64,000 bases of DNA from Rhodocaloribacter litoris (GTDB taxonomy: Bacteria; Bacteroidota; Rhodothermia; Rhodothermales; ISCAR-4553), in assembly GCF_011682235.2 (NCBI RefSeq), contig NZ_CP076718.1, positions 741,758 through 805,757 on the forward strand, given 5' to 3'. The notes beneath the pieces are model-generated. The model was not told where the DNA came from, made no database searches, and worked only from the letters and a program-made list of their open reading frames with translations. Positions within the stretch are counted from its first letter, which is position 1. Each line of letters begins with the position of its first letter. Positions 1 to 64,000 of this stretch are shown piece by piece. The position numbers were made by a program, and so were the translations under genes.

Positions 1-51
1 AGGGGGAACCACGGGGTGCGAAAAAAACGACACGCATCGAACGGAGGGACC

Positions 52-1629
52 ATGCGACACGACGCCAGCCCACAGCGTTGCTGCGGCCGCCCACCGGCGT
101 GTAGACGCCGGGCCGCGTTGCTCCTGGCGGCCCTGGTGGTGCTGCCCACCGGCCTGCTCGCGCAGGAACCCGACCTGGGCACGGAAGCCCAGCGGGCAGC
201 CGGGCGCCAGGTCTACCTGGAGAAATGCGCGCAGTGCCACGGAGAAAACGGAGACGGGCAGAGCTACGCCACCCCCTTCCTGCGTCCCGCCCCGCGCGAC
301 TTCACCGCCGGCATCTTCAAGTTCCGCACCACCCCCAGCGGCGAACTCCCCACGACGGACGACCTCCGGCGCAGCATCCGCGAAGGCATGCCCTACACCA
401 GCATGCCGGCCTGGCGCGGCGTCCTCTCCAGCACCGAGATCACCAACCTGGCCTACTTCATCAAAACCTTCAACGACGACTTCACCGGCCCCTACGGCGT
501 CCCCACCGTCGTCGAGATCCCCCGCGACCCCGGCTTCGACGAAGACAACCTCGAACGTGGACGGCAGGTCTACGAGGAAAACCAGTGCGCCGACTGCCAC
601 GGCAACCAGGGACGCGGCAACGGCCCCTCGGCACCCACCCTGGAAGACCAGTGGGGCTTTCACATCCGCCCCGCCGACCTGACCAAACGCTGGACCTTCC
701 GCAACGGACAGACCCGCCGGGACATCTACCGCACCTTCACCACCGGCCTCGACGGCTCCCCCATGCCGTCGTACGACATGCCCGAAGAAGACCGCTGGGC
801 CCTCGTCGACTACGTATGGTCGCTCTCCCGGAGCGAGCCGAACTACGCCACGGCAGCTTATTCCCACGCCGTCGAAGGCCCGCTCGACCTGAGCCGGGGC
901 CCCGCCCTTTTCGAGGAAGCCGAGCCGGCCTACTTCCCCGTCGTCGGCCAGGTCATCGAGCCGGGACGCTCCTTCTACCCCGGCGTCAACGGCATCGAGC
1001 TGCGGGCCGTGCACAACGCCGACGAGATCGCCTTCCTGGTCACCTGGCATGACCTCCGGGCCGACACCCGGGGACGCAACGGCCCCGACCTCCCGGCGCC
1101 GATGAACGAACCCGCCCGGCCCGACACCGCCACCACCTTCTCGGACGCCGTCGCCCTCCAGTTCCCCGCCACGCTCCCCACCGGCGTCGAGCGCCCCTAT
1201 TTCCTCTTCGGCGACCGGAAGAACGCCGTCGACCTGTGGTTCGTCGACCTCGCCGAGGGAACGGGACGCCGGTATATCGGGCGCGGCTACCGGGACCTCC
1301 AGCCCGCCTCCGACGGCCCCCCGATCGAGGTCCGCACCGCCTACGACGACGGGGCCTGGCAGGTCCTCTTCAAACGCGCCCGCCTCGCCGGGGAGGGCCT
1401 CTCCTTCCCCGAAGACACGTTCGTCCCCATCGCCTTCTCCGTATGGGACGGGTTCAACCAGGAACGCGGCAACAAGCGCGGCATCACCTCCTGGTATGCC
1501 GTCTACATCGCCCCGCTGGAACAACCCGCCGCGCTCGGCCCCGCCCTCGGCTACGGCCTCGCCACCCTGCTGCTGGGACTGGCCCTCGTCGGCTACACCC
1601 GCCGGAAATACCGGACGGCGACGGCGTGA
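52..1629 (+). CDS. Diheme cytochrome c with ethylbenzene-dehydrogenase-type haem domain, membrane anchored
   Basis: Exported electron-transfer protein of 525 residues. A signal peptide (hydrophobic run near residues 20-37) is followed by two class-I cytochrome c domains with CAQCH at residues 59-63 and CADCH at 179-183. The region from about residue 270 to 500 resembles the haem-b-binding domain of ethylbenzene dehydrogenase / type II DMSO reductase gamma subunits. A C-terminal TM helix with RRKYR at the end anchors it. I chose ATG 52 because GGAGG lies just upstream; an in-frame GTG at 16 is less likely. The usual partner would be a molybdopterin enzyme or a quinol-oxidising complex, but nothing upstream is visible, so the partner is unknown. 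Family assignment is good, role inferred. Confidence 0.85.
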   Translation: MRHDASPQRCCGRPPACRRRAALLLAALVVLPTGLLAQEPDLGTEAQRAAGRQVYLEKCAQCHGENGDGQSYATPFLRPAPRDFTAGIFKFRTTPSGELPTTDDLRRSIREGMPYTSMPAWRGVLSSTEITNLAYFIKTFNDDFTGPYGVPTVVEIPRDPGFDEDNLERGRQVYEENQCADCHGNQGRGNGPSAPTLEDQWGFHIRPADLTKRWTFRNGQTRRDIYRTFTTGLDGSPMPSYDMPEEDRWALVDYVWSLSRSEPNYATAAYSHAVEGPLDLSRGPALFEEAEPAYFPVVGQVIEPGRSFYPGVNGIELRAVHNADEIAFLVTWHDLRADTRGRNGPDLPAPMNEPARPDTATTFSDAVALQFPATLPTGVERPYFLFGDRKNAVDLWFVDLAEGTGRRYIGRGYRDLQPASDGPPIEVRTAYDDGAWQVLFKRARLAGEGLSFPEDTFVPIAFSVWDGFNQERGNKRGITSWYAVYIAPLEQPAALGPALGYGLATLLLGLALVGYTRRKYRTATA

Positions 1630-1643
1630 GACCGAAGGCGCTT

Positions 1644-1692
1644 GATGAATGGTGAACGGAGAATGATGAACAGGACATGACCGACCATGAAC
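1644..1692. repeat. Degenerate heptanucleotide tandem repeat
   Basis: Seven consecutive 7-base units lie between the cytochrome gene and the insertion element, including GATGAAT, GGTGAAC, GGAGAAT, GATGAAC and CATGAAC. The first four fit GRWGAAY closely. It is one of about nine such arrays in the window. Confidence 0.6.
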
Positions 1693-1886
1693 GGCAAGCA
1701 CAAACTTTATAGGAAAGGGGAAGGTACGGAGGGGGCTGTAAAACCCCTGACTTCAGTCGGCGGGATAAGGCGATGGTACATCGCCCTTGGACCCCCTCCG
1801 TTTCCTGTGAGGGCGTTCTCCACCGTCTGTAGACGGCGGCACGACTGAACAGGAACCTTACGCACATAATAGGGGTGCGTGTAACT

Positions 1887-3047
1887 ATGCCCGAGGTGAT
1901 ACGAACATATCGTTACCGAGCCTACCCGAACGCTGAGCAGAGGGAGAACCTTGCTCGCACGTTCGGGTGTGCCCGATGGGTGTACAACTGGGGTCTGGAG
2001 CGCAGAACCAACGCCTACTACGGCGAAGGCAAGAGTCTCACCTACAACAGTCTCGCCGTGGAACTTACGCAGGTCAAGAAGCGAGAGGAGACAAAGTGGC
2101 TCCAAGAAGTCTCCAGCGTCGTACTCCAGCAATCACTTCGCAACCTCGAACGCGCCTTCACGAACTTCTTCGAGCAGCGAGCAGGCTATCCCAGGTTCAA
2201 ACGTAAGAGTGCCAACCAAAGCGCGACCTACGCCAACAGCGCCTTCCGTTTCGACCCCGAAACGATGACGCTTACGCTGGCGAAGCAGAAAACGCCGCTC
2301 AAAATCCGATGGAGCCAAAAGCCGGAGGGAGAGGTTGTCAAGGTAACCGTGACGCTCGACTCTTCTGGGCGCTACCACGTCTGCCTGCACTGCCGGTGCT
2401 GTGTGGAACCAATGCCCAAAACTGGTAAACGCATCGGCGTGGATCTCGGTCTGAACGACGTAGTGGTGACCTCTGACGGTTTCCGCAGCGGTAACCCGAA
2501 GCATCTCCGCAAAGCGTATTACCGCCTGCGTCGGGCACAGAAAGCCCTCAGCCGTAAGCAAAAGGGTAGCAACAACTACGGCAAGGCAAGGCGGCGTCTG
2601 GCAAAGATCCACGCCCGCATTGCCGATCAGCGAAACGACTTCATCCACAAGCTCACGACTGATCTCGTCAAGAACCACGACGTGATCGCGGTCGAGAGTC
2701 TTGCGGTGAAGAACATGATGAATAACCATTGCCTTGCTCGCTCCATATCGGAGGCGAGTTGGGGCGAGATCGTACGCGGGCTCGAATACAAGTGCGCGTG
2801 GTACGGGCGTACGCTCATCAAGGTGGATCGCTGGTTTCCCTCCTCCAAACGATGTAGCGATTGCGGCCACATCAAGGAAACGATACCTCTCAACGTGCAC
2901 CGCTGGACCTGCGAAGCGTGTGGAGTTGAACATGACCGCGACGTAAACGCGGCGAAGAACATTCTGGCGGTCGGAGCGACCGTTGCAGCCTGTGGAGATC
3001 TGAGTAAGACCTCGGTAGCTATTGAGCTACAAGGCATCGGTCTGTGA
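1887..3047 (+). CDS. tnpB: TnpB RNA-guided nuclease (IS605 OrfB family)
   Basis: 386-residue TnpB, full length for the family. The RuvC-like catalytic residues are all present: D186 in GVDLGLND, E270 in AVESL and D352 in HDRDVNAAKNI. The four-cysteine zinc knuckle (C323, C326, C342, C345) lies between the last two, as expected. The N-terminal helix-turn-helix-like OrfB region (RTYRYRAYPN, then CARWVYNWGL) is intact. ATG 1887 is preferred over the in-frame GTG at 1875 because the protein then begins at the usual TnpB start. Known family members cut DNA next to a TAM using an omega RNA from the element's right end. The codon usage is less GC3-rich than neighbouring genes, fitting recent arrival. 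Confidence 0.93.
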   Translation: MPEVIRTYRYRAYPNAEQRENLARTFGCARWVYNWGLERRTNAYYGEGKSLTYNSLAVELTQVKKREETKWLQEVSSVVLQQSLRNLERAFTNFFEQRAGYPRFKRKSANQSATYANSAFRFDPETMTLTLAKQKTPLKIRWSQKPEGEVVKVTVTLDSSGRYHVCLHCRCCVEPMPKTGKRIGVDLGLNDVVVTSDGFRSGNPKHLRKAYYRLRRAQKALSRKQKGSNNYGKARRRLAKIHARIADQRNDFIHKLTTDLVKNHDVIAVESLAVKNMMNNHCLARSISEASWGEIVRGLEYKCAWYGRTLIKVDRWFPSSKRCSDCGHIKETIPLNVHRWTCEACGVEHDRDVNAAKNILAVGATVAACGDLSKTSVAIELQGIGL

Positions 3048-3084
3048 AGCAGGAATCTCCCGTCTTTAGACGGGGGAGGCTCAA
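2980..3084 (+). ncRNA. Predicted omega RNA scaffold of the tnpB element
   Basis: In characterised TnpB systems the guide scaffold overlaps the tnpB 3' end and the element's right end, and the guide is the flanking host DNA. Here the tnpB tail and the 3059-3074 hairpin would form the scaffold, and the guide would start at about 3085 (GAACTCGAAGAGCTGACC). The 5' boundary is a guess. No transcript evidence is available. Confidence 0.4.
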
Positions 3085-3235
3085 GAACTCGAAGAGCTGA
3101 CCACCTCCGAGAAAGTAGACCACGCGATACAGGAGAGAGATGATCTCCATCTTCGTCACCAGCATCAAGACCGCCACGGCCAACGCCCGCGCGCGACCCC
3201 AACCCTCGCGATGATCCCATTCGCCCCCACACCCC
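3085..3235 (-). pseudogene. Possible remnant of a gene interrupted by the insertion element
   Basis: No intact gene fills this stretch. On the minus strand an open frame reads GWGRARALAVAV, then LMLVTKMEIISLLY, then RVVYFLGGGQLFEF, and runs into the element's right end; it is hydrophobic and GC3-rich, like part of a membrane protein. Joining the two IS flanks keeps the minus frame open (LFEFIKFVLAVHG). There is no clear start codon. The plus strand also has a short 24-codon frame at about 3140 with a good AGGAG site, so the coding strand is uncertain. Confidence 0.25.
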
Positions 3236-3238
3236 TTT

Positions 3239-3272
3239 CCTCACTCACCACGCACCACTCAACCATCTCCCC
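3239..3272. repeat. Degenerate heptanucleotide tandem repeat abutting a start codon
   Basis: Units CCTCACT, CACCACG, CACCACT, CAACCAT and a partial CTCCCC run directly into the ATG at 3273. The array takes the place where a Shine-Dalgarno sequence would normally be. Confidence 0.55.
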
Positions 3273-4556
3273 ATGCCCCCCGCTTTCACCCCATCACTCA
3301 TTTCGTGGAACCTGACGCGGCGGTGCAACCTGCGCTGCCCGCACTGCTACCTCTCGGCGGGTGAGGCGGAAGCGGACGAACTTTCGACGGACGAATGCCT
3401 GGCCCTGCTCGACGAGCTGGCGGCGCTCGGCACCGAGATGCTCATCCTCACCGGCGGCGAGCCCCTGCTCCGCCGCGACATCTACGAGATCGCCCGGAAG
3501 GCCTCGGCCCTGGGAATGTGGGTGGTCATGGGCACGAACGGCGTCCTCGTCAACGACCATGTGGCGCGCAAGATGGTCGACTGCGGCGTCCGGGGCGTGG
3601 GCATCAGCCTGGACGCGCTCGACCCGGAAAAGCACGACCGCTTCCGGGGCGGGCCGGATGCCTGGAAGCACAGCGTCCGCGCCCTTGAGATCTGCCGCCG
3701 GCACGGGCTCGAAGTGCTCGTGCAGACGACCGTCATGGAGATGAACTACGACGAGATCCCGGCCCTGCTCGACTTCGCCCGGGAGAAGGGAGCCTGGTCG
3801 TTCAACGTCTACTTCCTCGTACAGACCGGGCGCGGGCAGGCCCTGAACGACCTCTCGCCCGAGCGCACCGAGGCCCTCCTCACCCGCCTGGTCGAGCTCC
3901 AGGACCGCTACCGCCCCATGCTGGTGCGTGCCAAGTGCGCCCCCCAGTTCAAACAGATCGCCTACGCGATGGGGCGCGGCGGGCTGGAGAGCGGCGGCTG
4001 CATGGCCGGCACCGCCTACTGCCGCATCACCCCCGGCGGCGACGTGACCCCCTGCCCCTACATGACCGTGGTCGCCGGCAACCTGCGGGAACGCTCCTTC
4101 ACCGAGATCTGGCAGACCTCGCCCGTCTTTGCCGACCTGCGGGACCGCAGCCGCCTCCAGGGGCGGTGCGGGGCCTGTGAGTTCAACGCGCTCTGCGGCG
4201 GCTGCCGCTGCCGGGCCTACGCCGCCACGGGCGACTACCTGGCCGAGGACCCCGCCTGCACCTACCGGCCGACGGGCCGCCCCCTCGCCGAGCCGCCCCT
4301 CGACTGGTCCGACAACGCCCGCGCCCGCCTCGAACGCATCCCCATCGCCTTCATCCGGGACAAGGTGCGCCGGGGCGTCGAAGCCTTCGCCCGGCGTCAC
4401 GGGCTGCCCCGTATCACCCACGACGTGATGACCCGCGCCCTCCAGGGCGCCGACCGCCCCGAAGCCTTCGCCGGCCTGAAGGCACCGGCCTTCAGGCCGC
4501 GCCAACCGGCCGAGACGGCCGGTACGGGCCGCCCGGAACCGGGTGCCCGGCCCTGA
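3273..4556 (+). CDS. SPASM radical SAM enzyme with C-terminal PCP_red-like module (NirJ/AhbD-like)
   Basis: 427 residues. The radical SAM CxxxCxxC motif is at C18, C22 and C25, and the GGEP motif at 61-64 helps bind SAM. A cysteine-rich SPASM region (about C243 to C329, including CGACEFNALCGGC) should carry extra 4Fe-4S clusters. Overall it resembles NirJ/AhbC/AhbD of haem d1 and alternative haem synthesis, or peptide-maturing SPASM enzymes. Residues 344-391 (DWSDNARARLERIP, then ITHDVMTRAL) match the small domain at the C terminus of protochlorophyllide reductase subunit B. The last 30 residues are encoded by two palindromes and look like a later addition. It heads a run of cofactor genes ending at 8601. 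The substrate is unknown. Confidence 0.85.
   Translation: MPPAFTPSLISWNLTRRCNLRCPHCYLSAGEAEADELSTDECLALLDELAALGTEMLILTGGEPLLRRDIYEIARKASALGMWVVMGTNGVLVNDHVARKMVDCGVRGVGISLDALDPEKHDRFRGGPDAWKHSVRALEICRRHGLEVLVQTTVMEMNYDEIPALLDFAREKGAWSFNVYFLVQTGRGQALNDLSPERTEALLTRLVELQDRYRPMLVRAKCAPQFKQIAYAMGRGGLESGGCMAGTAYCRITPGGDVTPCPYMTVVAGNLRERSFTEIWQTSPVFADLRDRSRLQGRCGACEFNALCGGCRCRAYAATGDYLAEDPACTYRPTGRPLAEPPLDWSDNARARLERIPIAFIRDKVRRGVEAFARRHGLPRITHDVMTRALQGADRPEAFAGLKAPAFRPRQPAETAGTGRPEPGARP
4473..4523. repeat. Two adjacent palindromes inside the radical SAM gene 3' end
   Basis: GGCCTGAAGG at 4473-4482 pairs with CCTTCAGGCC at 4489-4498, and ACCGGCC at 4505-4511 pairs with GGCCGGT at 4517-4523. They encode the non-conserved tail of the radical SAM protein. 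They look like REP-type units, or may act as an intra-operon stem-loop. Confidence 0.55.
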
Positions 4557-4580
4557 CCCGGAACAGATCCGCACCGAGCG

Positions 4581-4760
4581 ATGCCCTACACCATCACCGA
4601 CGCCTGCACCGCCTGCGGCCTGTGCCTCGAGGCCTGCCCCATCGACGCCATCGAGCCGGGCACGCCGGTCTTTGTGATCGACCGCGAGCTGTGTTGCGAC
4701 TTCGAAGAGTGCGTCGCCGTATGCCCCGAAGACGCCATCATCCCCGTGCCGGACGCATGA
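4581..4760 (+). CDS. Small 2x[4Fe-4S] ferredoxin
   Basis: 59 residues. The first cluster motif is classical (CTACGLCLEACP, C9 to C19). The second (CCDFEECVAVCP) has the wider spacing seen in some bacterial-type ferredoxins. It is soluble and cytoplasmic and is the obvious electron donor for the radical SAM enzyme encoded 24 bases upstream. Its stop codon overlaps the next gene's ATG (ATGA at 4757-4760), so the two are translationally coupled. Confidence 0.9.
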   Translation: MPYTITDACTACGLCLEACPIDAIEPGTPVFVIDRELCCDFEECVAVCPEDAIIPVPDA

Positions 4761-5140
4761 ACGGCCCGGTCGCCCATAACGCCCCGACCCCTCCGGAATG
4801 GAACGAGCTCGACTTCGTGCCCTGGGACGCGTTTCGCCGCATGGCCCCCGCCGTCGTGGGCCTGGAGCTTCGCCGCCTGGAAGGGCTGCTGGCCGCCCCA
4901 CCCGACGACCTCGACACCTACAACGCCCTGGTGCGGGCGCGCTTCGAACTGAAGCGGTTCGTCGACCGCCTGGCCGAAGCGAGCAGGGAAACCGCCGCCG
5001 CCACGTGCGGGCCGCACCTGCAGGCGGCCCTCCTCGCCCTCTCGCTCGCTCCCGTCCTCGATCCCGAAACCCGCCAGACCCTGCACTACATCGCCGACCG
5101 CCTCACCTACGTGCACGACCGCCTCCGGCTGGTTTACTGA
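4757..5140 (+). CDS. Unknown 127-residue helical protein of the PCP_red cluster
   Basis: Not recognised. It begins at the ATG that overlaps the ferredoxin stop codon. The sequence is soluble, acidic in its N-terminal part (PEWNELDFVPWD) and mainly helical, with no cysteine pair, signal peptide or TM segment. Strict coupling to the ferredoxin and its place between radical SAM and stress-protein genes suggest a partner or assembly role. No function is claimed. Confidence 0.75.
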   Translation: MNGPVAHNAPTPPEWNELDFVPWDAFRRMAPAVVGLELRRLEGLLAAPPDDLDTYNALVRARFELKRFVDRLAEASRETAAATCGPHLQAALLALSLAPVLDPETRQTLHYIADRLTYVHDRLRLVY

Positions 5141-5167
5141 CCCCGGTGCCGCCTGCAGCCGTGCCCC

Positions 5168-5202
5168 GAACACCCGCACGCAATCCGCAATCCGAAATCC
5201 GC
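5168..5202. repeat. Degenerate heptanucleotide tandem repeat upstream of the USP gene
   Basis: Units GAACACC, CGCACGC, AATCCGC, AATCCGA and AATCCGC end one base before the ATG at 5204. The last three units are almost identical. There is no separate Shine-Dalgarno sequence. Confidence 0.65.
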
Positions 5203-5203
5203 C

Positions 5204-7129
5204 ATGTACGAAACGATCTTCGTCCCCGTCGACAACTCGGAACACGCGCTGACCGGTATCGATCTGGCCGTGGAACTGGGCAAGCGGTTCGGCGCGGAAC
5301 TCGTCGGCAGCCACGCCTATGCGGCCCGGATGCACGACTACCGCTTCAAGCAGATGGAGTTCACGCTGCCCGAGGAATACCTCGTCGAGGCCGAGATGGA
5401 AAAGCAGCGGAAGGTGCACGACACGCTCATCACCATGGGCCTGGAACTCATCTCCGACTCGTACCTGGTGGTGATGGAGGAGCGATGCCGTGCGGCGGGC
5501 GTCCCCTTCACCCCGAAGATGTACGACGGCAAGAACTGGCGCGTGATCGTCCGCGACATCGAGGAGAGCGGGTACGACCTGGTCGTCATCGGGGCGCTGG
5601 GGCTGGGCGCGGTCAAGGACAGCCTCATCGGGAGCGTGTGCGAGCGCGTCTGCCGGCGCGTCAAGACCGACGTACTCGTCGTGAAGAACACCGCCCCGGT
5701 GGAGACCCAGCTCTTCGGGCGCGGCGGCGACGGCACCGTCGATCACGTCGACGGCGGCGGCATCGTCGTCGGCATCGACGGCAGCCCCGAGTCGTTCGCC
5801 GGCCTGCGGACGGCCCTGGCCCTGGGCAAGGCGCTCGACAAACCCGTCGAAGCCGTCTCCGTCTACGACCCCTACCTGCACTACGCGATGTTCAACAGCA
5901 TCGTGAACGTGCTCACCGAACGGGCCTCGAAGGTATTCAAGTTCAAGGAACAGGAGCAGCTCCACGAGGAGGTCATCGACACCGGCCTGGCCAAGATCTA
6001 CCAGTCGCACCTGGAGGTGGCCCGCCGCATCGCCGCCGACGAAGGCTACGACCTGAAGATCACGCTCCTCGACGGCAAGGCGTTCGAGAAGCTCCTCCAG
6101 TACGTGCGGCGCGAGCGCCCCTGGCTGCTCGTGCTCGGCCGCATCGGCGTGCACAGCGAGGCCGACATGGACATCGGCTCGAACACGGAGAACCTGTTGC
6201 GGCTGGCCCCGTGCAACGTGCTCCTCTCGAGCCGCCGCTATACGCCCCCCCTCGACACCGTGGCCGAAGAAACGATGCGCTGGACCGAGCCGGCCCTGCA
6301 ACTGCTCCGCCGCGCTCCCGACTTCGCCCGCGGCATCGCCCGCACGACGATCCACCGCTGGGCCATGGAGCGCGGCCACTCGGTCATCACGCAGTCCATC
6401 GTCGAGCAGGCCATGGCGACGATCCTGCCCCGCTCGGCCATGATCAAGATGGGCATCATCGCCGAGGCGGTGGCGATCGAACAGATCGAAGCCGCCCCCG
6501 AGGACGTGGTGACGTACGTCTGCCCCACCTGCGGCTATGCGGCCCGGGGCTTCGCGCCGGCCGTGTGCGCCGTCTGCGGCGGCCCCGGAGACGCCTTCGA
6601 GAAGATCGACAAGGAGGCCATCGCCCGCCTGGCCCCCCTCGAAGGCCCCATCGAGGAAGAGGACACGTTCGACCACGTCCGGCTCAAGTGGACCGCCGAT
6701 GCCCGCAACCGCCTCCGCGAGGTGCCCGACGGCTACCAGCAGCGGCGGGCCAAGGCCCAGATCGAGAAGAGCGCCCGCGTCCGGCGCCTGCCCGTGATCA
6801 CCCTCGACCTGGTCGAAGACGTCCTCGGCGGTGCCCTCCGCGACACGCAGGACCTGCAGGCCCGCGGCACGCTCGGGCAGGCGGCCGTCGACGCCCCGCC
6901 CCCCGGCCAGGAAATCATCCGCGACGGCGCCTTCTCGTGGACGGCCGAGGCCGTGGCCCGCCTCAACCGCGTCCCGGAGGGCTTCATGCGCAAGGGCACC
7001 AAAAAACGCATGGAAGACGCCGCCCGCCGCCACGGCACCGACCTGATCACGCTCGAGATCGCCGAAGAGGGCATCCGCGACGCCCTTCAGGTGATGGAGG
7101 AGATGATCAAGAAAAAAGCAGAAAAATAG
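5204..7129 (+). CDS. Tandem universal stress protein with rubredoxin-like knuckle and three PCP_red-like modules
   Basis: 641 residues with an unusual architecture. Two UspA-type nucleotide-binding folds come first (about 1-162 and 186-343; IFVPVDNSEHAL and IVVGIDGSPES are the opening strands). PCP_red-like modules then lie at 359-404 (MRWTEPALQLLRRAP, ITQSIVEQAM), 496-541 and 579-627. Between the first and second is a four-cysteine knuckle (C440, C443, C455, C458; VCPTCGY) like rubredoxin. No TM segments. It sits with radical SAM, ferredoxin and Mrp genes, so a role in metal or tetrapyrrole cofactor handling is more likely than general stress. Domain calls are from motif reading; biochemical function is unknown. 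Confidence 0.82.
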   Translation: MYETIFVPVDNSEHALTGIDLAVELGKRFGAELVGSHAYAARMHDYRFKQMEFTLPEEYLVEAEMEKQRKVHDTLITMGLELISDSYLVVMEERCRAAGVPFTPKMYDGKNWRVIVRDIEESGYDLVVIGALGLGAVKDSLIGSVCERVCRRVKTDVLVVKNTAPVETQLFGRGGDGTVDHVDGGGIVVGIDGSPESFAGLRTALALGKALDKPVEAVSVYDPYLHYAMFNSIVNVLTERASKVFKFKEQEQLHEEVIDTGLAKIYQSHLEVARRIAADEGYDLKITLLDGKAFEKLLQYVRRERPWLLVLGRIGVHSEADMDIGSNTENLLRLAPCNVLLSSRRYTPPLDTVAEETMRWTEPALQLLRRAPDFARGIARTTIHRWAMERGHSVITQSIVEQAMATILPRSAMIKMGIIAEAVAIEQIEAAPEDVVTYVCPTCGYAARGFAPAVCAVCGGPGDAFEKIDKEAIARLAPLEGPIEEEDTFDHVRLKWTADARNRLREVPDGYQQRRAKAQIEKSARVRRLPVITLDLVEDVLGGALRDTQDLQARGTLGQAAVDAPPPGQEIIRDGAFSWTAEAVARLNRVPEGFMRKGTKKRMEDAARRHGTDLITLEIAEEGIRDALQVMEEMIKKKAEK

Positions 7130-7139
7130 ACGACCCGCG

Positions 7140-8063
7140 ATGAAAACCTACCACGACATCGCCACGGACGGGGGATCGAACGTCGCCGCGCAGGTGGGTG
7201 AGCAGGCCGCGCGGCTGGCCCGGCGGCTGGCGGGCGTGCGGCACGTCGTCGCCGTGATGAGCGGCAAGGGCGGGGTGGGCAAAAGCGCCGTGACGGTCAA
7301 CCTGGGGGCCGCGCTGGCGCTCGACGGCCTGACCGTGGGCCTGCTCGACGCCGACATCAACGGCCCCTCGCTGGCCCGCATGACGGGCGTGCTGGGGCAG
7401 CCGCTCCGGCTCGAGGACGGGGGCGTCCAGCCGGCCGAAGCGGCACCCGGCCTCAAGGTCATGTCCATCGACCTGCTCCTGGCCGACGAGCACGCCCCCG
7501 TCCTCTGGGAGGCTCCCACCCAGCGCGATGCCTTCACCTGGCGGGGCCTGATGGAGATGCACGCCGTGCGCGAGTTCCTCACCGACACCGCCTGGGGCCG
7601 GCTGGACGTGCTCCTGATCGACCTGCCCCCCGGCACGGACAAGCTCCCCAACCTGGTGGACCTGCTCCCCGCCCTCGACGGTACCCTCGTCGTCACCCTG
7701 CCCTCGGGCGTCTCCCAGCACGTCGTCGGCAAGTCCATCCGCATGGCCACCGCCGTGCTCGGCACCCCGGTGATCGGGCTCGTGGAGAACATGGCCTCGT
7801 ATGCCTGCCCCCACTGCGGGCGCGAGGCCCCGCTCTTCCCCACCGGCGAAGCCGCGGCGCTGGCGGCACGGCACGGCATCCCCTACCTGGGCGGCCTCCC
7901 CTTCGACCCGCGTCTCTCGGCCGCCGCCGACCGCGGGACCGCCTTCATGGTCGAGTACGCCGATACCCCGGCAGGGCGAGCGTTCCGGCGGCTGGCGGAG
8001 CAGGTGCGCACGTTCCTCAACCCCGAGCACCCCTTTGCGCCTTCTCCGCGTTCTTCGCGGTAA
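7140..8063 (+). CDS. Mrp/NBP35-type P-loop ATPase, Fe-S cluster carrier
   Basis: 307 residues. The deviant Walker A GKGGVGKS is at 42-49, and the family signatures DADINGPS and LIDLPPGTD are clear. C223 and C226 (YACPHCG) form the CxxC pair that bridges a 4Fe-4S cluster in ApbC/Mrp dimers. It lacks the N-terminal DUF59 domain of many Mrp proteins. It starts 10 bases after the USP gene. In context it probably loads Fe-S clusters into the radical SAM enzyme, ferredoxin or an unseen partner. Confidence 0.88.
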   Translation: MKTYHDIATDGGSNVAAQVGEQAARLARRLAGVRHVVAVMSGKGGVGKSAVTVNLGAALALDGLTVGLLDADINGPSLARMTGVLGQPLRLEDGGVQPAEAAPGLKVMSIDLLLADEHAPVLWEAPTQRDAFTWRGLMEMHAVREFLTDTAWGRLDVLLIDLPPGTDKLPNLVDLLPALDGTLVVTLPSGVSQHVVGKSIRMATAVLGTPVIGLVENMASYACPHCGREAPLFPTGEAAALAARHGIPYLGGLPFDPRLSAAADRGTAFMVEYADTPAGRAFRRLAEQVRTFLNPEHPFAPSPRSSR

Positions 8064-8094
8064 GACCCTCAACCTTTATCAACGGAGACACACC

Positions 8095-8601
8095 ATGAAA
8101 TTCCTCTGTGTCGCGTGCGACGAGGCGATGACGCTGAAAGAGACGCGCGGCCCCGACGATGGCTCGATGACCGTCGTCTTCGCCTGCCCGGCCTGCGGGC
8201 ACGCTGTCGCTATGCTGACGAACGCCATGGAGACGCAGGTGGTGCGGTCGCTGGGGGTGAAGATCGGCGGGCGAACCACACCGGCCGCTCCGATGGAGAT
8301 GGTGCGCTCCTCCCTGACGACCCGCCGCGAAGGGGCTTTCGAGGACGACCGGCCGGCCTCGCCGGCAACCCCACCGGCGGCGGAAGCCGGCTCGAAGTGT
8401 CCCTTCACCGGCATGGTGAACGCGGCCTACGAGCGCACCGCCCTCCCCTGGACGGCGGAGGCCGAAGCCCGGCTCGAGCGCATTCCCGCCTACGTCCGCC
8501 CGATGGTCCGCAAGGGCATCGAGCAGCACGCTCGCGACCATGGCTATGCCCGGATCGACGCGGCCGTGATGGACGAGGTGAAGGGCCTCTTCGGCCTGTG
8601 A
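8095..8601 (+). CDS. Zinc-ribbon protein with PCP_red-like C-terminal module
   Basis: 168 residues. Paired cysteines C5/C8 and C31/C34 form a zinc ribbon or rubredoxin-like site at the N terminus. A variable linker with a KCPFTG motif near residue 101 follows. Residues 118-163 (PWTAEAEARLERIP, then DAAVMDEV) are the fifth PCP_red-like module of the cluster and closely resemble the one in the radical SAM protein. ATG 8095 has GGAG at 8083-8086. It closes the + strand cluster. Function unknown; it may be a cofactor-binding or docking protein. Confidence 0.8.
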   Translation: MKFLCVACDEAMTLKETRGPDDGSMTVVFACPACGHAVAMLTNAMETQVVRSLGVKIGGRTTPAAPMEMVRSSLTTRREGAFEDDRPASPATPPAAEAGSKCPFTGMVNAAYERTALPWTAEAEARLERIPAYVRPMVRKGIEQHARDHGYARIDAAVMDEVKGLFGL

Positions 8602-8608
8602 CGCCGGC

Positions 8609-9214
8609 TCACCCGGCCTCGGGAACCCCGGTGCTCAGAGGCCGGACGACCGGCTTGAAGAGAAAACCGTGGATGCCGGCCGGCGTGTCCGGATTGCCCT
8701 GCACCACGAACGACTCGCTCACGTCGAAGTCGAGCGTCAGCGTCGAGAGGGAATCCGCCCCGATGACGAAGCCATCGAGGAGCACCTTGATGCCGGTCTG
8801 GGCACCGCTGGGCACCTGCAGGTCGAAGCGCCGGCCGTCCTTGAGCACCACGGCTGCCTCACGCACGATCAGGCGGAGCTGGGCATAGGTTCCCGCCTCC
8901 AGCGTCGTATCGGCCAGCAGGGCCGTGACACCGCCCCGCAGGTCGAGCAGGTTGAAGGTCCGGGTCGTTTCCGAAACCGTCCGGATCGCGCTCGAATCGC
9001 CGGCCGGCACGAGGTCGACACGCGTGATGGTGACGTTGGCCGAATCGACGAGATCGAACGGGAACGGGGCATCCGTCAGGTAGAGCTGCAGGGTCCCACG
9101 TGCCCCGGCGGTCGATTCCTCCAGGCTGTCACACCGCGTCAGGCCGCCGAACACCAGCGCCAGCACGGCTACGGTCCACAACAGGTTCTTATGCTGCACA
9201 AAGCGCCTGCGCAT
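8609..9214 (-). CDS. DUF4382-family exported protein
   Basis: 201 residues, convergent with the preceding cluster. The N terminus is hydrophobic and ends LTRC, a weak lipobox, so it may be a lipoprotein or simply secreted. GTLQLYLTDAP and the following beta-rich region match the DUF4382 fold, a beta-sandwich common in envelope proteins of this phylum. AGGAGG directly precedes its ATG at 9214. The role is unknown. Confidence 0.75.
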   Translation of the reverse strand: MRRRFVQHKNLLWTVAVLALVFGGLTRCDSLEESTAGARGTLQLYLTDAPFPFDLVDSANVTITRVDLVPAGDSSAIRTVSETTRTFNLLDLRGGVTALLADTTLEAGTYAQLRLIVREAAVVLKDGRRFDLQVPSGAQTGIKVLLDGFVIGADSLSTLTLDFDVSESFVVQGNPDTPAGIHGFLFKPVVRPLSTGVPEAG

Positions 9215-9363
9215 GGCTTCCCTCCTGATTTTTTGCGAGCAATAGTTGTATCATCGCGGTTCGTCCCCCTGATTTTAATCACGGAACGACGGTATTTTTG
9301 TAGAAACGCCCGCAGCGCCTGCCCGGAAGCCTCGCCGGCGGCGGCTCCTCCCCTCCCGGCACC

Positions 9364-9768
9364 ATGTCCGCATCCAGAACCAAATACCGCCAGGCCGCCA
9401 TCGCCTACCTGATCTACGGGCTCATCTACCTGAGCGGTGCCGTCTACCTGATGGAGACGGGGATGACCACGCGCTCCGGCGCGATATTCTATGGCCTCGG
9501 GGTGTTGTTCATCCTCGTCATCCCGCCGCTGATCTGGAAAGGGATCCGGTGGTTTACGCGCCTGATCGCCTTCCTGCTGGCCTTTCGTATCGCCGGGCTG
9601 ATCCGCCTGATGCTCAACGACGAGGGGGAGGTGGTGCCCCTGCCGTGGGGTGGCGAGCTGCCGATGCTCTACGGGACGGCGGTGTTTGCGCTGGTGGCGA
9701 CGGTCACCTGCACGATGCTCGTCCGGGCGGCGTGGGATCAGGAGAAGACGACCCGGGAGGCGGCCTGA
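9364..9768 (+). CDS. Small four-helix membrane protein of unknown function
   Basis: 134 residues with four predicted TM helices (about 10-30, 38-60, 65-85 and 98-122) and a charged C-terminal tail. No family was recognised. It is divergent from the DUF4382 gene with a 149-base AT-richer gap between, and tail-to-tail with the next gene 3 bases away. Confidence 0.7.
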   Translation: MSASRTKYRQAAIAYLIYGLIYLSGAVYLMETGMTTRSGAIFYGLGVLFILVIPPLIWKGIRWFTRLIAFLLAFRIAGLIRLMLNDEGEVVPLPWGGELPMLYGTAVFALVATVTCTMLVRAAWDQEKTTREAA

Positions 9769-9771
9769 GGC

Positions 9772-10263
9772 TCAACCGGCGTCCCACGGCAGGGGGAGCG
9801 ACCTCCCGCCCGGTTGCGACAAGAGGGCTGCCAGCAGGGCCTGGATCCGCTCCGGGTTCGGCTCCAGCTCGTGCAGGAGGGCGCGGGCGTCGTGCAGGAT
9901 GCGGCGCCAGGAGTCGTTGTCCGGGAAGCGGGCACGGCCGTGCTGCCGGTTTGCCAGCAGATCGAGCCGCAGCTCCAGGCAGCCGTGAAACCGTTCGAGC
10001 ATGGCCCGTTCTTCAGGCGTGAAGGCCGCCTCGAAGGCCCGAAGGGCCGCCGCGCTCCGGTCGCCCTTGAGACCGTCCTCAAGGTACTGCGTGCCCGGCA
10101 CGTAGACCTCGTCGAACCAGATGCGGCAGAGGGTCGCGGCCCAGTCCGGCTGGGCGACGTGCGTGCGGAAGGCATCCCGGCAGGCTTCCGACGTGAGGAA
10201 AGCCAGAAAGACGATCACCCGTTCGCGGATGCCGGCGGCGTGGCGCGTCACCTCGTCGTGCAT
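9772..10263 (-). CDS. Unknown 163-residue helical protein
   Basis: Not recognised. Soluble, rich in Arg, Leu and Ala, probably all-helical. Second gene of a two-gene unit, starting 6 bases after the gene at 10270-10686. No signal peptide, TM segment or metal motif. Confidence 0.65.
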   Translation of the reverse strand: MHDEVTRHAAGIRERVIVFLAFLTSEACRDAFRTHVAQPDWAATLCRIWFDEVYVPGTQYLEDGLKGDRSAAALRAFEAAFTPEERAMLERFHGCLELRLDLLANRQHGRARFPDNDSWRRILHDARALLHELEPNPERIQALLAALLSQPGGRSLPLPWDAG

Positions 10264-10269
10264 GGCCGT

Positions 10270-10686
10270 TCAGAATTCGATCTCCGGCAGGTCCTTCCAC
10301 TTCGGCGGTCCCTCCGGCTTGAAGTTGCGCGTGGCGACAAAGTGCCAGCCCCGGTGGAAGTTGAGCTTGAATTTACCGCCGCCGAAGCGTTCCTGCAGAA
10401 ACGTCTCCGGGTCGCGGAGCAGGTCGAACAGTTCGGCGGCGTCGCGATCGCTACCGGCCGCATAGCGGGCCAGCCCCCTGAAGCGCACGGCGTTCTGCCA
10501 GGGCTCCTGGACCAGCACCGTCACGGTCGAATCGCTCAGGGCTTCGAGGAAGGCCTCCTGGAGTTCTTCCTCCGTCGGCGCCTGGTTGCCGATCCGTGCC
10601 AGCTCCCGGAGGATGTAGGGCTTGTATAACGACCAGACCCAGTCCATCGCCGTGCAGGCGTTTGAGGGGAGACGTTCCGGCCGCAT
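10270..10686 (-). CDS. Unknown 138-residue protein
   Basis: Not recognised. The first ATG is at 10686. A later in-frame ATG at 10647 (MDWVWSLYKPYILREL) gives a 125-residue protein whose start looks more natural; neither has a clear ribosome site. The C-terminal part is rich in aromatic and basic residues (KFKLNFHRGWHFVATRNF) and may bind nucleic acid or protein. Paired with the downstream unknown gene. Confidence 0.6.
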   Translation of the reverse strand: MRPERLPSNACTAMDWVWSLYKPYILRELARIGNQAPTEEELQEAFLEALSDSTVTVLVQEPWQNAVRFRGLARYAAGSDRDAAELFDLLRDPETFLQERFGGGKFKLNFHRGWHFVATRNFKPEGPPKWKDLPEIEF

Positions 10687-10783
10687 TATTACCCCGCCGG
10701 GCGTTTTTCGTTCACCCGGTCCAGCGGTGTTTTTCGCAGGATATCCACAGCCCCAACTTCCCCAAATCTTGATATCCTATTCT

Positions 10784-10812
10784 TTGACATTTAAATTTTC
10801 TTTTGATAAAAG
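10784..10812 (+). promoter_or_regulatory. Candidate sigma70-type promoter for the A1 oxidase operon
   Basis: TTGACA at 10784-10789, a 17-base spacer, then TAAAAG at 10807-10812, inside the only clearly AT-rich stretch of the 293-base gap before the lipoprotein gene. The remaining leader (about 160 bases) is GC-rich and shows no riboswitch I recognise. Confidence 0.4.
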
Positions 10813-10979
10813 AGCATAGAGGTGCTGTGCAGGCACGCCGCATGGAGGGGGGGCCGGGATGTCCCCGGTGGTTGCGGTGGGGCCTTCTGTGACGTCCTGA
10901 CGCCCCGGTTACGCGATCCATCGTGCCGACCTGGTTCGGCCTTTTCCATATCCACCAGTAACCATCAGGAGACGTGTCC

Positions 10980-11756
10980 ATGAGACGAAACACTGCCCCC
11001 TTCCTCTCAGCCCTGATCCTTTCCCTCGTCCTTGCCGGATGTGGAGGTGGAGAACCGTCCGGCGGTGAGGCGGCCGAGACCCCTTCGGGTGCGGCGGCCG
11101 GCACCCCGGCGCCGACGGGCAACGCCGTTGTTTCGGGCAGCGTCACCTTCCAGGGCACGCCTCCGCAGCGGCAGCGGCTCCGCCTGGATGCCGACTGCCA
11201 GGCCCTGCACGACGGGCCGGTCCTGGCCGAGAACGTGATCGTCAACGAGAACGGCACGCTCCGCAACGTCTTCGTCTATGTGAAGGAAGGGCTGGAAGGG
11301 GGCCCGTTCACCCCGCCGGCCGAGCCGGTCGTCTTCGACCAGCAGGGGTGCGTCTACATCCCGCACGTCTTCGGCATCATGGCCGGTCAGACGCTCCGGA
11401 TCCTCAACAGCGACCCCTTCCTGCACAACATCCATGCGCTCCCGGAGGTCAACCGGCCCTTTAACTTCGGCATGCCGAAACAGGGGGACGTGCGCGAGCA
11501 GAGCTTCCGTGTGCCCGAGGTCATGGTCCGGATCAAGTGCGACGTCCACCCGTGGATGAGCGCCTACGCCGGGGTGCTCGGTCATCCCTTCTACAGCGTC
11601 ACCGGTGAGGATGGCACCTTCACCATCGCCAACCTGCCGGCCGGTTCCTACGTCATCGAGGCCTGGCACGAGGAATACGGCACCGCGACGCAGAACGTGA
11701 CGGTGGCCGAAGGCGAGACGGCCACGGTCTCCTTCTCTTTCGGGGCGGGCACCTGA
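10980..11756 (+). CDS. Cupredoxin-like lipoprotein heading the A1 oxidase operon
   Basis: 258 residues. Lipobox LAGC places the lipidated cysteine at C21, so it is tethered outside the inner membrane. The core carries a blue-copper ligand pattern: H149 or H152 in LHNIHAL, then C187, H190 and M193 in IKCDVHPWM. The C terminus (DGTFTIANLPAGSY) is a carboxypeptidase-regulatory-like beta sandwich. AGGAGA is 8 bases before ATG 10980; a GTG at 10974 is less likely. As the following oxidase lacks a fused cytochrome c, this protein may be its electron donor. That role is inferred; copper binding is predicted from ligands only. Confidence 0.8.
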   Translation: MRRNTAPFLSALILSLVLAGCGGGEPSGGEAAETPSGAAAGTPAPTGNAVVSGSVTFQGTPPQRQRLRLDADCQALHDGPVLAENVIVNENGTLRNVFVYVKEGLEGGPFTPPAEPVVFDQQGCVYIPHVFGIMAGQTLRILNSDPFLHNIHALPEVNRPFNFGMPKQGDVREQSFRVPEVMVRIKCDVHPWMSAYAGVLGHPFYSVTGEDGTFTIANLPAGSYVIEAWHEEYGTATQNVTVAEGETATVSFSFGAGT

Positions 11757-11820
11757 GCGGCCCCGCCCCACGGGCGGCGCGACGTGTTGCCGCCGGTAGC
11801 GCTTTCGCGCACCGGAAGCA

Positions 11821-13698
11821 ATGTCCCGTGCGTCATGGTTTTCCCTTCCCCCCATCTCACGCAACGCTATGGCTAACGGCGCCAAGGATAAGAACACGCA
11901 TGCCGCGCCCGAGCTGGACGAGGCGCAGGCCGCGCACCCCACCCACGACCCGGGCCATGGGCCCCCCCCCGAACCCGGCTTCTGGCGCAAGTACGTCTTC
12001 TCGACCGATCACAAGGTCATCGGCATCCAGTACGGCATCACGGCCCTGCTCTTCCTCTTGATCGGGTTCTGCCTGGTGATGCTGATGCGCTGGCAGCTGG
12101 CCTACCCGGGCGAGGCGTTGCCGCTCATCGGCAAGCTCTTCGGCGAGGCCAACATGCCCGACGGCGTGATGCAGCCGGAGTTCTACAACCAGCTCGGCGC
12201 CATGCACGGCACCATCATGGTGTTCCTGGGCATCGTGCCGCTGGCCGTCGGCGCCTTCGGCAACTACGTGGTGCCCCTGCAGATCGGCGCGCCGGACATG
12301 GCCTTCCCCAAGCTGAACATGGCCAGCTACTGGGTCTACTTCCTGGGCGGCGTGGTCATGCTGGCGAGCTTCTTCGTCCCTGCCGGGGCCGCCAAGGCGG
12401 GCTGGACCTCCTACCCCCCGCTGGCCGACATCGAGACGATGGGGCAGACGATGTGGCTCATCGGCATGCTCTTCCTCATCACGTCGTCGCTGCTCGGGGC
12501 GGTGAACTTCCTCACCACGATCATCCAGCTCCGCGCGCCGGGGATGACGTTCATGCGCATGCCCTTCTTCGTCTGGGCCCAGTTCGTGACCGCCTTCCTG
12601 TTGCTGCTGGCCTTCCCGCCGCTGGAAGCCGCCGCCATCTTCCAGCTGATGGACCGCCTGGCCGGCACCAGCTTCTTCCTGCCGAGCGGGCTGGTCGTCA
12701 GCGGGGAGGTGCTGGACGTGGCCGGCGGCGGCAGCCCCCTCCTGTGGCAACACCTGTTCTGGTTCCTGGCCCACCCCGAGGTGTACGTGCTGATCCTGCC
12801 CGCCATGGGCATCGTGGCCGAGATCATCGCCAACAACACGCGCAAGCCGCTCTGGGGCTACAAGGCGCTCGTCTACTCGGTGATCTTCCTGGGCTTCATG
12901 TCCTTCATCGTGTGGGCCCACCACATGTTCATCACGGGCATGGGCACCACCATCAGCGCCTTCTTCCAGGTCACGACGATGATCATCTCGATCCCCTCGG
13001 TCGTCATCCTCTCGGCGCTGTTCATTTCGCTCTGGGGCGGATCGATCCGCTTCACCACCCCGATGCTCTTCGCCCTGGGGTTCCTCCCCATGTTCGGCAT
13101 CGGGGGGCTCACGGGCCTGCCGCTGGGCCTGGCCCCGACCGACATCCACCTGCACGACACCTACTACGTCATCGGCCACTTCCACTACGTCGTGGCCCCG
13201 GGTACCATCATCGCCCTCTTCGCCGGCATCTACTACTGGTTTCCCAAGATCACCGGGCGCAAGATGAACGACCGGCTCGGCAAGATCCACTTCTGGGGAA
13301 CGATCCTGTTCATGAACGGCATCTTCTTCCCCATGTTCATCCAGGGCATGGCAGGTGTCTCCCGGCGGCTCTACGACGGCGGCCAGGTCTACCAGATCGC
13401 CGAGCCGGTGATCCACTACAACGAGTTCATGTCGATCTGCGCCTGGCTGCTGGCTCTGGCACAGATCCCGTTCATCATCAACTTTTTCATGAGCCTGAAG
13501 AAGGGGGAGAAGGTGGAGGCGAACGTGTGGAAAGCCACCACGCTCGAATGGTCCGCCGCCCCCTCGCCGCCCGTGGCGCACGGCAACTTCCCGAAGCTGC
13601 CCACGGTGCACCGGGGGCCGTACGAATACAGCGTCCCCGGCCACGACCGGGATTACCTGCCACAGGACGAAGCTCCCACCGTAGCGGTGGAGCGCTGA
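11821..13698 (+). CDS. Haem-copper oxidase subunit I, A1 type
   Basis: 625 residues with about 12 TM helices. It catalyses oxygen reduction at the haem a3/CuB centre and pumps protons. HPEVY in the sixth-helix region (LAHPEVYVLILP) is the A1-type glutamate motif, unlike the YSHP motif of the second oxidase in this window. CuB and haem histidines are visible in WAHHMF and HLHDTYYVIGHFHY. The opening KYVFSTDHKVIG is typical. Either ATG 11821 or ATG 11869 (MANGAKD) could be the start; neither has a clear ribosome site. Confidence 0.93.
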   Translation: MSRASWFSLPPISRNAMANGAKDKNTHAAPELDEAQAAHPTHDPGHGPPPEPGFWRKYVFSTDHKVIGIQYGITALLFLLIGFCLVMLMRWQLAYPGEALPLIGKLFGEANMPDGVMQPEFYNQLGAMHGTIMVFLGIVPLAVGAFGNYVVPLQIGAPDMAFPKLNMASYWVYFLGGVVMLASFFVPAGAAKAGWTSYPPLADIETMGQTMWLIGMLFLITSSLLGAVNFLTTIIQLRAPGMTFMRMPFFVWAQFVTAFLLLLAFPPLEAAAIFQLMDRLAGTSFFLPSGLVVSGEVLDVAGGGSPLLWQHLFWFLAHPEVYVLILPAMGIVAEIIANNTRKPLWGYKALVYSVIFLGFMSFIVWAHHMFITGMGTTISAFFQVTTMIISIPSVVILSALFISLWGGSIRFTTPMLFALGFLPMFGIGGLTGLPLGLAPTDIHLHDTYYVIGHFHYVVAPGTIIALFAGIYYWFPKITGRKMNDRLGKIHFWGTILFMNGIFFPMFIQGMAGVSRRLYDGGQVYQIAEPVIHYNEFMSICAWLLALAQIPFIINFFMSLKKGEKVEANVWKATTLEWSAAPSPPVAHGNFPKLPTVHRGPYEYSVPGHDRDYLPQDEAPTVAVER

Positions 13699-13774
13699 GC
13701 AGGGCGCAGCAGGCGCGGGAAAAACAACCCGCTCCGGACCGGACCCCGTGGCCGAGCACGCCACCGCCCCCCTC

Positions 13775-13800
13775 AACCCGCAACGCGAAACCCGAAACGG
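13775..13800. repeat. Degenerate heptanucleotide tandem repeat abutting the coxC start
   Basis: Units AACCCGC, AACGCGA, AACCCGA and a partial AACGG run directly into the ATG at 13801, again in place of a Shine-Dalgarno sequence. Confidence 0.65.
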
Positions 13801-14418
13801 ATGGACATCCCCTACACCGTAACCGCCCGGCCGGACACCGGGGTCTTCAATGCCAAGCTCGGTGTCTGGCTGTTTCTCGCCTCCGAGGTGATGCTCTTCG
13901 GCGGGCTCTTTGCCGGCTACGTCTTCCTGCGCATCGGCGCACCGGCCTGGCCCGGTGCGCTGCACGGCGAGACGTACGCCCATGCCTCGGAAGTGCTGAA
14001 CGTCCCGCTGGCCACGCTCAACACGTTCGTGCTGATCGCCTCCTCGGTGACGATGGTGATGGCCTGGGCCTCGCTCATGATGAAGAACTTCGCCCGGTAC
14101 CGGCTCTACATGGGCGGCACCATCGCCCTGGCCTTTGTCTTCCTGATCGTCAAGGTGTTCGAATACGGAAGCAAGTTCGAGCATGGCCTCTTCCCCTCGG
14201 AGAGTAACTTCCTGGCCATCTACTTCACCCTCACGGGCCTGCACGCCCTCCACGTCATCGGAGGTATCATCGTCAACACCTACTTCTGGGGACCGGGGGC
14301 AAAGATGTGGCGGACCGACCCGAAACGCTTCACGAACCGCATCGAAGTAGCCGGGCTCTACTGGCACTTCGTGGACCTGGTCTGGATCTTTCTCTTCCCT
14401 ACGATCTATCTCCTGTAG
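13801..14418 (+). CDS. Haem-copper oxidase subunit III
   Basis: 205 residues, five TM helices (the short bacterial form). LGVWLFLASEVMLFGG near the start and the YWHFVDLVWIFLFP ending are subunit III signatures. It stabilises subunit I and lines its proton-uptake side. It lies about 100 bases after subunit I, with a heptamer array in the spacer. Confidence 0.9.
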   Translation: MDIPYTVTARPDTGVFNAKLGVWLFLASEVMLFGGLFAGYVFLRIGAPAWPGALHGETYAHASEVLNVPLATLNTFVLIASSVTMVMAWASLMMKNFARYRLYMGGTIALAFVFLIVKVFEYGSKFEHGLFPSESNFLAIYFTLTGLHALHVIGGIIVNTYFWGPGAKMWRTDPKRFTNRIEVAGLYWHFVDLVWIFLFPTIYLL

Positions 14419-14426
14419 AACACACC

Positions 14427-14753
14427 ATGGACGAACACACGACCGCCTCGGCCGAAGACATCCGGAAACACGTCCGGGTGTACCTGATCGTTTTCGCCGC
14501 GCTGGCTACACTGACCGTCGTGACGGTGGCCGTCAGCTACGTGCACCTGCCGATCCTGCCGGCCCTGGTGGTGGGCCTGCTCATCGCGACGATCAAGGGC
14601 GGCCTGGTGGCGGCCTACTTCATGCACCTGGTCTCGGAGAAGAAGGTGATCTTCGGCGTGCTGATCATCACGGCGGTCTTCCTCGTCGGGATGTTCATCC
14701 TCACCCTCTCCTCCTTCCACGACCAGGAGGGCATCATGACGTTCACACCCTGA
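14427..14753 (+). CDS. Haem-copper oxidase subunit IV (prokaryotic type)
   Basis: 108 residues, three TM helices. VRVYLIVFAALATLTV and KGGLVAAYFMHL are typical of the prokaryotic cytochrome c oxidase subunit IV family. It starts 8 bases after subunit III. Confidence 0.85.
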   Translation: MDEHTTASAEDIRKHVRVYLIVFAALATLTVVTVAVSYVHLPILPALVVGLLIATIKGGLVAAYFMHLVSEKKVIFGVLIITAVFLVGMFILTLSSFHDQEGIMTFTP

Positions 14754-14755
14754 CC

Positions 14756-14962
14756 GTGTCGCTCAAAGCGTTCCACATATTCTTCATCGCCGTCTCGACG
14801 CTGCTGGCCTTCGGCTTTGCCGCCTGGAGCCTGTACGCTTTCGTACAGGCCGGGGGCGTGGGCTCCCTCCTGATGGGCCTGGCCGCCCTGCTGCTCGGGC
14901 TCGTGCTGGTGGTCTATGGCCGGCGGTTCCGGCAGAAATTTCGGGACGTGGGATCCCTGTGA
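14756..14962 (+). CDS. Small two-TM protein of the A1 oxidase operon
   Basis: 68 residues, GTG start, two TM helices (about 5-27 and 36-52) and a basic tail (RRFRQKFR). It begins 2 bases after the subunit IV stop codon. The family is unrecognised; likely an accessory or assembly peptide of the oxidase. Confidence 0.7.
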   Translation: MSLKAFHIFFIAVSTLLAFGFAAWSLYAFVQAGGVGSLLMGLAALLLGLVLVVYGRRFRQKFRDVGSL

Positions 14963-14990
14963 AGCAAGCATCCGTGCGGAGGTCATCGTC

Positions 14991-15335
14991 ATGAACCTGC
15001 TCTTGCTGCACGCGCACGCCGCCGCGACCGCCTGCGAGCGGTGCTTCGGAGCGGCGGCGGATTCGCCGGTCGTCGTCGCCATCGGCCTGTCGATGCTGGC
15101 GCTGCTGGTGCTGGTCATCATCGTCTGGGGGGGCATCATCGGCTTCTTCAGCCACGTGGAGAAGCGGTCCAGGATGCTGGCCTCGGGCGAACTCGTCGTC
15201 ACCGAGGACGGCCGCGTGGTGCCGGCCGCCGCCCGCGCCAACCTCGACGACCTGCTCGACAAGATCAACCACGACGGCTATGAGAGCCTCTCCCCGGCGG
15301 AGAAGGCCCGCCTGCACGAACTGGCGACCCCCTGA
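14991..15335 (+). CDS. Single-TM protein with DUF6576-like tail, A1 oxidase operon
   Basis: 114 residues. One TM helix at about 25-50, then a soluble tail ending DKINHDGYESLSPAEK. This resembles the short helical DUF6576 motif (a KI..G..SL...E pattern) found at the C termini of rhomboid-like proteins. GGAGG lies 8 bases upstream of ATG 14991. The role is unknown; operon position suggests oxidase assembly. Confidence 0.7.
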   Translation: MNLLLLHAHAAATACERCFGAAADSPVVVAIGLSMLALLVLVIIVWGGIIGFFSHVEKRSRMLASGELVVTEDGRVVPAAARANLDDLLDKINHDGYESLSPAEKARLHELATP

Positions 15336-15359
15336 ACCACCCCAAGCTCCCGGACCGTT

Positions 15360-16127
15360 ATGCTCGACATCAGCCACCTGCTCGGTCTCCCTCCGGACGT
15401 CTCCACCCACGGCCACGAGCTGGACTACATGACCGGGCTCGTGCACTGGCTCATGCTTCTGCTGTTCGTCGGGTGGGGCGCCTTCTTCCTCTACACCCTC
15501 TTCCGCTTCCGGCAATCGAAGAACCCGAAGGCCAGCTACGAGGGGGCCCGGGGTCACTTCTCGACGTATGCCGAGGGCGGCGTCGTGCTGGCCGAAGTGG
15601 TGCTGCTCTTCATCTTTGCCATCCCCACCTGGGCCTTCCTGAAGAACGAGTTTCCGCCCGCCGGGGAAGCCCTGGTCGTGCACGCCGTCGGCGAGCAGTT
15701 CGCCTGGAACTTTCACTATCCCGGCGCCGACGGCCAGTTCGGCCGGCGGGACGTGAACCTGGTGGATGCCGCACTCAACCCGCTCGGTATCGACTTTGCG
15801 GGCGATCCCCATGCCGCCGACGACATCGTCACCGTCAACGAGCTGCATGTGCCCGTCGGCCGGCCGGTGATCGTCCACGTCACCTCGAAGGACGTGATCC
15901 ACAGTTTCTCCCTGCCCAACCTCCGGGTGAAGCAGGATGCCATCCCGGGCCTGGACATCCCCGTCTGGTTCGAGGCCACGCAGACGGGCCGCTTCGACAT
16001 CGGCTGCGCCCAGCTCTGCGGCCTCGGCCACTACCGCATGCACGGCTGGCTGACCATCCACACGCCGGAGGCATACGAGCAGTGGATGGCCGAGCGCATC
16101 GCCGAGATCGAGGAATACGGCCGCTGA
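15360..16127 (+). CDS. Haem-copper oxidase subunit II (CuA), no cytochrome c domain
   Basis: 255 residues. Two TM helices are followed by a periplasmic cupredoxin domain with the CuA site H181, C216, Q218, C220, H224 and M227 (CAQLCGLGHYRM). Position 218 is Gln where many enzymes have Glu; this residue binds through its backbone, so the site should be functional. There is no haem c extension. The gene lies last in the operon rather than first, an unusual order (I, III, IV, two small genes, II). Confidence 0.92.
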   Translation: MLDISHLLGLPPDVSTHGHELDYMTGLVHWLMLLLFVGWGAFFLYTLFRFRQSKNPKASYEGARGHFSTYAEGGVVLAEVVLLFIFAIPTWAFLKNEFPPAGEALVVHAVGEQFAWNFHYPGADGQFGRRDVNLVDAALNPLGIDFAGDPHAADDIVTVNELHVPVGRPVIVHVTSKDVIHSFSLPNLRVKQDAIPGLDIPVWFEATQTGRFDIGCAQLCGLGHYRMHGWLTIHTPEAYEQWMAERIAEIEEYGR

Positions 16128-16146
16128 ACGGGTCTTCCGTCCGGCC

Positions 16147-16626
16147 CTACCCCACCGCCGGCGCCGGGGAGCCCCCCTTCTCCACCGGCGGCCCCGGCTC
16201 GATGTTGCGTCCCCAGAAATAGTAATCGAGAGAGAAGCGTCCCGGCCCGAAAACCAGCAGCACGCAGAGCAGGAAAAGCACGAGCGTCGCCAGTTCGAGC
16301 GACTGCGTCGGCGAGAGCAAGCCCTCACGCAGGTGCACCAGCGCCACGGCGCCGACCAGGATGGGCAACTGGATCAGCGCGGCGATGCGGGTGAAGAGCC
16401 CCGCCGCCAGCAACGCTCCCCCGAAGATGTGGGCCCAGGTGACGTAATGCACGAACCAGCCGAGCCCCGGCTCCTCCACCAGCACCGACAGGCGGATCGG
16501 GTCGAGGAGGAAGAGCACGCCCCGCACCAGCAGGGCCACCCCCAGAAAGATACGCACCAGGTCGGTGGCAATGGTGTTGTGCCGCCACTGCCAGCGCAAC
16601 AGCTTTCGATAACGGTCGACGATCAT
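16147..16626 (-). CDS. DoxX-family membrane protein (short paralogue)
   Basis: 159 residues, four TM helices. VRIFLGVALLVRGVLF, TRIAALIQLPILVGA and FGPGRFSLDYYFW are DoxX-family features. The latter two blocks recur nearly unchanged in the divergent gene at 16835. DoxX proteins were first described with thiosulfate:quinone oxidoreductase, but many members have unknown roles. It sits between two oxidase operons. Confidence 0.8.
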   Translation of the reverse strand: MIVDRYRKLLRWQWRHNTIATDLVRIFLGVALLVRGVLFLLDPIRLSVLVEEPGLGWFVHYVTWAHIFGGALLAAGLFTRIAALIQLPILVGAVALVHLREGLLSPTQSLELATLVLFLLCVLLVFGPGRFSLDYYFWGRNIEPGPPVEKGGSPAPAVG

Positions 16627-16689
16627 GGTTCGCTTCGTTTGGTGCCGAAAAGACCGGTCGGGCCGGGCCTGCCCTGCCCGGCTAACCCA

Positions 16690-16718
16690 ACGATATCCAA
16701 TCGCCTCCGCCTTGTCAA
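16690..16718 (-). promoter_or_regulatory. Candidate promoter of the short DoxX gene
   Basis: On the minus strand TTGACA (16718-16713), 17 bases, then TATCGT (16695-16690), continuing TTGG. It lies about 65 bases before the ATG at 16626. Confidence 0.45.
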
Positions 16719-16834
16719 CAGGAGGCCGGCGCGCCGGCGGATCCCGCGACGCGGGGACAAGACTTTTTATCCGCCAGATCGTACATTAACCAAACCTTCA
16801 CACGACGGCCGGTGCCACCAAACCAGCGAGCGTC

Positions 16835-17701
16835 ATGAAAACCATCCTGAACCTCTTCGAGTGGCGGGAAACCCACGAAAACTACGGCCTGGACTTCATC
16901 CGCATTTTTCTGGGCATCGCGCTCTTCGTCCGCGGCTACCTGTTCATGACCAACCAGACGCTCCTGCAGGACTTCATCGAGGAGAGCGGGCTGTTGCTCG
17001 GAGGCACCATCATCCATTACATCACGCTGGCCCATCTCTACGGGGGCTTCATCATGGCCCTGGGCCTGATGACCCGCATCGCGGCGCTGGTTCAGATCCC
17101 CGTGCTCATCGGCGCCGTCTACGTTCACCTGACGGAGGGGCTGCTGGCCCAGGGGCAGTCGCTCGAGCTCTCGGTTCTCGTGCTCTTCCTCCTGCTGATC
17201 ATCTTCGTCTACGGTCCCGGCCGCCTCTCCCTCGACTACTATTTCTTCAAGTGGCAGCCGGCCGCCCTGCCGGAACTCGATGAACGGGCGCGCGAGGAGG
17301 CCCGTACGGCCCGGACCCGGCTGATCGAAGCGGCACGGGCACGGGCCGAGCAGGAGCATGCGGTCCCCCACCCGATGCCGGACACCGGCGTGGCCGTGCT
17401 GGAGCAGCCCCGCACACGCACCGCGACGGCCCCCACCCGGATCGACCCGGAAATCCTCGAAGCCCTCGAGGCGGCCGAACGGCTCAAGATGGCCATCAAA
17501 TACGGCGGCATCTTCCTCTTCGCCTTCATCCTGCTCGCCTCCATGATCCTGATGGACGCCGTGCCCATCTTCGAGCGCGGACTGGCGTTCGAGGAATTCG
17601 CCGTGGTCGCCGGCACGGTGCTCTTTATCTTCGGGCTGTTCTTCTTCTTCTACCGGAGTGCCTTCTCCGACCGGCGGGCGGGCCGGGGCGGCAACCGCTG
17701 A
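16835..17701 (+). CDS. DoxX-family membrane protein with C-terminal two-TM extension
   Basis: 288 residues. The N-terminal 145 residues are a DoxX domain closely related to the neighbouring paralogue (IRIFLGIALFVRGYLF, TRIAALVQIPVLIGA). A charged linker (about 150-215) follows, then two further TM helices at about 226-245 and 258-278. This extension is not part of the usual DoxX family. The stop codon is 6 bases from the end of the convergent cytochrome-fused subunit IV gene. Confidence 0.78.
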   Translation: MKTILNLFEWRETHENYGLDFIRIFLGIALFVRGYLFMTNQTLLQDFIEESGLLLGGTIIHYITLAHLYGGFIMALGLMTRIAALVQIPVLIGAVYVHLTEGLLAQGQSLELSVLVLFLLLIIFVYGPGRLSLDYYFFKWQPAALPELDERAREEARTARTRLIEAARARAEQEHAVPHPMPDTGVAVLEQPRTRTATAPTRIDPEILEALEAAERLKMAIKYGGIFLFAFILLASMILMDAVPIFERGLAFEEFAVVAGTVLFIFGLFFFFYRSAFSDRRAGRGGNR

Positions 17702-17707
17702 ACGCGG

Positions 17708-18418
17708 TCAGTTGCCCGTCCGCGCGGCGAGGTAGGCGACGAGGGCGTCCAACTCTTCCGGCGTCACGTTGTCGTAGAAGCCGTTGGCGTTGAGCGTGGC
17801 CCCCATGACCCCGGCGGCATACCCTTCGGCCACGACGGCATCCGGCTCCATGATGGACTGGCGGATCTCTTCCTCGCTCAGGCGGCTCCCCACGTCGTAG
17901 AGACTTGGCCCCACCATCGCCGCCGGGCTGTCGATGGCGTGGCAGGAGGTGCACATGTACTGGTTCAGCAGGGCGACGGCATCGACGGTATCGGCCCGGG
18001 CCGTCTCGTCCTCACCGGTCATCGTCCCCGTCGCCGCACCGCCGCCGCCGGCCGCCGCCAGGAGCCGTTCGGCCTGCCGTTGCTGATCGGCGATCGTCTG
18101 CGGGTCCACGTTGCTCAGGTCGCCCCGGTAGGCCGTGTCGAACAGGGTGAAGGTCAGGAAGATGACCACGAAGATGATGCCGAGCAGCATCACCACCAGG
18201 TTGACCCGGTTGTCGTACTTGAGCGCCATGAAGTAGGCCACCACGAGGGCGGCCTTCGTCCCCGCGATGGCCAGGGCCACCGGCACGTTCAGCGCGCCCA
18301 GATCCAAGCGAGCCGTGAGGACGGTGATGACGGTCAGGAAGATCAGCGCCCCGAAGACGGCCAGGAGCACCTTCTTTGGGACGATGTGATGATGACCGTG
18401 GTGGACGACGTCGGACAT
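17708..18418 (-). CDS. caa3 oxidase subunit IV fused to a cytochrome c domain
   Basis: 236 residues. Residues 1-95 are a prokaryotic subunit IV with three TM helices (KAALVVAYFMALKYDN is the signature). After a low-complexity linker (about 121-145) comes a class-I cytochrome c domain with C156, C159 and H160 (CTSCH) and probable axial M205. Subunit IV normally ends after its third helix, so the haem domain is an addition. With the haem c on subunit II, this oxidase would carry two covalently held c-type haems. It is the last gene of the long operon. Confidence 0.85.
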   Translation of the reverse strand: MSDVVHHGHHHIVPKKVLLAVFGALIFLTVITVLTARLDLGALNVPVALAIAGTKAALVVAYFMALKYDNRVNLVVMLLGIIFVVIFLTFTLFDTAYRGDLSNVDPQTIADQQRQAERLLAAAGGGGAATGTMTGEDETARADTVDAVALLNQYMCTSCHAIDSPAAMVGPSLYDVGSRLSEEEIRQSIMEPDAVVAEGYAAGVMGATLNANGFYDNVTPEELDALVAYLAARTGN

Positions 18419-18484
18419 GGTCGGTGAAAGACGGGTTAGCAGGGTGAAGGACAGGAAACCAACCGGCCCCGGCCGGGCGGGCGG

Positions 18485-19174
18485 CTAGATCAGGTAGAGC
18501 AACGGGAAAAGGAAGATCCAGATGATGTCGACCAGGTGCCAGTAGAGTCCCGAGAGCTCGACCGGCGTGTAGTACTCGCTCGAGAAGTGCCCCTTCAGCG
18601 CGCGCAGGGTGATCCACACGAAAATACCCATGCCCACCAGGACGTGGAAGCCGTGGATGCCCGTCATCACGAAGTAGATGCTGAAGAATTGCGGGGCATA
18701 GGGGATGTTGTACTGCTCGTAGCCCTCGTGCGGGTGGAAGTGTTCGCCCGGGAAAATGCCGTGGGCAAACTTGCCGGTGTATTCGAAGTACTTCACAACC
18801 ATGAACGTCGCCGCAAAGAGGAGCGTCAGGATCAGGTTGACGACGAGTCCCTTGCGGTCGCCGTTCTGGATGTAGTGGATGCCCAGGGCCACGGTGAAGG
18901 AGGAGGCCAGCAGCACGAGCGTGTTCAGGCCGCCGAGCCGCCAGTCGAGCAGTTCGGCCGAGCGAACGAAGACCTCGGGGTGCCAGACGCGGTAGACCGT
19001 GTAGGCGACGAACATCCCGCTGAAGAGCAGGATCTCCGTGATCAGGAAGAGCCACATACCCATCTTCGCCGCGTCAAACTGCTGTTCGGACGAGACGAAG
19101 TGGTGCTGCAGGTGCGGCGGGTGATGCGCTTCCCGGTGCGTGTCCGCGTGGGCCGTTGCCGTCGTCGATGCCAT
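18485..19174 (-). CDS. caa3 oxidase subunit III
   Basis: 229 residues, five TM helices after a His-rich N-terminal tail. MGMWLFLITEILLFSG and YWHLVDIIWIFLFP are subunit III signatures. It is paralogous to the subunit III at 13801. It follows subunit I by 15 bases. Confidence 0.9.
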   Translation of the reverse strand: MASTTATAHADTHREAHHPPHLQHHFVSSEQQFDAAKMGMWLFLITEILLFSGMFVAYTVYRVWHPEVFVRSAELLDWRLGGLNTLVLLASSFTVALGIHYIQNGDRKGLVVNLILTLLFAATFMVVKYFEYTGKFAHGIFPGEHFHPHEGYEQYNIPYAPQFFSIYFVMTGIHGFHVLVGMGIFVWITLRALKGHFSSEYYTPVELSGLYWHLVDIIWIFLFPLLYLI

Positions 19175-19189
19175 GGTCTCTCTTGCAGG

Positions 19190-20905
<1,716 letters not shown>

Positions 20906-20964
20906 GATCCGATTGTGCTGTGTTCAAGCCGCATGTCTATCCCCCACGGGACGCAGCGCATCCC

Positions 20965-21903
20965 TCAGTTCCCCAGGCTCTTGATGTAGGCCACGAGGGC
21001 GTCGATGTCTTCGGCGGGCAGGCTCGCGTAGCTGGCGGGCATGACCGGGTTGAAGCCCTGCGCCACCTTTGCCGCCGGGTTGACGATGGACTCGCGGATG
21101 TAGTCCTCGTCGGCCAGCACCGTACCGCCGCCTTCAAGGGGCCGCTCCCGGCCGAAGAGTCCCTGGAACGTCGGCCCTACCCCGGCCGAGCCGTCGACGC
21201 TGTGGCAGGCGTTGCACGTCTGCTGCGTGTAGAGCAGCTCGCCCCGCTCGACCGGCGACAGGTCGCCCACCTGCGATTCCTGAAGCCACTTCTGGAAGTC
21301 GGCTTCCGAGTGGGCCACCACCTTCCCGATCATTCCGGAGTGGGCCGTGCCGCAATACTCGGTGCAAAACAGGTCGAACTCGCCCTGCTTCGTCGCCTGA
21401 AACCAGACCGACGTGTACCGGTTCGGCAGCACGTCCATCTTGACGCGGAAGGCGGGGACGAAGAAGCTGTGCAGCACGTCCTGGCTGTTCATGACCAGGC
21501 GCACCGGGCGATCCACCGGCACGTGCAGCTCCCCGAAGGAGCGGCTGCCGTTGGGGTACTCGAATTCCCAGGACCATTGCCGGGCCCGCACCTGAATCTG
21601 GTAGGCATCCGGCGGGGCGGTGTACAGCTTCACGTACGTCTTGAAGCCCCAGGTGAAGACCACCAGCACGAGGATCGTGGGCAGGACGACCGAGGCCATC
21701 TCCACGACCTTGTTGTCCTTGACGGGCTTCGGCAGCTCGTCGGGCCGGCGGCGACGATAGACGAACGTGAAGTAGGCCATCGCCCCGACGACGCCGACGA
21801 AGATCAGCAGGCTGGCGTAGTAGACGAAGTAGAACAGGCCGTCCAGCTCCGGAGCGAGCGTTGAGGCGGGTTCCGGCAGCCACAGCGTTCCGTTCTCACC
21901 CAT
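20965..21903 (-). CDS. caa3 oxidase subunit II with fused cytochrome c
   Basis: 312 residues. Two TM helices (about 24-46 and 70-90) precede the CuA domain (H145, C180, E182, C184, H188, M191; CTEYCGTAHSGM). A cytochrome c domain follows with CNACH at 230-234 and likely axial M288. This fusion defines a caa3 enzyme. It accepts electrons from complex III, probably via ActE, and passes them through CuA to subunit I. Confidence 0.95.
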   Translation of the reverse strand: MGENGTLWLPEPASTLAPELDGLFYFVYYASLLIFVGVVGAMAYFTFVYRRRRPDELPKPVKDNKVVEMASVVLPTILVLVVFTWGFKTYVKLYTAPPDAYQIQVRARQWSWEFEYPNGSRSFGELHVPVDRPVRLVMNSQDVLHSFFVPAFRVKMDVLPNRYTSVWFQATKQGEFDLFCTEYCGTAHSGMIGKVVAHSEADFQKWLQESQVGDLSPVERGELLYTQQTCNACHSVDGSAGVGPTFQGLFGRERPLEGGGTVLADEDYIRESIVNPAAKVAQGFNPVMPASYASLPAEDIDALVAYIKSLGN

Positions 21904-21951
21904 GGTATCGTTCGGTTTTGGCGGTCAAAGGGTCCGTCAGCCCGGGCCGGG

Positions 21952-22824
21952 TCATCGGACGTATGCGTGTTCGCCCGGCCCACCCGCTTCGGCCTGATGC
22001 AGGCGGGCCCGCTCGCGTCGCCAGAAGACGAACAGCATCAGCGCCAGCACAACGACCGTCAGCAGGCCGCCGAGCTTCATCAGGTTGACGGCATGTGGTA
22101 CATACGAGTTGGCTTCCGGATCGTACCGGAAGCAGTAGAGCAGCACCCGGTCCAGGGTGGTGCCCACCTTCCCTTCGGAGGCCTCGACGAGCGCCTTGCG
22201 CACGTCGGCCGCCGGATAGTCCATCCCGTGCAGGTAGCGGGTGATCTTGCCGTCACCGCCGAGCAGGATCAGGGCGGTCGGATGGGCATACTCGCCCGCT
22301 TCCTCTACCCACTTGAAGGAGAAGCCGACGGCGGCGGCCAGGGCCCGGATGTTCTCCTCGGTGCCGGTGAGGAAGTGCCACCCGCGGGCGGCTTCCGGCC
22401 GGCCCAGCGCCGAGAGGTAACGCGCCTTCGCCCGGGCGGCCAGGTCCGGCGTCTCGCCGGCGGCAAAGCTGACCGTGAGCACTTCGAACTGCTCGCCCGG
22501 CGTCCACGTCATCTGCCTCAGGGTCTGCGTAAAGCGGTCGAGCACGAGGCTGCAGAGCATCGGGCAGTCGAAGTAGACCAGGTTCAGGGCCACGGGCCGC
22601 TCACCGCCCAGGTAGTCGCCCAGCCGTACTTCGGCGCCGGTCTCGTCGAGGAAGGTGAGGCCGGCGGGGACGTGTTCGCCCAGGCGTTCCTCGATGCCGA
22701 CGCCTTCGAAGGCCGGCGGCAGGTCGCCGGCCCGCTGCGCGGCGGCCGGAGCGGCCAGCACCACCCAGCCGCACAGGACCCAGGCCCACACTATGCGTCG
22801 AACATCCATCATCTGCACCTGCAC
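21952..22824 (-). CDS. SCO1/SenC-family copper chaperone
   Basis: 290 residues. A signal peptide is followed by a thioredoxin fold with the copper-binding pair C87 and C91 (FDCPMLC) and H181 (YAHPTALI). A C-terminal TM helix at about 248-268 anchors it. SCO proteins deliver copper to the CuA site of oxidase subunit II, the gene immediately downstream. Confidence 0.92.
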   Translation of the reverse strand: MQVQMMDVRRIVWAWVLCGWVVLAAPAAAQRAGDLPPAFEGVGIEERLGEHVPAGLTFLDETGAEVRLGDYLGGERPVALNLVYFDCPMLCSLVLDRFTQTLRQMTWTPGEQFEVLTVSFAAGETPDLAARAKARYLSALGRPEAARGWHFLTGTEENIRALAAAVGFSFKWVEEAGEYAHPTALILLGGDGKITRYLHGMDYPAADVRKALVEASEGKVGTTLDRVLLYCFRYDPEANSYVPHAVNLMKLGGLLTVVVLALMLFVFWRRERARLHQAEAGGPGEHAYVR

Positions 22825-22856
22825 GCAAACGGGTGCCCGTCCGGCCCGGCGGTGGT

Positions 22857-23618
22857 TCAGGGTTGCGGCAGCAGCATGAGCTCGGGCGTGTAGGCGAGCT
22901 GCCGCCCGCGGGCCTCCCGAACGACCAGCTCCATGGCCCGGTCGATGGGAATGCGGTAGACCCCCGCCCCGGCGTCGATCACCTCATACTGCGTCAGTTT
23001 CGCGGCGGCGGCCGCCTCGTACTCGCGGAGCGCCGGGTAGCCCGAAAGGGTCGTCGCCTCGGCCAGCGTCTCCTGGTAGACCAGGTTCGTCCACTGGAAG
23101 ACGATGACCACGGCAAGGGCCACCAGCACGGCCAGCACCAGGATCGCCTTCAGCAGGATGCCGGCATCCACGTCCTCGGGCTCCACCCCGGCCTCGACGG
23201 CGGCGGCAAACGCCTCCGTATCCTTCAGCGTCACGAGCCCGCCCAGGGGGCCGGCGCGTTCGGCCAGGTCCGGTGCGAAGAGATGCCGGGCCGCCTGTTC
23301 GGGTGTGCCGGCAGTGAAACTCTCGACGGACTCCCCCTCGCTCCAGCCGGCTTCATTCCGGGTCAGCACACGCCAGTAATAGAGCCGGTCGTCGGCCTCG
23401 AACCGGTCCTTGACCGTCACCTCGGTGGCCGTTCCCACCTCGGTCTCATAGACGAGGTTCGTGAAGCCGGGGTCGGTGGCGACTTCCAGGCGATAGCGCG
23501 TAGCGCCCTCGACGGGCTTCCACCGGAACGTCACCGCCCGGCCGTCGACGACGGCCGCCTCGCGTGGCGCGAGCAACACCGGCGACCAGGGTACCGTTCG
23601 CTTGGTCTGTTCTGGCAT
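22857..23618 (-). CDS. Fibronectin type III-like/single-TM protein of the ACIII-caa3 operon
   Basis: 253 residues, no signal peptide. Residues about 10-103 form a fibronectin type III-like sandwich (VTFRWKPVEGATRYRLEV, YYWRVLTRNEAGWS). A TM helix spans 153-175, and a C-terminal domain of about 75 residues contains YRIPIDRAMELV. It sits between actF and sco in the operon, 125 bases after actF. I do not recognise a named family. It could be an extra subunit or assembly factor joining complex III and the oxidase. Confidence 0.72.
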   Translation of the reverse strand: MPEQTKRTVPWSPVLLAPREAAVVDGRAVTFRWKPVEGATRYRLEVATDPGFTNLVYETEVGTATEVTVKDRFEADDRLYYWRVLTRNEAGWSEGESVESFTAGTPEQAARHLFAPDLAERAGPLGGLVTLKDTEAFAAAVEAGVEPEDVDAGILLKAILVLAVLVALAVVIVFQWTNLVYQETLAEATTLSGYPALREYEAAAAAKLTQYEVIDAGAGVYRIPIDRAMELVVREARGRQLAYTPELMLLPQP

Positions 23619-23743
23619 CGTTCTATCCCTTCACGGCGGAGGATAGCAACGCACCACTCCCCCACCGGATCGTTTTTCCGCATGAAAGCGGCATGAAAAC
23701 CAGGTTTTGCGTGTCTGTCCGGTCCGGACGTGCCCTTCCGGGC

Positions 23744-25003
23744 CTATGCATTCACGAACTCGATCGACCTGGCCAGGTAGGGATCGCGCTCGGGGACCAG
23801 GCTGTGGCGGCTGAGGCGGTAGAAGCACAGGCCGAAGGTGAGCGCAAAGAGCCCGAGCCAGCAGGTGAAGTCCAGCCAGTGGAAGCCGGCCTGTTCGGGG
23901 TGCAGCACGGGCATGGCGATCCAGTGGTAGTCGAACCAGTGCAGCACGAGCACCCAGACGCTCATGAAGGCCATCAGGGCGGGGATGCGCTTGGCCGTGC
24001 GCGAGATCAGCGCCCAGAACGGGATGACGAAGTGACCGAAGAGCAGCACCGCACTGTGCGCCTCCCAGCCGTGCTCCAGCCGGTGCCGGTACCAGACGGT
24101 CTCCTCCGGCAGGTTGCCGTACCAGATGAGCATGTACTGGCTGAAGGCGATATAGGCCCAGAAGACGGTGAAGCCGAACATGAACTTGCCCAGGTCGTGG
24201 TAGTGCTCGGCCGTGACGGTGCGGCCCAGCATCCCGCCGCGCTGCAGCAGAATCGCCGACAGGGTGATGAAGGCGAAGGCGGCCAGGAAGGCCCCGCCGA
24301 AGAAGTAAACCCCGAAGATGGTGGAGAACCAGTGGGGGTCCAGCGACATGAGCAGGTCATAGCTGGCGAAGGCGGTGGTGACGGCCATCAGGGCCAGCCC
24401 CCAGGCGCTGGTCTTGCGTTGCAGCGCCGGAATCTCCGGGTCGCCGGTGACGTCCTGCCGGATCGACCGCGTGTAGAGCCGGTAGGCGACGAGCGTCCAG
24501 ACGGCGAAGTAGAAGACCAGCCTTCCGATGAAGAAGGGCACGTTCAGGTAGGGCGCCTTGCCGGCCAGCACCGGATCGTACGCCGGGCTTTCCGGGTCGA
24601 TCAGCTCGTGATGCGTCCAGTGGAAGAGGTCGTGCATCCCGATCAGGATGGGGATTGCGAGCAGGGCCAGGATCGGGAAGGCCCACGTCAGCGCCTCGGG
24701 GATGCGGCGGACCACGACGCTCCACCGCGCCTTCGTCAGGTGCTGGATGACGACGAAGTACAGGGCGCCGAGCGCCAGCGAGACGCAGAAGACCCAGCCG
24801 ACCAGGTAGGAGAAATAGAACTGTCGGGGATCGACCGCCCAGCCGACGAGGCTGACGACGAGCAACGCCGCGCCGATGAGCACCGGCACCAGCCACCAGC
24901 GCATGTCGCCGGTGAACCGGAAGGCCGCGCCGGTGGCTTCCGTGGGCTGAAGCGGGTCGGCCAGCCACGTCAGAGGAGAGCTTCGTCTAACCGTTTTCGC
25001 CAT
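23744..25003 (-). CDS. actF: Alternative complex III subunit ActF
   Basis: 419 residues, about ten TM helices. It is the second, smaller NrfD-like integral membrane subunit of alternative complex III; recognisable segments are YDLLMSLDPHWFSTIFG and HDLGKFMFGFTVFWAY. It contributes to the membrane part of the quinol:acceptor oxidoreductase. Last act gene, 45 bases after actE. Confidence 0.92.
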   Translation of the reverse strand: MAKTVRRSSPLTWLADPLQPTEATGAAFRFTGDMRWWLVPVLIGAALLVVSLVGWAVDPRQFYFSYLVGWVFCVSLALGALYFVVIQHLTKARWSVVVRRIPEALTWAFPILALLAIPILIGMHDLFHWTHHELIDPESPAYDPVLAGKAPYLNVPFFIGRLVFYFAVWTLVAYRLYTRSIRQDVTGDPEIPALQRKTSAWGLALMAVTTAFASYDLLMSLDPHWFSTIFGVYFFGGAFLAAFAFITLSAILLQRGGMLGRTVTAEHYHDLGKFMFGFTVFWAYIAFSQYMLIWYGNLPEETVWYRHRLEHGWEAHSAVLLFGHFVIPFWALISRTAKRIPALMAFMSVWVLVLHWFDYHWIAMPVLHPEQAGFHWLDFTCWLGLFALTFGLCFYRLSRHSLVPERDPYLARSIEFVNA

Positions 25004-25048
25004 TGCTGGATGCTGTTGGGTGAAACGCCGCGCGGGAAGCGGGGCGGG

Positions 25049-25696
25049 TCAGGGTCGTTGCCGGAGGCGGGTGAGCACGTCCTGGGGCACGTCGCCCTCG
25101 GCCGCATGCTGGCTGCGCTGCAGGGCACGGAGGTAGGCCGTGATGGCCCAGCGGTCGGCCACGGGGATCTGGGCGGCATAGCTCGGCATGGTCCGGATGC
25201 CGTTGGTGATCGCATCGAAGAAGTAGCCGTCGGCCACGGTGCGCAGGTAGTCGGTGTGGAAGGTGGGCGCCGGCACCATGCCGTAGCCGCCCGTCGAGAT
25301 CGGCCCCTGGCCGTCTCCGGCCAGGCCGTGACACGGCGCACAGTAGATGTTGTAGCGGGCGCGCCCGCGCAGCACCAGCTCACGCGTGATAGGCACGGGC
25401 ATCACCGTCACCAGGGTTCCGTCGGCCTCGCGGCCTTCGTAGAAACGGCTGTCCTCGCGCAGGAACCCGCGCGCCACGGTGCCCGGCACCGGTGGCCGCA
25501 TGGCCCGGCCGTCCGCGAAGAAGGCATTGGCTTCCTGGGCCTCGAACCGCTCCTGGAAGTCCATGTTCGGGTTGATGTGGATCGGCGGTTTTTCCGAGAT
25601 CGTCCCGCGGCAGCCGGCCAGCACGAAGCCGGCGAGCACCAGACCGAGGGCCGCGTGTAGACGCAGCGTCGCAAGGCTTTTCATATCGGCGTTCAT
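25049..25696 (-). CDS. actE: Alternative complex III monohaem cytochrome c lipoprotein ActE
   Basis: 215 residues. Lipobox LAGC with lipidated C29, and a single CAPCH (C119, C122, H123). The likely axial Met is in TMPSYAAQ. ActE carries electrons from the complex to its acceptor, here the caa3 oxidase. In-frame ATGs at 25705, 25696 and 25684 are all possible; none has a strong ribosome site, so the start is approximate. Confidence 0.92.
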   Translation of the reverse strand: MNADMKSLATLRLHAALGLVLAGFVLAGCRGTISEKPPIHINPNMDFQERFEAQEANAFFADGRAMRPPVPGTVARGFLREDSRFYEGREADGTLVTVMPVPITRELVLRGRARYNIYCAPCHGLAGDGQGPISTGGYGMVPAPTFHTDYLRTVADGYFFDAITNGIRTMPSYAAQIPVADRWAITAYLRALQRSQHAAEGDVPQDVLTRLRQRP

Positions 25697-25722
25697 CGTG
25701 GGCATACGCACGCAATCGGGGC

Positions 25723-26370
25723 TCAGGCTTCGGCGTGTTCGGCGACGGCGCGGGCCGGACCGGGTTCCTCTCCGGCATGGCCGTGGTCCTCGATCACCCG
25801 CACATAGAGGGCGCCGAGTTCGCGCAGGAGCTGCTTCGTACGCTCCAGGTCGAAGTGCCGGTCGCTGGCCGCGATGTGGAGGAAGAAGGCGTCGTCCGTC
25901 ACGCGGGCGAAGTTTTCCGCATAGAACAGCGGGTTGTAGGGACGGGGCAGGCCGTTGAGCGCCAGCATCCCGCCAACGGCCGAGAGCGCGGCGAACAGGA
26001 TCGTCAGTTCGAACATGATGGGCACGGACGGCTCGACGGCGAAGAACGGCTTGCCGCTGATGTTGAGCGGGTAGTCGACGCCGCCCGTCCACCACTGCAG
26101 CCACGTCGCCAGGGCCAGGCCGGTCAGCCCGCCGCCCAGGGCGATATAGCCGACCTTCGAGTTGCCCAGCCCCATGGCCCGGTCCATGCCGTGGATCGGG
26201 AAGGGAGAGTGGGCGTCGAAATGGGTGTAGCCGGCCGCCCGTACCCGCTCGGCGGCGTGCAGCAGCGCACCGGGGTCCGAGAACTCGGCCAGCAGGCCGT
26301 AGACCCGGTCCCGCCGGGGCTCATAGATCCCCATCGAGGCCTTGACCTGGCGAATCAGCTCTTTCAACAT
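25723..26370 (-). CDS. actD: Alternative complex III subunit ActD (DUF3341)
   Basis: 215 residues. YGLLAEFSDPGALL and HSPFPIHGMDRAMGL are DUF3341 signatures. Two TM helices lie at about 72-95 and 118-140. It is a structural membrane subunit with no cofactor. The real start may be MGIYEPRRD, 12 codons later. An unusual inverted pair of heptamer arrays lies between this gene and actC. Confidence 0.92.
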   Translation of the reverse strand: MLKELIRQVKASMGIYEPRRDRVYGLLAEFSDPGALLHAAERVRAAGYTHFDAHSPFPIHGMDRAMGLGNSKVGYIALGGGLTGLALATWLQWWTGGVDYPLNISGKPFFAVEPSVPIMFELTILFAALSAVGGMLALNGLPRPYNPLFYAENFARVTDDAFFLHIAASDRHFDLERTKQLLRELGALYVRVIEDHGHAGEEPGPARAVAEHAEA

Positions 26371-26389
26371 GGCGGTCTCGTTATCCGTG

Positions 26390-26459
26390 GTACGTAGCTC
26401 GTAATGCGTAGTGCGTAAAGGAGCCGTCTGACGTCGCCATACGCCCTACGAAATACGCC

Positions 26460-26466
<7 letters not shown>
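26390..26466. repeat. Two inverted heptanucleotide arrays between actC and actD
   Basis: GTACGTA, GCTCGTA, ATGCGTA, GTGCGTA at 26390-26417, then ATACGCC, CTACGAA, ATACGCC, CTACGCT at 26439-26466. The second group is the reverse-complement type of the first (GCGTA against TACGC), so the transcript could fold. The second group overlaps the actC stop codon. Confidence 0.65.
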
Positions 26467-27932
<1,466 letters not shown>

Positions 27933-27962
27933 CGCGGTTTGGTTGGTAGGAGGGGGTTGCCC

Positions 27963-30900
27963 TCAGACCTCTGCCGAAAGCCGGGGGTTGGGGTTGGTGA
28001 CGCGCGCCAGGTACGAGGTACGCGGCTTGACGGCCAGCTCGGCCAGCAATTCGTAGCGGCGGTGGCTGGCCCGCGCCTGGTTCACCCGGCTGTTCGGATC
28101 GTTGAGGTCGCCGAAGGTGATGGCCTGCGCCGGGCATGCCTGCTGGCACGCCGTGAGCACCTCGCCGTCGCGGATGGGACGGTTCTCCAGGTTGGTCCGC
28201 TTGTTGGCCTCGCGGATGCGCTGGATGCAGTAGGAGCACTTCTCCATCACACCGCGCGAGCGCACCGTCACGTTCGGGTTCTGCGTCATCCGCACCTGCA
28301 CCGGCAGCGTCTTGGTCCAGTTGTAATAGTTGAACCGGCGCACCTTGTAGGGACAGTTGTTGGCGCAGTAGCGCGTGCCGATGCAGCGGTTGTAGATCAT
28401 CTGGTTGGTGCCGTCGGGCGAGTGCACCGTGGCCGCCACCGGGCAGACCGACTCGCACGGGGCGTTCTCGCAGTGCATGCACGGCACCGGCTGCATCACC
28501 ATGCGGGCCTCGTCCACGTTGTCGTCGTCGCTGACGAAGTAGCGGTCCAGGCGGATCCAGTGCATCTCGCGCCCGCGGGCCACCTCCTCCTTGCCGACGA
28601 CCTGAATGTTGTTCTCGGCCTGGCAGGCCACCACACAGGCGTTACAGCCGGTGCAGGCCTGCAGGTCGATGACCATCGCCCACTGGTTCTTGTAGTAGGG
28701 ATTGTCCTTGGCGGCCTCCTGACGGCTGGGATGGTTTTCCTCCCAGAGCGCCGGATAATCCTCCCACGGCTCCCGGATAGGCCTGGGTTCATCCTCCCGG
28801 ACGAACGCGGGGTTGGCGCGGTACTCCTCGAGCGTCGCCATGCGGAAGATGTTGCGGCGACGCACCTGCTCCATTTCCTCGGGCAGCGCGCCGTGGTCCT
28901 GCGTGGAGGCGACCATGTGCTCCCCGTCCGCCTTTTCGACCTGCACGCCGACGGCCACCTGCCGGGCCTGCGTCGTGCGCAGCGGGGCCACGTTGACGCC
29001 GACGCCCGTGGCCACGGCCCCGTGCCCGTAGACGTCGGTGTAGTCGTCCAGGTCGAAGAAGTTGGTCTTGCGCTCGGGCCGGTTCGAGCGGATCGTGCGG
29101 CCGTAGCCGAGCGTCAGGCCGATGGAGTTGTCCGCATAGCCGGGCTGCACCCACACGGGCGCCTCGATGCTGTTGCCGCCGGCGGTGATCCGGATGCGGT
29201 CTGCGAAATGCTTGCCGCCGACGAGGCGGGTACGCACCCCCAGGCGCTCGGCCGTGGCCGGGCTCATCACCGCCACGTTGTCCCACGTGACCTTCGTCGT
29301 GGGATCGGGCAGCTCCTGCATCCAGGCGTTGTTGGCGAAGCTGCCGTCGAGCACCTTCGGGTCGAGGCGGAAGACCACCTCGATGTCGTCCGCCCCGACG
29401 GCGGGCACCGCATAGCCCGCCGGAACCGCCGCTGCGGCCGTCACGGCGGCGTACCCGCTGCCCGGCAGGAAGCCGTCGTGCAGCACGCGCCGCCAGGCCG
29501 GCTCGAAATCGCCCGGAAGCAGCCCGCGCCACTGCTCGCGGACGAGGTCGTAGCCGGACTGGTCGAGGCCGGTGGCGAACGTGTTGAGGACCTCGAGGTC
29601 GGAGTGGGCGTCGTCGTAGAGGGGCGCGATGAGCGGCTGCACGACGGCCATCGTACCGTCGTAGGCCCGGCCGTCGCCCCACGCCTCCAGGTAGTGAGCG
29701 CGCGGCACGTGCCAGCGACAGGCCGCCGCCGTCTCGTCGACGTGCAGCCCGACGTGGATCGTCTCGGGAACGCGGGCGAGCGCACCGGCGAAGTCGAGGT
29801 CGGCCGGGGCGTCGTAGACGGGGTTGCACCCGAGAATCAGCAGGGCATCCACGTTGCCGGCCTGCATCTCCCCGACCAGCTCCTCGAAGGCCAGGTCGTC
29901 GGCCGGTGCCCCGGTGTCGAAGAGCTGCACGGCCCGTCCGAGGCTGCCCAGGGCGCTGTTGATGGCCGCGCACAGGGCATGCACCGCCGGCGGCTGCGTC
30001 TCACCGGCCAGGACGACGCCCTCCGCCCCCGCCTGCCGGAGATCCCGGGCCATCTCGACCACGTAGGGATGATCGGCGAAGGCAGCCCCGGCCGTTCCGA
30101 CGTCGAGGCCGAGACGGGCGGCCAGGGCTGCGGCCAAGGCCGGAATCTCGCTCGAGCGCAGGCGCAGGCGGTTGTCGGCCATGCCCCCGGTGATCGAATA
30201 ACCGCTCTCGACGACATAGAGACGGCTCATCTCCTCGCGCCCGTCCACCCGGCGTCCCGCGGCGAAGGAGCGGGTGTTGTGGAGCATGTCCCGGTCGGCC
30301 GGGCCGAGAAAGTCGGCGTCGAGGCTGACGATGGTGCGGGCGCGGGCGAAGTCGTAGCGGGCACGCACCGGGCGCCCGAAGGCCTGCTGCAGCCCGCGCG
30401 CCCCGGGATCCTCGTCGTAGGTCACCCAGAGGAGCCGGCCGTACGCACCGGCCAGGCGCTGCCGGAGCGCGGCCATCGTCATGGACGAGGAGGCCTCGGC
30501 CAGCACGGCCACCCGCTTCGAGCCGGCCCCGACCAGAAAGCGCTCACAGAAGTCGACGAAGGCCCGCCAGTTGCTCGGATCCCCGCCCCGCAGGACCTGC
30601 TGCGAGCGGTCGGGGTCGTAGAGGTTCAGGATGGAAGCCTGCTCGAAAACCCCCGTCGTCCCCCGGCTTTCCGGATGCTCGGGATTGCCCTCGATCTTCG
30701 TCGGGCGCCCGTCGTGGCTTTCGACGAGCAGGGGCCGGAGCACCCCGCGAAAGGGCATCGACGTGGCATACTGCATCGGAATGCCGGGGATCATCTCCTC
30801 CGGCTTGCGCGCGAACGGCATGATGTGCTGCACGGGACGACGGCACGCCGTCAGCCCGGCCAGCGCCATCGAGGCCCCCATGAGCTGGAGGAACTGCCGC

Positions 30901-31088
30901 CGGGAGGCGCCGGAGGGCAGCTCGCTCGCCCCCGGCATGAACTCGTGCTGCGCGATCCGCTCAAACTCCGGATCGCCGTGAAGATGGTCCAGGCTACGCC
31001 AGAACCGGGGCCGCGCCGGACGTGCAGACGCCCGCTGCTCCTGACGCGGCATCTCAGCATCGAGGATGGGAAGTTCGATCATGGGCAA
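27963..31088 (-). CDS. actB: Alternative complex III large Fe-S subunit ActB
   Basis: 1041 residues. A long N-terminal extension precedes a twin-arginine motif (SRRQFLQLMG, 62-71), indicating Tat export. The central part is a molybdopterin-oxidoreductase-like fold; in known ActB proteins this domain holds no molybdenum. The C-terminal ferredoxin-like part (from about residue 811) has four cysteine sets: CTGCNACVVAC, CMHCENAPCESVCP, CIGTRYCANNCP and CSYCIQRI with a later CQQACP. These should hold three 4Fe-4S and one 3Fe-4S clusters that carry electrons from ActC to ActA/ActE. Confidence 0.95.
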   Translation of the reverse strand: MPMIELPILDAEMPRQEQRASARPARPRFWRSLDHLHGDPEFERIAQHEFMPGASELPSGASRRQFLQLMGASMALAGLTACRRPVQHIMPFARKPEEMIPGIPMQYATSMPFRGVLRPLLVESHDGRPTKIEGNPEHPESRGTTGVFEQASILNLYDPDRSQQVLRGGDPSNWRAFVDFCERFLVGAGSKRVAVLAEASSSMTMAALRQRLAGAYGRLLWVTYDEDPGARGLQQAFGRPVRARYDFARARTIVSLDADFLGPADRDMLHNTRSFAAGRRVDGREEMSRLYVVESGYSITGGMADNRLRLRSSEIPALAAALAARLGLDVGTAGAAFADHPYVVEMARDLRQAGAEGVVLAGETQPPAVHALCAAINSALGSLGRAVQLFDTGAPADDLAFEELVGEMQAGNVDALLILGCNPVYDAPADLDFAGALARVPETIHVGLHVDETAAACRWHVPRAHYLEAWGDGRAYDGTMAVVQPLIAPLYDDAHSDLEVLNTFATGLDQSGYDLVREQWRGLLPGDFEPAWRRVLHDGFLPGSGYAAVTAAAAVPAGYAVPAVGADDIEVVFRLDPKVLDGSFANNAWMQELPDPTTKVTWDNVAVMSPATAERLGVRTRLVGGKHFADRIRITAGGNSIEAPVWVQPGYADNSIGLTLGYGRTIRSNRPERKTNFFDLDDYTDVYGHGAVATGVGVNVAPLRTTQARQVAVGVQVEKADGEHMVASTQDHGALPEEMEQVRRRNIFRMATLEEYRANPAFVREDEPRPIREPWEDYPALWEENHPSRQEAAKDNPYYKNQWAMVIDLQACTGCNACVVACQAENNIQVVGKEEVARGREMHWIRLDRYFVSDDDNVDEARMVMQPVPCMHCENAPCESVCPVAATVHSPDGTNQMIYNRCIGTRYCANNCPYKVRRFNYYNWTKTLPVQVRMTQNPNVTVRSRGVMEKCSYCIQRIREANKRTNLENRPIRDGEVLTACQQACPAQAITFGDLNDPNSRVNQARASHRRYELLAELAVKPRTSYLARVTNPNPRLSAEV

Positions 31089-31140
31089 AACGGAAAGGGC
31101 TTCAGGTCACAAGCGCCGCGTTTCAAGTCGATCCGAACAG

Positions 31141-31168
31141 GAAACCCGAAACGTGCAACCCGAAACTT
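31141..31168. repeat. Heptanucleotide tandem repeat between actA and actB
   Basis: Units GAAACCC, GAAACGT, GCAACCC and GAAACTT; the last base overlaps the actA stop codon. It is one of the most regular arrays in the window. Confidence 0.65.
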
Positions 31169-31815
31169 TAGTAGTGGCACGCAGAGCAATTCGTGGGGGG
31201 CTCGATGTGCTCGACCCGGATGCGCTCCATGTTGCGCTGGACGAAGTCGGCCGGCTGGACGTAGCCCATCGTGGTGATCTCGTCGTTGGGCCGGAGGTAA
31301 AGTTCCGGTTGCCGGTGGCACTCCAGGCACCACCCCATCGACAACGGCTCGGCCTGGAAGACGACCTCCATCTGATCGACCCGTCCATGACACGTCTCAC
31401 ACCCGACACCGTTGTTCACGTGCACGGCGTGGCTGAAGTTGGCATAGTCGGGCAGGTTGTGCACCTTCACCCAGGGAATCGGATCGCCGGTGGCCCAGCT
31501 CTCGCGCACGGGCAAAAGCTTCAGGGACTCGGTCCGGACCTGGCTATGGCAGTTCATGCACGTCTGCGTCGGCGGCACGTTCGAATGGTCGGCCACCTCC
31601 ACCCAGTTGTGGCAATACTGGCAGTCGATCCCCAGTTGCCCGGCATGCAGGCGGTGGCTGTAGGGCACGGGCTGCTCCGGCGCATAGCCCACGTCGGTAT
31701 ACTCCGGGGAGAAGTAATACCAGACGAAGAAGATCAGAAACACCCCGCCGAAGAGCGCCCCGGCCAGCGACAGGTGGGGCAAGGCGTTGGCTTTTTTCGG
31801 GAAAATCTGCGGCAT
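31168..31815 (-). CDS. actA: Alternative complex III pentahaem cytochrome c ActA
   Basis: 215 residues. One N-terminal TM anchor at about 15-35, then five CxxCH sites: C65-H69, C86-H90, C139-H143, C163-H167 and C210-H214. This count matches ActA of characterised complexes. First gene of a 12-gene minus-strand operon that ends at 17708. Confidence 0.95.
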   Translation of the reverse strand: MPQIFPKKANALPHLSLAGALFGGVFLIFFVWYYFSPEYTDVGYAPEQPVPYSHRLHAGQLGIDCQYCHNWVEVADHSNVPPTQTCMNCHSQVRTESLKLLPVRESWATGDPIPWVKVHNLPDYANFSHAVHVNNGVGCETCHGRVDQMEVVFQAEPLSMGWCLECHRQPELYLRPNDEITTMGYVQPADFVQRNMERIRVEHIEPPTNCSACHY

Positions 31816-31867
31816 ACGATCGCGTGGGAGAGCGACGTTGGACAGAGGCGAAAAGCACGGATGACGG

Positions 31868-31875
31868 CAAACCTA
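31868..31875 (-). promoter_or_regulatory. Candidate -7 element of the act operon promoter
   Basis: TAGGTTTG on the minus strand, a perfect match to the Bacteroidota TAnnTTTG element, about 53 bases before the actA ATG. A matching upstream -33 element is not obvious. Confidence 0.4.
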
Positions 31876-31920
31876 ACCATTTATCGGCGGTGAAGCGAGA
31901 GCATTAGGTTGAATTTAGCG

Positions 31921-31954
31921 AAAAAGGACCGTTTTCACCCCCTCTTGAAAACGG
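31921..31954 (-). terminator. Rho-independent terminator of purD
   Basis: A 9-bp perfect stem CCGTTTTCA / TGAAAACGG with an 8-base loop, followed on the minus strand by TCCTTTTT. It lies 51 bases after the purD stop codon and separates purD from the act operon promoter. Confidence 0.75.
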
Positions 31955-32005
31955 TTTAAAGCTAAGCAACACACGCCGCTTCACCCCGGCACGAGGCTCC
32001 GGGAC

Positions 32006-33298
32006 TTACCCCTGGCGCAGCCGCAGGAGTCCCTTCCGCCCGATGTCGCGCCGGTAGTATTTGCCTTCGAACCGGATCAGTCCGGCCCCCCGGTAGGCTT
32101 TCTCGAGTGCACCGGCGAGGTCGGGAGCCAGGGCGGTCACGGCCAGCACCCGCCCGCCGGCGGTGACCACGGCCCCGTCCTTCCGCCGCCGGGTGCCGGC
32201 GTGCAGGACAAGGACGTCGTCGAGGGCGCCGGCCTCGTCCAGGCCTTCGATGACGAAGCCCTTCTGATAGGTCCCCGGATAGCCCTGCGAGGCCAGCACC
32301 ACACAGGCGGCGGCGGCGGGACGCAGGGCCACGTTCACCTCCCGGAGCCGTCCCCGGGCCAGCCGGTCGAAGAGGACGGCCAGGTCGCCCGCCAGCAGCG
32401 GGATCACCACCTGCGCCTCCGGATCTCCGAGGCGACAGTTATACTCGACCACCTTCGGGCCGTCTTCGGTGATCATGAGCCCCACGTAGAGGATCCCCCG
32501 GTACGGGTGCCCTTCCGCCGCCATCCCCCGGAGCGTCGGCTCGACGATCTCCCGCCGCACCCGTGCCAGCACCGCCTCCGTGACGACGGGGGCCGGCGCG
32601 TAGGCCCCCATGCCGCCGGTGTTCGGCCCGGTATCACCTTCTCCGATCCGCTTGTGATCCTGCGCGGGTGCCAGCAGCACATAGTCGGTGCCATCGGTGA
32701 GGGCAAAGACGCTGGCCTCCTCCCCCTGCATGTATTCCTCGATGACCACCTCGTCGCCGGCCGCGCCGAAGCGTCCCTCGCGCAGCATCGCGTCGAGGGC
32801 GGCGCGGGCCTCCGGGCGCGTCGAGCACACCACCGCCCCCTTGCCGGCGGCCAGCCCGCTGGCCTTCACCACGACGGGCGCCCCCACGGCGTCCAGGTAA
32901 GCGACGGCCGCGTCGTAGTCCCGGGCGGTGAAGGTGCGATGCGCCGCCGTGGGGATGCCGTGCCGCTGCATGAAGGCCTTGGCGAACGCCTTGCTCCCTT
33001 CGAGCCGCGCCGCGGCGGCCGTCGGACCGACGACGGGCACCCCCGCCGCCTCCAACCGGTCGACGAGGCCGGCCACCAGCGGCTGTTCCGGCCCCACCAC
33101 CACCAGATCGACCCGGCGCTCCCGGGCCAGGGCCAGCAGGCCGTCGAGGTCGTCCGCTGCCACGGGTACGTTCTCCCCCAGCGTTTCCGTCCCCGCATTG
33201 CCGGGGGCGATGTACAGTTCGGGTCGCTCCGGGCTCTGCGCCAGGCCCCAGGCCAGGGCGTGCTCACGCCCGCCGCTTCCCACGATCAGGATGCGCAT
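32006..33298 (-). CDS. purD: Phosphoribosylamine-glycine ligase (GARS)
   Basis: 430 residues, normal length. It joins glycine to phosphoribosylamine using ATP in purine synthesis. MRILIVGSGGREHALAW at the N terminus and GPNTGGMGAY in the ATP-grasp domain are diagnostic, with GEEASVFAL earlier. Monocistronic as far as seen, ending at a clear terminator. Confidence 0.96.
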   Translation of the reverse strand: MRILIVGSGGREHALAWGLAQSPERPELYIAPGNAGTETLGENVPVAADDLDGLLALARERRVDLVVVGPEQPLVAGLVDRLEAAGVPVVGPTAAAARLEGSKAFAKAFMQRHGIPTAAHRTFTARDYDAAVAYLDAVGAPVVVKASGLAAGKGAVVCSTRPEARAALDAMLREGRFGAAGDEVVIEEYMQGEEASVFALTDGTDYVLLAPAQDHKRIGEGDTGPNTGGMGAYAPAPVVTEAVLARVRREIVEPTLRGMAAEGHPYRGILYVGLMITEDGPKVVEYNCRLGDPEAQVVIPLLAGDLAVLFDRLARGRLREVNVALRPAAAACVVLASQGYPGTYQKGFVIEGLDEAGALDDVLVLHAGTRRRKDGAVVTAGGRVLAVTALAPDLAGALEKAYRGAGLIRFEGKYYRRDIGRKGLLRLRQG

Positions 33299-33412
33299 GA
33301 ATCTGGTCTTTCGGGTTGAGGATGACTCCTCGCAGGTCGGAAGACCGCAGGTCTCATCCGGGTTTCACGAGCCGGGCCGGCTGGAGTTATCCGCTCACCC
33401 CCACCGTCCCCC

Positions 33413-33955
33413 TCACCGCTCGTAGAACGGGTTGGTCTCCGGCCGGGCTTCGCCACGGTAGATGGCACTGTAGTGAAGGTAATTCCGGGCAAAGGTGCGG
33501 ATCTGCTCGACCTCCTCGTCGGTCAGTTCACGCACGACGCGGGCCGGGCTGCCGAGCACGAGCGAACGCGGCGGGATCCGCGTCCCCTGCGTCACCAGCG
33601 CCCGCGCCCCGACGATGCTGTCGCGCCCGATGACGCAGTGATCGAGCAGGACGGCCCCCATGCCCACAAGCACATTGTCCTCGACGGTGCAACCGTGCAC
33701 GACGGCGCTGTGTCCCACGGTGACGCCCTCTCCGATGTCGGTCGGTGCCACGCCCTTCGTGACATGGACCACCGCGTTGTCCTGAATGTTCGACGCGGCG
33801 CCGATGCGGATCCAGTTGACGTCTCCCCGCACGGTGGCGTTGAACCACACACTGGCCCCCTTCCCCAGCGTCACATCGCCGATGACCTCGGCCGAGGGCG
33901 CGATGTAGTTGGTTTCATCATAAACCGGCGTGACCCCGAGAAAAGCACGCACCAT
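33413..33955 (-). CDS. Gamma-carbonic-anhydrase-like hexapeptide-repeat protein
   Basis: 180 residues. Left-handed beta-helix hexapeptide repeats run from about residue 20 to 140, with metal-ligand-type histidines in VVHVTKG and VGHSAVVHG. It belongs to the YrdA/PaaY/CaiE group, whose members bind zinc and sometimes hydrate CO2. GGAGG 8 bases upstream fixes the ATG at 33955 rather than one at 34018. Confidence 0.88.
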   Translation of the reverse strand: MVRAFLGVTPVYDETNYIAPSAEVIGDVTLGKGASVWFNATVRGDVNWIRIGAASNIQDNAVVHVTKGVAPTDIGEGVTVGHSAVVHGCTVEDNVLVGMGAVLLDHCVIGRDSIVGARALVTQGTRIPPRSLVLGSPARVVRELTDEEVEQIRTFARNYLHYSAIYRGEARPETNPFYER

Positions 33956-34152
33956 GACGACGACCTCCGGTTTTCCGGAAAAATTTCCGACAGGGTGCCA
34001 GAAGATACGGCTTTCCACAGGATGCGTGGCCCGGCCTTATGCCAATAAACCGCGAAACGGGCGGCACCCCGGCGGCGCTTCGTGTAACCAACCCGGCAGG
34101 TTGCCCGTTAAACGCATGCTCCCCTTCCCTTCACACCGTCTTCACCGGGGCC

Positions 34153-35346
34153 ATGAAACGCTGCTACGTCCTCCCGCTCGTCCTGCTGCTGCCGGTGCTG
34201 TCCCCGGCCCAGTCGATCCAGGATCGCCTCTACGGCACCGTCACCACCCGCGACGGTGAGGTCTTCGAAGGACTCATCCGGTGGGACAAAAACGAGGTGA
34301 GCTGGGTGGACCTGCTCGACGGCTCGAAGCGACTCACCGGAGATGAGCGACCGGACCGGTCCATCCGCATCTTCGGCATCCGGATCGACATGGGGAATGC
34401 CGACCAGGCACGCCAGTCGGGCCTCCGGTTCGGCCACCTTCGTTCCCTCGAAAACACCGGAAGCGACCGGGCGCTGCTCACACTCCGCTCGGGCAAAGAA
34501 GTGGAGTTGCGGGGCGGCTCCACCGACATCGGCCACGAAAACCGTGGCATCCTCGTCGAAGACGAGCGGGCCGGCCTCGTCGAACTCCGCTGGCGTGACC
34601 TGGAACGGGTCGACTTTGCCCCGACGCCCCGACGCCTCACCTCCCGCTTCGGCGAACGGCTCTACGGCACCCTCACCACCCGCAACGGCCTCACCTTCAC
34701 CGGCTACATCTGCTGGGACGTCGACGAGGTCCTAACCACCGACGAACTCGACGGCCGCGACGAGCACCGCCGGCGCCGCAGCATCCCCTTCGGGGACATC
34801 GCCGAGATTGCCCGCGAAAGCAGCCGCAGTGCCCGTGTGCGCCTCAAGAACGGCGAGGTGCTCGTCCTCGGCGGGACCAACGACGTCAACGACGACAACC
34901 GCGACATCCTGGTGCTCGACCCCGGCCTCGGCCAGGTGCGTATCCCCTGGAACGCCTTCGACCGCCTGCGCTTCGAATCACCCGGCCGGGGCATCACCTA
35001 CATGGACTTCCCGTCCACCGGCCCGCTCTACGGCACCCTCACCACCCGCAACGGCGACAAGTTCACCGGCTATATCCGGTGGGACGACGACGAGACCGAA
35101 ACCTGGGAGATGCTCAACGGCGAGGCGGACGACGTCGGCTTCGCCATCGAATTCGGCCTCATCCGCGAGATCGAACGCCGCTCCTCCCGCGCCGCCCGCG
35201 TCACCCTCCGCGACGGGCGCACTTTCGAACTGCGCGGCTCGAACGACGTCAACAGCGACAACAACGGCATCATCGTCCGCCTCGCCTCGGGCGACGTCAA
35301 GATCATCGACTGGCCCGACTTCAACCGGCTCGTGCTGGAGAAATGA
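34153..35346 (+). CDS. Secreted protein with three large internal repeats
   Basis: 397 residues with a signal peptide (about 1-20). Three repeats start near residues 25, 169 and 291. Each opens with LYGTxTTRxG and an xxFxGxIxWDxxE strand pair, followed by a second half-module (RVRLKNGEVLVLGGTNDV and equivalents) ending in a W-x-x-F/L-x-R-L/V turn. The pattern suggests three copies of a paired beta-barrel domain. No enzyme motif was seen and no named family recognised. Confidence 0.8.
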   Translation: MKRCYVLPLVLLLPVLSPAQSIQDRLYGTVTTRDGEVFEGLIRWDKNEVSWVDLLDGSKRLTGDERPDRSIRIFGIRIDMGNADQARQSGLRFGHLRSLENTGSDRALLTLRSGKEVELRGGSTDIGHENRGILVEDERAGLVELRWRDLERVDFAPTPRRLTSRFGERLYGTLTTRNGLTFTGYICWDVDEVLTTDELDGRDEHRRRRSIPFGDIAEIARESSRSARVRLKNGEVLVLGGTNDVNDDNRDILVLDPGLGQVRIPWNAFDRLRFESPGRGITYMDFPSTGPLYGTLTTRNGDKFTGYIRWDDDETETWEMLNGEADDVGFAIEFGLIREIERRSSRAARVTLRDGRTFELRGSNDVNSDNNGIIVRLASGDVKIIDWPDFNRLVLEK

Positions 35347-35386
35347 TCGGGATGAGGATGAGGCGCGGCAGATGGTATCACGGTAT

Positions 35387-35426
35387 AGCATTGGTCCATG
35401 CTATTGAGCATTGGTCCATGCTATTG
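35387..35426. repeat. Perfect 20-bp tandem duplication of a palindromic unit
   Basis: Positions 35387-35406 and 35407-35426 are identical. Each copy, with flanking base, contains TAGCAT and ATGCTA as inverted arms around TGGTCC. It lies 41 bases after the secreted-repeat gene and could act as its terminator. Confidence 0.7.
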
Positions 35427-35442
35427 AAGGCGTCATGGTGAA

Positions 35443-35712
35443 GAGCGATGTAGCCGCACCCTTCACGGGTGCGCACCTGGCGCCACAGAAGAGCCCGGGC
35501 TAAAGCCCGCGACTACACGTGGACCGTTATCTCCCTGACCTTTATGCATCCCCCCGGCGAGCCGTTTCAGTTATGGTGCAGAGCGATGTAGCCGCACCCT
35601 TCACGGGTGCGCTCCTCTGGCCGCCGGCGTGCCCGGGCTAAAGCCCGCGGCTACACGTGGACCGTTATCTCCCTGACCTTTATGCATCCCCCCCGGCGAG
35701 CCGTTTTAGTTC
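35443..35712. repeat. Duplicated REP-like palindromic unit that includes the mutS tail
   Basis: Two copies, 35443-35570 and 35581-35712, are offset by 138 bases. Each has two hairpins, GCACCC/GGGTGC and GGGCT/AGCCC, enclosed by outer arms GTAGCCGC and GCGGCTAC (perfect in copy 2, one mismatch in copy 1). Each ends with the last bases of mutS, so copy 1 carries a dead mutS tail. This fills most of the 333-base gap between the secreted-repeat gene and mutS; no gene is seen there. Confidence 0.8.
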
Positions 35713-38361
35713 GGCCAGCTGGAGCAGGGCCTCGATGGGCGTGAGGCGGTTCGGGTCGAGCGCCAGGAGGCGGTCGCGCAGTTCGAGCAGTTTCGGGTCC
35801 GGCTCGGGGGCGAAGAGCGACATCTGGAACGCCCCGCCCTCGACGGCCGGGACGGGTGCCGGACGCCGGACGGCCACGCCATCCCCGCCGGACCGCTCCC
35901 CGCCCTCGATCACGAGGTGCTGGCTTTCGAGGTGGTGCAGGATCTCCTTCGCCCGCCGGATGACCGGCTCCGGCAGCCCGGCCATGCGCGCCACCTCGAT
36001 GCCATAGGAATGATCCGCCCCGCCGGGCACGAGCTTGCGCAGAAAGATGACCTTGCCCTCGTGCTCCTGCACCTGGATGCGGAAGTTACGCACCCGGGGG
36101 TAGCGGTCCGCAAGTTCGTTGAGTTCGTGGTAATGCGTGGCAAAAAGGGTCCGCGCCGCGACGTGCGGGTTCTCGTGGAGGTACTCGACGAGCGCCCAGG
36201 CGATGGAGAGGCCGTCGAAGGTGGAGGTGCCGCGCCCGACCTCGTCGAGCAGGATGAGCGACCGGGGCGTGGCGTTGTTCAGGATATTGGCCGTCTCGTT
36301 CATCTCGACGAGGAACGTGCTCTCGCCGGCGGCCAGGTTGTCGGAGGCCCCCACGCGGGTGAAGATGCGGTCCACGATGCCCACCCGGGCGCGACGGGCC
36401 GGCACGAACGATCCGATCTGGGCCAGGAGCACGATCAGCCCCACCTGGCGCAGCACCACGCTCTTCCCGGCCATGTTCGGCCCGGTGATGATGAGGATCT
36501 GCTCGGACGCCGGGTCGAGGCGGATGCTGTTCGGGATGAAGGGCTCGCCCGCCGGCAACGTCCGCTCGACGACGGGATGGCGGGCGTCCTCGAGGTCGAG
36601 GTCCGTCCCCTCGTGCACGTCGGGGCGGGTGTAGTCATACCGCTCGGCCACCTCGGCCAGGGCGCAGAAGCAGTCGAGCAGGGCCAGGAGCGTGGCGTTG
36701 CGCTGCAGGTCCGGCGTGGCCTCGGCCACCGCCAGGCGCAGCGCGTTGAACAGCTCCGCCTCCAGGTTGACGATCTTCTCCTCCGCCGTGAGGATCTTCT
36801 CCTCGTACTCCTTCAGCGCCGGCGTGATGTACCGCTCCGCGTTGACGAGCGTCTGCTTGCGGATGTAGTCGTCCGGCACCTTGTCTTTGTGGGCATTGGT
36901 GATCTCCAGGTAGTAGCCGAAGACTTTGTTGAAGCCCACTTTTAGCGACGGGATGCCGGTGCGCTCGGCCTCCTGCTTCTGCATGCGGGCGACCCAGTCC
37001 TTGCCCGAGGAGGCGATCCGGCGGAGTTCGTCGAGTTCCTCGTGATAGCCGGTGCGAATGACCCCGCCGTCTTTGAGGGTGGCAGGCGGATCATCGACGA
37101 GGGCGGCCTCGATGCGGTCGACGACGTCCTGGCAGAGGGTCAGCCCCTCGGCCAGCTTGCGGAGCGTGGGGCACCGCTCATCGGCCAGGAGCGTCTTCAA
37201 CGACGGAACCTGGCGGAGCGTCAGCTTCAGGAGGTGGAGGTCGCGCGGGGTGGCGCGGCCCGTACAGACTTTCGCCGCCAGCCGCTCCAGATCCCCCACC
37301 TGGCGCAGTTCCTCCCGCAGGTTTTCCCGCAGCCTGGGTGCTTTGAACAGGGCCTCCACGGCGTCGAGGCGCCGCTGGATCTGCTCGACGCTGCGGAGCG
37401 GGCGCACGAGCCATTTGCGCAGCAGGCGCGCCCCCATGGCCGTGAGCGTCTCATCGAGGATATGGACGAGCGTACCCTCACGCCCTTCTCCCTGCAAGGG
37501 TGCCACCAGTTCGAGGTTGCGCTTCGTCTGCGGATCAAGCGCCATGTAATCGTCCCCGGCGTAGCGCGTGATCCGGCGGATGTGGGGCAGGCGTCCCTTC
37601 TGCGTCTCGCCGAGGTAATGGAGCGCCGCCCCGGCCGCCACGAGACCCGTCCGCAGGTCGTCCACGCCGAAGCCCTTGAGCGAGTGCGTCTTGAAGTGGC
37701 GGAGCAGGGTCTCATAGGCGAAATCGAAGCCGAAGACCCAGTCCTCCAGCGGCGTCAGGACGAACGACGCCCCGCGCACGCCCTGAAGCCGTTTCTGAAA
37801 CCCTTTCTCGACGAGCACCTCAGCCGGACCGATCGTCTCGAACAGGCTCTCCAGATGGGCGGCCTCCACCTCGGTGACGCTGAACTCGCCCGTCGTCGCA
37901 TCGATGAAGGCGAAGCCGACGACGTCCTCACGGCCCCGTTCGCGCCCGAAGTGGACGGCCGCCAGGTAATGCGCCTGCCGGGGGTTGACGAGCTGATCGT
38001 GGAAGGCAACGCCGGGCGTCACCACCTCGACGACGTCGCGCTTGACGACCTTGCGGGCGTACTTGGGGTCTTCGAGCTGTTCGCAGATGGCCACACGGTA
38101 CCCGGCCCGCACGAGCTTCGGGAGGTAGTTGTCGAGCGCGTGGTGCGGGAAGCCGGCCAGCGGCACATCGGCGGCCTGCCCGTTGGCTCGCTTCGTGAGC
38201 GTGATCCCCAGCACCCGGCTCACCGTGTGGGCATCCTCGTCAAACGTCTCGTAGAAGTCGCCCATCCGAAACAGCAGGATCGCGTTCGGATGACGGTCCT
38301 TGATCTTGTAATACTGCCGCATCAGCGGCGTCTGCCCGGTGTCCTTCTTCTTACGCCCCAT
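35680..38361 (-). CDS. mutS: DNA mismatch repair ATPase MutS
   Basis: 893 residues. The mismatch-reading wedge GDFYETF is near the N terminus. The ATPase domain has Walker A GPNMAGKS and Walker B LILLDEVGRGTS. It recognises mismatches and recruits MutL. ATG 38361 is chosen because AGGGA precedes it and the protein then begins as MutS proteins do; an ATG at 38433 is unlikely. The stop codon lies inside a repeated element. Confidence 0.97.
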   Translation of the reverse strand: MGRKKKDTGQTPLMRQYYKIKDRHPNAILLFRMGDFYETFDEDAHTVSRVLGITLTKRANGQAADVPLAGFPHHALDNYLPKLVRAGYRVAICEQLEDPKYARKVVKRDVVEVVTPGVAFHDQLVNPRQAHYLAAVHFGRERGREDVVGFAFIDATTGEFSVTEVEAAHLESLFETIGPAEVLVEKGFQKRLQGVRGASFVLTPLEDWVFGFDFAYETLLRHFKTHSLKGFGVDDLRTGLVAAGAALHYLGETQKGRLPHIRRITRYAGDDYMALDPQTKRNLELVAPLQGEGREGTLVHILDETLTAMGARLLRKWLVRPLRSVEQIQRRLDAVEALFKAPRLRENLREELRQVGDLERLAAKVCTGRATPRDLHLLKLTLRQVPSLKTLLADERCPTLRKLAEGLTLCQDVVDRIEAALVDDPPATLKDGGVIRTGYHEELDELRRIASSGKDWVARMQKQEAERTGIPSLKVGFNKVFGYYLEITNAHKDKVPDDYIRKQTLVNAERYITPALKEYEEKILTAEEKIVNLEAELFNALRLAVAEATPDLQRNATLLALLDCFCALAEVAERYDYTRPDVHEGTDLDLEDARHPVVERTLPAGEPFIPNSIRLDPASEQILIITGPNMAGKSVVLRQVGLIVLLAQIGSFVPARRARVGIVDRIFTRVGASDNLAAGESTFLVEMNETANILNNATPRSLILLDEVGRGTSTFDGLSIAWALVEYLHENPHVAARTLFATHYHELNELADRYPRVRNFRIQVQEHEGKVIFLRKLVPGGADHSYGIEVARMAGLPEPVIRRAKEILHHLESQHLVIEGGERSGGDGVAVRRPAPVPAVEGGAFQMSLFAPEPDPKLLELRDRLLALDPNRLTPIEALLQLAELKRLAGGDA

Positions 38362-38429
38362 GCTCGCTTCCCTGTGGCGGTGCAGTCTGCGGTGTTTCCT
38401 CCAGGTTAACCCTTCGCTGCCCGGAACGT

Positions 38430-39953
38430 TCAACGCCCGGCGCGACCATACCGGCGGCGGAGTTCGTCGATGACAGCCGTCCGAACGTCGCCGTTCCGGC
38501 GGACGAGTTCAACCCCGGGCGCACCGATGGCGAAGAAATCGAGCCCTTTTTCACGACCGGAGGCCAGGTAGTCGCCCGTGGCGATGCGGTAGGTGTGATC
38601 CGGGCGGATCGGCTCGCCGCCGAGGCGCCAGCGCCCGTCCGCGTCCCGGCTCAGGTTGGCCGTCTGCAGGAAGCCGCCGGAGCCCCGGTTAGCCAGGCCC
38701 TGATCGAGCACACGGGCGAGGACGTCGCCCCGGACGCGCACCGTGAGGACGTCGCCGCCGAAGGGCAGGATGCGGATCACGTCGTACTGCGTGACCGGTC
38801 CGGGTGGCACGACGTCGTCGATGCGGATGGAGCCGCTGTTGAAGACGGCGGCATCCGCCCCCTCGGCGGCGTGGAGCATGGCCCCGGCGATGAGATCCGT
38901 CAGGCCCGTGGGGTGGTTACGCACGCTGGCCTCGCGCCCGTCGAGCGGCACGGGCACCTCGGCCACCACCTCCTCGGGCGCAAAGCCGCCCGCGCGGAAA
39001 GCGGCGAACGCCCGTTCCGTCCAGCGCCGCACCTCGGCGGCCGTCTCCGGGTCGTCGGGGATCGCGTCCGTCACCGGCACGAACCGGCTCTCGACGCGCA
39101 CCCGGCCCGTCGCCGGGTCGACGTGGAGGTCGTGCACGAAGACCGAGCGAGCGTTGGCATCGGCCTTCACGACGGGCGTGTCGTCCGGACCCCGGCGCAG
39201 GTGGTAGTTCTCGTGCTCGTGCCCGCCCAGGATCAGGTCGATCTCGGGAAAGGCGACGGCCAGCGCGGCATCCTGCTCGAGCGTCAGGTGGGTCAGCGCC
39301 ACGATCACGTCGGCGCGGCTGCGCAGGTCGTCGAGCGCCCTCCGCACCGACGCCTCCACGTCCTCGTACGTCACGTAGTCCTTCTGCGTGGCCGGGAGCG
39401 TAGCCCCGGTGAAGCCCACGCGCACGGTGCGCCCGGCTGCGTCGGTGGCGGTCCACACGTGCGTATCCTGCACGCCGGGGAAGGGTCGCCCGAGTGAATC
39501 GCGGACGTTGGCCGAGACCCACGTGAAGCGCGACTCGGCCAGGCGTTCGTAGAAGGCTTCGGCGCCGAGGTCGAACTCGTGGTTGCCGAAGGTGGCCAGA
39601 TCCAGGCCGAGTGTGTTCAGGACGGCCACCATCTGCCGCCCGTCGAGGCGCCGGCCGTCCACGCGCGCCGTGCCCATGGCCGAGGGGCTGAAGAAGTCGC
39701 CGGCCATGACCGTGAGCGTGTTCGGGTTGGCCTCCCGGAGCCGCTTCCGGAGCATGGCCACCCGGGCGAGCCCGCCCCGTGTCCCGCCCTCGACGGGCGC
39801 AATCTCGTACACGTCGTTCATCTGGAGGATCGTGACGGAGACGTCTTCCGGCCCCGCCGCGCCATGTTCGACGGCCCGCCCCGTGCCCCCGCACCCGGCC
39901 AGCCAGAGCAGCGCCACGAAACCCAGCCACCACCCCGCTCGCATTCGTACCAT
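38430..39953 (-). CDS. 5'-nucleotidase / UshA-like metallophosphoesterase lipoprotein
   Basis: 507 residues. Lipobox LAGC near residue 20 predicts an outer-surface lipoprotein. Calcineurin-like metal motifs are present in order: QMNDVYEI, AGDFFSPS, GNHEFD, LTHL and GGHEHEN. A 5'-nucleotidase C-terminal domain binds the nucleoside (NSGSIRID, FGGDVLTV). It should release nucleosides and phosphate from nucleotides outside the cell. Not part of an obvious operon. Confidence 0.9.
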   Translation of the reverse strand: MVRMRAGWWLGFVALLWLAGCGGTGRAVEHGAAGPEDVSVTILQMNDVYEIAPVEGGTRGGLARVAMLRKRLREANPNTLTVMAGDFFSPSAMGTARVDGRRLDGRQMVAVLNTLGLDLATFGNHEFDLGAEAFYERLAESRFTWVSANVRDSLGRPFPGVQDTHVWTATDAAGRTVRVGFTGATLPATQKDYVTYEDVEASVRRALDDLRSRADVIVALTHLTLEQDAALAVAFPEIDLILGGHEHENYHLRRGPDDTPVVKADANARSVFVHDLHVDPATGRVRVESRFVPVTDAIPDDPETAAEVRRWTERAFAAFRAGGFAPEEVVAEVPVPLDGREASVRNHPTGLTDLIAGAMLHAAEGADAAVFNSGSIRIDDVVPPGPVTQYDVIRILPFGGDVLTVRVRGDVLARVLDQGLANRGSGGFLQTANLSRDADGRWRLGGEPIRPDHTYRIATGDYLASGREKGLDFFAIGAPGVELVRRNGDVRTAVIDELRRRYGRAGR

Positions 39954-40092
39954 CGCATCCGCTATTTTGGGATCATACACTCCCCGGAAGATACACAAAC
40001 GCCGCCTCGATCGCCGCCACGGATCGCAGGATCCCGGCCGTGAAACGGGATCTGGAACGAATAACTCTGTCCCTTCAGTCCCTTTGAACGCC

Positions 40093-40950
40093 ATGCCCTA
40101 CACCACGCTGATTGCCCCGGAGGACCTGTTACCCCGCCTGGAGGACCCCGGCTGGGCAGTCCTCGACTGCCGCTTCTCGCTCCAGGACCCGGAGCGCGGG
40201 CGACGGGCGTACCGGGAGGCCCACATCCCGGGCGCCGTCTATGCCCACCTGGACGACGATCTCTCGGGACCGGTCGTGCCGGGCCGGACCGGACGGCACC
40301 CCTGGCCCGATCCCGATGCGCTCGCCGCCACCCTCTCCGCTTTCGGCATCGACGAGACGGTGCAGGTCGTCGCCTACGACGATGCCGGCGGCGCGATCGC
40401 GGCGCGGCTGTGGGGGCTCCTGACCTGGCTCGGCCACGACGCCGTCGCCGTGCTCGACGGCGGCTGGCCCGCCTGGCAACGCGCCGGCTACCCCGTGCGC
40501 GGCGGTGAGGAGCGGCGCCCCCCGCGGCGGTTCGTCCCCCGCCCCCGGCCCGGGCTGCTCGTGACGGCCGGCGACGTCGAGCGCGTGCGGCAGGACCCGG
40601 CCTGGCGGCTGCTCGACGCCCGCGCACCCGAGCGCTTCCGCGGCGAGCACGAGCCCATCGACCCGGTGGCCGGTCACATCCCCGGAGCCGTGTCCGCCCC
40701 CTTCGCCGGCAACCTGGACGACGGCGGCCGCTTCCTCCCGCCGGAGACGCTCCGGGCGCGGTACGCGGCGCTCCTCGGGGAGGTGCCCCCGGAGCGGGTC
40801 GTCTGCTACTGCGGCTCGGGCGTGACGGCCAACCACGTCCGCCTGGCGATGGCCCACGCCGGCCTCGGCCTGCCCCGCCTCTACCCCGGCTCGTGGAGCG
40901 AGTGGATCACCGACCCCGCCCGCCCCGTCGCACGGGAAGCGACCCCATGA
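40093..40950 (+). CDS. Tandem-rhodanese sulfurtransferase (thiosulfate/3-mercaptopyruvate type)
   Basis: 285 residues, two rhodanese domains. The active cysteine is C240 in CYCGSGVTA; CGSGVT is closer to mercaptopyruvate sulfurtransferases than to the CRKGVT loop of thiosulfate sulfurtransferases. The ending LYPGSWSEW is family-typical. Cytoplasmic; transfers sulfane sulfur to thiols or cyanide. Confidence 0.9.
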   Translation: MPYTTLIAPEDLLPRLEDPGWAVLDCRFSLQDPERGRRAYREAHIPGAVYAHLDDDLSGPVVPGRTGRHPWPDPDALAATLSAFGIDETVQVVAYDDAGGAIAARLWGLLTWLGHDAVAVLDGGWPAWQRAGYPVRGGEERRPPRRFVPRPRPGLLVTAGDVERVRQDPAWRLLDARAPERFRGEHEPIDPVAGHIPGAVSAPFAGNLDDGGRFLPPETLRARYAALLGEVPPERVVCYCGSGVTANHVRLAMAHAGLGLPRLYPGSWSEWITDPARPVAREATP

Positions 40951-40968
40951 CGGGACGCTGCCGGCCCC

Positions 40969-43455
40969 TCAAAAGATGCGGGCCAGGCCGAGGCCGGCCG
41001 TCAGGCCCGGGGCGTCGAGGCGTTTCGTCACGTCGATCCGAAAGAGGCCGAAGAGCCCGTTGAGCGAGAGGCCGAGTTCGTGATGGAAGCCCTCCGGACG
41101 GCGGGGTGTGAAGCCGAGCGTGGCCGCCAGTTCGTCGCGGCGGGCCGCCGAGACGAACGTCCGGGCATGCCCCCCGTGGACGATCAACCCCAGCCCGGCC
41201 CCGGCGAGGCGGCGCAGCCCCAGCAGCTCGAAGGGCACGGTGCGAAAGTGGTGCTCCCAGAAGAGTGCCAGCACCCGCTCTCCCTCATAGGGCCGGCTCT
41301 CCAGCGTCCGCAGGCCGCCGAAGGTCTGCCACAGGCCGCCGGCGGCCTCCACGACGGCATAGCGCTGCGGCGGCAGCGTGCCGGTGTGCGTGGCGGCCAC
41401 GACCCGCACGTCGAGCGCCATCGGCAGCAGGCGACGGCGGAAAAACGTCTCGAACCGCCACTCGGCCAGCAGCCAGAGACGGGTAAAGTCGAAGTCGCTG
41501 CCGAGGAGACCCGGATCGCTGTGTTCGATCTGCAACTGCACACGGCGCTGCCCGCCGAGCGGCAGCGGGAGGTCGTCGTCCCCCGGGTGTGCGCGCACCG
41601 GGAAGACCAGCCGCACTCCGAGCGAGCGAAGCCTTCCCTCCTCGACGGCCGGGTTGGGCCGCGGATCCGCACCGGAGCCGATCAAGCTGTAGCCGGTGGT
41701 GCGTTCGACCGAGAAATGCCGCTCGCGGTTGTACCGTACCTCGATCCGGGTGGCGGCGAACGGGAGGTGATAGCCGGCACGGGCCGTCCACTTTTCGTTC
41801 CCGTAATAGTCGAAGTAGTCCGTGCCGCCGGTGAGGACGCCGAAGCTATTGAAAAAGCGTTCGTGGATCTGGTAGGGGAAACGCGGCTCGATGTTGTCGC
41901 GGTAGCGCAGGGCCAGCCATCCGCGCCCGCGGGTTCCCCCCCGGAGTTCCACCTCACCGCCGTAGGTCCACCGGTTCGGGCCGGTCTTGTACCCGCCGAG
42001 CGCCCGGAGCGCCAGGTGCCGGCCCACGGTGGCGCCGAGGCCGAGGGCCAGATGCGCCTCGTCGACGCGGTTGTACCAGAGTTCCGGTTGCAGCGAAGGC
42101 CGAAGCCCCCGGTCTCGCCCGGTACGACCGCGCCTCCCGGCGTCGTCTTCCTGTTCCACCTTCACCAGGAAAGCCAGGGGGCCCCGGGGCCGGTATGCCT
42201 TCTCCAGCGTCATCGTGCTGTCGATGGTGGCATAGGCGCCGGCTTCGCGCCCGGAGAGCGGCACCGCCACGCCGGGCCGGTCCAGCAGCGTGTCGGCGGC
42301 CACCGCCACCGAATCGATGGTCAGGTAGGCGATCTTCCGGTACAGGGTGTCGGGCAGGGGCCCGTTGACCTCGTAGTTGGTAAAACGCGCCACCTGGCGG
42401 ATGCGGATGAGGGGAAAGGTGAGCAGCCCCTGCACGTCGATCTTGAGCAGCGCCTCCGAGCGAAAATCGACCGGCAACCAGAAATCGCCGCCGAAGCGGG
42501 AAAACTGCTGGCGGTAGGTGACCTCATAGGCCCGGACCGGTGGGGGAAACAGGAAGGCTTCGCCCGGGCGGAGTTCGGCTTCGACGAGGGCAAAGGCCTC
42601 GTCCAGGACGGCCACCCGTCCTTCGAAGGCACTCTTGAGGCGCCCGGCGGGTCGCACGGCGATGTCGTAGACCGTCCGGTCGTCGAGCACGCGGGTGCCT
42701 TCGAGCGTGAAGCGATAGTGCCGGAGAGCGTCCGGGTGCGTCACCCCGATGAGCCGGTAGCCCGCCACCTCGACATCGTCGTCGTACAGGTTCTCGACGA
42801 AGAAGGCGGCCGGGAGGAAGGCTTCGAAGTCGAGGTTCGACGTCCGGCGGCGTGCCCGGACGACCTCGCGTGCTCCGCGTTCCCGGTCCCAGAAGGCCTC
42901 GGTCAGGCTTTCGACGATGGAGACGATGCCGGTGTCGTTCTCGAGGGTAAAGCGGTTATAGACCTCGGCCCGGTATCGCTGCAGGGCGGCCCGCCATTGC
43001 TGCTTGCGTGCGATGACCTGGCGCATGATCTCGACGGCCGGGTCCTCACCGGTCACGACCACCTCGTCCAGCTCGTAGGCCACCGGTTCGAGGTCGAAGT
43101 CCTGCCGCCCCGCATCGCCCGGACGCAGGGTTCGCCGCTGCGTGGCGTAGCCGATGTAGCGGACGACCAGCACGGCCGGAAGGCCGTCGAGGCGGAGGGC
43201 ATACCACCCGTCCTCGTTGGTGATGGTGCCCCGGTACGTGCCCTCGACGTGCACGTTGGCCGCCGGCAGCGGCTCGCCCGTGGCGGCGTCCCGTACGGTT
43301 CCCTCGACGAGCACCTGGCCGAAGACGGGCGGGGCGCCCAGCCACACGAGAAGCAGGGCGAGGCACCCCATCCCGGACGCACCGCTCCACCCGGCCACGG
43401 CGTGCCCCCCCCGGTGACCCGGCAGCCCGAAACGTGACGCGGCAAGAGGCTTCAT
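40969..43455 (-). CDS. DUF5686 outer-membrane protein with carboxypeptidase-regulatory N-terminal domain
   Basis: 828 residues. A signal peptide is followed by a carboxypeptidase-regulatory-like domain (GTVRDAATGEPLPAANV, about residues 52-120), then the DUF5686 region with many amphipathic strands that should form a beta barrel. Such proteins occur widely in Bacteroidota, with unknown roles. Its ATG overlaps the stop codon of the upstream HD gene by 4 bases, so the two are translationally coupled. Confidence 0.85.
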   Translation of the reverse strand: MKPLAASRFGLPGHRGGHAVAGWSGASGMGCLALLLVWLGAPPVFGQVLVEGTVRDAATGEPLPAANVHVEGTYRGTITNEDGWYALRLDGLPAVLVVRYIGYATQRRTLRPGDAGRQDFDLEPVAYELDEVVVTGEDPAVEIMRQVIARKQQWRAALQRYRAEVYNRFTLENDTGIVSIVESLTEAFWDRERGAREVVRARRRTSNLDFEAFLPAAFFVENLYDDDVEVAGYRLIGVTHPDALRHYRFTLEGTRVLDDRTVYDIAVRPAGRLKSAFEGRVAVLDEAFALVEAELRPGEAFLFPPPVRAYEVTYRQQFSRFGGDFWLPVDFRSEALLKIDVQGLLTFPLIRIRQVARFTNYEVNGPLPDTLYRKIAYLTIDSVAVAADTLLDRPGVAVPLSGREAGAYATIDSTMTLEKAYRPRGPLAFLVKVEQEDDAGRRGRTGRDRGLRPSLQPELWYNRVDEAHLALGLGATVGRHLALRALGGYKTGPNRWTYGGEVELRGGTRGRGWLALRYRDNIEPRFPYQIHERFFNSFGVLTGGTDYFDYYGNEKWTARAGYHLPFAATRIEVRYNRERHFSVERTTGYSLIGSGADPRPNPAVEEGRLRSLGVRLVFPVRAHPGDDDLPLPLGGQRRVQLQIEHSDPGLLGSDFDFTRLWLLAEWRFETFFRRRLLPMALDVRVVAATHTGTLPPQRYAVVEAAGGLWQTFGGLRTLESRPYEGERVLALFWEHHFRTVPFELLGLRRLAGAGLGLIVHGGHARTFVSAARRDELAATLGFTPRRPEGFHHELGLSLNGLFGLFRIDVTKRLDAPGLTAGLGLARIF

Positions 43456-44318
43456 CGCAGGTAGAAGCGGGGCGGCTCATCGGCCACGAGGGCGCAGATT
43501 TCCAGATAGGGCATGATCGGCGAGGCCTTCACCTTGCCCATGAGGATCTCTTCCACCTGAAAGAGCCCCGTCTTGTTTTCCATCGAGATCGTGATGCGGA
43601 CGGGCTTGGCATCACCGGGCGAGAGGTCTACCCGGCTGATGGCGCTGGCCGAGTAGCGGTGAATGTCTCCGACGACCGGGCCGCGATCGATGATTTGCGG
43701 GATGCGGGAGCGCCCGCGGGCCATGTCCGTGCCGTCGGCCACGAGGACGACCCCGGCCTCGACGGAGTGGATCCGGCTGTGCCCCATATGCCCGACGATG
43801 ACCTCGTGCGCCATGGCCCGGACGACGACGCGCATCGGATCGGTCTCGCCGTAGAGCATCGTCAGGTAGCGGGTGATGATGCCGTCGGCCAGGACGATGG
43901 AGTGCCATTCGTGGTTCTCGCGGGTGACCCCCATGCCGAGGTCGTGCAGGAAGCAGCCCAGGGCCACGGCCACCTGGGCATCCTCGTAGGTACCGACCTC
44001 CTCCTCTTCGAGCGACGGCCGGATGCCGCTCTCGCGCAGCAGACGGAGCAACTTGAGGGCATTGTACGTGGTGATGCGGGCGTGCACCGGCCCGTGGTCG
44101 TTGTAGCCGAGCCGCCGAACCGAGACGGCGTTGGCATAGCTGTGGTACAGGTTGACCTCCCGATCGACCAGCAGGCCCTGCAGCAGCCGGTGCACCTTAC
44201 CGGAGGTCCGTTCGAGCAGGGCCCGGTTCAGCTCGGCCTCTTTGGGACTGGGCGTTTCCCAGTCGGGAAACCGCCGGGTGGTTGCCTTCGAGGATGTTTC
44301 CATCTTTGACTCAAGCAT
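43452..44318 (-). CDS. HD-domain metal-dependent phosphohydrolase
   Basis: About 288 residues from ATG 44318; other in-frame ATGs lie at 44366 and 44303 and none has a clear ribosome site. Conserved His/Asp positions appear in DHGPVHARIT, FLHDLGMGV, NHEWHSIV and MAHEVIVGHM. These resemble HD phosphohydrolases acting on nucleotides, but the substrate is unknown. Coupled to the DUF5686 gene. Confidence 0.8.
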   Translation of the reverse strand: MLESKMETSSKATTRRFPDWETPSPKEAELNRALLERTSGKVHRLLQGLLVDREVNLYHSYANAVSVRRLGYNDHGPVHARITTYNALKLLRLLRESGIRPSLEEEEVGTYEDAQVAVALGCFLHDLGMGVTRENHEWHSIVLADGIITRYLTMLYGETDPMRVVVRAMAHEVIVGHMGHSRIHSVEAGVVLVADGTDMARGRSRIPQIIDRGPVVGDIHRYSASAISRVDLSPGDAKPVRITISMENKTGLFQVEEILMGKVKASPIMPYLEICALVADEPPRFYLR

Positions 44319-44373
44319 GCCGGTCGGAGGCGAGAAGATCCCTGCGGATTGCGGTTTCCCGGTCATCGTCCTC

Positions 44374-44401
44374 CGAACGTGAAACGTGGAACCGGATACC
44401 C
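44374..44401. repeat. Degenerate heptanucleotide tandem repeat
   Basis: Units CGAACGT, GAAACGT, GGAACCG and GATACCC lie in the gap between the HD gene and moaE. Confidence 0.5.
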
Positions 44402-44480
44402 GGGGACTACGAGTGGGCAGAGGGAGGTTCCGGGGTGCGCGTCCTTCCGGAAGCCGGCGCAGGGCTCAAGCCCGGCCCGT

Positions 44481-45005
44481 CTACGCCTCCCCGGTGCTTC
44501 TTGCCTGCACCGGAGGCAGCTCGGGCGGGGCATCCCCCTGCACCCAGACGGTGCGGCCGTCGGCGAAGTGCTCGCGTTTCCAGATGGGCACCTGGCGTTT
44601 GAGCGTGTCGATCAGGAAGCGGCACGCGGCAAAGGCTTCGGCCCGGTGCGGGGTCGCCACCCCGATGAGCACGCTGGCCTCGGCCACCGGCACGACCCCC
44701 AGCCGGTGCCACAGGCACACCCGCTCGACCGGCCACCGCGCCGCCGCCGCCGCGGCAAGCCGCTGCATCTCCTGCATCGCCATCGGCACGAAGCACTCGT
44801 ACGACAGCCTGACGGTCTCGCGGCGCGCACCGGACGGGTCGCCTGTCGCCGGCCCGCTCCAGCGGCGGGTGATGCCAAGGAACAGGTCGATGCCCCCGGC
44901 GCCGGGCACCCGCAGGTAGTCCGTCGCAGCGCTCACGTCGAGCGGATCGGATTGCAGCCGGATCCACTGCGTTTCGTTTTTTATCTCCTGCATGGGTTTC
45001 TGCAT
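44481..45005 (-). CDS. moaE: Molybdopterin synthase catalytic subunit
   Basis: 174 residues. GGIDLFLGITRR near the start, HRLGVVPVAEASVLIGV in the middle and IWKREHF (catalytic lysine) are MoaE signatures. It transfers sulfur from MoaD to precursor Z to form molybdopterin. It follows moaD by 25 bases. The other moa genes are not in the window. Confidence 0.92.
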   Translation of the reverse strand: MQKPMQEIKNETQWIRLQSDPLDVSAATDYLRVPGAGGIDLFLGITRRWSGPATGDPSGARRETVRLSYECFVPMAMQEMQRLAAAAAARWPVERVCLWHRLGVVPVAEASVLIGVATPHRAEAFAACRFLIDTLKRQVPIWKREHFADGRTVWVQGDAPPELPPVQARSTGEA

Positions 45006-45030
45006 GCTTCCGGTGCCGGCCCGGGACCGG

Positions 45031-45291
45031 CTAGCCCCCGCTGACGGGGGTGATGAGCGCCACCTCGTCGCCTTCGTTCAGCGGCGTCGTCTCCGGGGCA
45101 TACGCCCGGTTGACGGCCAGGCGAAGGGTCCCCCGGTACGGCCGGAGTGCCGGATACGCCCGCTCGAGCGCGTCGAGCAGGTCTTCGCCCGTGGCCGGCG
45201 CCGGCAACCGGATCTCCAGACGGCCCGTCCCGATGCGCTCCCGCAGCACGCTGAAAAGGAGCACCCGCAGCCCGATGGTTTCGTCCCGCAT
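45031..45291 (-). CDS. moaD: Molybdopterin synthase sulfur carrier subunit
   Basis: 86 residues, ubiquitin-like fold. It ends in GG (TPVSGG), the site that becomes the thiocarboxylate. NRAYAPETTPLNEGDEVALI is typical of MoaD. Partner of MoaE encoded just downstream. Confidence 0.9.
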   Translation of the reverse strand: MRDETIGLRVLLFSVLRERIGTGRLEIRLPAPATGEDLLDALERAYPALRPYRGTLRLAVNRAYAPETTPLNEGDEVALITPVSGG

Positions 45292-45303
45292 CGCCGTGCC
45301 CCC

Positions 45304-45777
45304 TCAGAGTTCCGCCACCAGGGCCTTGATGGCCTCCAGATCCGGCAGTTCGCCGGCATTCTCGAGCACCTCGGCATACTGCACCCGCCCCTTCTTGTCC
45401 ACCACAAAAGCAGCCCGGCGGGCGATGCGGTCGAGCTGCATGGGGGTGAAATCCCGGTTGTACTTCGCCCCGTAGGCGGCACAGACCTCCGCATCGTGGT
45501 CGCTCAGGAGCGGGAAACGCAGGCCGTGTACCTTTTTGAACTCGGCGAGCACGAACGGCGAGTCGGTCGAGATCCCGACGACCTGCGTATCCGGCCCGAA
45601 GGCTTCGAGGTCGTTGTTGACCATGTTCAACTCCGTCGTGCAAACGCTCGTGAACGCCCCGGGAAAGAACAGCAGCACGACGTGCTTCTTGCCCCGCAGG
45701 GATGCCAGCTCGAACGGCTTGCGCCGGTCGTCATAGAGGGTGAAGTTAGGCGCTTCGTCTCCTTTGCGCAGGCCCAT
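45304..45777 (-). CDS. Peroxiredoxin (AhpE/Bcp-like)
   Basis: 157 residues. Peroxidatic cysteine C46 in the PGAFTSVCTTE motif; a second cysteine near residue 97 (EVCAAYG) might resolve it. It reduces peroxides using a thiol donor. It precedes moaD by 12 bases, probably in one transcript. Confidence 0.9.
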   Translation of the reverse strand: MGLRKGDEAPNFTLYDDRRKPFELASLRGKKHVVLLFFPGAFTSVCTTELNMVNNDLEAFGPDTQVVGISTDSPFVLAEFKKVHGLRFPLLSDHDAEVCAAYGAKYNRDFTPMQLDRIARRAAFVVDKKGRVQYAEVLENAGELPDLEAIKALVAEL

Positions 45778-45823
45778 GGGATTTTTTTCCGGTTAAGTTT
45801 GCCTGATGGGCTCCCTTCCGGCC

Positions 45824-47098
45824 TCAGCTGAATCGGATGGCGCGGATGGGTTCGATCCGTGCGGCGATACGCGCAGGAATATAGGCGGCGGCGGCGCACA
45901 GCGCCAGCGCCACCACGCCCACGAGGAGGAAGTCGAGCGGGTTCAGGGCGATGGGAGCCGTCTTCATGTAGTAGGCCTCCGGCGGCAGCGGGATCACCCC
46001 GTAGCGCTGCTGCACCAGCGCCAGCGCCAGCGCCAGCGCCTCGCCCAGCAGCACCCCGGCCCCGCCGATCATCAGCCCCAACCAGAGAAAGAGCCGTCGC
46101 AACTTCGCGGCCGAAGCCCCGAGGCTGATCAGCACCCCGACCTCGCGGGTCTTCTCCAGGATGATCATCAAGAGCGTCCCCACGATGTTGAAAGCCGCCA
46201 CCAGCATGATGACCCCGATGACGAGCGGGATGATGCTCTGTTGCAGGTTGACCCAGGCAAAATAGCTGTGATAGACCTCATAGATGGTTCGCGCCATCAC
46301 CGGAAAGCCCCACGTTTCGTTGATGCGCGCGGCCACGGCGTCGATGCGGTCCGTGTCCGCGACCGTCAGGTCGATCCGGGTGAGTTCGTCGGGGGCATAT
46401 TCGAGCAGGTCCCGCGCGACGTCGAGGTCCGTGAAGACGTAGAGTTCGTCGAAGTTGGCGAAGGAGGTCTCGTAGATGCCCGCCACGTGGAACTGCTTGA
46501 CGCGGGGCAGGCGCACCGGATCCGCCCCGGAAAGGACCTGGTCTGTGTTGCGCATCGAGAAGGCCGTCACGCGGTCCCCCACCCGGAGGCCGAGCAGGCG
46601 GGCCAGCTGGCTTCCGACGACCAGGCCCGGAAGCCCGTTGCCATCGGGGTCGAAGCGGGCCGTGCCTTCGACGAGGTGCCCGGCCAGGTAGGGCGGCAGG
46701 ACGTCCGTGCCCCACAGCCCGACGCCGTCGATCGCGGTGGCCGAACGCCGCAGCAGCGCAAACTCGAGCACGACGGGCGCCGCACGCGCCACCCCTTCTT
46801 CCCGGGCCAGCGCTTCGGCCAGGGCCATGCCGCCGCCGATGGGTTCGTCCGTCAGGCTTTCCACCTGCACGTGTGCTCCGAACCCGACGAGCTTGGCTTC
46901 GATCTCCCGGCTGAACCCGCGCACGATGAACAGCGCCAGCAGCAGCGCCGCCACCCCCACGGCCACTCCCCCAACGGCCACGTACGTGACGAAGTGCAAA
47001 AACCGGCGCCCTTCCTCACGCCCCTGCGCTCCCCGGAGGTAGCGCAACGCCACGAACTGTTCGAAACGCAGTGCCAAGGTCCCGTCCTGTAGATGCAT
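45824..47098 (-). CDS. LolC/LolE-family ABC transporter permease
   Basis: 424 residues from ATG 47098. Four TM helices in FtsX/MacB layout: one near residues 38-62, a large periplasmic domain, then three at about 285-415. FEQFVALRYLRG and RFLHFVTYVAVGGVAVGVA are LolC/E-type openings. It should help extract lipoproteins from the inner membrane. No LolD ATPase gene is adjacent. Confidence 0.85.
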   Translation of the reverse strand: MHLQDGTLALRFEQFVALRYLRGAQGREEGRRFLHFVTYVAVGGVAVGVAALLLALFIVRGFSREIEAKLVGFGAHVQVESLTDEPIGGGMALAEALAREEGVARAAPVVLEFALLRRSATAIDGVGLWGTDVLPPYLAGHLVEGTARFDPDGNGLPGLVVGSQLARLLGLRVGDRVTAFSMRNTDQVLSGADPVRLPRVKQFHVAGIYETSFANFDELYVFTDLDVARDLLEYAPDELTRIDLTVADTDRIDAVAARINETWGFPVMARTIYEVYHSYFAWVNLQQSIIPLVIGVIMLVAAFNIVGTLLMIILEKTREVGVLISLGASAAKLRRLFLWLGLMIGGAGVLLGEALALALALVQQRYGVIPLPPEAYYMKTAPIALNPLDFLLVGVVALALCAAAAYIPARIAARIEPIRAIRFS

Positions 47099-47225
47099 GC
47101 CCGAACACGGCCGCGTACACGCGCGGCACACGTGAGACATGAGGACGTACCCTCCCGGCACTTTGATCCGGCGCTCCGGCGATTTTCCGCGCCGTCTTAC
47201 CGCACACGCCCGGCGGCCTCAGCCG

Positions 47226-49604
47226 TCACCCCACCTCGACGAAATGGTACGGCGGCCAGGGACCGCTCAGCTCGAACCGGAAGCCCAGCCCGATGCATTC
47301 CCCGCCGAGGTCGGCAACCCGCGCATGAAACGCCTCCTCGTCCTCGACCGGAACCAGGTAGGCCGCGTTGGCGACCAGCGTCCCCTTGCCCCCTTCCGCC
47401 GCGTCGACCAGGGGCTTGAACACCCCGCCTTCGGCATGCTGGAGCAGGGCCTCGTGGGCACGACGCACGCAATGCTCGGAGAGCACCGCAATCATCTGGT
47501 CGACCTCCACATATTCCATCCGGTTCATCTCCTCCCGCACGAACCGGGCGATCCCTTTCGAGAGCACGCCGAGCGACTCCTCGACCTTCTGCTCGCCTTC
47601 GATGATGCGCTCCAGCAAAACGTCGTCGATCCGGTAGATGCGCAGGCTCCATTCCTGGCGGCCACGGAGCCGGCCGGCGGCCTTGCGAAGCCCGTCGTAG
47701 CGTGCCTCGACCAGCCCCAGGACGGCCTGTTCGTCCCGGACCACCGTCCCGAAGGGCAACGGTACCAGGGTGCCGGTCTCACAGAGCCGCTCCATCACGC
47801 GGGTATGGGCGCGCACCTGCACCTGCACCCAGGCGGCCTCCTGCATGTTCTCCCGGAGCGCCTCCGGGCCGAACGTCTCGGCAGGAACCCTGCTGAAGAA
47901 CACGGCCAGATCGCGGTGGACGCGCTGCATGACCGCCTCACCGGGCACCAGCCCCTCGACGTCGAGGAGGCCGGCGGCAGGAGCCTCCCGGACGGGCATC
48001 ACGCCGTAGACGTAACAGCAGACCGCCCCCGGCGATGCCGGCTGCCCCGGCACCCCGTCTCCCGTTCCGGCCAGGACAAGCGGTTCCTCCTCATCCTCGT
48101 CGAACTCGCCGGGGGCAACCTCCCGAATGAGCGAGTCGGGCGCACCTGCCTCCGGAGACGCTTCTTCCGCCGGGCTCACCAGCCCGTCGAAGCGGATCTC
48201 TTCGAAGACGGGGCGCTCGTCCCCGGTATCCGGGCCCTCGTGCCGGTCGCCCGGCTCCGCACCGGCCGGATCGCCGGAAGGCGCCGGGGCTTCTTCCTGC
48301 CGGGTGACGGTATGGCGCACCGCGGCGGCCGCCTCACGGAAAGGGGCCTCGTGCGCTTCCGCATCGTGCATCACCGCTTCCGTGATCTCGCGAACGGCAT
48401 CACTGAGCATACGCTGGAGCATCCGTTCTTTGAGAACACGCCGGGCCTCGGAGAGAACGGCCTCCCGGTCCTCGAAGCGGCTCATGGCCTCCCGCGCGGC
48501 CGCCTCGGCGTCTTGCAGGGCCTCTCGGGTTTGCCGGGCGATGTCGTCCAGGAGCAGGGCCCGCAGTTCCCGGCCCGCGCCGGTCAGCTCCGGCAGGTCG
48601 TCCGGGATATGCTGCCGGGCCTCGCGGGCCGCCTCCTCGGTCGAGGCGAGGGTATCGGTGGCTCGCCGGGCAACCTCGCCGACGAGCAGGTCGTGCAACC
48701 GCCGGACGGCTCCGGTGAGGGCTTCGTGGTCGTCCGGTACATGCGCCCGCGCCGCCCGTGCGGCCGCCTCGGTGTCGGCGAGGGTATCGGTGGCACGACC
48801 GGCGACCTCCGTCACGAGCAGGCCATGGAGGGTTTCGACCGCTTCCCGGAGGGCCTCGTGGTCGTCCGGTACATGCGCCCGCGCCGCCCGTACCGTCGTC
48901 TCGGCGGCGTGCAGGGCCGCTATCGAGCGCCGGGCCACCTCCTCATAGAGGCGTTCGTTGAGCGCGCCGGCCGCCCGTTCGAGCACCGGATGCTCCTCCG
49001 GCACGTGACGGTGGGCCCGTTCGACGGCCGTCTCCACGTCCTCGAACTGCACGACGGCCCGGCCGGCCACTTCTTCGTCGAGACGGTTCGTGAGGGCTTC
49101 CACGGCGGCCTGCAGGACCGGATGGTCGGATGCCAGCAGGGCGCGGGCCCGCCCGGCGGTCGCCCCGGCATCACGCAGGGCCTCGGTGGCCCGGTCGGCC
49201 ACGGTGGCAAGAAGCTGCTCCTGCAACGCCCGGACGGCCCCCTGCAGGCTCTCATGCTCCTCCCCGACGTGTTTTCGGGCGGCCGTCGCGGCACGGGCGG
49301 GGTCGGCCAGGGTCTCCACGGCCCGCGTCGCCACCTGGCGCAACAGTCTGGCCTGCAGGGCTTCGCCGGCCCGCCGGAGGAGCGGGTGCTGCCCGTCGAG
49401 CCGGGCCGCCAGGGCTTCGGCGATCTGCTCGGGCTCTTCCAGCTCGGCCAGCGCCTGTTGCATCACGGCCTGTAAGAGCTTCTGCTTGAGGGCCTCTTTG
49501 GCACCGGCCAGCCGGGGATCGTTCTCCTGCTGAATCAGACGGGACAGTTTCTCTCCATCCAGCCCGGGCCGGGGCTGCCTGTCGGACGCTGCCTGCGAGC
49601 TCAT
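47226..49604 (-). CDS. GvpL/GvpF-domain protein with nine 44-residue helical repeats
   Basis: 792 residues from ATG 49604 (an in-frame ATG at 49736 would add 44). Residues about 29-424 are nine repeats of exactly 44 residues; each has an anchor such as HPVLQAAVEAL or HEALREAVETL at 29, 73, 117, 161, 205, 249, 293, 337 and 381. They are charged and amphipathic, so long helices are expected. After an acidic linker (about 435-525), residues 528-792 match the GvpL/GvpF family (CCYVYGVMP, LVPLPFGTVV, AAYLVPVEDEEAF). No gvpA or other gas vesicle gene is nearby. Function unknown. Confidence 0.82.
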   Translation of the reverse strand: MSSQAASDRQPRPGLDGEKLSRLIQQENDPRLAGAKEALKQKLLQAVMQQALAELEEPEQIAEALAARLDGQHPLLRRAGEALQARLLRQVATRAVETLADPARAATAARKHVGEEHESLQGAVRALQEQLLATVADRATEALRDAGATAGRARALLASDHPVLQAAVEALTNRLDEEVAGRAVVQFEDVETAVERAHRHVPEEHPVLERAAGALNERLYEEVARRSIAALHAAETTVRAARAHVPDDHEALREAVETLHGLLVTEVAGRATDTLADTEAAARAARAHVPDDHEALTGAVRRLHDLLVGEVARRATDTLASTEEAAREARQHIPDDLPELTGAGRELRALLLDDIARQTREALQDAEAAAREAMSRFEDREAVLSEARRVLKERMLQRMLSDAVREITEAVMHDAEAHEAPFREAAAAVRHTVTRQEEAPAPSGDPAGAEPGDRHEGPDTGDERPVFEEIRFDGLVSPAEEASPEAGAPDSLIREVAPGEFDEDEEEPLVLAGTGDGVPGQPASPGAVCCYVYGVMPVREAPAAGLLDVEGLVPGEAVMQRVHRDLAVFFSRVPAETFGPEALRENMQEAAWVQVQVRAHTRVMERLCETGTLVPLPFGTVVRDEQAVLGLVEARYDGLRKAAGRLRGRQEWSLRIYRIDDVLLERIIEGEQKVEESLGVLSKGIARFVREEMNRMEYVEVDQMIAVLSEHCVRRAHEALLQHAEGGVFKPLVDAAEGGKGTLVANAAYLVPVEDEEAFHARVADLGGECIGLGFRFELSGPWPPYHFVEVG

Positions 49605-49994
49605 GGTGTCGTCGAAAAGTTGGGAAGACCATTCAAGGAATCGTACGGCACAACGGTCCGGTTGCAGCCAATAGCGGGCCAGTTCGCCCGCTGCCGGCGG
49701 GGTTGTCGCCGGTCGTCCCCCGTTCAGGTACACCATGCGGTAAGGGATTCGTTTTTTCCGCGCCGGGTCTCCCCGTCCTCCCGCCGGGCACCGCGTCCGG
49801 CCCCGCCTTTCGCTGGAAAAGATGCGTCGCGAAGGAAAAATATGCCGTGCCCTCCCGGCGTTGTCTTTTCGGCGGGATGCCCCCCCATCCCTTTTTCAAG
49901 AACAAGCCGGCCGGCTGCTCGTTACTTTTTCCTATCTTGCAGCCGCCGCTCGTGCCGGCCCGTTTGCATCACGCCTTTGACCCTTGACGTCGCC
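49605..49994. other. 390-base divergent spacer between the GvpL/F-repeat gene and pruA
   Basis: No convincing gene. The first 132 bases could be coding if the repeat protein starts at 49736 instead of 49604. The stretch before pruA has an AT-richer patch near 49920-49945 (TACTTTTTCC, TATCTTG) that may hold the pruA promoter, but no matched pair of elements was found. Confidence 0.5.
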
Positions 49995-51677
49995 ATGAAC
50001 AACCTGATTGCTCACACGCCGCCTCCCTGGAACGAACCCGTCCGTACTTACGCCCCCGGCAGCCCGGAGCGTGCCGCGCTTCGGAAGCGCTTACAAGAGC
50101 TGCGTAATCAGGAGATCGAGGTGCCGGCCTTCATCGGCGGGCGGGAGATTCGCACCGGCAACACGATCACGATGCATCCCCCCCACGACCACCGCCACGT
50201 GCTGGGGGTGGCGCACCAGTGCGGGGCGGCCGAGATCCGGCAGGCCATCGAAGCCGCCCTGCAGGCCCGGCACGACTGGATGCGGATGCCCTGGCAAGAC
50301 CGCGCCGCCATCTTCCTGAAGGCCGCCGAGTTGCTCGCCGGTCCCTGGCGGGACACGCTCAACGCCGCGGCCATGCTGGCCCACAGCAAGAACGTTCACC
50401 AGGCCGAGATCGACGCGGCGTGCGAGCTGATCGACTTCTTCCGGTTCAACGTCCACTACATGGAGCAGATCTATCGCGATCAGCCCCGCTCGGCGCCGGG
50501 GACGTGGAACCGGATGCAGTACCGCCCGCTCGAAGGGTTCGTCTTCGCCGTGACGCCCTTCAACTTCGTCTCCATCCAGGGCAACCTGCCGACGGCGCCC
50601 GCCCTGATGGGTAACACGGTGGTCTGGAAACCCGCCTCGTCCACGCTCTACACCGCCTACTTCACCTACAAGCTGCTCGAAGAAGCCGGCCTCCCGCCCG
50701 GCGTCATCAACATGATCCCGGGACCGGGTTCGCTCGTGGGGCAGCACGTCTTCGCCTCCCCCCATTTCAGCGGGCTGCACTTCACCGGTTCGACGGCCAC
50801 GTTCCAGCACATGTGGCGCACCATCGGGCAAAACATCGCCGGGTACCGTGCCTATCCCCGCATCGTGGGCGAGACGGGCGGCAAGGACTTCATCCTGGCG
50901 CATCCGTCGGCGGACACGCAGGCCGTCGCCACGGCCATCGTGCGGGGGGGCTTCGAATACCAGGGACAGAAATGCTCGGCGGCCTCGCGCATCTACCTGC
51001 CGCGCTCACGCTGGCCGGAGATCGAGCGCGAGCTCCTGAGCCAGCTCGGCGAGCTGAAGATGGGGCCGCCCGAAGACTTCACGAACTTCATCAACGCCGT
51101 CATCGACCGCAAGGCCTTCGAGAGCATCACCGCCTACATCGACGAAGCCCGGCAAGCACCGGGCGTCCGGGTGCTCGCCGGCGGCAACTACTCGGACGAG
51201 ACCGGCTACTTCATTGAGCCGACGGTCCTGCTCGTGGACGACCCGCAGTACCGGACGATGTGCGAGGAGATCTTCGGCCCGGTGGTTTCGATCTACGTCT
51301 ACCCGGACCAGAAGTGGGACGAGACGCTCACGCTGCTGGACGAGACGTCGCCGTATGCGCTCACCGGTGCCCTCTTCGCCCGGGATCGCCGCGTCATCGC
51401 CGAAGCGACGGACCGCCTCGTCGACAACGCGGGCAACTTCTACATCAACGACAAGCCGACGGGGGCCGTCGTGAGCCAGCAACCGTTCGGCGGCGCCCGC
51501 GCCTCGGGCACCAACGACAAGGCCGGCTCGTACCTGAACCTTATCCGGTGGGTCTCGGCACGGGCCATCAAGGAGACGTTCGACCCGCCGAAGCATTTCG
51601 CCTACCCGTTCCACCAGCCCGATGCCGCGGACGCGCGCAGCGAGGCCATGGAACACGCCTCGGCGGAGCGCCTGTAA
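49995..51677 (+). CDS. pruA: L-glutamate gamma-semialdehyde dehydrogenase (P5C dehydrogenase)
   Basis: 560 residues, the stand-alone form. It oxidises glutamate semialdehyde to glutamate with NAD, the second step of proline breakdown. Catalytic C327 lies in GQKCSAASR and the general base E293 in VGETGGKD. FAVTPFNFVSIQGNLP and GPVVSIYVYPD are typical of this ALDH4 group. No proline dehydrogenase gene is in the window. Confidence 0.95.
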   Translation: MNNLIAHTPPPWNEPVRTYAPGSPERAALRKRLQELRNQEIEVPAFIGGREIRTGNTITMHPPHDHRHVLGVAHQCGAAEIRQAIEAALQARHDWMRMPWQDRAAIFLKAAELLAGPWRDTLNAAAMLAHSKNVHQAEIDAACELIDFFRFNVHYMEQIYRDQPRSAPGTWNRMQYRPLEGFVFAVTPFNFVSIQGNLPTAPALMGNTVVWKPASSTLYTAYFTYKLLEEAGLPPGVINMIPGPGSLVGQHVFASPHFSGLHFTGSTATFQHMWRTIGQNIAGYRAYPRIVGETGGKDFILAHPSADTQAVATAIVRGGFEYQGQKCSAASRIYLPRSRWPEIERELLSQLGELKMGPPEDFTNFINAVIDRKAFESITAYIDEARQAPGVRVLAGGNYSDETGYFIEPTVLLVDDPQYRTMCEEIFGPVVSIYVYPDQKWDETLTLLDETSPYALTGALFARDRRVIAEATDRLVDNAGNFYINDKPTGAVVSQQPFGGARASGTNDKAGSYLNLIRWVSARAIKETFDPPKHFAYPFHQPDAADARSEAMEHASAERL

Positions 51678-51714
51678 AACCGGCCGGCGGCCTCCGTGCG
51701 CAACGACAACGGCG

Positions 51715-52173
51715 ATGAACCGTCCTCCGGCCCCGCGTATCTTTCGGAGCACGCTGCATCCGGGGACGGCGCCGGCAACGCTGGTCTACGGGCGGGCGCT
51801 CGTCCGGCCGCTGGGTGCCTGCGTCCTGCCGGTGATGGTCGGGGCCCTGCTGGCCGTGCTGCAGGAAGCTCCCGCCCTGGCCTACCTGACCCGGGGCTTT
51901 CCCGCCGCCCTGGCCGTGGCGATGCTCTGGACGCACTTTCGGCTGCGTGCCCTGCCGGCCGAGGTGCAGGTCGTACCGGGGGCGGCGGCCGTGCGCACTG
52001 TGTGGGCGTGCGCCCGCAACGAGCCGCCCGCCTGGTTCCGCATCCTGGACCTGCGCCTCACCCCGGACGCCCTGCAGGTTACCCTGGGCTACACGCCGTA
52101 CACGCTGCCGTTCGACCGGTGGCCCGAACACGACGACCTCCTGGCCGCCCTGCAGGAAGCCCGCAACGGCTGA
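51715..52173 (+). CDS. Small membrane protein of unknown function
   Basis: 152 residues. Two hydrophobic helices at about 32-50 and 55-75, then a soluble beta-rich C-terminal half (LRLTPDALQVTLGYTPY) reminiscent of PH-like domains in small membrane proteins. It follows pruA by 37 bases. No family recognised. Confidence 0.65.
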   Translation: MNRPPAPRIFRSTLHPGTAPATLVYGRALVRPLGACVLPVMVGALLAVLQEAPALAYLTRGFPAALAVAMLWTHFRLRALPAEVQVVPGAAAVRTVWACARNEPPAWFRILDLRLTPDALQVTLGYTPYTLPFDRWPEHDDLLAALQEARNG

Positions 52174-52231
52174 TTCGACGGGCCGCCCGCACCGGCGCCG
52201 CCGGGATGCGCGGGCCGTAGCAGTCAACGCC

Positions 52232-52259
52232 CTCACGAAACCCGCAATCCCGGAACGAC
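52232..52259. repeat. Degenerate heptanucleotide tandem repeat
   Basis: Units CTCACGA, AACCCGC, AATCCCG and GAACGAC lie about 21 bases before the zinc-ribbon gene. Confidence 0.45.
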
Positions 52260-52280
52260 CCGGACTTCAACCACCACGCC

Positions 52281-52502
52281 GTGAGCGACTCTTCCCGCCA
52301 GCGCCCCCGCCCGGCTCCACGCCCGCAACTGGAGCTCTTCGAGACGCCGCCGGCACCGCCTTCGACGCCGGCGACCGCCTCCTCCGTCGCCTGTGCCTAC
52401 TGGGACTACTGCCCCAACTGCGGCGCGCGGTTGCACAACCAGGGCTGCAAATACCGCTGCCCGCGCTGCCACTACTTCATGTCGTGTTCCGACTTCGATT
52501 GA
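52281..52502 (+). CDS. Small C-terminal zinc-ribbon protein
   Basis: 73 residues, GTG start. A Pro-rich N-terminal half is followed by CPNCGARLHNQG and CPRCHYFMSC, a four-cysteine zinc ribbon plus one extra cysteine. It ends 10 bases before the convergent peptidase gene. The role is unknown; nucleic-acid or protein binding is likely. Confidence 0.75.
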   Translation: MSDSSRQRPRPAPRPQLELFETPPAPPSTPATASSVACAYWDYCPNCGARLHNQGCKYRCPRCHYFMSCSDFD

Positions 52503-52512
52503 GACGGCGGCC

Positions 52513-54111
52513 TCACTCGCCCGCCGGAAGCCGCAGGATGGGATAGTAAGTCGCCCCCTCGAGGGCTTCGTCGAGCAGGCCCCAAGTGGCCAGGCCATCG
52601 TCGGAGCGGGGTTCGAGCAGGGTGAAGGCCAGGCGCCCCAGCGGCTGATCGACGGGGACGACGAGGGCACCCGCCGGAAGCGTCGTCTCGGCCGGCTCGT
52701 AGCCGCCGTAAAGGGTGCGCAGATGCCGGTTCTGGTACGGGCGTTCCGCCACGTGCACCGAATCGATGCGGAACCGTTCGACGGTGGCGGGACGCTCCGT
52801 CCCCAGCACGGTGAACCGGATGCCGTGGGCCTGGAGGCGGTCTCGCACCGCCGCAAGCGAGGCCGGCACGACGTAGGCCGCCGGCGCCGGCACCGTCTCG
52901 ACGGGCACGAACGTCCCGTACTCGGTCATCCGCTCGGGCCGGCGCACATCCCTGCGGCGAAGCATCACCGCTCCGGAGTACGGGTTCTGCTCCTCGGCAA
53001 CCGCACCCAGCAGGATTTCGACGGGTTCAGCGGAAGGGGCGGGCCGGGCCGTGAGCGCCAGGGGCCGGCCCACCACCACCCCGGCATCAGCCGCCGCCGT
53101 CCGCTTCCGGATGACCGTCGCGTTGGCGTAAGCGAAGTGCAGGACCTCCTCGACGAAACGGAGCGTGGCCTGCACCCGCTCCTCGAACGTCGCATAGGCA
53201 TAGGCCTCGCTCAGAATGGCGAAACGGTTGCGCAGGCCGGCGTAGTTGGTACTGAAGCGGGGCCGGTGGTCGAACGTGTACCACCCACGCGCCCTCTCAC
53301 TCCCCGGCGACGGCAGGTTGCCGTAATAGTAAAAATCCCACCCGTATTTCTCGCGGACGATGTCCGTGACCTCGGGCAGCCACACGTTGCGCAGCAGCGC
53401 GACGATGCCGGCGTCGGTGTTGGGATGGAGTGGCGGGGCGTAGGTCAGGTGGTAGGCGTGGACGGTGCCGTTGGTCGTATGCAGGTCGACGACGACGTGG
53501 GGGTCGTAGTCGTTGAGCAGGCGAACGAGTGAGCGGGCTTCGGGGCTGTCGAGCTTGACGTGGTCCCGGTTGAGGTCGAGTCCCTGGGCGTTCGGGCGCT
53601 GCCCCATCCCGCCGACGGGACCGTGCTGCCGGGGCCGGTTGAAGAGGTTGACGCGCTCGTTGCCGTCGGCGTTATAGATCGGCGCCACCATCACAACGAG
53701 CGAGTCGGCCCAGCGGGCGTACCGGCCGGCCGCCAGGGAACGCAGCAACATCAGCATGGCCTCCTTGCCGCAGACCTCCCCGGCATGGATGTTCGCCATC
53801 ACGAAGACCCGCGTCTTGCCCGTGCGGCGGACGGCCCCGGGACCGGCTCCTTCCGGCGCACCGTAGACCATCAGCGGCAACGCCCGTCCCTCCGTCGTGT
53901 AGCCGAAGCGGGTCAGGTGCAACCGGGGCGAGGCCCGGTCGAGCACGTCGAGAAATCCCATCAACTCGTCGTAGCGGGTGGTTTCCTCATAGCCGGTCGC
54001 CTCGGCCCGCGTCTGGAGAAACGACAGGTCCACCGGCTGCGCCCGGGCCCCGGCCACGGCCAGCCATCCGATCAGCCACCACCCCGCCCCATACCATCTT
54101 TCACGTCGCAT
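52513..54111 (-). CDS. Secreted M14-family zinc carboxypeptidase
   Basis: 532 residues from ATG 54111, signal peptide at about 1-25. Zinc ligands HAGE (H109, E112) and the later His in VVDLHTTNG; substrate-binding LNRDH; catalytic Glu probably in LSEAYAY. The C-terminal 170 residues form an added beta-rich domain. It should release C-terminal residues from peptides outside the cytoplasm. Confidence 0.88.
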   Translation of the reverse strand: MRRERWYGAGWWLIGWLAVAGARAQPVDLSFLQTRAEATGYEETTRYDELMGFLDVLDRASPRLHLTRFGYTTEGRALPLMVYGAPEGAGPGAVRRTGKTRVFVMANIHAGEVCGKEAMLMLLRSLAAGRYARWADSLVVMVAPIYNADGNERVNLFNRPRQHGPVGGMGQRPNAQGLDLNRDHVKLDSPEARSLVRLLNDYDPHVVVDLHTTNGTVHAYHLTYAPPLHPNTDAGIVALLRNVWLPEVTDIVREKYGWDFYYYGNLPSPGSERARGWYTFDHRPRFSTNYAGLRNRFAILSEAYAYATFEERVQATLRFVEEVLHFAYANATVIRKRTAAADAGVVVGRPLALTARPAPSAEPVEILLGAVAEEQNPYSGAVMLRRRDVRRPERMTEYGTFVPVETVPAPAAYVVPASLAAVRDRLQAHGIRFTVLGTERPATVERFRIDSVHVAERPYQNRHLRTLYGGYEPAETTLPAGALVVPVDQPLGRLAFTLLEPRSDDGLATWGLLDEALEGATYYPILRLPAGE

Positions 54112-54247
54112 TCCGCACATCGATTCGATTCCTCTGACAGCCGTTGCGTGCCCCCTCGACCCGCGGTCGAATGTCCTTCAACCGGATTCATGCTCCCGCG
54201 TGACGTCGTGCCGTCGTTTTTCCACAAGACCCCTTCCCGCGCACCCA

Positions 54248-55756
54248 TCAGTCGGCCGCCGCGACCGGGGTGGCGAGTGTCCGGCGGGCGAGCCAGCGGT
54301 TGAGCAGCAGCAGCAGCAGGAGCACCCCGCCCCACTGCACCACACAGGTCATCACGCTGAACGGGCTGGTCGGGTCGTACCAGCTGTCGGGTGCATAGAC
54401 GGTGGCCGAGAGGGAAAGCCACCATGCGAGCAGAACCACCGCCAGCGGCGGGATGACGAACGTGATGAGGCGATCCCAGAGCGGCCCCGCATTCCAGTCC
54501 CCCGGCAGGTTGTCGACCACGTCGCGGCGGAAACGGGCCGGGCCGTAGCGGATGACGGCGAAGGCCACGAACGCCCCCGAGATCATCAGCGCCACCCCCC
54601 AGACGAAGTCCTGGTTTTCGAAGAAGCCCAGATGAACGGCCGACGGCAGCCCGAGCACGAACCCCATCCCCCCCACGAGGGCAAGCGCATGCCGCCGCTG
54701 CCAGCCCAGATCCACGACGACGCGCGTGGCCAGTTCGATCATCGAGATGAGCGAGCTGAACGCGGCAAACGAGAGGCCCAGGAAGAAGAGCACGGCAAAG
54801 AGGCTCCCGGCCGGCATCTTCGCAAAGAGCTGGGGCATCCAGATGAAGGTCAGCCCGGTCGCGGCGGGGCCGCTGGTCTTCATCACCTCCAGCACCTCGG
54901 CCTGGGACATCTGCGTTCCCAGGATAGCGAAGACGGTGCCGAAGATGATGATCGCCGCCAGCAGCGAGACGGTGTTGTTGCCGATCCCCGTGATGAAGGC
55001 GTTCTTGACGACGCCATGCCGGGCCTGCATGTAGGCCCCGTAGGTAAGGATGAGCCCCCATCCCGCCCCGGTATCCCAGGCGTTCTGCGTGAGCGCTTCG
55101 AGCCAGATGCGCGGCCGGGCCAGCGTGGCCCATTCCGGGGTGAACAGGAACCGGACGCCGTCGAAGGCGCCGTCGAGGGTGAGCGTCCGGCCCAGGGCCA
55201 CGAGCACGATGGCGAAAAGCGTCGGGATGAGCACCTTGTTCACCCGTTCGATGGAGGCCACCCCCTTCCACACGGCGAGCACCCCGAGGCCCATCGCCAG
55301 CGCGTGGAACGCCACGGGCCAGCCGCCCGCCTGAAAGCCGTCCCAGACGCCCTGGGCCGCTCCGGTCGTCAGCGGCAGGGGATTTGTGAGCACCTCGATG
55401 AAGTAGAAGACGCACCACCCGGCCACCACCGAATAGTAGAACATGATGGCCGTGGCGACGAAACCGACGAAGGCGCCCATCCAGGCGAAGCGCTCCCCGG
55501 CCACCCGTGCGAACGTGCCGACGACCCCCATCCGCCCCTTGCGCCCAAGCGCATATTCGGCGATGATCAGCGGGATGCTCCAGGCAAAAAGGAAGATGAC
55601 CCAGGCCACCAGAAAAGCCCCCGCGCCGGTGTCGCCGCTGTTGGTGGCCGCAATGCGCGGAAACCGCCAGATGTTACCCGTGCCGACGGCGATGCCGAGC
55701 ACGCTGAGGATCAGCCCCAGCCGGGAGGAAAACCGCTGGTCATTCGTGTTGGCCAT
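54248..55756 (-). CDS. Sodium-dependent neurotransmitter-symporter (SNF) family transporter
   Basis: 502 residues, about 12 TM helices in the LeuT fold. The first helix motif AVGTGNIWRFPRIAA is the family signature and holds sodium and substrate backbone sites. It likely imports an amino acid with sodium; the substrate cannot be told. Confidence 0.92.
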   Translation of the reverse strand: MANTNDQRFSSRLGLILSVLGIAVGTGNIWRFPRIAATNSGDTGAGAFLVAWVIFLFAWSIPLIIAEYALGRKGRMGVVGTFARVAGERFAWMGAFVGFVATAIMFYYSVVAGWCVFYFIEVLTNPLPLTTGAAQGVWDGFQAGGWPVAFHALAMGLGVLAVWKGVASIERVNKVLIPTLFAIVLVALGRTLTLDGAFDGVRFLFTPEWATLARPRIWLEALTQNAWDTGAGWGLILTYGAYMQARHGVVKNAFITGIGNNTVSLLAAIIIFGTVFAILGTQMSQAEVLEVMKTSGPAATGLTFIWMPQLFAKMPAGSLFAVLFFLGLSFAAFSSLISMIELATRVVVDLGWQRRHALALVGGMGFVLGLPSAVHLGFFENQDFVWGVALMISGAFVAFAVIRYGPARFRRDVVDNLPGDWNAGPLWDRLITFVIPPLAVVLLAWWLSLSATVYAPDSWYDPTSPFSVMTCVVQWGGVLLLLLLLNRWLARRTLATPVAAAD

Positions 55757-55764
55757 GCGCGTCT

Positions 55765-55793
55765 ATGCGTTGCACGTTGAAACGTTGTGCGTT
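55765..55793. repeat. Degenerate 7/8-base tandem repeat upstream of the SNF gene
   Basis: Units ATGCGTT, GCACGTT, GAAACGTT (8 bases) and GTGCGTT, 9 bases beyond the SNF start codon. The rest of the 202-base gap shows nothing. Confidence 0.5.
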
Positions 55794-55958
55794 TTCGCCC
55801 GGGCCCTCGGCCGGCGTCATGCGGCACCGGCCGCGTATCCCGGCGTCTCTGCGGCTCTCCTCCGGACAGCCGGACACCGTTCCCCACGCCACGTTTTCCC
55901 GGCACCGGCACGGCGCGAAGAAGATAGCGCACCCCGTCTTCTTTCGAAACCCGGGGCC

Positions 55959-58397
55959 TCACCTTCCCGGCACCAGCCGCATCCGGGTGCCGCCTTCGAG
56001 TTCTTCGGGGCGGGACGGCTTGTTCAACGGATAATGACGGAAGGCGACGTAGTCCTCGAGGAAGGCGTCGTAGTGCGGGCTGAACGGGTTACCGCTCTGG
56101 CCGCCCGGGTAGACGCCGTAGCCGGCGGGCGGCGTCCGGGAGAAATCGACGACGACGCGCCAGCTGGCGCTGTGGGTGGTCAGGCGGCCACCGGCCGGCG
56201 AGAGGGTCTCGGCAAAGCCGGGATAGGGGAAGGGACCGCGCCCGAGGACTTGCAGGGTCTCGTTCTGGAGCAGGTGGCGGAAGACGACACGGTGGTGGTC
56301 GCCCCAGCGCCAGCGCTCCGGGTTCCAGCCGTAGTCTCGTGCGAGTGTGGCGGCGGTGCTGTCCAGGGCCAGGCGCAACAGCCCGGCGGCGTCTTCCCGT
56401 TCGGGCGTGGCCTGCACATCCAGCCAGTGGGCTTGCGGATCTCCGGTGAGGAGCAGGTAGAGGCGTGTCTCGGCGGGCCGGCGATGCTTCCGGAAGACCG
56501 GCTCGTCCCAGGCCAGGCGGCGCAGGTGATCGAGGAAGACGTCGAGCACGAGGGGCTCGGGCCGGTCTACGGTGGTGTTGCCGTCCCAGGCGGCGAGCAT
56601 TGCGCGGAGGGTGTCGGCGCGCGGCGCCAGGCCCGCGAGGGTGTCCAGCAGGGGCACGAAGAGGTCGCGCTGGACCGCGTGGACGTCGGCCTGGTAGCGC
56701 ATCAGGTCTTCGACGGTGTGCGACGGCTTGCCGCGCAGGAGCGTGTCGATGCGGAGCGAGCGATAGGCCGAGCGCCAGTCGTGCCCCAGGTAATGGGGGT
56801 ATTCGGGCCCGGCGGGCTGCTGGTTCGTCGAGGTCAGGTAGCCCCGGGGAGGGTTGACGGCATAGGGCAGTTCCTCGAACGGCACGCGCCCGGTCCACGC
56901 ATAGGCCCGGGTGGAGCCGTCGAGCAGACCGATGCCGTGCCCGGCCCGTCGCACGGGCAGATAGCCCGTCGAGCGGATGGCGATATTGCCGTCGGTGCCG
57001 GCATAAAGGATGTTCTGCATGGGGGTATCCCACTGCCGGAGGGCCGCCTCGAAGGAGGCCAGGTCGCGAGCACGGTTCATGCCCCAGAGGGCGCCGAGCG
57101 TATGACCGGGCGTATGCGCCGTCCAGCGGATCGCCACGGCTCCGTCGTCGTCCATCGTCACCGGTCCCCAGTGGGCGTAGTAGAGCGTATCCACGACCGG
57201 CGGAGCCCCTTTGACGTGGATCGTATCGAGCACCACCTCCAGCGGCCGCATCGTCCCCTCGAAGCGGTAGTGCGTGCGCGTGCTGTCGAGGTCCAGGGCG
57301 TAGTGGTCGATCTGGTCCGCCCCGGTGTTCGTGAAGGCCCAGCCGACGTGGTCGTTGAAGGCCTCGACGGGTAGCGGCGCCCCCGGCACGGCCACACCGT
57401 AGGTGTTCATCGAGGGGGTAACCAGATGCACCTCGTACCAGATGGCCGGCAGGGTGAGGGCCAGGTGCATGTCCCCGGCCAGGATCGGGGCCCCTGTGGC
57501 CGAACGCGCCCCGTTCACCGCCCAGTTGTTCGACCCTTTCCCTTCAACGAACCCCTCGCCGAGTGTGCCCGCGAGGCTTTTCCGCATCGCCTCCATCCGT
57601 GCCAGCGTGGTCACGGCGGCGCGCACGTGCGCCGGCACCGGCCCGTGTGCCGGCCGGGCGTCCGCTGCGTCGGGCCCGGGTACGATGGGCCGGTAGAGCG
57701 TCGCGTGCCGGGGATAGAGCCGGGCATACTCTGCCGGATCCATCTCGTCCTGCAGGGCGGCGTAGCCGGGGTCATCGGTCCGGTACGAGAGGTCGTAGTT
57801 CATGTACTGCAGGAGCCGGATGGCCTGGATGGGTGCGTAGCGGTCCGGCCGGTATCCGAGCAGGCGAAACTCGAAGGGCAGGTCGCGTTCGTGGAGGCCG
57901 TCGAGGTAGGCGTTGACGCCCTCGGCATACCAGCGCAGGAGGTCGTACTCGACCCCGCCCCGGGCCTCGATCTCACGCAGCGCCTGCCGGGCCCCCCACT
58001 CCATCCCGGTGCGCCGGAGGAAACGGTCCGCCGCGACCGAGGCGGGGCCGAACGCTTCCGACAGACGCCCGGAGGCCACGCGGGGGATGAAGTCGAGCTG
58101 GAAGAGCCGGTCCTGCGCGGTCACATAGCCGTGGGCGATGACAGCGTCCCGGTCCGTTTCGGCGAAGATATGAGGGACGCCGCGCGCGTCCCGGACGACG
58201 GTGACGGGGTGCTCCAGCGCCGGGATCGCGAGCGTCCCTTCAAAAGGCGCGACAGCCCGGCGTGCGGTGCGGTAGAGGCCATCGAGCGGGTCGAGCAGGG
58301 GACCCGGAGGCGGCAGGCCGGCCGGCGGGGCCTGCAGCAGATAGACGAACCCGGCCGCAAGGAGGACAACGAGGAGCAGGCGAAGGACAGGTTTCAT
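55959..58397 (-). CDS. Penicillin-acylase-family N-terminal nucleophile hydrolase
   Basis: 812 residues from ATG 58397 (a GTG at 58409 is possible). An N-terminal hydrophobic segment (about 5-22) is a signal peptide or anchor. The alpha-chain region has VVRDARGVPHIFAET and YVTAQDRLFQLDFI. Autoproteolysis should occur before S289 in GKGSNNWAV, which becomes the nucleophile. Targets may be beta-lactams or acyl-homoserine lactones; not determinable here. Confidence 0.9.
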   Translation of the reverse strand: MKPVLRLLLVVLLAAGFVYLLQAPPAGLPPPGPLLDPLDGLYRTARRAVAPFEGTLAIPALEHPVTVVRDARGVPHIFAETDRDAVIAHGYVTAQDRLFQLDFIPRVASGRLSEAFGPASVAADRFLRRTGMEWGARQALREIEARGGVEYDLLRWYAEGVNAYLDGLHERDLPFEFRLLGYRPDRYAPIQAIRLLQYMNYDLSYRTDDPGYAALQDEMDPAEYARLYPRHATLYRPIVPGPDAADARPAHGPVPAHVRAAVTTLARMEAMRKSLAGTLGEGFVEGKGSNNWAVNGARSATGAPILAGDMHLALTLPAIWYEVHLVTPSMNTYGVAVPGAPLPVEAFNDHVGWAFTNTGADQIDHYALDLDSTRTHYRFEGTMRPLEVVLDTIHVKGAPPVVDTLYYAHWGPVTMDDDGAVAIRWTAHTPGHTLGALWGMNRARDLASFEAALRQWDTPMQNILYAGTDGNIAIRSTGYLPVRRAGHGIGLLDGSTRAYAWTGRVPFEELPYAVNPPRGYLTSTNQQPAGPEYPHYLGHDWRSAYRSLRIDTLLRGKPSHTVEDLMRYQADVHAVQRDLFVPLLDTLAGLAPRADTLRAMLAAWDGNTTVDRPEPLVLDVFLDHLRRLAWDEPVFRKHRRPAETRLYLLLTGDPQAHWLDVQATPEREDAAGLLRLALDSTAATLARDYGWNPERWRWGDHHRVVFRHLLQNETLQVLGRGPFPYPGFAETLSPAGGRLTTHSASWRVVVDFSRTPPAGYGVYPGGQSGNPFSPHYDAFLEDYVAFRHYPLNKPSRPEELEGGTRMRLVPGR

Positions 58398-58415
58398 CGG
58401 CCACGTCACACCACG

Positions 58416-59252
58416 TCAACCCAGGTGGGTGATGGATTTCCAGGGGCCGCGTCCCCCCTCCCGGGAAAGCATGGACACCGCCCGGTCCATGCGTTCCGGC
58501 GCGATCCGGCGCAGCAGCTCGTCCGTCGCGTTGGCGTAGTCGCGGGCTCCGCGTCCGTGCGGCTCATGGTCGAAGACCGTGGTCCCGTCGTTGTGCGTGA
58601 CCGAGAGCGTCGTGCTCGTGCGGATGATGGACGACATGACCTGGTCGCCGTAGCGCTGGCGCAGGTAGCGCCGGTAGGCGTGATGGTTCCGCTTGCGGGC
58701 ATCGACCATCGTGAAAAGGAAGAAGGGCAGGTTGAGCGTCGGGTTGAGTTTGTCCCGCACCATCATGACCGTTTGAAACGTCTGCTCGGCCCCGAGCACG
58801 GGCTGGTACTCGGGCATGACGGGAATGAGCACGTGCCGGCTGGCCACGAGCGCGTTGAGGCTGAAGACGGTGATGGCCGCGGCCGTGTCGAAGAGGACGG
58901 CGTCGTAGGGCAATGGCGCCTGTTCGAGGGCTTCCTTAACCCAGAGCACGTCCGTCGGCTGGTTGAGCCGGCGCATGATCTTGGAAAGGGTGCTGGAGGC
59001 GGGCAGCACGTCGAAGTTCTTCCGGGGCTGCACCGGCACCTCCGCCAGGCGCACCTGCGGGTCGAAGAGCACGAGCGAGGAGTTCGCCTCCGGCGGTTCC
59101 GGCAGCCCGACCATGCGGGTGAGAAAGCCCTGCGGGTCGAGGTCGATGACAAGGGTTCGGAAGCCGCTCAGGCCCAGCGCGGCCGCCACGTTGATCGTAG
59201 AGGTGGTCTTCCCCGATCCCCCCTTGTGGTTGCAGACGGCAAGGACGATCAT
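58416..59252 (-). CDS. ParA/Soj-like P-loop ATPase
   Basis: 278 residues. Deviant Walker A KGGSGKTT at the N terminus, Walker A' VIDLDPQG and switch VLFDTAAAI. The family positions DNA, chemoreceptors or other cargo. No parB partner is adjacent; the upstream neighbour is divergent lnt. Cargo unknown. Confidence 0.85.
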   Translation of the reverse strand: MIVLAVCNHKGGSGKTTSTINVAAALGLSGFRTLVIDLDPQGFLTRMVGLPEPPEANSSLVLFDPQVRLAEVPVQPRKNFDVLPASSTLSKIMRRLNQPTDVLWVKEALEQAPLPYDAVLFDTAAAITVFSLNALVASRHVLIPVMPEYQPVLGAEQTFQTVMMVRDKLNPTLNLPFFLFTMVDARKRNHHAYRRYLRQRYGDQVMSSIIRTSTTLSVTHNDGTTVFDHEPHGRGARDYANATDELLRRIAPERMDRAVSMLSREGGRGPWKSITHLG

Positions 59253-59353
59253 ACGTTTCCGGTTGACGAAAGGATTGCGCCGCCGCAAATTACCCTGTGG
59301 CCGCACATCTGTCAAATGAAGAACCTCCGGCCGTGTCCCGCGGCCCAACGGCA

Positions 59354-60910
59354 ATGCGTTTCCTGCCCCATGCGGTGGCCTGGCGGCCGGTGCTCCTGAG
59401 CGGTCTCGGGCTGGGCCTGAGCTTCCCGCCCTACCCTTTTCCGTTCCTGGCCTGGGTCGCACTGGTACCGCTGCTGCACCGGTGGGAGCGGGCCCCCTCG
59501 GCCGGGGCCCTCCTGCTCGAAGCCTACCTGGCCTTCCTGGTGACGTTCGCCGTAGCGTTCTTCTGGCCGCTGTGCCATGCCCTGCCGCAGGCGGCACTGG
59601 CCTCGCTGACCCCGCTGCTGGCCCTCCCGCTCGTGATGGCCCTGCCCTTCGGGGCGGCGGCGCTCGTGCGCCGGCGGCTGGGTCACGCGGTGGGCCTCCT
59701 CGCCCTGACGACGTTCTACCTGGTGATGGAAGGCGGGCTGAGCCGGGGACCGCTCGCGTTTCCGTGGCCGCTGCTGGGCCACACCCAGGCCGAGGCGCTG
59801 CACTTCAACCAGTTCGCCGACCTGACGGGCGTGCCGGGCCTGACGCTCTGGATCTGGCTGTTGAACCTCGCCGTGCTGGCCCTGGTGCGGGCTCCCCGGC
59901 GCTCGTCCGCACGCGGGCCGGCCCTTTCCCTGCTCGTGCTCCTGGCCCTCCCCCTCGCCTACGGGGCCTGGCGCCGGGCAAGCCTGCCGCCCCCCGAGGA
60001 CCGGCTGCCCGTCGGGGTGGTACAGCCGGCCCTCGGCCCCAAAGCCTGGGCCGACGTCCATGACCTGACGCGCATCGACACCCTCGTCCATCAGACCGTC
60101 ACCTTCCTGCAGGTCGCACCCGCCCGCCCCCACCTGCTCGTCTGGCCGGAGACGGCCCTCCCGCTCCCGCCCGTCTCCGCCCCCGGCCGCGTCGAGGCGC
60201 GTCTCCGGGACCAGGTCGCACGGTGGGGCGTGCCCCTGCTCACCGGTGCCGTCACCCGCACGCCCGGGGGCACCTACCGGAACACCGCCCTGCTGTTCCG
60301 CCCGGACGGTACCACGGACCGGTACGACAAGCACCGCCTCGTCCCGTTCGCCGAGCGCGTCCCGTTCGTCGATGTGCTGCCCGCCCTGGGGGCGCTGTCC
60401 GTGCCCGCCGGCGGCGTCGCAGGCTACGAACCCGGCAACCGGCAGGCTCCCCTGCGGGCCGGCCGCCTCTCCGTCGGCGTGCTCATCTGCTTCGAGAGCG
60501 CCTTCGGGAACCACCCCCGCCCCTACATCGAACAAGGGGCGGACTTTCTGGCAACGCTCACCCAGGACGGCTGGTGGGGACGCACCCCCGGCTACCGCCA
60601 GCACCTGGCGCTGACCCGCCTCCGGGCCATCGAAACGCGCCGGGCCGTCGTGCAGGTGAGCGTCAGCGGCGTCACGGCGCTCCTGCTCCCGGACGGCACC
60701 TCCGCCTTCGAACTCGGATGGATGGAGCGGGCCGCCCGCCTCGCCCACGTGCCGGTCCTCACCCCCACGACGTTCTACAGCCGCCACGGTGACTGGCTCA
60801 CCGGCCTGGCCCTGCTCGCCGCCCTCCTCGTCACCGCCCGCAGCGTGTACGCGGCCCGGCGTGCGGGCTCCCAACCTCCAACCCGACCCGAAAGCGGTTC
60901 ATGCACCTGA
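59354..60910 (+). CDS. lnt: Apolipoprotein N-acyltransferase
   Basis: 518 residues. About seven N-terminal TM helices, then a nitrilase-like domain with the catalytic triad Glu (WPETALP), Lys (YDKHRLVPF) and Cys (LICFESAF). It adds the third acyl chain to lipoproteins in the inner membrane. ATG 59354 fits the family start; an in-frame ATG at 59297 is unlikely. The gene end overlaps maf by 10 bases. Confidence 0.94.
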   Translation: MRFLPHAVAWRPVLLSGLGLGLSFPPYPFPFLAWVALVPLLHRWERAPSAGALLLEAYLAFLVTFAVAFFWPLCHALPQAALASLTPLLALPLVMALPFGAAALVRRRLGHAVGLLALTTFYLVMEGGLSRGPLAFPWPLLGHTQAEALHFNQFADLTGVPGLTLWIWLLNLAVLALVRAPRRSSARGPALSLLVLLALPLAYGAWRRASLPPPEDRLPVGVVQPALGPKAWADVHDLTRIDTLVHQTVTFLQVAPARPHLLVWPETALPLPPVSAPGRVEARLRDQVARWGVPLLTGAVTRTPGGTYRNTALLFRPDGTTDRYDKHRLVPFAERVPFVDVLPALGALSVPAGGVAGYEPGNRQAPLRAGRLSVGVLICFESAFGNHPRPYIEQGADFLATLTQDGWWGRTPGYRQHLALTRLRAIETRRAVVQVSVSGVTALLLPDGTSAFELGWMERAARLAHVPVLTPTTFYSRHGDWLTGLALLAALLVTARSVYAARRAGSQPPTRPESGSCT

Positions 60911-61503
60911 AACCCCTGCTCGTGCTCGCCTCGTCCTCACCCCGGCGACGGCGGCTCCTCGAACAACTCGGCCTGCGGTTCGTCGTCCGGCCCAGCGACA
61001 CCGAGGAGGTCGTCCCGGAAGGCGTCTCGCCGGAGACGGTCGTGCAGGCGCTGGCGCGGGAAAAGGCCGAAGCCGTGGCGCCCGCCTACCCGGATGCGCT
61101 GACCCTCGGCGCCGACACCATCGTGGTGCTCGACGGCGAAGTGCTCGGCAAACCCGCCGACGCCGCCGAAGCCCACGCCATGCTCCGCCGGCTCAGCGGC
61201 AACACGCACACGGTCTACACCGGCATCGCACTCGTGCATCCCGCCTCGAACCGCAACGTGACGGCTTTCGAGGCCACCCGCGTCACGTTCGCCCCGCTGA
61301 CCGACGACGAGATCGCCGCCTACGTGGCCACCGGCTCCCCCCTGGACAAGGCCGGCGCCTACGGCATCCAGGACGACCACGGCGCCCTCTTCATCCCCCG
61401 CATAGAAGGCGACTTCTTCACCGTCATGGGCCTGCCCCTGCACCGGCTCTACCGGGTCCTGCGTACCGAATTCGCCGACCTGATGGAGGAAAACCCGGAT
61501 TGA
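60901..61503 (+). CDS. Maf-family nucleotide pyrophosphatase
   Basis: 200 residues. LASSSPRRRRLLEQLGL, GADTIVVLDGEVLGKP and GSPLDKAGAYGIQD are Maf signatures. It hydrolyses non-canonical nucleoside triphosphates (usually dTTP/UTP types). Overlaps lnt by 10 bases, so they are co-translated. Confidence 0.94.
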   Translation: MHLKPLLVLASSSPRRRRLLEQLGLRFVVRPSDTEEVVPEGVSPETVVQALAREKAEAVAPAYPDALTLGADTIVVLDGEVLGKPADAAEAHAMLRRLSGNTHTVYTGIALVHPASNRNVTAFEATRVTFAPLTDDEIAAYVATGSPLDKAGAYGIQDDHGALFIPRIEGDFFTVMGLPLHRLYRVLRTEFADLMEENPD

Positions 61504-61579
61504 ACGCGAAAAACGGCATCGCCCCGCTACCGGTAGCCGGACAAAACCCGAACCCGAAACACGCCTCTGCCCGCACCGC

Positions 61580-62356
61580 TTGTCTCCCCCTTTCGAACAT
61601 ATCCGGGTGTTGCTGATCCAGGCACGCGGCACCGCCGACATCGAGCGACAGGAACAGGAATGCTTCCTCGAACGATGCCGCCTCCGCCCGGAACAGCTCG
61701 TGACGGCCAACGTCGTCCGGGATCGCCTTCACGAAGGCCTGCTCGACGGGGTTCATGCCGTGATGATCGGCGGGGCCGGCGAGTTCTCGGCCACGCAGGA
61801 CTACCCCTGGATGGACGATCTGCTGGCGCTCTGCCGGCTCCTGCGGGCACGCGGCTTCCCCACCTTCGGCTCGTGCTGGGGGCATCAGATCCTCGCCCGG
61901 GCCTATGGCGGTACGGTCATACACGACCACGCACGGGCCGAGCTGGGATGCCATCCCGTCATGCTGACGGAAGCCGGGCGGCGGGATCCGCTCTTCCGCA
62001 CGTTTCCGCCCGCCTTCCGTGCCAACATGGGCCACCACGACCGCGTCAGCGTCCTGCCCGAAGGCGCCGTCGAGCTCGCCTACAGCGCCACCCAGCCCAA
62101 CCAGGCCTTCCGCATGGAAGACCTGCCCATCTACGGCACCCAGTTCCACAGCGAGCTCGACGCCCGCCGCGAACGCGAACGGCTCATCCGCTACCGTGCC
62201 TATTACCTGAACGAGATGCCCGACGAGGCGGCCTTCCAGCACGTCCTCGACAGCCTCGCCGAAACCACCGAGGTGGATCACCTCCTGCACGACTTTCTGA
62301 CGACCTTCGTCGCCCGCCCCGAAAACCACCCGGCCGGACCGCAACAGCCGACCTAG
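61580..62356 (+). CDS. Class I glutamine amidotransferase-like protein
   Basis: 258 residues if the TTG at 61580 is used; the start is uncertain. Nucleophile elbow FGSCWGHQ with the catalytic Cys, and the His-Glu pair in TQFHSE. It resembles GMP-synthase-like stand-alone amidotransferases such as the GatD/PuuD-type proteins. Its acceptor domain or substrate is unknown. Third gene after lnt and maf. Confidence 0.82.
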   Translation: MSPPFEHIRVLLIQARGTADIERQEQECFLERCRLRPEQLVTANVVRDRLHEGLLDGVHAVMIGGAGEFSATQDYPWMDDLLALCRLLRARGFPTFGSCWGHQILARAYGGTVIHDHARAELGCHPVMLTEAGRRDPLFRTFPPAFRANMGHHDRVSVLPEGAVELAYSATQPNQAFRMEDLPIYGTQFHSELDARRERERLIRYRAYYLNEMPDEAAFQHVLDSLAETTEVDHLLHDFLTTFVARPENHPAGPQQPT

Positions 62357-62374
62357 CCTCCCGCGGCTTGGCCT

Positions 62375-63757
62375 TCACCACGCCAGCGGCGGCAGCACGT
62401 CCTGCTGGAGCCTGCACATCTCGTCCACCAGTTGCACGGCGGCCCGGTACGAGGGGCAGGTGGGGTCGAGCAGGAGAGCCTGGAGCAGCTTGCGCCTCGA
62501 CCCCTCCGCGTACGCCTCGACGAGCAACCGGTTGATGCTCACCTGCGCCCGCAGCAGCGCCAGGATGCCTTCCGGGAGCGGTGGCATGGCCTCGGGATGG
62601 ACGCCGCCGGCGCCGGCGCGGGCGGGCACCTCTACCACGGCCCCCTCGGGCAGGCCGGGGACGTACCCCGCGTTCGGCACGTTGACGGCGTCGAGTGCCC
62701 GCTCCTCGCCGCAGAAGACCCCTTCCAGAATCGGAATAGCCAGCTCGCCCGAAGGCACAATCGCCCCCTCCGCCGCTCCGGAGCGCTCCTCCCGGTCCGG
62801 CTTCACGCGCGGCAGCGGGCGCCCGGGAAAGAGCGGCACACCGGTGGGATGCTCGTCCAGGTTGTAGATCCAGGTCGGCACCCGGCCCGTCTCCCACGGA
62901 TGGCCCTCCAGCGGATCGTAGAAGAACTGAAGCAGGCTGCTGGCGAGAAAATCGTGCGCCCAGCCCAGGTACTCACCGATGTGGTTGGCACCGGGCGAGG
63001 GATAGAGGCCGAAGACGCGAAACAGGATGCGGCTGAGGGCGATCTCGTCCCACTCCGCCAGCCAGTGCGCCGCCCGTTCCCGCTCCCGGAGCCGGGGGTA
63101 GAGGTCCTCCCCCGTGGTCCGGTGACGAAGCGACTGGAACCAGGTGAAGTGGTTCAGGCCGGAAGCCTTTGCGTCGAGGTCGTGCACGTCGAGTTCGAGC
63201 AGGCGGGCTACCTGCTGCATGCCCTGGAAGACGCCATGACACAGCCCGACGACGCGCACGGACGTCAGCCGCGTGAGGGCCTCACACAGCTTCGTGAGCG
63301 GGTTGGTGTAGTTGAGCAACCAGGCCCCGGGACAGCATTGCTCCATCGCCCGGGCAATCTCGAGCATCGGCCCCATGTTGCGAAGGGCATGAAAAAGCCC
63401 CCCCGGCCCGCCGTTCTCCCCGTACACCTGCCGGAAACCGTACTTGCGAGGGACGTGGAAATCCTGCGCCCAGTAAAAATAGCGGTTGACTTCGATGGCC
63501 GTGACGACGGCATCGGCGCCGTCGAGCGCCTCGCGCAGGTCGGTGGTCCAGCGCACGGACGGGGCCGGGCGCCGCCCGAGCCGGCCAGCCACCGCCTCCG
63601 CATATCGCTGCCGCTCGGGCAACGCATCCGGGCAACGATCCATGAGGACGATCTCGAGGCCGTGCGCGCACAGCACGTCACTCAAAAGCAGGTCGCGGAT
63701 CGTGGCCGGCCCGAACTCCCGGCTCCCGGCTCCGACAAGAACGACTTTCAACGGCAT
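62375..63757 (-). CDS. Glycoside hydrolase family 4 protein (NAD- and metal-dependent)
   Basis: 460 residues. The N-terminal Rossmann motif VLVGAGSREFGP binds NAD. C173 and H203 (GLCHG, GLNHF) are the metal ligands of GH4 enzymes, and NYTNP is conserved. GH4 cleaves glycosides by oxidation-elimination at C3. Candidates are alpha-galactosidase, alpha-glucosidase or alpha-glucuronidase activity; the sequence alone does not decide. Confidence 0.9.
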   Translation of the reverse strand: MPLKVVLVGAGSREFGPATIRDLLLSDVLCAHGLEIVLMDRCPDALPERQRYAEAVAGRLGRRPAPSVRWTTDLREALDGADAVVTAIEVNRYFYWAQDFHVPRKYGFRQVYGENGGPGGLFHALRNMGPMLEIARAMEQCCPGAWLLNYTNPLTKLCEALTRLTSVRVVGLCHGVFQGMQQVARLLELDVHDLDAKASGLNHFTWFQSLRHRTTGEDLYPRLRERERAAHWLAEWDEIALSRILFRVFGLYPSPGANHIGEYLGWAHDFLASSLLQFFYDPLEGHPWETGRVPTWIYNLDEHPTGVPLFPGRPLPRVKPDREERSGAAEGAIVPSGELAIPILEGVFCGEERALDAVNVPNAGYVPGLPEGAVVEVPARAGAGGVHPEAMPPLPEGILALLRAQVSINRLLVEAYAEGSRRKLLQALLLDPTCPSYRAAVQLVDEMCRLQQDVLPPLAW

Positions 63758-63810
63758 GGAAACGTGGTGTTTGCTTTGCGGTGTGGGGATTGCGAGCCAA
63801 AGATTAGCGA

Positions 63811-63840
63811 TTGCGGACTGGAAGATTGGCGGATTATTGT
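63811..63840 (+). promoter_or_regulatory. Candidate promoter of the terminal lipoprotein gene
   Basis: TTGCGG (63811-63816), 18 bases, then TATTGT (63835-63840), in an AT-rich stretch about 40 bases before ATG 63881. The stretch is itself a degenerate 7/8-base repeat, so the match may be chance. Confidence 0.3.
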
Positions 63841-63880
63841 AGATTTTTCCCCCGTCGACGACCGTACAGGAAAAGCCGTC

Positions 63881-64000
63881 ATGCCGCTCCCGTTCCGCCT
63901 GTGCCCGGCCCTTCTTGCCTTCGTCCTGCTCACCGGCTGCGACGGGAGCAATCCGGCGCCCCCGGATCCCCCGCCGCCGTCGGTACCGATCTCGGTGCCC
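63881..64000 (+). CDS. Lipoprotein, N-terminal fragment
   Basis: First 40 codons of a gene cut by the window end. A hydrophobic signal ends in LTGC with lipidated C20, followed by a Pro-rich spacer (PAPPDPPPP). AGGAAAAG precedes the ATG. Function cannot be told from this fragment. Confidence 0.75.
   Translation, partial: MPLPFRLCPALLAFVLLTGCDGSNPAPPDPPPPSVPISVP

Follow-up and report, generated by a model that had tools for sequence, protein, structure and literature searches.

The 64 kb window of the Rhodocaloribacter litoris genome (the whole stretch of DNA that was analysed, 64,000 nucleotides) carries near its start a gene set in which PCP_red (PF08369), a small domain familiar from the chlorophyll-making enzyme DPOR, occurs on a radical SAM protein, a tandem universal stress protein (USP) and a zinc-ribbon protein. 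The genes and features are as follows.

16..1629, + strand: protein with two c-type heme domains and an ethylbenzene-dehydrogenase-type (heme b subunit-like) domain (Pfam Cytochrome_CBB3/Cytochrom_C, EB_dh)
3273..4556, + strand: radical SAM/SPASM protein of the AhbD/NirJ group with a C-terminal PCP_red (Pfam, NCBIfam, cysteine pattern)
4305..4439, + strand: PCP_red module 1, in the radical SAM protein (51.2 bits)
4581..4760, + strand: small 4Fe-4S ferredoxin, 59 aa (Pfam Fer4; FdxA_fam, 55.6 bits)
4757..5140, + strand: 127-aa protein with no family match, conserved only in Rhodothermales-type clusters
5204..7129, + strand: tandem USP with three PCP_red modules (Pfam, structure comparison)
6281..6412, + strand: PCP_red module 2, in the USP (41.8 bits)
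6515..6601, + strand: rubredoxin-like knuckle (CxxC...CxxC) separating modules 2 and 3 (RUBY_RBDX at 19.9 bits, under its cut-off)
6689..6820, + strand: PCP_red module 3, in the USP (37.2 bits)
6938..7066, + strand: PCP_red module 4, in the USP (43.3 bits)
7140..8063, + strand: Mrp/Nbp35/NUBPL-type P-loop NTPase with a CPHC motif of the Fe-S carrier type (Pfam ParA/NUBPL, 246 bits; MrpORP, 250 bits)
8095..8601, + strand: zinc-ribbon protein with a C-P-F motif and a C-terminal PCP_red (Pfam)
8449..8583, + strand: PCP_red module 5, in the zinc-ribbon protein (63.5 bits)

A scan of the window in all six reading frames gave exactly five occurrences of the motif W-x3-A-x3-L-x2-[IVA]-P, at 4305, 6281, 6689, 6938 and 8449 on the + strand, against a mean of 0.085 in shuffled reading frames. 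These positions coincide with those of five PCP_red-like segments recognized in an earlier note made from the sequence alone, and in the profile check which that note had proposed all five passed the curated Pfam cut-off of 32.5 bits (63.5, 51.2, 43.3, 41.8 and 37.2 bits in the search of the genome, with which protein-level Pfam scans agreed). No further match above the cut-off was found in the 4.50 Mb genome, the runners-up scoring 15.7 and 14.4 bits. As these five are the only such matches, no BchB is present in the genome, and DPOR or phototrophy was rejected as an explanation.

The modules matched solved structures of the BchB/ChlB C-terminal domain and of Asr4154, a free-standing Nostoc protein (2KRU, 2XDQ and 2L09, E values 2e-10 to 7e-10), and predicted structure models placed helix-helix-strand-helix at the module positions. 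A histone-like fold was considered and discarded, the match of the module profile to histone H4 having an E value of at least 0.17. While the domain is the same as in DPOR, here it stands without the nitrogenase-like BchB core and without a BchL equivalog, on radical SAM, USP and zinc-ribbon proteins. E389, G391 and H392 of module 2 are invariant in 45 USP sequences; no heme ligand is invariant across all five modules. To our knowledge, binding of a tetrapyrrole by PCP_red modules is known for DPOR only.

The best models for the radical SAM protein are NirJ2 (354 bits) and AhbD (329 bits), against 160 and 154 bits with the mycofactocin and PQQ enzyme models; it stays below every curated cut-off. 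The first cluster motif, CX3CX2C, is formed by C18, C22 and C25, and the full AhbD SPASM pattern C-X20-C-X17-C-X37-C-X2-C-X5-C-X2-C-X17-C is present, with all eight cysteines invariant in 35 sequences (motif definition, CX3CX2C plus C-terminal SPASM cysteines, from PMC10452713). AhbD/NirJ enzymes are the nearest model group and share both patterns with the window protein, which differs from them in carrying PCP_red, in its sub-cut-off scores and in having no AhbA/B partners in its genome. In anammox-like genomes the PCP_red-bearing type is found together with a true AhbD.

The N-terminal 345 residues of the USP match the tandem USPs Rv2623, TTHA0350 and UspE with Z scores of 25-28, and the ATP motif G-x2-G-x9-G-[ST] is kept in both halves, its glycines (G130/G133/G143 and G312/G315/G325) being invariant in 45 sequences. 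Unlike these proteins, the window USP has a strongly conserved segment at residues ~221-270 and an additional C-terminal half holding the three modules and the four-cysteine knuckle, of which C440, C443, C455 and C458 are all invariant in the same number of sequences. Its BchB equivalog score (62 bits against a cut-off of 490) was contributed by the modules only. When the USP and radical SAM models were used in structure searches, which barely probed the modules, the top matches were USP-domain and radical SAM enzymes only. The NTPase resembles the Mrp/ApbC/Nbp35 Fe-S carriers in its NUBPL-type domain, its best family, and in its CPxC motif, but falls under the equivalog cut-offs of both ApbC (172 against 348 bits) and MrpORP (250 against 450 bits); against BchL it scored 18.7 bits (cut-off 345). 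The CPF motif of the zinc-ribbon protein is found in 35 of 36 homologues.

A longer conserved cluster, of which the PCP_red gene set is the second half, extends upstream through the gene at 16-1629 and past the start of the window. The genes directly upstream, which lie partly beyond the window, encode a cytochrome bd-like oxidase subunit, a pair of c-type cytochromes and a protein of the cytochrome c/ethylbenzene-dehydrogenase type. In the bd-like subunit I, homology with CydA is confined to the N-terminal half (Pfam Cyt_bd_oxida_I at 2-237 of 418), where H66 and H227 align with the two histidines of CydA that are its N-terminal heme ligands and are conserved to at least 97% in 42 sequences. 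The name OR-N type for this subunit is based on PMC10839748 and gene context. The protein encoded at 16..1629 (NCBIfam DMSO_red_II_gam, 59 bits; gene order conserved) is presumed to be part of the complex served by the PCP_red proteins and resembles the alternative NxrC of nitrite oxidisers.

In 2013 the bd-like complex, conserved in nitrite oxidisers and in anammox bacteria, was described as enigmatic (PMC3578206). The corresponding cluster of Nitrospira, Nitrospina and anammox bacteria (bd-like protein, two cytochromes c, alternative NxrC) is conserved and of unknown role according to that paper and the parts consulted of PMC6606698. No USP, radical SAM or chlorophyllide-type gene is mentioned with it in the former, and none is named in those parts of the latter. 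These four genes recur, in the same make-up, upstream of the PCP_red genes; in G384, an anammox-like genome, NXR-like genes adjoin them (locus L155). In Rhodothermales, by contrast, the neighbours are genes for cytochrome c oxidase, and NXR was not seen next to the cluster.

The same gene assembly was found in Rhodothermales, Acidobacteriota, Myxococcota, Rokubacteria, Planctomycetota and others, which bears out the conservation that the neighbourhood survey suggested earlier was to look for; in many phyla the bd-like, cytochrome c and EB_dh genes adjoin the PCP_red set, and in anammox-like genomes the assembly adjoins nitrite oxidoreductase. Among 694 genomes of three phyla, PCP_red proteins are present in 44 of the 45 that have the bd-like protein. 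In Bacteroidota this protein and the five-module set occur in the same three of 198 genomes (Fisher p 7.8e-7). All 13 planctomycetotal carriers have 2-6 PCP_red matches, against 3/186 non-carriers with one match each (p 6.8e-18). In Acidobacteriota the domain was found in 28/29 carriers and 4/268 non-carriers (p 6.8e-34), three of these four showing the two-protein BchB+BchZ pattern of phototrophs. A link of the set to canonical cytochrome bd was rejected, as PF01654 matches, mostly canonical CydA, are common without it (90 of 198 Bacteroidota).

This shared presence makes it very likely that the PCP_red set is tied to the bd-like complex, and the making or delivery of a cofactor for this complex is its probable task. 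The gene set probably also acts via a tetrapyrrole, judging from its sequence relationships. The two claims combined, namely that the PCP_red proteins are a dedicated cytosolic biogenesis system for the bd-like membrane complex in which a tetrapyrrole (heme-type) cofactor is processed or delivered, form the account that we favour by a little. The tetrapyrrole role put forward in the earlier note finds indirect support in the AhbD/NirJ-related radical SAM protein and in fusions of PCP_red to BchB, BchZ and a sulfite-reductase-like protein; what that note had missed was the probable client, the bd-like complex encoded upstream with its near-perfect co-occurrence.

The five modules, the set of genes, the conservation of this set and its co-occurrence with the bd-like protein are observed; the chemistry is what we infer. 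The client would consist of bd-like subunit I, the two c-type cytochromes and the cytochrome c/EB_dh protein. The AhbD/NirJ-type enzyme, fed by the adjacent ferredoxin, would modify an iron tetrapyrrole, which the PCP_red modules may hold or around which they may dock partners, the tandem USP serving as the ATP-binding scaffold that bears most of them. The Mrp NTPase might load an Fe-S cluster or drive delivery, and the zinc-ribbon/CPF protein would pass the cofactor to the bd-like complex. Production of a chemically modified heme by the set, as opposed to the handling of ordinary heme, is rather unlikely. Still more speculative is an anaerobic-compatible pathway that would supply the bd-like complexes of anammox bacteria, and those of many uncultured phyla, with a chemically modified heme, possibly of chlorin type, the macrocycle being edited by the AhbD/NirJ-group enzyme and carried or presented by DPOR-type PCP_red modules. 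Against the biogenesis reading it may be said that USP and Mrp proteins have no specific link to tetrapyrroles, and that canonical cytochrome bd assembles without these genes in many bacteria.

The same proteins could conceivably work in assembly without tetrapyrrole chemistry, although this seems doubtful: PCP_red would be a generic protein-protein docking unit, the USP a sensor of ATP or oxygen state, Mrp an inserter of Fe-S clusters and the radical SAM protein an enzyme that modifies a peptide belonging to the complex. USPs are regulatory, and at low oxygen Nitrospira marina has higher levels of UspA proteins whose genes adjoin electron-transport clusters (PMC8115632). The wider SPASM group around AhbD/NirJ-type proteins includes many peptide maturases, and the number of modules per protein differs between lineages (three on the USP and one on the radical SAM protein in the window, one and three in anammox-like genomes), as expected for interchangeable units. 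However, the radical SAM protein scored far higher with NirJ2 and AhbD than with the mycofactocin and PQQ models, no gene for a small substrate peptide was seen in the cluster, and PCP_red is also fused to tetrapyrrole enzymes and siroheme-type proteins; in anammox-like genomes the gene for the sulfite-reductase-like fusion (PCP_red-NIR_SIR-Fer4) adjoins those for the siroheme decarboxylase AhbA/AhbB.

It is improbable that PCP_red proteins with unrelated jobs were merely carried along by a respiratory operon. Joint transfer would be possible in Rhodothermales, where the genes form one block, but anammox-like genomes and several acidobacterial ones have members of the set far apart or on different contigs, and even there they co-occur. 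In G384 the radical SAM-PCP gene is on a separate contig, so that shared presence does not reflect physical linkage alone. That three or four different proteins of one set bear the same PCP_red domain also speaks for a shared function.

A role of the radical SAM protein as heme b synthase in a siroheme-dependent (Ahb) pathway, suggested by its second-best model and identical SPASM cysteines, is largely refuted and very improbable, since its AhbD score, the top one in its genome, is below the cut-off of 500 bits, that genome has two ferrochelatase matches and no match to AhbA/AhbB (PF17805), and G384 encodes, in addition to the radical SAM-PCP paralogue (335 bits), AhbA, AhbB, AhbC (732 bits) and an AhbD distinct from it (498 bits). 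In the radical SAM tree the anammox AhbD sequences are on long separate branches, with weak deep support.

No published description of this PCP_red/bd-like system was found in the searchable literature. PF08369 has been used to flag phototrophs (PMC12815261); as it also marks a second, non-photosynthetic system, it may mislead trait prediction. The cytosolic gene set that co-occurs with the bd-like complex offers a handle on the cofactor and assembly of this enigmatic complex and, if the tetrapyrrole reading is true, would represent one more dedicated tetrapyrrole maturation system.

Five PCP_red modules (PF08369, the small C-terminal domain of BchB/ChlB) are borne by three proteins encoded in the window. 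The earlier note had reported the pattern W-x3-A-x3-L-x2-[IVA]-P five times in these proteins, and translating the window in all six frames gives exactly these five, against a chance expectation of 0.085 on average in shuffled frames. All five segments passed the Pfam cut-off; the next two scoring places in the genome reached less than half of it. The modules matched solved PCP_red domains, among them the free-standing Nostoc protein Asr4154, and their fold in two predicted structures, modelled without module partners, is helix-helix-strand-helix.

PCP_red genes and their surroundings (window positions)
L008 (locus extending past the window start), just beyond the window edge: membrane cytochrome c, diheme cytochrome c and cytochrome bd-like subunit I, upstream
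16-1629: cytochrome c/EB_dh (ethylbenzene-dehydrogenase-type) protein, upstream of the PCP_red genes
1875-3047: TnpB-type transposon gene (OrfB_IS605, Cas12f1-like TNB), open, 390 aa, separating the EB_dh gene from the radical SAM gene
3273-4556: radical SAM/SPASM protein, one PCP_red module
4581-4760: ferredoxin
4757-5140: orphan protein, 127 aa
5204-7129: tandem universal stress protein (USP-PCP), three PCP_red modules and a four-cysteine knuckle
7140-8063: Mrp-type NTPase
8095-8601: zinc-ribbon protein, one PCP_red module
8609-9214 (-): DUF4382 lipoprotein-like gene, convergent to the cluster, immediately downstream
9772-10263 (-): protein with no family match, similar to a piece 3' of the zinc-ribbon gene in a related locus (L040, 12584-12862)
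from about 10974: cytochrome c oxidase operon, downstream of the PCP_red genes

The TnpB-type gene is an insertion into the cluster in this genome; related Rhodothermales loci have no TnpB match between the cytochrome c/EB_dh and radical SAM genes, which adjoin there. The window gave no Rfam matches.

An alignment of three USP-PCP proteins, searched against a set of genomes from bacterial and archaeal species, yielded 80 loci, whose neighbours were scored with profiles made from the window cluster. Radical SAM, Mrp or zinc-ribbon genes accompanied USP-PCP in 65 of these loci; respiratory genes were present in 63, and neither group in 9, several of them short contigs. The Rhodothermales order is bd-like, cytochrome c, membrane cytochrome c, EB_dh, radical SAM, ferredoxin, orphan, USP, Mrp, zinc ribbon. 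In Rokubacteria (L163) a cytochrome c oxidase operon lies between EB_dh and USP, with bd-like farther upstream, and a Dormibacterota genome (L167) has two bd-like genes beside USP. The gene set and its architecture are shown or strongly supported. The Dormibacterota genome also encodes, near its bd-like genes and divergently to USP-PCP, a protein (L167, 1203-1907 (-)) of roughly 234 aa whose sole domains are two PCP_red modules. In Holophagales and one myxococcal genome the upstream proteins, judged by the look of their sequences, resemble the first alternative complex III subunits; L108 and L119 (both 386-4900) carry, directly upstream of the bd-like cluster, what look like a small multiheme-type cytochrome and a large iron-sulfur protein.

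Counted irrespective of kinship inside each phylum, three phyla were concordant: among 198 Bacteroidota genomes the bd-like protein was limited to the three with the five-module set (three other matches, CydA-sized and about 30% identical, were full-length CydA by PF01654 scoring); among 199 Planctomycetota all 13 bd-like carriers had two to six PCP_red matches, and 3 of the 186 others had one each; among 297 Acidobacteriota the two overlapped in 28 of 29 genomes, the exception being a match at a contig edge, and four had PCP_red only, three of these with a BchB plus BchZ pattern. Canonical CydA had no comparable link with the PCP_red set in the 198 Bacteroidota genomes. Twenty further USP-PCP genomes all had a bd-like or bd-related match, strong in 17. 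Linkage alone is insufficient to explain this co-occurrence, since in one genome (G384) the radical SAM-PCP gene is on a different contig from the bd-like cluster. It is strongly supported that the bd-like complex is the client of the PCP_red gene set. In a Bacteroidota genome without a bd-like gene, a flavin reductase-like protein (L041, 4527-5396 (-)) gave a C-terminal PCP_red match that stayed below threshold.

The bd-like protein resembles CydA in its N-terminal half only, where the two N-terminal heme-ligand histidines are conserved; as canonical CydA is encoded elsewhere in the genome (G000:C1:2336975-2338240), it is an additional enzyme. According to PMC3578206 and PMC6606698, Nitrospina, Nitrospira and anammox bacteria share a conserved cluster without assigned role, which encodes a bd-like protein, two c-type cytochromes and an alternative NxrC. 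Such proteins were placed in the OR-N type, with putative cytochrome c oxidation (PMC10839748). Our name bd-like goes by homology rather than by placement in a tree with reference sequences. We term G384 anammox-like since NXR-like genes adjoin its bd-like cluster and it has no ferrochelatase. In L155 (1-6482), genes appearing to encode an NXR-like large subunit, TorD-like chaperone, iron-sulfur subunit and NxrC-like protein adjoin USP-PCP and bd-like. No published account of a PCP_red/bd-like system was found among the open-licence papers searched; other literature may differ.

Evidence for a tetrapyrrole comes first from the radical SAM protein: NirJ2 and AhbD were its top-scoring models, and its eight SPASM cysteines are invariant and fully spaced as in AhbD of methanogens and sulfate reducers (PMC10452713). 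It is not AhbD: its scores are under the cut-off, ferrochelatase is present and AhbA/B are absent in the window genome, and anammox-like genomes encode separate AhbC and AhbD.

Other fusions occur. In G384 a PCP_red-NIR_SIR-4Fe4S (ferredoxin) protein (L157, 5281-7241 (-)) directly adjoins siroheme decarboxylase AhbA and AhbB; L164 and L165 have similar fusions without these neighbours. A flavodoxin (Flavodoxin_5) with C-terminal PCP_red (L042 964-1596, L043 7991-8701, L044 8304-9002), weakly resembling the HemG model (20 bits), is the third PCP_red protein in genomes of family f18, probably Chlorobiaceae, whose PCP_red pattern is that of phototrophs. Of 36 homologues of the zinc-ribbon protein, 35 carry a C-P-F motif, preceded by Lys in most; by our own comparison it may be akin to heme regulatory motifs.

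We infer the radical SAM substrate, its product and the module function as follows. The radical SAM protein and ferredoxin would act on an iron tetrapyrrole, which the PCP_red modules of the three proteins would present or pass; the USP, with two ATP-binding sites, may be the scaffold for the PCP_red proteins, Mrp would supply Fe-S or energy, and the zinc-ribbon protein would make the delivery to the bd-like complex.
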